21,560 nt of DNA from a virus. The first letter of the stretch is position 1. The number at the start of each line of letters is the position of its first letter. Under the pieces are notes generated by a model that was given only the letters and a program-made list of their open reading frames with translations, did not search any database and was not told the origin of the DNA. The stretch lies in IMG/VR virus record IMGVR_UViG_3300032291_003871, positions 1-21,560 of that record. One strand, given 5' to 3'. A program made the position numbers and the translations under genes. Shown here in pieces: positions 1 through 21,560 of the stretch.

Positions 1-251
1 TATTCTTAACATTCAAAGAAATCAACCAATTAGAAATTGTAAGACAAAATGGTGTTAGACAAGAATATGTTGACCAAGCTATCTCATTAAATTTATGTTT
101 TGACCCAAATGATACTCCAAAATGGATTAGTCAAGTACATAAAGAGGCTCATAAACTAGGAATTAAAACCTTATACTACTTACGTACTGAATCAGTATTA
201 AGAGGAGATAACTTACAGCGTTTATCAGAGTGTATATCCTGCGAGGGTTAA
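1..251 (+). CDS. nrdA: Ribonucleoside-diphosphate reductase large subunit, C-terminal end (partial)
   Basis: The reading frame is open from base 3 to a TAA at 249-251, giving the last 82 residues of a protein that begins outside the window. The translation carries the C-terminal hallmarks of the class I RNR large subunit: VDQAISLNLCF, then GIKTLYYLRTESV with the paired tyrosines that pass the radical to the active site, and a short tail ECISCEG. The tail has the Cys-x2-Cys pair that in this family is reduced by thioredoxin or glutaredoxin and re-reduces the active-site disulfide. The enzyme makes dNDPs from NDPs. Two thioredoxin genes lie 4-5 kb downstream and could serve as reductants (inference). 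The tail looks complete, so the homing endonuclease that follows has not interrupted this frame. Confidence 0.93.
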   Translation, partial: FLTFKEINQLEIVRQNGVRQEYVDQAISLNLCFDPNDTPKWISQVHKEAHKLGIKTLYYLRTESVLRGDNLQRLSECISCEG

Positions 252-296
252 GCGATCCTATAATTTCTTTTATATATTTATGATAAAATATATAAT

Positions 297-929
297 ATGA
301 AAAGAGGTATTTATAAAATTACAAGTCCTGAAGGTAAAATATACATTGGTTTATCTAAAGATATAGATTTAAGATGGACTCATTATAAAAATAGTTCATC
401 AATGCAAGGAAATTCTTTATTAAAAGAGTCTTTTAAAACATTAGGATATGATAATCATATTTCTGAAATTATTGAATTAGTTAATTATGATAATTCATTA
501 ACTGATAAACAAAATGGTAAAATTTTAAGAGAAAGAGAAAGATATTGGATTAATTTTTATCAAAGTGATATTATAGGTCTTAATCAAAATAGAGGTGGAA
601 GTGGAACAACCAAACACACCCCTGAATCTAAACAAAAAATATCTGAGGCGTTAAAAAACAAACCTAAACCTTTAGATTTTGGGACTAAAAGAAAAAAATG
701 GCAACATACTGATGAGTTTAAAAGTAAAATAAAAGCTGCTCCTAGATGCCCTATATTAATGTTTGATTTAGAAGATAATTTTATTAAAGAATTTCCAACA
801 CAACAATCAGCAGCAGAATATCTTGGTGTTAAGAAAAATGCAATTTGGAATTTTTTAAATAGTCATCCTAATCCTAATGGAAAACCATTAACTCAAGTTA
901 AAGGGCATAAATTTAGATATAAAATATGA
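297..929 (+). CDS. GIY-YIG homing endonuclease with NUMOD3 and NUMOD1 motifs
   Basis: This 210 aa protein opens with a GIY-YIG nuclease domain: GIY at residues 4-6, YIG at 16-18, the conserved Arg near 27, a Glu-rich stretch ending in ERYWI near 79-85 (likely catalytic Glu), and GLNQNRGG at 94-101. A NUMOD3-like DNA-binding motif (TPESKQKISEALKN) lies near 108-121 and a NUMOD1-like helix-turn-helix (sequence AAEYLGVKKNAIWNFL) near 172-187. These are the usual parts of a phage homing endonuclease that cuts a cognate intron-less or insert-less site and spreads by recombination. It stands alone between nrdA and the next small gene, with no intron visible. The coding sequence is richer in A/T than its neighbours, which fits independent arrival. 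The ATG at 297 gives the GIY motif its usual place at the extreme N-terminus. Confidence 0.93.
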   Translation: MKRGIYKITSPEGKIYIGLSKDIDLRWTHYKNSSSMQGNSLLKESFKTLGYDNHISEIIELVNYDNSLTDKQNGKILRERERYWINFYQSDIIGLNQNRGGSGTTKHTPESKQKISEALKNKPKPLDFGTKRKKWQHTDEFKSKIKAAPRCPILMFDLEDNFIKEFPTQQSAAEYLGVKKNAIWNFLNSHPNPNGKPLTQVKGHKFRYKI

Positions 930-957
930 TATGTATAATAAACCATTCTTAATAAAA

Positions 958-1170
958 ATGAAACTATCACAACTAAAACAAATCATCAAAGAAGAGATAA
1001 ACGAACTTGGATTTGACTACCCAGGCAAAGAACAAACCCCTTCAGCATACCAAAACGGTATCATGGATGCTTTAAAAGCTATGCAACAATTAGGAGTTAA
1101 TATTGATGTACAAGCGGTGATGGATATAATTTACCCAGACGATGAAAGTCCGGTAAACGAAGGCAAGTAA
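958..1170 (+). CDS. Small phage protein with basic/amphipathic N-terminal helix
   Basis: I place the start at the ATG at 958 (70 aa) rather than the in-frame ATG at 931. The downstream start gives MKLSQLKQIIKEEINE, an N-terminus I recognise from many small proteins of marine and freshwater phages, while the extra nine residues read like linker left by the adjacent endonuclease. The rest is acidic and helical (AYQNGIMDALKAMQQLGVNIDVQAVMDII). No catalytic motif is visible and the function is unknown. The segment IIKEEINE ends in I-N-E, which matches the (L/I)-x-E cleavage rule of T4-type prohead proteases, so it could be a capsid-targeted internal protein (speculative). A terminator follows at 1198-1217. 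Confidence 0.7.
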   Translation: MKLSQLKQIIKEEINELGFDYPGKEQTPSAYQNGIMDALKAMQQLGVNIDVQAVMDIIYPDDESPVNEGK

Positions 1171-1195
1171 ACACGCCCCCAGATATAAACAAAAG

Positions 1196-1227
1196 TTTGG
1201 CCTTCGGGCCATTTTTTGTTATATTTA
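1196..1227 (+). promoter_or_regulatory. Bacteroidota-type promoter P1 (TTTG / N20 / TATATTTA)
   Basis: TTTG at 1196-1199 is followed by a 20 nt spacer and TATATTTA at 1220-1227, four bases before the ATG at 1232. This fits the -33/-7 promoter of the Bacteroidota primary sigma factor (TTTG and TAnnTTTG). The spacer holds a terminator hairpin. The expected transcription start would fall at or next to the A of the ATG. Confidence 0.65.
1198..1217 (+). terminator. Rho-independent terminator with TTCG tetraloop
   Basis: TGGCC (1198-1202) pairs with GGCCA (1207-1211) around a TTCG loop and is followed by six T residues (1212-1217). It would end transcription through the small gene at 958-1170. Its left arm overlaps the -33 element of the promoter for the next gene. 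Confidence 0.8.
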
Positions 1228-1231
1228 AAAT

Positions 1232-1525
1232 ATGAAAGTAGGAGCACTAGTAGAATGTATCAATGATACATGGAAACAAAAAACAATAGAAACTGTACCT
1301 AACCGTCCTATTAAAGGAAAGTATTATACAATTAGGACAGCTAATCAATATCCTCATGGTATTGGTGTCACTTTAGAAGAAGTAGTCAATGCTAGAACAG
1401 TTCAATACCAAGGTCAATTATTAGAACCTAGTTTTGATGTTGAACGTTTTAGAGAATTAACTGACTTACCTGACATTGAGGAATTATTAGAAGAAGTATT
1501 TGCAGGCGAATTAATGGAAAAATAA
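1232..1525 (+). CDS. Hypothetical protein, 97 aa
   Basis: I do not recognise this protein. It starts MKVGALVECINDTW, and the first 60 residues look beta-rich (VGALVECI, KGKYYTIRTAN, GIGVTLEEVV), resembling a small barrel such as those in phage proteins of SH3-like type, but that is only an impression. The last 30 residues are strongly acidic (FRELTDLPDIEELLEEVF). It is the first gene after the terminator/promoter element at 1196-1227 and its stop codon overlaps the next start by one base (TAATG), so the pair is probably one transcription and translation unit. Confidence 0.75.
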   Translation: MKVGALVECINDTWKQKTIETVPNRPIKGKYYTIRTANQYPHGIGVTLEEVVNARTVQYQGQLLEPSFDVERFRELTDLPDIEELLEEVFAGELMEK

Positions 1526-2046
1526 TGGTTACAGTAGAACAAGTTTTGAAAGAATTTAATCCTATATTTGGGATTGAAGCACCACCTAAACCAGCTAAAC
1601 TAGCTAAGTTTAATGTATTTTATTGGCATAGACGTTACCAAATTCATAAACCATTAGGAGCTAAAGCTCGTATTGACGAGAAAATGAAAAATGGTGACTT
1701 TGAATACTCACCTTATGCCAAGTATATCAATTATGAGTATTGGTGGATGGCAGAAGAAATAGCAGAAATACGTAACAGTGATAAAGGTTTTGAAGTGAAA
1801 CAAGAACATGAACGTAATGCTATCAAAATGTATAATAGACGTATTGAAAATCTAAGAAAAGATTTTGAACGTGATGAAAAAGAACGTATGAGTAGTCTAA
1901 AATACAGTCTAAAACATTGGATTGGTGGTACTACAGAACAAGTACATACATTCATCTATGAACATGCAGAAGGTACTACTGAGGAATTGATTCAACAGTA
2001 TAAAAAATGGTTACAAAATAGACCAGAAAATGATCTTCCTTATTAA
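1525..2046 (+). CDS. Hypothetical protein, 173 aa, charged and helical
   Basis: Unrecognised. The start ATG at 1525 shares its A with the stop codon of the preceding gene. Residues 85-130 are very rich in Lys, Arg and Glu (NRRIENLRKDFERDEKERM) and probably form a long helix or coiled coil. The N-terminal third is aromatic (NVFYWHRRYQIHKP, INYEYWWMAEE). No signal peptide, transmembrane segment or catalytic motif is evident. It lies directly before the DpdA-like gene, separated from it by a promoter at 2056-2087, so a link to DNA modification is possible but rests on position only. Confidence 0.75.
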   Translation: MVTVEQVLKEFNPIFGIEAPPKPAKLAKFNVFYWHRRYQIHKPLGAKARIDEKMKNGDFEYSPYAKYINYEYWWMAEEIAEIRNSDKGFEVKQEHERNAIKMYNRRIENLRKDFERDEKERMSSLKYSLKHWIGGTTEQVHTFIYEHAEGTTEELIQQYKKWLQNRPENDLPY

Positions 2047-2055
2047 AAAAGATAG

Positions 2056-2087
2056 TTTGGCAATAAAAAGAAATATATTTATATTAA
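2056..2087 (+). promoter_or_regulatory. Bacteroidota-type promoter P2 upstream of dpdA-like gene
   Basis: TTTG (2056-2059), a 20 nt spacer and TATATTAA (2080-2087) end 7 nt before the ATG at 2095. A TATTTATA motif (2076-2083) overlaps the -7 region, so both motif classes of this window meet here. The likely transcript would carry the whole deazaguanine cluster. Confidence 0.6.
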
Positions 2088-2094
2088 ATAAGTT

Positions 2095-2901
2095 ATGAAA
2101 ATAAAAGTCTCACATGAAGTACCATTAGCAGTACTAAACATCTCTCAAACATTCAATGATTACGATTATTGTTTGCCTCACTTACTAGATAGTGAGTATG
2201 AATATTTTAAGTATTTTGACCAAGCAAAGAAAGATGGTCGTTACATTATCATGGATAATAGTTTACATGAACTAGGTCATGCTTATGATACTGAACGTCT
2301 ATTACATTGGGTTAATTACTTTGAACCAAATGAATTTATTGTACCTGATGTGTGGCAAGATATGCAAGCATCTATTGACAATGCTGCAGAATGGGCTAAA
2401 ATTAAATTACCTTACTATACTACTAAAGTAGCAGTTGTTCAAGCAACTAATATTGAAGAAGCAGCTGAATGTTATTTAAAATATAAATCATTAGGTTATA
2501 AGAAAATAGCATTTTCATATGGTGCTGGATACTATAAAGATCATTTTAAACATCCACTACCAGCAATTTCAACTGCTATGGGTCGAGTAAATGTTATAGG
2601 TAGGTTGTATGATAGCGAGGTTATTGATGCTAATGATAGAGTTCACTTACTTGGATGTGCTGCTCCTCAAGAGTTTTTATTCCACCAGAATTACCCATTC
2701 ATTGAAAGTATAGATACTTCAAATCCAATTATGGCTGCAATGGAAGATAAAATGTATAAAGAACATGGTTTAGATGAAAAACCAATTACTAAAATTGACC
2801 ATGTTATGAATCGTGCCTCTGAAGATATTAACTGGTACGCTTTGCATTACAATGTAAATAAATTTAGAAAAATTAATTGTTTAGATAAAATTATAAAATA
2901 A
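2095..2901 (+). CDS. dpdA: DpdA-like DNA guanine transglycosylase (TGT superfamily)
   Basis: This 268 aa protein looks like a compact member of the tRNA-guanine transglycosylase superfamily. Three acidic landmarks are visible: D54 in IIMDNSLHELG (position of the TDSGGFQ motif of TGT), D85 in FIVPDVWQD (position of the second base-binding Asp) and D207 in ESIDTSNP (position of the nucleophile). VHLLGCAAPQEF at 183-194 matches the TGT segment preceding the nucleophile. In phages such proteins (DpdA) swap guanine in DNA for a 7-deazaguanine base made by FolE, QueD, QueE and QueC, and all four of those genes follow within 5 kb. The protein is shorter than bacterial TGT (about 375 aa) and I see no C-terminal zinc site, as expected for an enzyme that does not act on tRNA. 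Which DpdA subfamily it belongs to cannot be told by eye. Confidence 0.75.
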   Translation: MKIKVSHEVPLAVLNISQTFNDYDYCLPHLLDSEYEYFKYFDQAKKDGRYIIMDNSLHELGHAYDTERLLHWVNYFEPNEFIVPDVWQDMQASIDNAAEWAKIKLPYYTTKVAVVQATNIEEAAECYLKYKSLGYKKIAFSYGAGYYKDHFKHPLPAISTAMGRVNVIGRLYDSEVIDANDRVHLLGCAAPQEFLFHQNYPFIESIDTSNPIMAAMEDKMYKEHGLDEKPITKIDHVMNRASEDINWYALHYNVNKFRKINCLDKIIK

Positions 2902-2906
2902 AAGTT

Positions 2907-3059
2907 ATGGAAGATGTATGGCATGGGTTAGTAGCCCCTACACAAGGTAATTTGTATGAACAAGAATGGAATGATGCTATTAAAAAGTTAAGAAAAGGTC
3001 GTCTTAGTTTGTCAAACGAGGATACAGATATTATATTACAAATAGCAAATAAATTATGA
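2907..3059 (+). CDS. Small hypothetical protein, 50 aa, between dpdA and queC
   Basis: The ATG at 2907 follows AAAGTT, the start context seen at several other genes here. The frame runs 50 codons to a TGA at 3057-3059 that overlaps the queC start in an ATGA arrangement, typical of translational coupling. The product starts MEDVWHGLVAPTQGNLYEQE and continues with a basic helix and SNEDTDIILQIANKL. I do not recognise it. The tight fit between dpdA (5 nt gap) and queC argues that it is a real gene. Confidence 0.6.
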   Translation: MEDVWHGLVAPTQGNLYEQEWNDAIKKLRKGRLSLSNEDTDIILQIANKL

Positions 3060-3904
3060 AGAAACAAGCAGTATTATCATTAAGTGGAGGAATGGATAGT
3101 TCCACACTATTGCTTCATCTACTCGCTAACGAATATGAAGTGACAGCATTATCATTCGATTATGGTCAAAAACATAATGTAGAATTAGAGCGTGCTAAAG
3201 ATTTAATTAAGTATATTAATGGATATTGTATTATAGATGAAGAGTCTAAAACAATGGAATATCCATATTTTGTAAAACATCAAGTTATTAAATTAGATGG
3301 TTTATCTCAATTATTAAACTCAGCATTAGTAACTGGAGGTGAAGAAGTACCTGAAGGGCATTATGCTGAAGAGAATATGAAAGCAACAGTAGTTCCAAAT
3401 CGTAATAAGATTTTTAGTTCTATTATTCAAGCAGTTGCATTATCAATTACAGAACAAAAAGATACTGAATGTGCTATTGCAATGGGAATACATGCGGGTG
3501 ATCACGCTATTTATCCTGACTGTCGTCAAGAGTTTAGAGATGCTGATTTTGAAGCATTTAAGATGGGTAATTGGGGTGCTGAAAAAGTATACCACTACAC
3601 ACCTTATCTTGATGATGATAAGTTTGGTATTTTAGTAGATGGAGATAGTTGCTGTGAATGTTTAGGTCTTGATTTTAATGAAGTATACAAACGTACAAAC
3701 ACATCATATAAACCAATTTACTACTTTTTTAACTGCTACAGTGATTACAAATCAGCATCATCTGTAGAACGAGTTGAAGCATTTATGAAACTTGGAAAAC
3801 CAGACCCAGTTGAATATGCTGACGAGACAGGTCCAGTAAGTTGGGAAACAGTAGTAGAACATGTAAAAACAATTTTAAATAATCACAATAATGCCAACAT
3901 CTAA
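3056..3904 (+). CDS. queC: QueC-family 7-cyano-7-deazaguanine synthase lacking the zinc-site cysteines
   Basis: 282 aa. The N-terminal PP-loop ATP-binding motif is intact (SLSGGMDSSTLLL, residues 8-20), as are FDYGQKHNVELERAK (34-48), VVPNRNKIF (112-120) and GIHAGDHAIYPDCRQEF (144-160). QueC normally converts 7-carboxy-7-deazaguanine, through an amide, into preQ0 with ATP and ammonia. The C-terminal zinc site of the family is one Cys after T-W-S plus CGxCGxC before VER. Here these read TNTSY and DYKSASSVER, so S217, D230, S233 and S236 stand in place of all four cysteines, while the flanking VERVEAF is kept. Other cysteines nearby (C199, C200, C202, C227) are not in the standard places. Activity and product may therefore differ from ordinary QueC: amide, decarboxylated base or preQ0 are all possible. 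The start overlaps the 50 aa gene. Confidence 0.88.
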   Translation: MKKQAVLSLSGGMDSSTLLLHLLANEYEVTALSFDYGQKHNVELERAKDLIKYINGYCIIDEESKTMEYPYFVKHQVIKLDGLSQLLNSALVTGGEEVPEGHYAEENMKATVVPNRNKIFSSIIQAVALSITEQKDTECAIAMGIHAGDHAIYPDCRQEFRDADFEAFKMGNWGAEKVYHYTPYLDDDKFGILVDGDSCCECLGLDFNEVYKRTNTSYKPIYYFFNCYSDYKSASSVERVEAFMKLGKPDPVEYADETGPVSWETVVEHVKTILNNHNNANI

Positions 3905-4055
3905 AAAACGAGGTGGTGAGAAAGCCCACAACAAGCGTGTTTCAAAACGTAATGAAACAGTAGCTAAAAATAGACTAGCTATGGAAAGACAATTCATGTC
4001 TATGTTAAAAGAACAAATGCAAAAACAAAACCCAGAAACCGAAGACAATGCCTAA
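3891..4055 (+). CDS. Small basic protein, 54 aa, between queC and thioredoxin
   Basis: ATG at 3891 lies inside the last codons of queC and the stop TAA at 4053-4055 lies inside the start of the thioredoxin gene, so the frame exactly bridges two genes. The product begins MPTSKKRGGEKAHNKRVSKR and is very rich in Lys and Arg for its first 30 residues, then becomes a Met/Gln-rich helix (MERQFMSMLKEQMQKQ) with a short acidic tail. It could bind nucleic acid, but no known domain is recognised. Confidence 0.65.
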   Translation: MPTSKKRGGEKAHNKRVSKRNETVAKNRLAMERQFMSMLKEQMQKQNPETEDNA

Positions 4056-4302
4056 AGAATTATTTTATTATACAGCAAATTGGTGTACTCCATGTCAAAC
4101 ATTAGGACCAATTATGGATGAGATCGCAAGACAGATCCCAGTCCGTAAACAAAATGTTGATTACACTGATCCACTTCTTTTAGAATCAGCTAATGTACGA
4201 AATGTACCGACAGTTATTTTAGTAGAAAATGGACAAGAAATTAAACGTTTTACAGGAATAAAATCCAACTCACAAATTATAACTTGGTTAAACGAAGGAT
4301 AA
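4048..4302 (+). CDS. Thioredoxin-like protein, WCTPC active site
   Basis: 84 aa with the thioredoxin active site TANWCTPCQTLGP (Cys13 and Cys16) and the cis-proline loop RNVPTVILVENGQ (Pro54). It is shorter than cellular thioredoxin (about 105 aa), with the first strand trimmed, as is common for phage and glutaredoxin-sized thioredoxins. It is expected to reduce disulfides in the cytoplasm. The best-known phage client is ribonucleotide reductase, whose large-subunit gene ends at the left edge of this window, but the placement between queC and queD leaves other clients open. Confidence 0.9.
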   Translation: MPKELFYYTANWCTPCQTLGPIMDEIARQIPVRKQNVDYTDPLLLESANVRNVPTVILVENGQEIKRFTGIKSNSQIITWLNEG

Positions 4303-4303
4303 T

Positions 4304-4771
4304 ATGAAAACAAAATTCCAATCAACAAAAATATTTGATGGGTTTAGTACTGTATTTCGTCAATGGAGAGCAGATGGAACTCACTGTCAATTTCTACATG
4401 GTTATGGTATTTCATTTAAGATTACATTTGAAGGTGAATTAGATGAAAGAAACTGGGTATGGGACTTTGGTGGTATGAAAAGAGCTAAAGGTACTATTGA
4501 TGGTATGAATCCTAAAGCATGGATGGATTTTATGTTTGACCATACTACAATTATAGCTGAAGATGATAAGTATTTAGAATTATTTAAAGACATGGATGCA
4601 GGTAAACTCATTCAATTAAGAGTAATACCAGCTACAGGAGCAGAACAATTTGCTAAATACATTTATGACAAAGTAAATAAATTTGTACTAGAAGAAACAA
4701 ATAATAGAGTACGTGTTACTCAAGTAGAATTTAAAGAACATAATAAAAACTCAGCTATTTATGGAGAATAA
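4304..4771 (+). CDS. queD: QueD-like 6-carboxytetrahydropterin synthase, diverged metal site
   Basis: 155 aa of the QueD/PTPS family. QueD turns dihydroneopterin triphosphate, the FolE product, into 6-carboxy-5,6,7,8-tetrahydropterin. Conserved parts are the catalytic Cys in HCQFLHGYG (C28, H32), KITFEGELDERNWVWDFGGMKRA (DF motif at 54-55, text split here as read in the family), the FDHTTI pair (D79, H80) and the C-terminal EFKEHNKNSAIYGE with E145. Of the three zinc histidines in E. coli QueD, the first (FxAAH) aligns with F18 in FSTVF and the third (second His of HGH) aligns with Y34. Only H32 remains; H27 or H80 might compensate. I recall similar HGY-type QueD proteins from other phages, so this may be a phage subfamily rather than a dead enzyme. 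Its end overlaps queE by 11 nt. Confidence 0.85.
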   Translation: MKTKFQSTKIFDGFSTVFRQWRADGTHCQFLHGYGISFKITFEGELDERNWVWDFGGMKRAKGTIDGMNPKAWMDFMFDHTTIIAEDDKYLELFKDMDAGKLIQLRVIPATGAEQFAKYIYDKVNKFVLEETNNRVRVTQVEFKEHNKNSAIYGE

Positions 4772-5552
4772 AAAACCAGATAGAATAGAAGACTATAATA
4801 AAAAATTACCAATTGTAGAGCTATATACTGCTGTACAATCAGAAGGTAGTAGAGCTGGAATGCCTACAGTAGTTATTAGAACCACTGGCTGTACTCACAG
4901 ATGTTGGTTTGGAGATGGTGGATGGTGTGATAGTTGGTATACAAGTATACATCCTGAGAAAGGAAAATATACGTTTAATGATATTATAGCTATTTATGAC
5001 AATAACCCATACATTAGAGAAATGATGCTAACAGGTGGTTCACCTACAATGCATCCTGACTTAGTAAACGAATTAACTCATTTAGCAGAAAAACGTGGCC
5101 TATTTATTACAATTGAAACAGAAGGCTCTCATTTCATTGAAACTGACTTCCCTATTGGTCTTATATCTCTTAGTCCTAAGTTTAGTAACAGCGTTCCTAC
5201 AATTGGGACTCTTACTCCGCAAGGTAAAGTTGCGGATCAAAAAATGGTGGACCAACATAACAAGTTTCGTCTTGACAAAGAAACAATAAGAAAGACATTA
5301 GAATACCATCATGATTATCATTTTAAACCTGTTTGTAATCCTATTGAAATGCCTGAAGCATGGACTGAGATTGAAGCATTTAGAGTTGAAATGGACATTC
5401 CAAAACGTAAGACTTGGTTAATGCCCCCTGGTGATACAAGAAATGAATTAATTCGAGTATATCCTATGGTGATGGATTTTTGTAGAGATAATGGTTACAA
5501 CTTTACAGGTAGAGAGCACATTATAGCCTTCGATCAAAGGCGTGAGGTTTGA
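4761..5552 (+). CDS. queE: QueE-like 7-carboxy-7-deazaguanine synthase (radical SAM)
   Basis: 263 aa. The opening IVELYTAVQSEGSRAGMPTVVIRTTGC is typical of QueE, where the EG and the run into the cluster-binding loop are conserved. Cluster cysteines are C44, C48 and C56, spaced CX3CX7C rather than the radical-SAM standard CX3CX2C; the insert is WFGDGGW before CDSWYT. Family features that follow are MMLTGGSPTMHPD (the TGGEP SAM-binding motif) and TIETEG. QueE rearranges 6-carboxytetrahydropterin to 7-carboxy-7-deazaguanine using SAM and Mg2+. Insertions in this loop are known in some QueE types, so activity is plausible. The ATG at 4761 lies within the end of queD, suggesting coupled translation. 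Confidence 0.9.
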   Translation: MENKKPDRIEDYNKKLPIVELYTAVQSEGSRAGMPTVVIRTTGCTHRCWFGDGGWCDSWYTSIHPEKGKYTFNDIIAIYDNNPYIREMMLTGGSPTMHPDLVNELTHLAEKRGLFITIETEGSHFIETDFPIGLISLSPKFSNSVPTIGTLTPQGKVADQKMVDQHNKFRLDKETIRKTLEYHHDYHFKPVCNPIEMPEAWTEIEAFRVEMDIPKRKTWLMPPGDTRNELIRVYPMVMDFCRDNGYNFTGREHIIAFDQRREV

Positions 5553-5576
5553 TTATAACACAAAACGAGAAGTATA

Positions 5577-5852
5577 ATGGATAAAAAATTATTAACCGAA
5601 ACACTTAAGACAAAGAACACTGTTACATTCTTCTACGCTGATTGGTGTGGGGGATGTAAAGTAGCTAATCCTATGGTTCAAGAAATCGCTGAGAAACTTG
5701 GATTTGAAATCATTAGTATTAATGAGAATGAAGATTTAGAAACAGCATTTGATGTAGATTATTATCCGCATGTGATATTATCTAACAAAGGAAAAATTAA
5801 ACATTACCCAGGATTACATTCAATAAAAGAGTTACATGAAAGTATTATTTGA
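5577..5852 (+). CDS. Second thioredoxin-like protein, WCGGC active site
   Basis: 91 aa with FFYADWCGGCKVANPMV (Cys24 and Cys27) and a cis-proline loop DYYPHVILSNKGK (Pro64). The WCGGC pair differs from the WCTPC of the first thioredoxin, so the two probably have different redox potentials and partners. The gene lies between queE and the phosphoribosyltransferase and its 3' end overlaps the next gene by 17 nt. Nothing in the sequence identifies its client; RNR or a cluster enzyme are both reasonable. Confidence 0.88.
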   Translation: MDKKLLTETLKTKNTVTFFYADWCGGCKVANPMVQEIAEKLGFEIISINENEDLETAFDVDYYPHVILSNKGKIKHYPGLHSIKELHESII

Positions 5853-6345
5853 AAAAGAAGTTATTGAAGCAAGAATTGATTCTATTGCTACACAAATTTT
5901 AAACCGTCATAAATCAGAAAAAATTCCTATTGTTTTAGTATGTGTACTAAATGGTGGATTTATTTTTTATTCTAAACTAGTTGAAAAATTATCTTCACTA
6001 GATCCAGAATGTGATTTTATAAAAGTAAGATCATACGAAGGTAGACAAAGAGGTGATTTAAATATGATACTAGACAAATCATTAGATGTAACTGGTAAAC
6101 ATGTTTATCTTATAGATGATATCTATGACTCAGGTATAACAATGAATGCATTAGCAAATCATTTTTATCAATTTGATCCTGCTAGTGTTCAAATGGTTAC
6201 TTTAATTAAACGATATATTAATGAAGTTGATATGCCTATGGGTTCACTTTATGGATTTATAATTGAAGATGAGTGGGTAGTAGGATTTGGAATGGATGAT
6301 GATTTAGGTAAGAAAAGGAGTTTGCCATATATTTTGGCAATCTAG
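5836..6345 (+). CDS. Hypoxanthine/guanine phosphoribosyltransferase-like protein
   Basis: 169 aa with the landmarks of the HGPRT family in order: CVLNGGFIF (35-44, the cis-peptide pyrophosphate loop, usually LKGG), KVRSYEG (63-69), the PRPP motif VYLIDDIYDSGIT (90-102), TLIKR with K125 at the purine O6-contacting position, and WVVGFGMDDDLGKKRSLPYI (147-166), the C-terminal purine-binding segment. HGPRTs join a purine base to PRPP to give the nucleoside monophosphate. In this cluster it could salvage guanine released by the DpdA exchange, or act on a deazaguanine base; both are inference from position. The start overlaps the thioredoxin gene. Confidence 0.9.
   Translation: MKVLFEKEVIEARIDSIATQILNRHKSEKIPIVLVCVLNGGFIFYSKLVEKLSSLDPECDFIKVRSYEGRQRGDLNMILDKSLDVTGKHVYLIDDIYDSGITMNALANHFYQFDPASVQMVTLIKRYINEVDMPMGSLYGFIIEDEWVVGFGMDDDLGKKRSLPYILAI
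6322..6340. repeat. Perfect inverted repeat overlapping promoter P3
   Basis: TTGCCA (6322-6327) and TGGCAA (6335-6340) form a perfect 6 bp inverted repeat around a 7 nt A/T loop. It lies in the last codons of the HGPRT-like gene and its right arm contains the TTTG of the folE promoter. There is no T-run after it, so it is more likely an operator or a weak pause hairpin than a terminator. Confidence 0.4.
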
Positions 6346-6364
6346 TTATAAATTAATATATTAG
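6333..6364 (+). promoter_or_regulatory. Bacteroidota-type promoter P3 upstream of folE
   Basis: TTTG (6333-6336), 20 nt spacer, TATATTAG (6357-6364), then 5 nt to the ATG at 6370. This would give folE, the first pathway step, its own transcript separate from the queCDE genes. Confidence 0.65.
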
Positions 6365-6369
6365 GTTAT

Positions 6370-7065
6370 ATGGAAAACAATAGAAGAAAATTTCACAACG
6401 ATATTGAGTGTGTGAAGACAGGTTTAGCAAATGGTGCTGCCTTAGATCGTCCATTAACGGATGATGAAAAACAATCAATGATTGAAGAAGCAACAGAACA
6501 TTTTGGTAAGTTCTTAACCGCATTAAAATGTGATTGGGAAAACGATCCTAATTCTGCTGATACACCTCGTCGTGTAGCTAAAGCATATGTTACTGATTTA
6601 TGGGCGGGTCGATACAATGGATTTACTGATATTACTTCATTCCCATCAGATGGTTATGATGGAGTAATTATTGAACGTAACATCCAATTAACTTCAATGT
6701 GCTCACATCATCACCAAACAATTAAAGGTGTAGTTCATATTGGCTACATCGCAGGTGCTGAAGGTAGAGTAATTGGTTTATCTAAATTAAATCGTATTGT
6801 AGAACACTTTGGTCGTAGAGGAGCTATTCAAGAGCAATTAACAGCAGCAATTCATCAAGCAGTGAATAAAGTTTGTGAAGAAAATTTAGGTGTTATTGTC
6901 ACTGTAGTTGCTTCTCACAGTTGTGTTAGTTGTAGAGGTATTAAACATCAAGGTGCTGCAATGGTTACTACTAAAGCATCAGGTGTGTTTATGGAAAATG
7001 ATAATTTAGCACGTAAAGAATTTTTTGATTCACTTAAAATAAATAATGGCCATGTCTCAATCTAA
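6370..7065 (+). CDS. folE: GTP cyclohydrolase I
   Basis: 231 aa, full length for the family. Zinc ligands are in place: C111 and H114 in TSMCSHHHQTIKG, and C185 in ASHSCVSCRGIKHQGA. VIGLSKLNRIVEHFGRR (134-150), NSADTPRRVAKAY (61-73) and the TTKASGVF tail are classical FolE segments. The enzyme opens GTP to dihydroneopterin triphosphate, the first step to both folates and 7-deazaguanines; in a phage with queD, queE and queC the second use is the likely one. The gene has its own promoter (6333-6364) and its last 20 nt overlap the next gene. Unlike the phage QueC and QueD here, it keeps every metal ligand I can check. Confidence 0.96.
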   Translation: MENNRRKFHNDIECVKTGLANGAALDRPLTDDEKQSMIEEATEHFGKFLTALKCDWENDPNSADTPRRVAKAYVTDLWAGRYNGFTDITSFPSDGYDGVIIERNIQLTSMCSHHHQTIKGVVHIGYIAGAEGRVIGLSKLNRIVEHFGRRGAIQEQLTAAIHQAVNKVCEENLGVIVTVVASHSCVSCRGIKHQGAAMVTTKASGVFMENDNLARKEFFDSLKINNGHVSI

Positions 7066-7540
7066 AGAAAATTATGTTCCATTTGTTAGCGAAGTAGAGG
7101 AATTTAACGCTACAATGGGTAAACCAAATAATTATAAACCTACTATCCCATCCAAAGATGAATGGATGTTTGTTTATAATTTTATTCTAGAGGAACTAGA
7201 AGAATATAAAGATGCTTGTGAAACAGGAAATATTGTAGAGGTGTTAGATGCACTTTGTGATATTACTTATGTCTCATTGGGTAATGGAGCTATGCTTCAT
7301 GGTTTAAAAGATCAAATATTACCTGCTTATGCTGAAGTTCAAGCTTCAAATATGAGTAAAGTTTGTAAAACAGAAGAGGAAGCTAATTTCACAGTTCGAG
7401 TTCGAGAACAAGAACAAGGTGAAAGATGTCATTATGAGAAACAAGGTGATCACTATATAGTGTATCGTTCTCGAGATCGTAAAGTAATGAAGTCAATAAA
7501 CTATTTTAGACCTAATCTTAAACAGTTTTTAGATAAATAA
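7046..7540 (+). CDS. MazG-like all-alpha NTP pyrophosphohydrolase
   Basis: 164 aa. The helix pair FILEELEEYKDACETGN and IVEVLDALCDITYVSLG (residues 46-79) carries the metal-binding pattern ExxE and ExxD (E49/E50, E52/E53, E65, D68) of the MazG/PRA-PH superfamily. QASNMSKV (99-106) is also typical of the phage MazG-like branch. These enzymes hydrolyse nucleoside triphosphates to monophosphates and pyrophosphate. Two starts are possible, ATG at 7046 or 7052; both lie inside folE, so translation is probably coupled. Position at the end of the cluster suggests nucleotide-pool trimming, perhaps of dGTP or unwanted analogues (inference). A terminator follows. Confidence 0.82.
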   Translation: MAMSQSKENYVPFVSEVEEFNATMGKPNNYKPTIPSKDEWMFVYNFILEELEEYKDACETGNIVEVLDALCDITYVSLGNGAMLHGLKDQILPAYAEVQASNMSKVCKTEEEANFTVRVREQEQGERCHYEKQGDHYIVYRSRDRKVMKSINYFRPNLKQFLDK

Positions 7541-7564
7541 GATTATATCTTCTAAAAAATAATT

Positions 7565-7592
7565 AAAGACCTAGGTTACCAGGTCTTTTTTT
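7565..7592 (+). terminator. Rho-independent terminator ending the deazaguanine cluster
   Basis: AAAGACCT (7565-7572) pairs perfectly with AGGTCTTT (7581-7588) around an 8 nt loop and is followed by a run of T to 7592. It separates the metabolic cluster from the structural cassette. Confidence 0.82.
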
Positions 7593-7597
7593 ATACA

Positions 7598-7605
7598 TAT
7601 TTATA
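7598..7605 (+). promoter_or_regulatory. TATTTATA motif before structural cassette
   Basis: TATTTATA in the context ATATTTATACTAAAA, 10 nt before the ATG at 7616. The same motif precedes the genes at 2095, 10294, 15392 and 21008, with a 7/8 match before 297. No TTTG element lies at the right distance here, so this may be a separate, possibly late, promoter class. Its reverse complement equals the T4 late -10 box, so orientation is uncertain. Confidence 0.45.
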
Positions 7606-7615
7606 CTAAAAACAC

Positions 7616-8059
7616 ATGGGTTTAGAAGATAGATATAGTACTTTAGGAAGTAAATTAAAAGATGTAGTGACCAAACCTGCTCTTACTAATAATAGTCCAT
7701 TAGCTTTTAAATCATTAGAAATAAAAGCTAGACCTTCCCTTACTAATGATAGTACATTAGCATTCAAACCAGCGGAAATAAAAGCTAAACCTATTAATGC
7801 TAGTACTTTAATAGCTAAACCATTAAATCCAACAGAAAAATTAGGTAAAGGAATACTTAATAAACGTAGTTTATTTGGTGCTGCCCCTGCAAGAAGTTTC
7901 TACATTCCTACTATTTCTCAAGGAGCAGGTCCATCATCTTCACCAACTACAACACCAACACCAACACCTGGTATTGGTGCATTTTCAACTGCTTATTCAA
8001 ATGCTTATGATGGAACATCTATTAGTGCTTTCTCAGCTGCTTTTTCTAATGCCTTTTAA
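7616..8059 (+). CDS. Putative virion-associated protein, 147 aa, with internal repeats
   Basis: Not recognised by homology. Residues 20-38 and 39-57 are a near-perfect 19-residue duplication (KPALTNNSPLAFKSLEIKA, then RPSLTNDSTLAFKPAEIKA), with a decayed third copy after it. Residues 107-119 are a Ser/Thr/Pro linker, and the C-terminus holds two copies of an AFSxAxSNAx motif ending in SAFSAAFSNAF. Repeats, linker and aromatic-small C-terminal motif suggest a structural or adaptor protein, in keeping with the fibre gene that follows 19 nt later. The ATG at 7616 is preceded by the TATTTATA element and has no Shine-Dalgarno sequence. Confidence 0.72.
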   Translation: MGLEDRYSTLGSKLKDVVTKPALTNNSPLAFKSLEIKARPSLTNDSTLAFKPAEIKAKPINASTLIAKPLNPTEKLGKGILNKRSLFGAAPARSFYIPTISQGAGPSSSPTTTPTPTPGIGAFSTAYSNAYDGTSISAFSAAFSNAF

Positions 8060-8078
8060 TATTTAAAAAAGATAAATA

Positions 8079-10268
8079 ATGTCACAACAAAACAAAACCA
8101 CATTACAAACCGCTATTAATGCTCAAATAGCAGACAACACTACTGGAGAAATCTCAGCAGCAGATGTAAGAGATAACCTTATTAATATAACGGATAGTTT
8201 ATTATTTAATAACGGAGACGCTCAAACTCTTGATGCATCATTAACAGCTAATTATGGTATTACAGGTTCATTACAAGGAACAGCAACTAACGCTACTAAT
8301 GCTGATAATGCTTTAAATGCTACAACTGCTGATTTCGTACAAATTTCAGCAGGACAAGGAATTTCAGTTAGTGGAATGATGGTGACAGCAAATGTAAGAA
8401 CAGTTAATGGAGTTGAGCCTGATGGAACAGGAAATATTCCTTTATCATTAGGGACAGTGGTCACTGGAGACTCAGCTTCATTAGTAATTTCTTCATCCGG
8501 AGCAATAACTGCATCTATAGCTAATGCGACTGTATGGATAATATCAGGAGATGCAACACCCGCAAATAATGGGGATGCGTACATATTCAAATCAGGTTCA
8601 GTAGGTCAATGGTTAACAATTGCTCCATTAGATGAAGCAGCAGGTGATGCTCGATATGCTAGAATAGGTGTAGCATCAGTACAATCACTTACTAGTAGTA
8701 ACGCCTCATTAGCAACACTTGCTTTAACAGCAAATACAGCATCATATGTTGTAACAGCACAAACTGCAAGTTATGTATTAAATGCTATTAGCTCATCTTT
8801 TGCAACAACAGCATCTCGAGCTATTACTGCCTCATATGTAACCGGATCTATTCATGATAGCACAAACCCAGCTTTATCTTCTTCATATGCTTTAACAGCA
8901 TCATATGCTCTAACATCAGCTGGTGGTGGAGGTGGATCTGCATTCCCATATACTGGCAACGCTGTAATTACAGGAACATTAAGTGTTAGTAATGGTATTC
9001 AAGGTATAGTAACATCTGCTTCAAAAACATATGTTGAACCTACTAATACAAGCGCTAATTTTAATATACTTTTCACAGATATCTCCAACTCATTCCCAGT
9101 TGGAGCATATACTGCACCTAAATACACTACTAGTACTAACTTTAGTTATAACCCAGACATCGGATTATTTAAAGTACTTAGTATAGCACAAGGTGTAGGA
9201 ACTAGTGCTAATGGACTTGGTTCACATGCTGAAGGACTTAACACAATAGCTACAGGAAACTATTCACACACAGAAGGATCTTCAACACAAGCAAAAAATA
9301 ATTACTCACACGCTGAAGGAATTAGTACAATAGCAGATAATACATACGCGCACGCTGAAGGAGAATTTTCATATGCTGGTGGTTATGCATCACACGCTGA
9401 AGGTAGTAACACTAGTGCTTCATATGATTTTGCACATGCTGAAGGATTTAATACTTTAGCTGCAGGCTATGCTTCTCATGCTGAAGGTCAATATACAATA
9501 GCACGAGGAGAGTATTCACATGCTGAAGGACTTGGTACATTAGCATCAGGTTCATGGTCACATGCTGAAGGACAAAGTACAATTGCATCAGGTTCATATT
9601 CACATGCTGAAGGACTTAACACAAGAGCATCAGGTTCATATTCACATGCTGAAGGTAATAGTACGAGAGCAGTTGGAAACTATTCACACGCTGAAGGTAA
9701 TAGTACAACTGCGATTGGAATCTACTCACACACTGAAGGTGTTAGCGCTATAGCTTCTGGGTCATATTCGCACGCTGAAGGGCAAGGTACTATAGCTCGA
9801 GGAAACTACTCACATGCTGAAGGATATCAAACAATATCTACTGGAATTAACTCACATGCTGAAGGACATCAAACAACAGCCTCAGGACAATACTCACACG
9901 CTGAAGGATCTGGTGTAAATGCACAAGGAAATTATTCTCATGCTGAAGGGCTTGGGACTATAACATTAGGTCAATATCAACTAGCAGTTGGTAAATATAA
10001 TGGCCAGGATAGTACAGAAGGTAAGTTTTTTATAGGAAATGGTACTAGTAACGCGGCCCGCTCAACCTTATTCGCAGCATATAATAATAATGTAGATGTT
10101 AATGGGGTATTAAATGTTGATGGAGCTATAGCTAGTGGATTAGGAACAATAGTACTTCCTCGATTATTAGATGCTAGTTATGCAGATGACACAGCCGCAG
10201 CAGCAGCTGGAATACCAGTAGGTGGGTTATATAGAAATGTAAGTTTTATACAGATCAGATTAGTTTAA
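8079..10268 (+). CDS. Tail fibre / adhesin with 18 SHAEG-type head repeats
   Basis: 729 aa. The N-terminus (TTLQTAINAQIADNTTGEIS, residues 7-26, followed by AADVRDNLINITDSLLF) resembles virion-attachment ends of phage fibres. Residues 90-370 are Ala/Ser/Thr-rich with repeated TASYALTASY-like beta units. Residues 382-633 are 18 uninterrupted copies of a 14-residue repeat, consensus SHAEGxxTxAxGxY, the head repeat of trimeric autotransporter adhesins such as YadA/Hia (Hep_Hag type). These build a trimeric left-handed beta-roll, so the fibre is probably trimeric and projects from the virion to bind the host surface. The C-terminus (YADDTAAAAAGIPVGGLYRN, then VSFIQIRLV) is a tip segment I associate with phage fibres. 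A very clear structural gene inside an otherwise early-gene region. Confidence 0.88.
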   Translation: MSQQNKTTLQTAINAQIADNTTGEISAADVRDNLINITDSLLFNNGDAQTLDASLTANYGITGSLQGTATNATNADNALNATTADFVQISAGQGISVSGMMVTANVRTVNGVEPDGTGNIPLSLGTVVTGDSASLVISSSGAITASIANATVWIISGDATPANNGDAYIFKSGSVGQWLTIAPLDEAAGDARYARIGVASVQSLTSSNASLATLALTANTASYVVTAQTASYVLNAISSSFATTASRAITASYVTGSIHDSTNPALSSSYALTASYALTSAGGGGGSAFPYTGNAVITGTLSVSNGIQGIVTSASKTYVEPTNTSANFNILFTDISNSFPVGAYTAPKYTTSTNFSYNPDIGLFKVLSIAQGVGTSANGLGSHAEGLNTIATGNYSHTEGSSTQAKNNYSHAEGISTIADNTYAHAEGEFSYAGGYASHAEGSNTSASYDFAHAEGFNTLAAGYASHAEGQYTIARGEYSHAEGLGTLASGSWSHAEGQSTIASGSYSHAEGLNTRASGSYSHAEGNSTRAVGNYSHAEGNSTTAIGIYSHTEGVSAIASGSYSHAEGQGTIARGNYSHAEGYQTISTGINSHAEGHQTTASGQYSHAEGSGVNAQGNYSHAEGLGTITLGQYQLAVGKYNGQDSTEGKFFIGNGTSNAARSTLFAAYNNNVDVNGVLNVDGAIASGLGTIVLPRLLDASYADDTAAAAAGIPVGGLYRNVSFIQIRLV
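9222..9977 (+). repeat. Eighteen tandem 42-bp coding repeats (SHAEG units)
   Basis: The array is 18 units of exactly 42 bp with no indels, each starting with a codon set for S/A-H-A/T-E-G. Neighbouring units share long identical stretches (for example TCACATGCTGAAGG), so unequal recombination or slippage could change the copy number in frame. Confidence 0.92.
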
Positions 10269-10271
10269 TAA

Positions 10272-10279
10272 TATTTATA
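10272..10279 (+). promoter_or_regulatory. TATTTATA motif before second structural gene
   Basis: TATTTATA in the context AATATTTATAACAAAAC, 14 nt before the ATG at 10294. Same motif class as at 7598-7605, again without a TTTG element at the right distance. Confidence 0.4.
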
Positions 10280-10293
10280 ACAAAACATAAAAC

Positions 10294-11544
10294 ATGCCAA
10301 CACTTTCAGGTCAATTTAATTTAGAGGGTAGTATGACTGCCAGTGGAGATTTAAGATTCTCAACAACAGGTTCAGGAGTAATTCAACAAATAAATACATT
10401 TACACCAACTGGTGTAGCTTCAGGTTCACTTGGTAACCTAACAACAACTACCACAACCTATCTAACATACGGAATAAACATTGTTGCTACAGGATCATTA
10501 ACTACAAGTTCTTATTGTTGCAGATTACCAGAAGTCCCTAAAATGGGAAAAAGTGTAACTGTTATTAATAAAGGTGGGGTAGAATTACTTGTATTTCCTA
10601 GCACAGCAAGCGGTGATATTAATGGAGATGTAAATGGATATTTTGCAATCCCATCAGATGGAAAAGCATATACATTTGATTGTTATGAAAATCCTCTACC
10701 TGGTGGATGGTCATCAACTAATATCCCAAATGGAAACACAGTATATAATACTGGAGAGATAACTTATAACGCTACTAGTAGCGGTAGATTATCATTTGTT
10801 AATCAATCAACTAAAATAATAACACCTGATTCTGCAACAGGTACTGTTTTTTCAAACGGAAATCCTTTAGAATTTGGAATTGGAACAGCAGGTCCATCAC
10901 AATTTGCATATTATATCCCATTTAATGTATGGAAACGAGTTAATTCTATATCTATACGAACTAATATAACTGGGTCATTTAAGCAATATTCTTACCTACA
11001 ATTAAACACTCAAGCTAATACCGGAGTATTTTTTGAAGGAACTACTGCTCCATCTTCACTTCCATGGCCTGCTTTTGCTTCTTTCTACCCAGTTGATACT
11101 TTTGATACTATGTTAACAACATGGGGTTTACAAAATGGAGTTGGAGATCCTAATGCTAATAGTTGGACTTGGGCTGGTGCAGCTGCTATAAGTCAAAACT
11201 TTAATAGTGTAGCCCCAGGTACTTTCAATTCAGCATCAGGTAATCCTTATATAAGCGCAGGTGGAGTAGGAGCCCCAGGTACAATGAGAATGACATGGAA
11301 CATTAATCCTTACATGACTGGGGCACCTATAGTAAGAATGATTGGAAAAAATTATATAGGAACAGCAGAAGGTTCTCTATATGAAACAAGTACTTACACA
11401 AGTACCCCTCAATTCTATGATCTTTATTGGTTCCATTCACTTACACCATATTTATCAATAAGTGGTTATAATGCTAGTGGGAATTATATTACTAATATAA
11501 ACAATGTTAAATTTCAAATGACCTTAAACATAACACCAAACTAA
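10294..11544 (+). CDS. Putative virion structural protein, 416 aa
   Basis: The sequence is Gly/Ser/Thr/Asn-rich and beta-dominated with few charged residues, as in phage tail and fibre proteins. The opening MPTLSGQFNLEGSMTASGDL is followed by a segment with KMGKSVTVINKGGVELLVFP (residues 83-102), a beta-sandwich-like block I associate with phage decoration or fibre proteins. The C-terminal half is Trp/Tyr-rich (NANSWTWAGAAAISQNF; YDLYWFHSLTPYLSISGY), a pattern of carbohydrate- or receptor-binding surfaces. No enzymatic motif is evident. It sits 25 nt after the fibre gene and 7 nt before the next small gene, so it is probably part of the same adsorption apparatus. Confidence 0.72.
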   Translation: MPTLSGQFNLEGSMTASGDLRFSTTGSGVIQQINTFTPTGVASGSLGNLTTTTTTYLTYGINIVATGSLTTSSYCCRLPEVPKMGKSVTVINKGGVELLVFPSTASGDINGDVNGYFAIPSDGKAYTFDCYENPLPGGWSSTNIPNGNTVYNTGEITYNATSSGRLSFVNQSTKIITPDSATGTVFSNGNPLEFGIGTAGPSQFAYYIPFNVWKRVNSISIRTNITGSFKQYSYLQLNTQANTGVFFEGTTAPSSLPWPAFASFYPVDTFDTMLTTWGLQNGVGDPNANSWTWAGAAAISQNFNSVAPGTFNSASGNPYISAGGVGAPGTMRMTWNINPYMTGAPIVRMIGKNYIGTAEGSLYETSTYTSTPQFYDLYWFHSLTPYLSISGYNASGNYITNINNVKFQMTLNITPN

Positions 11545-11551
11545 AAACATT

Positions 11552-11929
11552 ATGGCATCAATATTATTATACACTGCATCAATTACACAAACAGGTTCAA
11601 ACGCTCCAACAGTATCTGTAGGTCCAGATAAATTTGAAACATCAGGATCTTGGTCAAGAATAGGTACTGGATCTTTTAAATTTACTAGAGGGAGTGGATT
11701 ATTTTTTACACCAGTATCCGGAAGCTCAATATCTTCAAGTATATTTGGTGTTTTAAATATTTCTTATTATTCTTCTACTACAAGTAGTTTTAGTATATTC
11801 CTCTCAGGATCTGATTCATCTTCATTATATCTAAACACATTCACATCTGATAATACTTTCCGACTTGTTGATAATGCATTATCAGGTAGTGCTAATAAAG
11901 TTAATTTATCTGTTAGTATTTTATACTAA
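11552..11929 (+). CDS. Small Ser/Thr-rich putative structural protein, 125 aa
   Basis: Unrecognised. The opening MASILLYTASITQTGSNAP and a Ser-rich body (SGSSISSSIFGVLNISYYSS) point to a beta-strand-rich extracellular or virion protein. The hydrophobic stretches are too short and polar for membrane helices and I see no signal peptide. It is the last gene of the structural cassette, which ends at the terminator at 11953-11977. Confidence 0.65.
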   Translation: MASILLYTASITQTGSNAPTVSVGPDKFETSGSWSRIGTGSFKFTRGSGLFFTPVSGSSISSSIFGVLNISYYSSTTSSFSIFLSGSDSSSLYLNTFTSDNTFRLVDNALSGSANKVNLSVSILY

Positions 11930-11952
11930 ACATAATTTAAATATTTTAAATT

Positions 11953-11977
11953 AGGCTTGGGTAACCAAGTCTTTTTT
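11953..11977 (+). terminator. Rho-independent terminator with GTAA tetraloop
   Basis: AGGCTTGG (11953-11960) pairs with CCAAGTCT (11965-11972), including one G-T pair, around a GTAA (GNRA-type) loop, followed by T residues to 11977. It closes the structural cassette and, like the elements at 1198 and 18204, its left arm overlaps the -33 element of the next promoter. Confidence 0.8.
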
Positions 11978-11987
11978 ATTATATTAA
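11956..11987 (+). promoter_or_regulatory. Bacteroidota-type promoter P4 upstream of DNA polymerase
   Basis: CTTG (11956-11959, one mismatch to TTTG), 20 nt spacer, TATATTAA (11980-11987), 4 nt before the ATG at 11992. The spacer contains the right arm of the terminator hairpin and its T-run. Confidence 0.58.
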
Positions 11988-11991
11988 AGTT

Positions 11992-14574
11992 ATGTATCAA
12001 GCAATTTATTACGATTTTCAAACTTATACCTATCATTTACGAGATGATAAACAAGGCTGGATGGATTTCCAATTCCAGCCTACTTACTGGAAAAGAGTAA
12101 ATGAATGGCAAGATGGAGCTAAACCTGTATTAACAGGTGGATGGGCTATACCTACTAAAAAATTAGACAAAAACGATCCTGATTTATTAGAAAAAGATAT
12201 TGATAAATCATTGTATGTGTTGCGAGAATTATATTACAAATTTGATGATGTAGTTCCTTCTTGGCATAATATAGTCTATATAGATATCGAGATTGAAATG
12301 GGAGGTGCATTAACACCTGAGTATATTAGGTCTGCTCCTATGCCTTTAACATCTATTGCTCTGATAGACATGACTACTAAACAAAAGATATGTTTTATTG
12401 TTGATAAGTCAAAACAAATATCTGAAACAAATCAGGACGATAAAATTATTATACCTTGTGGTTCAGAACGAGAATTGATAGGTAAGTTTTTATCTAAGTA
12501 TGAAGAGTTAGATCCTACCATATTAGTCGGCTATAACTCGGCTTACTTCGACTTACCGTACTTATACTACCGAATGTCGCAAGTTGTAGGTACAGACGAG
12601 GTAAGCCGTTTATCTCCACTAGGTAAAGTAGAAGCACGTGAATTTAATGGTGAAAATCAAATTAAAATTGGAGGTGTGAATCATCTAGATTATATGTTAC
12701 TTCATAAAAAGTACATTATGAAAGAGGAACCATCATATAAATTAGGTGACATTGGAACTAAATATGTTGGATTAGGTAAAATTGAATATGAAGGTAATTT
12801 GAATACATTGTTTAAAAATGATTTAAATACTTTTATTGATTATAACTTACGAGACGTTGAAATTCTAGAAAAACTAGAAGACAAATTAAAGTTTATTGAA
12901 TTAACAGTTATGATTTCTCATATCTGTAATATACCTTATGAATCAGTTTATTATAACACTGTAATGAATGAAGGTGCTATTCTAAAACACTTACGGCGTG
13001 AAGGTATTATTTCACCTAATAAACCAACAACTCATAACCCATCTCTTAGATTAGCTAATTCAACTTATGCTGGTGGATTTATATTAGAACCAGTACCAGG
13101 TTTATATTTTGATGTGATTGACTTAGACTTTACCTCACTATATCCTTCAATCATCAAATCACTTAATTTAGGAATTGAAACATTAGTAGGTAGAATTGTC
13201 ACTTTAAATCCTACCTATGAACAGAATCATAGTTTAGAAAAACTTAAAGAACGAGATCCTAATGAAGTAATAACAGTTGAAAAAATAAATAAAAAGAACT
13301 ACACATTACAAGCAGCCCAAATATCAGTTGGTAAACTGATTAAGATAATTGAAGATAATGAATTCACATTATCAGCCTCAGGTGCTATGTTTAGAACTGA
13401 TGAACAAAGTGTAGTTGCTAAGATTTTAGAAGGTTGGTTTGATAAACGAGAACATTATAGAGGTTTAAAGAAAACAGCAGGTAAATCTGAAGACTGGGTT
13501 AACTATAAATCATATGATTTGTTCCAACACTCATTTAAGATCTTACAAAACGCTATGTATGGTACATTCGCTAAGAATGGATGGAGATATACTGACGGGC
13601 ATTTGATTTGTAGTGCTGCTATTACTAACAGTGGTCAAAAATTAATCCAAGAAAGTATTATATTTGCTAATGATAAACTAAACACTGAATTAAAATCAGA
13701 TAAACAGTTTATTTGTATTAGTGATACTGACTCTATGTATATTGAATTAGGTGATTTATTAAAACATAGATACCCTGGCTCAACACCTGACCAGAAAGAT
13801 GAATTAATATTAAAAATGGCTACTGAAATTCAAGATGAGTCAAATTACTACTTAAATGAGTTATGTAAGAAAGTATTTAATATTAATCCTAAAAAACATT
13901 ATTTCCAACTAAAACAAGAGGTAATCGCTAAAGGTATCTTAGTTACAGGTAAGAGAAGATATGCAATGTATATTACTAATAAGGAAGGTGTTGCTGTTGA
14001 AGAACTAGATATGAAAGGGCTTGAATTAATGAAGTCCAACATGAATAAACGATTTAAAGGATTTGGTGAACAATTTATTAAAGATATTTTGTTTGGTAAA
14101 GCCAAATCAGAAATAGATCAGACAATAATTGACTTCTATAAATTAGTTAAGACATTAGACCCTCGAGAATTAGGTAAACCAACAGGTGTAAAACAAATAG
14201 CTTCATATAGGAACGCTCCTAGAGCAGGTGAAATGTTTAGTACATTTAGATTAAAAGCACCTAGTAATACTAAAGCAGCTGTTCGTTATAATGACTTATT
14301 AAAGTTTAAACGCCTGGATAAACAATACGAATCAGTAGTAGAAGGTGATAAAATATTCATTATTAACTTAAAAGCTAATCCTTATAAGTTAGATACAATT
14401 GGATTACCAAATGCTAAAGTACCTGATGAAATTGAGAAGTTTGTTAAGACATATATTGATGTAGATGAAATTTTTGAATCGCTACTACTAAACAAATTAA
14501 AGGAACTTTATAAGGATTTAAAATGGGAGTTCCCACCTTTAAATGCAAATGTTAATAAATTCTTTGCCTTCTAA
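11992..14574 (+). CDS. Family B DNA polymerase (T4 gp43-like)
   Basis: 860 aa, close to the 898 aa of T4 gp43. The 3'-5' exonuclease motifs are all visible: Exo I YIDIEIE (D98, E100), Exo II GYNSAYFDLPYL (N182 to D187) and Exo III YNLRD (Y284, D288). The polymerase motifs follow: motif A DFTSLYPSII (catalytic D379), motif B KILQNAMYGTF (K516, N520, Y523) and motif C ISDTDSMY (D578, D580), then TGKRRYAMYI. The last residues NVNKFFAF resemble the hydrophobic C-terminal peptide with which phage polymerases dock on the sliding clamp, and the clamp gene is next. All catalytic residues are present, so this is expected to be the active, proofreading replicative polymerase. Start ATG 11992 follows AAAGTT. 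Confidence 0.97.
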   Translation: MYQAIYYDFQTYTYHLRDDKQGWMDFQFQPTYWKRVNEWQDGAKPVLTGGWAIPTKKLDKNDPDLLEKDIDKSLYVLRELYYKFDDVVPSWHNIVYIDIEIEMGGALTPEYIRSAPMPLTSIALIDMTTKQKICFIVDKSKQISETNQDDKIIIPCGSERELIGKFLSKYEELDPTILVGYNSAYFDLPYLYYRMSQVVGTDEVSRLSPLGKVEAREFNGENQIKIGGVNHLDYMLLHKKYIMKEEPSYKLGDIGTKYVGLGKIEYEGNLNTLFKNDLNTFIDYNLRDVEILEKLEDKLKFIELTVMISHICNIPYESVYYNTVMNEGAILKHLRREGIISPNKPTTHNPSLRLANSTYAGGFILEPVPGLYFDVIDLDFTSLYPSIIKSLNLGIETLVGRIVTLNPTYEQNHSLEKLKERDPNEVITVEKINKKNYTLQAAQISVGKLIKIIEDNEFTLSASGAMFRTDEQSVVAKILEGWFDKREHYRGLKKTAGKSEDWVNYKSYDLFQHSFKILQNAMYGTFAKNGWRYTDGHLICSAAITNSGQKLIQESIIFANDKLNTELKSDKQFICISDTDSMYIELGDLLKHRYPGSTPDQKDELILKMATEIQDESNYYLNELCKKVFNINPKKHYFQLKQEVIAKGILVTGKRRYAMYITNKEGVAVEELDMKGLELMKSNMNKRFKGFGEQFIKDILFGKAKSEIDQTIIDFYKLVKTLDPRELGKPTGVKQIASYRNAPRAGEMFSTFRLKAPSNTKAAVRYNDLLKFKRLDKQYESVVEGDKIFIINLKANPYKLDTIGLPNAKVPDEIEKFVKTYIDVDEIFESLLLNKLKELYKDLKWEFPPLNANVNKFFAF

Positions 14575-14593
14575 AAAATCTTTATTATATTAC
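14563..14593 (+). promoter_or_regulatory. Bacteroidota-type promoter P5 upstream of sliding clamp
   Basis: TTTG (14563-14566, inside the polymerase 3' end), 19 nt spacer, TATATTAC (14586-14593), 4 nt before the ATG at 14598. This is the only one of the seven with a 19 nt spacer. Confidence 0.52.
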
Positions 14594-14597
14594 AAAT

Positions 14598-15323
14598 ATG
14601 ATATCTAAAATACAACTACAAGCAATTATTGAAAAGTACCATTTAAATGGTCAAATTGAAAATGTTAAATGGGAAATAGACGCTAATGGAAAGCTAACTA
14701 TTAACTTTACAGCTCCTACTCGTGAGATGTTAGGAACAGTAACTTATAATGGTTTTCCATTACCCGAATCTGAAATTGGAATTAATAACACTACACAACT
14801 AGATAAATTATTATCTATTACAGGTGGTGATTTAGATCTTGGTTATGCTAAAGAAGGCAGAATAATATCTAAACTATTAATAGCAGACAATCAGTTTAAT
14901 CTAGACTATGCCTTAGCTGACTTACTAACTATTCCTAAAACAGGTAAATATAATGGTTCTGAGGATCATGAGATTCAAGTACCAATTGATGATGAAGCGA
15001 TAACAGCATTAGTTAAAGCCAAAAATGCATTAACAAATAGTGATAACGTTGTTGTTAAGTTAGGTTTAAACGGTTTAGAGTTTACTTTCGGAGGCGATGT
15101 TGAATATGCTAATAAAGTTACTTATTCCATTCAAAATCCAACTATAAATGTACCTTCAACATTTAATTTAGTATATGGTTCTGATTTGTTAAAGGAAATA
15201 TTAGTTGCTAATAAAGGTTCTGAATCTGGTATTTTGTATATAAATTCAAATGGGTTGATGAAGTTAATGTTTTCTCATAAAGAATTACAAAGTACTTACT
15301 ATATTGTGGCAAAAGAACAATAA
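14598..15323 (+). CDS. Sliding clamp, DNA polymerase processivity factor (T4 gp45-like)
   Basis: 241 aa, similar in size to T4 gp45 (228 aa). Sequence identity by eye is low, but the fold signals agree: TTQLDKLLSITGGDLDLGY near residue 65 matches the region around LNGFLGILSL in gp45, VTYSIQNPTINVPSTFNLVY corresponds to the VKYSLTLGD..TFNFII segment, and the C-terminus STYYIVAKEQ matches NYVVALE. The gene lies immediately after the polymerase and has its own promoter. The trimeric clamp would encircle DNA and tether the polymerase, loaded by the products of the genes at 18239 and 19417. Confidence 0.85.
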   Translation: MISKIQLQAIIEKYHLNGQIENVKWEIDANGKLTINFTAPTREMLGTVTYNGFPLPESEIGINNTTQLDKLLSITGGDLDLGYAKEGRIISKLLIADNQFNLDYALADLLTIPKTGKYNGSEDHEIQVPIDDEAITALVKAKNALTNSDNVVVKLGLNGLEFTFGGDVEYANKVTYSIQNPTINVPSTFNLVYGSDLLKEILVANKGSESGILYINSNGLMKLMFSHKELQSTYYIVAKEQ

Positions 15324-15330
15324 GTCGACA

Positions 15331-15338
15331 TATTTATA
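15331..15338 (+). promoter_or_regulatory. TATTTATA motif upstream of the groES/groEL unit
   Basis: TATTTATA in the context CATATTTATAATAAAG, just after the clamp stop codon and directly before the TTTG of the host-type promoter. The groES/groEL unit thus appears to have both motif classes, as would suit genes needed early and late. Confidence 0.4.
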
Positions 15339-15344
15339 ATAAAG

Positions 15345-15376
15345 TTTGGCTACCCAAACAAAAAATGTTATATTAC
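15345..15376 (+). promoter_or_regulatory. Bacteroidota-type promoter P6 with hairpin in -33 region
   Basis: TTTG (15345-15348), 20 nt spacer, TATATTAC (15369-15376), 15 nt before the ATG at 15392. GTTTGG (15344-15349) and CCAAAC (15354-15359) form a perfect 6 bp inverted repeat around CTAC; it lacks a T-run on this strand and so is not a good terminator. Confidence 0.55.
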
Positions 15377-15391
15377 AATAAAATAAAAGTT

Positions 15392-15706
15392 ATGGAAAAA
15401 AGCGATTTATCATCAGTTACACTGATCAAAGATCCGTCAATCGAACCGTATTTCATCGGTCGCGACGCAAACAGCTACACAATTTATGAAACTGTCTACC
15501 CAGGTACAAATACTAAGGGAAGAGGTCGTAAAACACGGACTAAAGAATCAGTTAAAGCTGTTTCATTCCATACTAACTTTGGCTCAGCAATGAGTTCAAT
15601 TGCTAAGTTAAAAATAGAAAAACGTCAAGTATATGATACTATTCATGAGTATATTACTGAATGGAGACGAGTAAAAGAAGAAATCAATCAAATATTTAAT
15701 TTTTAA
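15392..15706 (+). CDS. Hypothetical protein, 104 aa
   Basis: I choose the ATG at 15392 because it follows AAAGTT, the context of other starts here; the upstream in-frame ATG at 15365 lies inside the promoter P6 spacer and would be untranscribed. The product starts MEKSDLSSVTLIKDPSIEPY, has a short beta-like part (FIGRDANSYTIYETVY), a basic loop GRGRKTRTKE and two C-terminal helices ending QIFNF. The family is not recognised. It precedes groES by one base, so it belongs to the chaperonin operon. The first 80 nt are noticeably richer in G/C than the surroundings. Confidence 0.75.
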   Translation: MEKSDLSSVTLIKDPSIEPYFIGRDANSYTIYETVYPGTNTKGRGRKTRTKESVKAVSFHTNFGSAMSSIAKLKIEKRQVYDTIHEYITEWRRVKEEINQIFNF

Positions 15707-15707
15707 T

Positions 15708-16010
15708 ATGAAACAGTTACAAGCAACGTTTAACGCGGTTATCATTAAACCCCGTGAAGAAGAAGAAGGAATGTTCGGTTCCATCATTGTACCCGACATG
15801 GGTAAAGAAAAAGCGCTTATTGGTACAATCGTATCTGTAGGCCCAGGTCAATCATCATACTCAGGAGCATTTATCCCTACCGTATTAGAAGTAGGAATGG
15901 AAGTAATGTTACCAAGTATGGGTCCAAACAAAATTGAATTGGAAGGACAAGAGTATTGGGTATGCCCTGAAAACCAAGTATTAGCAATCATTCAAACAAC
16001 AGAACAATAA
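15708..16010 (+). CDS. groES: Co-chaperonin GroES
   Basis: 100 aa, the normal GroES length. LQATFNAVIIKPREEEEGMF leads into the mobile loop and GSIIVPD (residues 24-30), corresponding to GGIVLPD with which GroES docks on GroEL. ALIGTIVSVGPGQ and GMEVMLPSMGPNKIELEGQE carry the usual beta-barrel glycines, and EYWVCPENQVLAII is the C-terminal strand. Seven subunits would cap the GroEL ring. It lies one base before groEL, so both would be made from one transcript. Confidence 0.94.
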   Translation: MKQLQATFNAVIIKPREEEEGMFGSIIVPDMGKEKALIGTIVSVGPGQSSYSGAFIPTVLEVGMEVMLPSMGPNKIELEGQEYWVCPENQVLAIIQTTEQ

Positions 16011-16011
16011 T

Positions 16012-17628
16012 ATGAGTAAAATTATCGAATTCGGTCCTGAAGCAAGGAAAAAACTTGTATCTGGTATCGACAAATTAGCAAACGCAGTTACATCTACATT
16101 AGGTCCAAATGGTCGTAATGTGGTTATTGCAAATCAAGGTGGTTACCCACAATCTACAAAAGACGGAGTATCAGTAGCAAAAAGTATTTCACTTGAAGAT
16201 CCAATTGAAGAATTAGGTGTACAACTTGTAAAACAAGCAGCTATTAAAACAGCTGAAGGAGCAGGTGATGGTACAACTACATCTACATTGTTAGCTCAAG
16301 AAATGGTTAAAGCCGGTTTAGTGCACTTAAACAATGGAGTAAATGCAGTATCTATCAAACGTGATATTGATGCCGCAGTTAAAGATGTAGTTGCAGAATT
16401 ACGCAAAGGTATTTCACAAGACATTAGCTCTGAAGAACAATTAAAGCAAGTAGCTACCATCTCAGGTAATAATGATCCTGAAGTAGGAGAGTTAATCGCA
16501 ACCGCAATGAATAAAGTAGGTCGTGAAGGTGTAGTTTACATTGAAGAATCTAAATCAGGTGAAACATATCTTGAAACAGTAGAAGGTATGCAGTTTGATC
16601 GTGGTTACAAATCTCATTATTTTGTTACAGATAACAATACAATGAGTTGTACACTTGAGAATGCTATGATTTTAATTGCTGATAAGCGTTTCTCAGGTAT
16701 TAAAGAATTATTACCACTATTAGAAAGTGTTTCATCACAAGGTAAATCATTGCTTATCATTGCAGAAGATATTGATGGTGAAGCATTAGCTACACTTATT
16801 GTTAATAAAATGAGAGGTACAATTAAAGTAGCAGCAGTTAAAGCTCCTGACTTCGGTGATCGTAGAAAACTTATTTTAGATGATATCGCAATTTTAACAG
16901 GAGGTGAGGTATTTAGTACTGACAAGGGTATGAAATTAGATCGTTTTGATTCAAAATGGTTTGGTGAAGCCCGATTAGTTACAATTACAAAAGATGAAAC
17001 AACAATCGTTGACGGAAGAGGAGAATCTGAACGAATACAAGCACGTATTGAAGAGTTACAGCTCCAAATCGAAAAAGCAAAAACACCTTTCGAACAAGAA
17101 AAACTACAAGAAAGACTCGCGAAGTTTGTCGGAGGAGTAGCTATTGTTCACGTAGGTGGAAATACAGAAACTGAGGTCAAAGAAAAGAAAGACCGAGTTG
17201 ATGATGCACTTCAAGCAACTAAAGCTGCAATTGAAGAAGGTATTGTACCTGGAGGTGGCGCTGCTTTATTATATGCTCGTGAAGCAATTAAGAATCGCAA
17301 ATCAGTAGGTGGACAAATTGTTTACACAGCATGTGGTTCACCATTTATGAAAATTCTTACTAACGCTGGTTCCACAGAACAAGAAGCTTATTATTTGATT
17401 AATAAGTTAGGTGGAAGTGATAATTGGAAAGGATATAATCTATTAACTGAGAAATTTGTTAATATGAAAGATGCTGGTATTATTGATCCAACTAAAGTTA
17501 CAAGATGTGCTATTCAAAATGCAGCATCAGTAGCTTCAACTATATTATTAACTGAAGCAGTTGTAGTTGATAAGCCTGAAGATAAAAAACAGGATGATAT
17601 GATGGGCGGAATGGGAGGCATGTTCTAA
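16012..17628 (+). CDS. groEL: Chaperonin GroEL
   Basis: 538 aa, a full-length group I chaperonin. Visible features are TSTLGPNGRNVVI near residue 28, the ATP-site motif GAGDGTTTSTLL (83-94), the apical-domain segment PDFGDRRKLILDDIAILTGG, VDDALQATKAAIEEGIVPGGG with the Asp equivalent to E. coli D398, and the flexible tail MMGGMGGMF. No gap or frameshift is seen, so a working chaperonin is likely. A phage copy with its own groES may fold virion proteins that fit poorly in the host chamber, such as the capsid or the long fibre; which client is used is inference. The stop codon overlaps the next start by one base. Confidence 0.97.
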   Translation: MSKIIEFGPEARKKLVSGIDKLANAVTSTLGPNGRNVVIANQGGYPQSTKDGVSVAKSISLEDPIEELGVQLVKQAAIKTAEGAGDGTTTSTLLAQEMVKAGLVHLNNGVNAVSIKRDIDAAVKDVVAELRKGISQDISSEEQLKQVATISGNNDPEVGELIATAMNKVGREGVVYIEESKSGETYLETVEGMQFDRGYKSHYFVTDNNTMSCTLENAMILIADKRFSGIKELLPLLESVSSQGKSLLIIAEDIDGEALATLIVNKMRGTIKVAAVKAPDFGDRRKLILDDIAILTGGEVFSTDKGMKLDRFDSKWFGEARLVTITKDETTIVDGRGESERIQARIEELQLQIEKAKTPFEQEKLQERLAKFVGGVAIVHVGGNTETEVKEKKDRVDDALQATKAAIEEGIVPGGGAALLYAREAIKNRKSVGGQIVYTACGSPFMKILTNAGSTEQEAYYLINKLGGSDNWKGYNLLTEKFVNMKDAGIIDPTKVTRCAIQNAASVASTILLTEAVVVDKPEDKKQDDMMGGMGGMF

Positions 17629-17900
17629 TGGCTACCGAAGTCAAAGAAGAATTAGTGTTGATCGCTGAGCGATATCCACCGGGAGACCAGTGGGTATTGC
17701 TAAGTGATCCTAATCATGTGTATAAATCACTAACTGAAGTACTAGAAGGTTATTTTGAAGAGCTTGGAGGACTAACATGTGATTTTAGATTGTCACCTAT
17801 GAAAGGTAAATTATATGCTATTGATAGTGTAGTGGTTGAAAAAGCAGCACCACCCCCACCTCCTCCTCCAAAGAAATTTAACATGTATGGAGATTATTGA
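17628..17900 (+). CDS. Hypothetical protein, 90 aa, with polyproline tail
   Basis: The ATG at 17628 shares its A with the groEL stop codon, so the gene is part of the chaperonin operon. The first 70 residues look like a small alpha/beta domain (LVLIAERYPPGDQWVLLSDP; SLTEVLEGYFEELGG). After this come seven prolines in a row and KKFNMYGDY, suggesting an exposed arm. No known family recognised; coupling to groEL invites the guess of a chaperonin-associated factor, without further support. Confidence 0.72.
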   Translation: MATEVKEELVLIAERYPPGDQWVLLSDPNHVYKSLTEVLEGYFEELGGLTCDFRLSPMKGKLYAIDSVVVEKAAPPPPPPPKKFNMYGDY

Positions 17901-17922
17901 TATGTATAATTAAACTAATACT

Positions 17923-18174
17923 ATGAATAAGGAATTTTATAAAATGCAAAAATCAGCTGGTTTACTTACTGAATCAGAATACAAAGAAAGAATGTCTGAA
18001 AATACAGGAAAACATCTTGATCAAGAATCATACATGGATGCATTAAACCTATTATTTGATGCTCTTGGTAATGGTGCTAATGCTTATGATGATAGCACTT
18101 GGGGTGCAGATGAAAGTCTTTTAGCTGGAAGTATAGCTAATATTTTAACAAAAGCTGGAGTTGATATTTCTTAA
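17923..18174 (+). CDS. Small phage protein with FYKMQKSAGLLTE N-terminus, 83 aa
   Basis: The start MNKEFYKMQKSAGLLTESEY is a motif I recognise from many small proteins of aquatic myoviruses, whose functions are unknown. The rest is acidic with an alpha-helical look (MDALNLLFDALGNGANAYDD; SLLAGSIANILTKAGVDIS). The N-terminal amphipathic helix ends in L-T-E, matching the (L/I)-x-E cleavage rule of T4-like prohead proteases, so it may be a capsid-targeting leader (speculative). A terminator follows at 18204-18223. Confidence 0.7.
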   Translation: MNKEFYKMQKSAGLLTESEYKERMSENTGKHLDQESYMDALNLLFDALGNGANAYDDSTWGADESLLAGSIANILTKAGVDIS

Positions 18175-18201
18175 TTGATTTAAAAACATATTATATTAAA
18201 A

Positions 18202-18233
18202 TTTGGCCTTAGGGCCATTTTTTATTATATTTG
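18202..18233 (+). promoter_or_regulatory. Bacteroidota-type promoter P7 upstream of clamp loader
   Basis: TTTG (18202-18205), 20 nt spacer, TATATTTG (18226-18233): an exact match to both halves of the Bacteroidota consensus. It ends 5 nt before the ATG at 18239. The spacer contains a terminator hairpin almost identical to that at 1198-1217. Confidence 0.75.
18204..18223 (+). terminator. Rho-independent terminator, TTAG loop, inside promoter spacer
   Basis: TGGCC (18204-18208) pairs with GGCCA (18213-18217) around TTAG, followed by six T residues (18218-18223). It ends the chaperonin operon transcript. Confidence 0.8.
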
Positions 18234-18238
18234 GTTAT

Positions 18239-19180
18239 ATGAAAGAAAATAGTTTATTTGTAGAAAAGTATAGATCTAAAACATTAGAAGACTATATTGG
18301 TAATGAGCAACTAAAATCTATTGTTGCTCAATATATTAAGAAAAACGATTTACAAAACTTACTATTGTATGGTACACCTGGAACAGGTAAAACAACATTA
18401 GCTAAATTAATTGTAAATAACTTTGATTGTGATTTCCTCTATATTAATGCCTCAGATGAAAGAGGTATTGATACTATTAGAGATAAAGTTCAAGGTTTTG
18501 CTTCAAGCGCTTCATTTAAACCAATTAAGATTATTATCTTAGATGAAGCTGATTTCTTAACTATACAAGCACAAGCATCACTTCGAAACATTATTGAGAC
18601 ATATTCTCGTACTACTAGATTTATATTAACATGTAATTATCTTGAACGTATTATTGATCCACTTCAATCTAGATGCCAGGTATTAAAAATTACACCTCCA
18701 TCTAAAAAAGAAGTAGCACAACATGTTGTTATCATTTTAGATAAAGAAGATATTACTTATACAATAGAAGATTTAGCTTTAGTAGTTAATAAACATTACC
18801 CAGATGTTAGAAAAATACTTAATACTTGTCAAGTAAATACTGTTGATGGGGGTGCTAATGACTTATATCTTAAAATAGATAAAGCAATATTATCATCAAA
18901 CAGTTATAAAGATGGAGTATTAAAGGAACTTAAATCACCAACTAAATCTAGTTTCAAAAACATTAGACAAATACTTGCTGATAGTAATTTGGATGACTTT
19001 GAAGAGATTTATAGATTCCTATATGATAGTTTAGATGAGTATGGTAATAATGATCTATCAAAAGCAATGATTGTTATTGAAATAGAAAATTATATGTATC
19101 ATGCCAACTTCAGAATTGATAAAGAGATCAATGTAATGGCTTTATTAGCCTCAATTTTAAAAATAATTAATAATAAATAA
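18239..19180 (+). CDS. Clamp loader large subunit, AAA+ ATPase (T4 gp44-like)
   Basis: 313 aa (T4 gp44 has 319). The ATG at 18239 is chosen because a TTG upstream in frame (18203) would translate the terminator and promoter. AAA+ features are all present: KYRSKTLEDYIGNEQ at the N-terminus, Walker A GTPGTGKTT (45-53), Walker B IIILDEAD (98-105), sensor 1 ILTCNYLERI and the SRC motif in LQSRC (142-146), which supplies the arginine finger to the neighbouring subunit. The homotetramer uses ATP to open the sliding clamp and place it on primed DNA, together with the small subunit at 19417. The promoter ends 5 nt before the ATG, so the mRNA may be leaderless. Confidence 0.94.
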   Translation: MKENSLFVEKYRSKTLEDYIGNEQLKSIVAQYIKKNDLQNLLLYGTPGTGKTTLAKLIVNNFDCDFLYINASDERGIDTIRDKVQGFASSASFKPIKIIILDEADFLTIQAQASLRNIIETYSRTTRFILTCNYLERIIDPLQSRCQVLKITPPSKKEVAQHVVIILDKEDITYTIEDLALVVNKHYPDVRKILNTCQVNTVDGGANDLYLKIDKAILSSNSYKDGVLKELKSPTKSSFKNIRQILADSNLDDFEEIYRFLYDSLDEYGNNDLSKAMIVIEIENYMYHANFRIDKEINVMALLASILKIINNK

Positions 19181-19184
19181 AGTT

Positions 19185-19430
19185 ATGAGTGAATCAAAAC
19201 AACAGCAGCTTAATGTCAATGTAGACTTCAAGCAAACCCAACCTATTGTCTCACCTGATGGAAATCATGTATTTGCCGAGGGAGTAATTTTACGTAAAGT
19301 ATCTAAATTCTTGACTGGTTCAACAGAAGATGCTATTATGCCTATTCCATGTTTTTATGATGTGAAGACAGGAAAAGTATTAGTAGAAATGTTACCTAAA
19401 GAAGTTAGAGAAGAGTATGACAATATTTGA
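19185..19430 (+). CDS. Hypothetical protein, 81 aa, between clamp-loader subunits
   Basis: ATG at 19185 follows AAAGTT. The product (MSESKQQQLNVNVDFKQTQP, then VFAEGVILRKVSKFLTGSTE and IMPIPCFYDVKTGKVLVEML) looks beta-rich. It resembles small conserved proteins of aquatic T4-like phages but I cannot give it a role. Its last 14 nt overlap the clamp-loader small subunit, so it is translated within the replication operon. Confidence 0.75.
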   Translation: MSESKQQQLNVNVDFKQTQPIVSPDGNHVFAEGVILRKVSKFLTGSTEDAIMPIPCFYDVKTGKVLVEMLPKEVREEYDNI

Positions 19431-19833
19431 TTGGTTAAAGGAAATTACCTATAATAAATCAAAATGGGAATCATTTACTGAGGAAGACAAAGAGTCATTT
19501 AATTGCTATATGATTCATCGTTTCCTCAGTATGAATCCTGAGTACATAGAATTCGTGAATTTAGTGCAGATTTTTCCATATTCTGATAAGGAGAAAACAT
19601 ATAATATATATTTATATATGATACCTAAAAATAATATGTTTTTCAAATATATCAAATCCACTAAAAAGAAAAAGCAAGAATCATTGCTTAAACATATTGC
19701 TAACTACTTTGAATGTTCATTTGGTGAAGCAGAAGAATATATTGACATATTAAGAGAATCAGGTGTGAAAAGTATCCTAACTAAACTAGGAGTTGAAGAG
19801 AAAGAACAAAAAAAGTTATTAAAAAATGGATAG
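19417..19833 (+). CDS. Clamp loader small subunit (T4 gp62-like)
   Basis: 138 aa; T4 gp62 has 187. The primary sequence is weakly conserved but the order of features fits: an N-terminal MTIFDWLKEITYNKSKW, then YMIHRFLSMNPEYIEFVNL (compare FMVNRSLSYFPD in cyanophage gp62), YNIYLYMIPKNNMFFKYIK (compare FLINTIRPRKRFSKWVK) and a final helical region in which FECSFGEAEEYIDIL matches YxxSNEKARQALxIL. Position two genes after the large subunit agrees with the gp44-gp62 order. One gp62 subunit joins four gp44 subunits in the loader. A TATTTATA string at 19609-19616 falls inside this gene and is probably chance in very A/T-rich sequence. Confidence 0.78.
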   Translation: MTIFDWLKEITYNKSKWESFTEEDKESFNCYMIHRFLSMNPEYIEFVNLVQIFPYSDKEKTYNIYLYMIPKNNMFFKYIKSTKKKKQESLLKHIANYFECSFGEAEEYIDILRESGVKSILTKLGVEEKEQKKLLKNG

Positions 19834-20023
19834 TATAGTTTCATCAATAATCAAGCAGTTTGAAGAACGAAGTGCTGTAGGTAAAGCAAAATATGGTACT
19901 GATTTAGATAGAACTGATCTAACATTGTTAGAATGGATCGAACATGCTAAACAAGAACATATGGATGCTATTTTATATCTTGAAAAAATCAAACAACAAT
20001 TCCTTCTAGAAAACAAATTGTGA
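19826..20023 (+). CDS. Small MazG/NTP-pyrophosphohydrolase-like phage protein, 65 aa
   Basis: The core RSAVGKAKYGTDLDRTDLTL (residues 15-34) followed by LEWIEHAKQEHMDAILYLEK is a pattern common in phage proteins, with the E-x-x-D pair (EHMD) of all-alpha NTP pyrophosphatases. At 65 aa it is only a half-domain and would need to dimerise. A nucleotide-pool role is plausible but not certain. It overlaps the genes on both sides (8 nt and 4 nt). Confidence 0.68.
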   Translation: MDSIVSSIIKQFEERSAVGKAKYGTDLDRTDLTLLEWIEHAKQEHMDAILYLEKIKQQFLLENKL

Positions 20024-20955
20024 GTAACAAAATACCATCGATAGTTAAGACTATCAGGAGTTATACTCCTCAAGAGATAAATTATGCTTATCATAAGACT
20101 ATCTCTTATAGCCAGTTTTCTGTTTATAAAGAATGTCCTCACAAATGGGAACTACAATATAAAGACGGATTACAGGAGTATAAACCAACCATTCATACTG
20201 TATTTGGGACCGCAATGCATGAAGTACTTCAAAGTCACTTAACAGTGATGTTTGAGGAAAGCGCTGCGGCAGCTGATAGAGTTAATATCGAGGAACAATT
20301 TGAGGAGACATTTCGTAAGGTGTATTTAGACGAGTATAAGAAAAATAAAAGTACTCATTTTAGTGGAGCAGTTGAAATGAGAGAGTTCTATGAAGATGGA
20401 TTAAACATACTTAATCAATTTAAAAAGAAACGAGGTCAATACTTTAGTAAAAAAGGATGGAGTTTAGTTAAGGTTGAGTTACCAATTGTAATGACGCCTA
20501 ATAGCGCGTTTAAAAACGTATTATTCAAGGGCTTCATCGACTTGGTATTATATCACGAACCTACAAGTACATTTAAGATAATCGACTTTAAGACGTCTAC
20601 TCGAGGATGGAATGATGAGACTAAAAAGGATGAAGGTAAACAATTCCAATTAATACTTTATAAGTATTTCTTTAGTCAACAATTTAATGTTCCTGAAGAT
20701 CAAATTGAAGTAGATTTTCTTATATTAAAGAGAAAGATATGGGAGGAAAGTGAGTTTCCTCAAAGCCGTCTTCAAGAATACTCACCACCAAGTGGTAAAA
20801 TTAAAATAAAGAAAGCAGTGACAGCAATTAATAACTTTCTTGAACAATGTTTTAACACTGATGGATCATATAAGGATACTACTCATCCAATTACTGTACA
20901 AAAGAATTGTCAATGGTGCCCTTATAATGATAAAAAAGATTTATGTAATAAGTAA
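20020..20955 (+). CDS. Cas4/RecB-like PD-(D/E)XK nuclease with Fe-S cluster cysteines
   Basis: 311 aa with a GTG start at 20020 overlapping the previous stop (GTGA). Nuclease motifs in order: ISYSQFSVYKECPHKWEL (28-45), TVFGTAMHEVL with H67, LFKGFIDLVL with D174, FKIIDFKTS with D189 and K191, and QFQLILYKYFF (Q210, Y214). Four cysteines, C39 and C297/C300/C309 (NCQWCPYNDKKDLC), match the iron-staple arrangement of Cas4 and AddB, which stabilises the domain with a 4Fe-4S cluster. Such proteins act as 5'- or 3'-directed ssDNA exonucleases in recombination and repair. Many phages carry one in their replication operon with no CRISPR link, and no CRISPR array is seen here. Confidence 0.9.
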   Translation: MSNKIPSIVKTIRSYTPQEINYAYHKTISYSQFSVYKECPHKWELQYKDGLQEYKPTIHTVFGTAMHEVLQSHLTVMFEESAAAADRVNIEEQFEETFRKVYLDEYKKNKSTHFSGAVEMREFYEDGLNILNQFKKKRGQYFSKKGWSLVKVELPIVMTPNSAFKNVLFKGFIDLVLYHEPTSTFKIIDFKTSTRGWNDETKKDEGKQFQLILYKYFFSQQFNVPEDQIEVDFLILKRKIWEESEFPQSRLQEYSPPSGKIKIKKAVTAINNFLEQCFNTDGSYKDTTHPITVQKNCQWCPYNDKKDLCNK

Positions 20956-20974
20956 CTTTTATCAATAGTATATA

Positions 20975-20982
20975 TATTTATA
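20975..20982 (+). promoter_or_regulatory. TATTTATA motif upstream of small RHH gene
   Basis: TATTTATA in an A/T-rich spacer after the nuclease gene, 25 nt before the ATG at 21008. Member of the same set as 7598, 10272 and 15331; no TTTG element at the right distance. Confidence 0.35.
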
Positions 20983-21007
20983 TACGTTAAAACAATAAAT
21001 AAAAGCT

Positions 21008-21193
21008 ATGACTAAAAAAGAAATGACACTGACAAGTGTCAAAGTACAAAGCGAGTTATTTGAAGATTTTAAAATGAGTTGTGTAAAACATAAGTTCTCT
21101 TTACAGAAGCTTGTAGATCGCACAGTTCATTTATATCTTACAGATGAAGAATTTCGCAAAAACATCCACAACCACAATAATTTAAATCGATAA
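21008..21193 (+). CDS. Small ribbon-helix-helix-like DNA-binding protein, 61 aa
   Basis: MTLTSVKVQSELFEDFKMSC has the alternating polar/hydrophobic strand of a ribbon-helix-helix protein, followed by two helices (LFEDFKMSCVKHKF and LQKLVDRTVHLYLTDEEF). RHH dimers insert the two-stranded ribbon in the DNA major groove and often repress their own promoter. It is the first gene after a TATTTATA element, so autoregulation is possible. No toxin-like partner is visible beside it. Confidence 0.72.
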   Translation: MTKKEMTLTSVKVQSELFEDFKMSCVKHKFSLQKLVDRTVHLYLTDEEFRKNIHNHNNLNR

Positions 21194-21204
21194 AAAAAAG
21201 TTAT

Positions 21205-21560
21205 ATGAATTCAAGTTTTGCTTATCTCCCTCAGAATGAGAGGAAGAAAATCTTACTAATCTGTGATGACATTAGAGTACACTCAGGTGTAGCAACTGTT
21301 GCTCGAGAATTAGTAATTAACACAGCTCAACATTTTAACTGGGTAAATGTTGGAGGAGCTATTAATCACCCTGAACAAGGTAAACGATTAGACCTATCCC
21401 CAGATACTAACACCAACACTGGATTAACTGATAGCTCAGTTACATTATATCCAACTAATGGATATGGTGATGCTAATTTAATTAGACAACTGATTAATAT
21501 GGAAAAACCAGATGCTATATTCTTAATTACTGATCCAAGATATTTTATTTGGTTATTTCA
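21205..21560 (+). CDS. Glycosyltransferase-like protein, N-terminal part (partial)
   Basis: The frame opens at ATG 21205 (context AAGTTATATG) and runs off the window after 118 codons. ERKKILLICDDIRVHSGVAT (12-31), then VARELVINTAQHFNWVNVGG, looks like the start of a GT-B glycosyltransferase (GT4-like), with the glycine-containing loop after the first strand. KPDAIFLITDPRYFIWLF gives a second Rossmann strand. In phages such enzymes may glucosylate modified DNA bases or glycosylate virion proteins or host surface molecules; the visible part does not distinguish these. Confidence 0.65.
   Translation, partial: MNSSFAYLPQNERKKILLICDDIRVHSGVATVARELVINTAQHFNWVNVGGAINHPEQGKRLDLSPDTNTNTGLTDSSVTLYPTNGYGDANLIRQLINMEKPDAIFLITDPRYFIWLF

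What the first reader, a model, noticed from the sequence alone, without database searches (positions are those of the whole stretch)
4304..4771. QueD with two of three zinc histidines replaced
In FSTVF and HGYG the positions of the first and third zinc histidines of E. coli QueD are Phe18 and Tyr34. The catalytic Cys28, Asp79-His80 and Glu145 are kept. Together with QueC, two neighbouring enzymes of one pathway show abnormal metal sites, which suggests co-ordinated divergence rather than chance decay.
Basis: partly seen in the sequence, partly recalled or inferred. Interest (0 to 1): 0.55.

Follow-up and report, generated by a model that had tools for sequence, protein, structure and literature searches.

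The report
Phage QueD with remodelled zinc site
A phage enzyme that makes a modified DNA base has lost two of the three histidines its known relatives use to hold zinc; the same change is kept across a large family in phages, bacteria and marine archaea, so it looks like a working redesign rather than a broken gene.

Summary
Window 4304-4771 encodes a 155-residue tunnel-fold QueD relative with Phe18 and Tyr34 at the first and third zinc-histidine positions; Cys28, Asp79-His80 and Glu145 are kept. It is not decay: F18 and Y34 are kept in 79 and 80 of 80 cellular-contig loci found with a pattern that does not cover either residue, while their codons vary synonymously. Y34 rows cluster in one part of the tree, one origin not excluded; canonical, H18+HGY and F18+HGY forms all survive. 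In 18 of 18 marine Group II-type archaeal genomes the HGY protein is the only PTPS-family protein, usually inside folE-queE-queC-queD operons, so it most likely makes 6-carboxytetrahydropterin. Co-ordinated divergence with QueC is not a rule: all four combinations of QueD and QueC metal sites occur. Extra finding: in Alphaproteobacteria the same family sits beside folE and a PruR-DcpA-like pair, sometimes without QueC or QueE found. I rate it a new variant of a known kind: probably zinc-independent, or with a re-sited metal. No activity or metal was measured, and no coordinates were available.

The parts
4304..4771 (+). HGY-type QueD / PTPS-family gene (155 aa)
   Evidence: PF01242 E 1.8e-14, 54.2 bits over a cut-off of 22.4; phrog_2389 E 3e-41; AF2 model pLDDT 94.3
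4355..4357 (+). codon of Phe18, at the first zinc-His position (E. coli His16)
   Evidence: F18 in 79 of 80 unbiased cellular loci
4382..4384 (+). codon of His27, clade-specific His next to the catalytic Cys
   Evidence: H in 51 of 52 Y34 rows; canonical rows K15 R1 Q1 P1
4385..4387 (+). codon of Cys28, conserved catalytic Cys position
   Evidence: 52 of 52 and 18 of 18
4397..4399 (+). codon of His32, the one zinc-His position kept (E. coli His31)
4403..4405 (+). codon of Tyr34, at the third zinc-His position (E. coli His33)
   Evidence: Y34 in 80 of 80 unbiased cellular loci
4538..4543 (+). codons of Asp79-His80, kept
4736..4738 (+). codon of Glu145, kept; followed by clade-specific Asn149 at 4748-4750
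3056..3904 (+). QueC-family gene without the four zinc cysteines
   Evidence: PF06508 E 2e-36; alignment with Zn-type and Zn-less QueC
4761..5552 (+). QueE-like radical SAM gene, overlaps queD by 11 bases, cluster motif CX3CX7C
   Evidence: PF04055 E 2e-8, phrog_2076 E 6e-48; motif
6370..7065 (+). FolE (GTP cyclohydrolase I), zinc-ligand positions kept
   Evidence: PF01227 E 1.5e-41; alignment (ligand identity recalled)
2095..2901 (+). probable DpdA-type DNA guanine transglycosylase (weak evidence)
   Evidence: NCBIfam DpdA E 0.03, far below cut-off; phrog_19058, function unknown; a dpdA is annotated in the matching operon of Flavobacterium phage immuto, homology of the two not tested

Best explanation
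The gene encodes a working QueD-type enzyme (dihydroneopterin triphosphate to 6-carboxytetrahydropterin) of a large clade whose metal site has been rebuilt. SHOWN here: the fold, the kept catalytic residues, the loss of two of the three zinc histidines, long purifying selection on the new residues, and its place in folE-queE-queC operons of phages and archaea. INFERRED: the enzyme no longer uses the three-His zinc. Cys28, helped by Asp79-His80, still takes the proton from the side chain and Glu145 still anchors the pterin; the work of zinc on the side-chain hydroxyls is taken over by hydrogen bonds from Tyr34, His32 and His27, much as the tunnel-fold aldolase FolB works without a metal (FolB mechanism recalled). 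In this phage the product feeds QueE, the QueC-like enzyme and a DpdA-like transglycosylase to put a 7-deazaguanine into phage DNA, a known anti-restriction device.
For: Conservation: F18/H27/C28/H32/Y34 each 81 of 81; Y34 80 of 80 and F18 79 of 80 in loci found without the motif. Silent codon variation: F18 TTC 117 / TTT 122, Y34 TAT 185 / TAC 55, over 240 loci. Catalytic residues invariant. AF2 model pLDDT 94.3, pTM 0.89; best solved folds are PTPS/QueD: 3jyg Z 15.2, E. coli QueD 4ntn Z 13.3, rmsd 1.9 over 116 residues. 18 of 18 marine Group II-type archaeal genomes have exactly one PTPS-family match and it is HGY. Of those 18 loci, QueC is near in 16, QueE in 16, FolE in 15; QueC at about 130 bits or more in 8 of 8 genomes tested and a 716-795-codon TGT frame in 7 of 8. 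Such genomes need a 6-carboxytetrahydropterin source and have no other candidate of this family. An Aminobacter plasmid carries queE - HGY queD - ordinary queC. Canonical, H18+HGY and F18+HGY forms all survive.
Against: No member was assayed here, and I found no assay in print. The phage QueD shown to replace E. coli QueD (9g; passages of PMC6884629) is the ordinary HGH type, so it does not cover this clade. Five Microvirga genomes carry the HGY protein as their only PTPS but show no QueC (only 20-26 bits, at most about a third of the profile) and no TIGR03365 QueE, so at least part of the clade makes something else. NCBIfam QueD (TIGR03367) scores 30.7 against a cut-off of 89.25. Absence of metal is inferred from lost ligands only; H27 could rebuild a metal site.
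Confidence: 0.6

Rival explanations
1. Re-sited metal: the clade still binds a metal (iron, manganese or zinc), with His27, His32 and Tyr34, perhaps with His80, as ligands instead of the three histidines.
For: H27 arose in this clade and is almost invariant (51 of 52; 239 of 240); H27 is also present in the HGH-type sister row L415 that still has all three zinc histidines; Tyr can bind metal.
Against: pf16 lacks H27 (Glu), L239 has Met27 and the Streptomyces row has Lys27, all with HGY. Phe18 removes a ligand outright. The geometry could not be measured.
Confidence: 0.22
2. Changed reaction: the clade turns dihydroneopterin triphosphate into a different pterin, and QueE takes that or gets its substrate from the host.
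For: In 37 alphaproteobacterial loci folE is near in 32 (adjacent, same strand, in 27), a PruR-like protein in 23 and a DcpA-like GGDEF-EAL protein in 24, but QueC in only 1 and QueE in 3; five Microvirga genomes show neither QueC nor TIGR03365 QueE. A PTPS with HGY also lies in a Streptomyces NRPS-PKS cluster.
Against: In 18 marine Group II-type genomes it is the only PTPS and mostly in full preQ0 operons; Aminobacter pairs it with ordinary QueE and QueC.
Confidence: 0.15
3. Decaying or vestigial gene; the host QueD supplies the intermediate.
For: Many hosts of such phages have the queuosine pathway (passages of PMC6884629); two zinc ligands are lost.
Against: The replaced residues are nearly invariant across viral, bacterial and archaeal loci with silent codon variation, and the protein is the sole PTPS in 18 archaeal genomes.
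Confidence: 0.03

Closest known systems
QueD / PTPS-I, 6-carboxytetrahydropterin synthase (E. coli 4ntn, 4ntk, 3qn0)
   Same: Tunnel fold (Z 13.3, rmsd 1.9 over 116 residues), catalytic Cys, Asp-His and Glu, context with folE, queE and queC
   Different: CxxxHGY instead of CxxxHGH, Phe for the first zinc His, extra His before Cys; 30.7 bits against a cut-off of 89.25 for TIGR03367
QueD2 of Acinetobacter baumannii (7v0f), a paralog of the kind linked to Zur regulons
   Same: A second kind of QueD with a proposed link to metal shortage; the model aligns at Z 12.7
   Different: 7v0f keeps HGH, and Haas 2009 reports that the zinc residues are conserved in Zur-linked QueD paralogs (passages of PMC2770081)
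Phage 9g-type QueD (HGH)
   Same: Phage enzyme in a DNA 7-deazaguanine operon; complements E. coli queD (passages of PMC6884629)
   Different: All three zinc histidines present, not in the HGY clade
Wolinella succinogenes WS1659 (3jyg), uncharacterised
   Same: Closest solved fold, Z 15.2, 141 residues
   Different: Keeps HGH
FolB / FolX tunnel-fold aldolases and epimerases
   Same: Same superfamily fold (Z about 7); known to work on related pterins without zinc (recalled)
   Different: No sequence similarity of note; no catalytic Cys-Asp-His set (recalled)

Membership tests
PTPS superfamily (PF01242) | Profile score over the curated cut-off | tested here: met
   54.2 bits against 22.4, residues 14-154
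PTPS superfamily (PF01242) | Tunnel fold | tested here: met
   AF2 pLDDT 94.3; 3jyg Z 15.2, 4ntn Z 13.3
QueD / PTPS-I | NCBIfam equivalog TIGR03367 cut-off | tested here: not met
   30.7 against 89.25 bits
QueD / PTPS-I | CxxxHGH signature (stated in passages of PMC5041015) | tested here: not met
   CQFLHGY; Y34 in 80 of 80 unbiased cellular loci
QueD / PTPS-I | Three-His zinc site | tested here: not met
   Positions 18 and 34 are Phe and Tyr by two alignments; actual metal content not testable
QueD / PTPS-I | Catalytic Cys, Asp-His and Glu | tested here: met
   C28, D79, H80, E145
QueD / PTPS-I | Operon with folE, queE and queC | tested here: met
   for the window; for 18 archaeal loci
QueD / PTPS-I | Makes 6-carboxytetrahydropterin | not testable with these tools
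   No assay possible; no assay of this clade found in the papers searched
PTPS-II | CxxxxxHGH signature (passages of PMC5041015) | tested here: not met
   Cys is four residues before His32, and HGY not HGH
PTPS-III | ExxHGH signature (passages of PMC5041015) | tested here: not met
   QFLHGY, no Glu

The most novel reading that the evidence does not exclude
A zinc-independent clade of tetrahydropterin synthases, reached through surviving intermediates. Phages and marine Group II archaea use it for 7-deazaguanine in DNA or tRNA, in marine Group II together with a zinc-less QueC. In Alphaproteobacteria it is coupled to FolE to make the still unidentified tetrahydropterin signal sensed by PruR-DcpA-type c-di-GMP switches.
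Probability: 0.25. Interest if true: 0.78.

Novelty: new variant of a known kind. Interest (0 to 1): 0.55.

Why it matters
Zinc is taken as essential for QueD (PMC9508795 lists FolE1, QueD, QueC and TGT as zinc-requiring; passages). The Zur-linked QueD paralogs examined in 2009 still had their zinc residues (PMC2770081, passages). A large clade, including the only QueD of marine Group II-type archaea, that dispenses with two of three ligands makes zinc independence of this step directly testable. It also shows that the published isofunctionality of phage QueDs rests on an HGH member (9g). The link with folE and PruR-DcpA offers a candidate route to a pterin signal that a 2026 review calls unclear (PMC13259868, passages).

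Tried and rejected
Rejected: decay, frame error or sequencing error. Rejected: tight coupling of QueD and QueC metal loss. Considered and left open: a re-sited metal; no tool gave model coordinates, so distances could not be measured.

Led nowhere: Cui 2023 on phage 7-deazaguanines and the E. coli QueD structure paper are not held. A search for the enzyme name DpdL gave only unrelated uses of the letters among the 10 listed. Mycobacterium phage Rosebush, whose host has no preQ0 genes, is not in the phage collection under the accession tried, so its QueD type stays unknown. The MMDA13 paper (passages) and the Dinoroseobacter phage paper (passages) gave no DNA-base measurement for an HGY phage; phage MED16 is modified, but its abstract and passages name only a DpdA gene of this pathway in the phage.

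Limits and errors: the residue-18 group labels printed are wrong (a loose pattern) and are not used; one search relabels by alignment column, and there I dropped two long-branch rows (L267_g, L373_x) and the three trait columns. One row in the listing (L124) was misread by the first pattern; one search reads it correctly. The QueC classes come from regular expressions; L414, read, keeps part of the cysteine set and was classed as Zn-less. The QueE spacing printed for L084 is an artefact. The two viral scans return some contigs twice (for example L004 and L184), so the 240 loci are not independent. Presence of FolE, PruR and DcpA was judged by phmmer from one to three seed proteins at E 1e-8. 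The MGII label was given from record titles (Euryarchaeota, Poseidoniaceae, Poseidoniales, Thalassarchaeum) plus sequence likeness; two more MGII-like loci with other titles (L176, L177) were not counted among the 18.

Full report
WHAT IS THERE. The ORF at 4304-4771 (+) encodes 155 residues. It overlaps the following queE-like gene by 11 bases and lies in a run with a QueC-family gene, two thioredoxin-like genes, QueE, an HPRT-like gene and FolE; a DpdA-like gene is upstream. The window is the whole of one IMG/VR virus record of 21560 bases. The protein is a PTPS-family member (PF01242, 54.2 bits against 22.4; phrog_2389) but falls far below the NCBIfam QueD cut-off (30.7 against 89.25).

THE OBSERVATION. 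F18 and Y34 align with the first and third zinc histidines of E. coli QueD in a MAFFT alignment and in a profile alignment to the PDB sequences. C28, D79, H80 and E145 are kept. The zinc and catalytic roles of the E. coli residues are recalled. The substitution is not private to this phage: F18, H27, C28, H32 and Y34 are each 81 of 81 in the window plus 80 viral loci. Because the viral scans' peptide patterns touch the motif, the better test is the genome-contig scan, whose only pattern lies around residues 46-55 (97 relatives, best 80 kept): 80 of 80 have Y34 and 79 of 80 F18. In named phages, of 20 relatives fetched, 17 have HGY, of which 14 have F18, two His18 and one Tyr18; three have HGH (YongL2, BP15, JG054); 9g, fetched separately, is HGH. 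Silent codon changes at these sites (F18 TTC 117 / TTT 122; Y34 TAT 185 / TAC 55) show selection on the residue.

ORIGIN. In a 74-row tree the HGY rows sit in one branch (support 99/97) that also holds YongL2 (F18, HGH), and the next branch is L415, which has all three zinc histidines plus the new H27. With the three trait columns removed, Y34 needs two changes on the tree (bootstrap range 1-3; one origin is not excluded) and residue 18 needs three. PA5oct gp226, pf16 and a Bacteriovoracaceae protein keep His18 with HGY and group together (99/99); a Streptomyces protein has His18, Lys27 and HGY. So possible stepwise stages survive. Clade-specific residues besides 18 and 34 include Q20, H27, W51, G56 and N149.

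STRUCTURE. AlphaFold2 on an alignment of 60 window and locus proteins gives pLDDT 94.3 and pTM 0.89. Foldseek and VIA-align put it on PTPS/QueD structures: 3jyg Z 15.2, E. coli QueD 4ntn Z 13.3, QueD2 7v0f Z 12.7; FolB-type aldolases follow at about Z 7. Metal geometry could not be measured.

FUNCTION. Three lines say that the clade can do QueD's job. First, in marine Group II-type archaea (18 loci by record title) the HGY protein is the only PF01242 match in 18 of 18 genomes (motifs read), with QueC near in 16 of 18 loci, QueE in 16 and FolE in 15; QueC scores about 130 bits or more in 8 of 8 genomes tested and a TGT frame of 716-795 codons is present in 7 of 8. Second, Aminobacter plasmid pSR3 carries queE - HGY queD - zinc-type queC. 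Third, phage operons hold folE, queE and often queC and dpdA. Against: five Microvirga genomes have HGY as sole PTPS but no convincing QueC (PF06508 hits of 20-26 bits over at most about a third of the profile) and no TIGR03365 QueE, though Microvirga alba, which serves as a positive control, has both next to a second, HGH-type PTPS. In 37 alphaproteobacterial loci folE is near in 32 (adjacent on the same strand in 27), a PruR-like protein in 23 and a GGDEF-EAL DcpA-like protein in 24 (Pfam domains of the Microvirga alba copies). PruR-DcpA is a pterin-sensing c-di-GMP switch whose true ligand is stated to be unclear (PMC13259868, passages; the word search of that text found no QueD or PTPS). 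So the clade probably has at least two roles.

CO-ORDINATED DIVERGENCE. The window's QueC lacks the four zinc cysteines and is 46% identical to a marine Group II-type QueC that lacks them too. The canonical motif is C(x)8CxxCxxC, with Tyr189 essential in E. coli (PMC13329287, one section and passages); a Tyr in the corresponding stretch is kept here (Y218). But the two losses are separable. Loci found through QueD: Zn-less QueC + HGY 148, Zn + HGY 7, Zn + HGH 4, other 1, of 160. Loci found through diverse QueCs: Zn-less + HGH 26, Zn + HGH 21, Zn + HGY 10, Zn-less + HGY 9, of 80, the rest lacking or with an unclear QueD. Loci found through window-like QueC: HGY 65, HGH 3, none 10, unclear 1, of 79 (regular-expression classes; 16 read by eye). 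FolE keeps its metal-ligand positions. The QueE cluster motif of this lineage has an insertion.

MECHANISM. Shown: residues, fold, context, selection. Inferred: Cys28 with Asp79-His80 as base and Glu145 as pterin anchor act as in QueD, and Tyr34, His32 and His27 replace the polarising role of zinc by hydrogen bonds (about 0.6 for a functional, non-canonical-zinc QueD; 0.22 for a metal re-sited on H27/H32/Y34; 0.15 for a changed product).

WHAT IS KNOWN. Phage 9g QueD complements E. coli, and phage QueDs were called isofunctional from clustering (PMC6884629, passages); 9g is HGH, so the HGY clade was not tested by that experiment. Zur-linked QueD paralogs keep zinc residues (PMC2770081, passages). 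PTPS-I is defined by CxxxHGH (PMC5041015, passages). I found no description of the HGY clade in searches of the open library; Cui 2023 is not held, so it may be described there. Recalled only: Cui 2023 reports further 7-deazaguanine bases in phages, which I could not check.

VERDICT. Observation confirmed; interpretation partly supported; new variant of a known kind; interest 0.55.

Noticed in passing
window 4761-5552; related loci: QueE of this lineage has an insertion between the second and third cysteines of the radical-SAM motif: CX3CX7C in 96 of 181 loci with QueE, CX3CX35C in 41, CX3CX2C in 32, other or none in 12 (examples read, one artefact noted).
   Followed up: partly
window 3056-3904: QueC without its zinc cysteines, shared with marine Group II-type archaea; a second, different zinc-less QueC type (TDYNG...DNPAS) occurs in other phages with HGH QueD.
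   Followed up: partly
L119 2033-6438 and similar alphaproteobacterial loci: folE - HGY PTPS next to a PruR-like and a GGDEF-EAL protein: a possible biosynthesis gene pair for a pterin signal.
   Followed up: partly
L493 5896-6453: PTPS with His18, Lys27 and HGY inside an NRPS-PKS cluster on a Streptomyces californicus plasmid.
   Followed up: no
L414: A viral contig with two divergent PTPS-family ORFs, one reading LHGC and the other THAY in place of LHGY.
   Followed up: no
L093: Phage PA5oct has two QueD-like genes, gp226 (His18, HGY) and gp230, of which only the end was read.
   Followed up: no
window 4048-4302 and 5577-5852: Two thioredoxin-like small proteins flank queD and queE (PF00085).
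   Followed up: no
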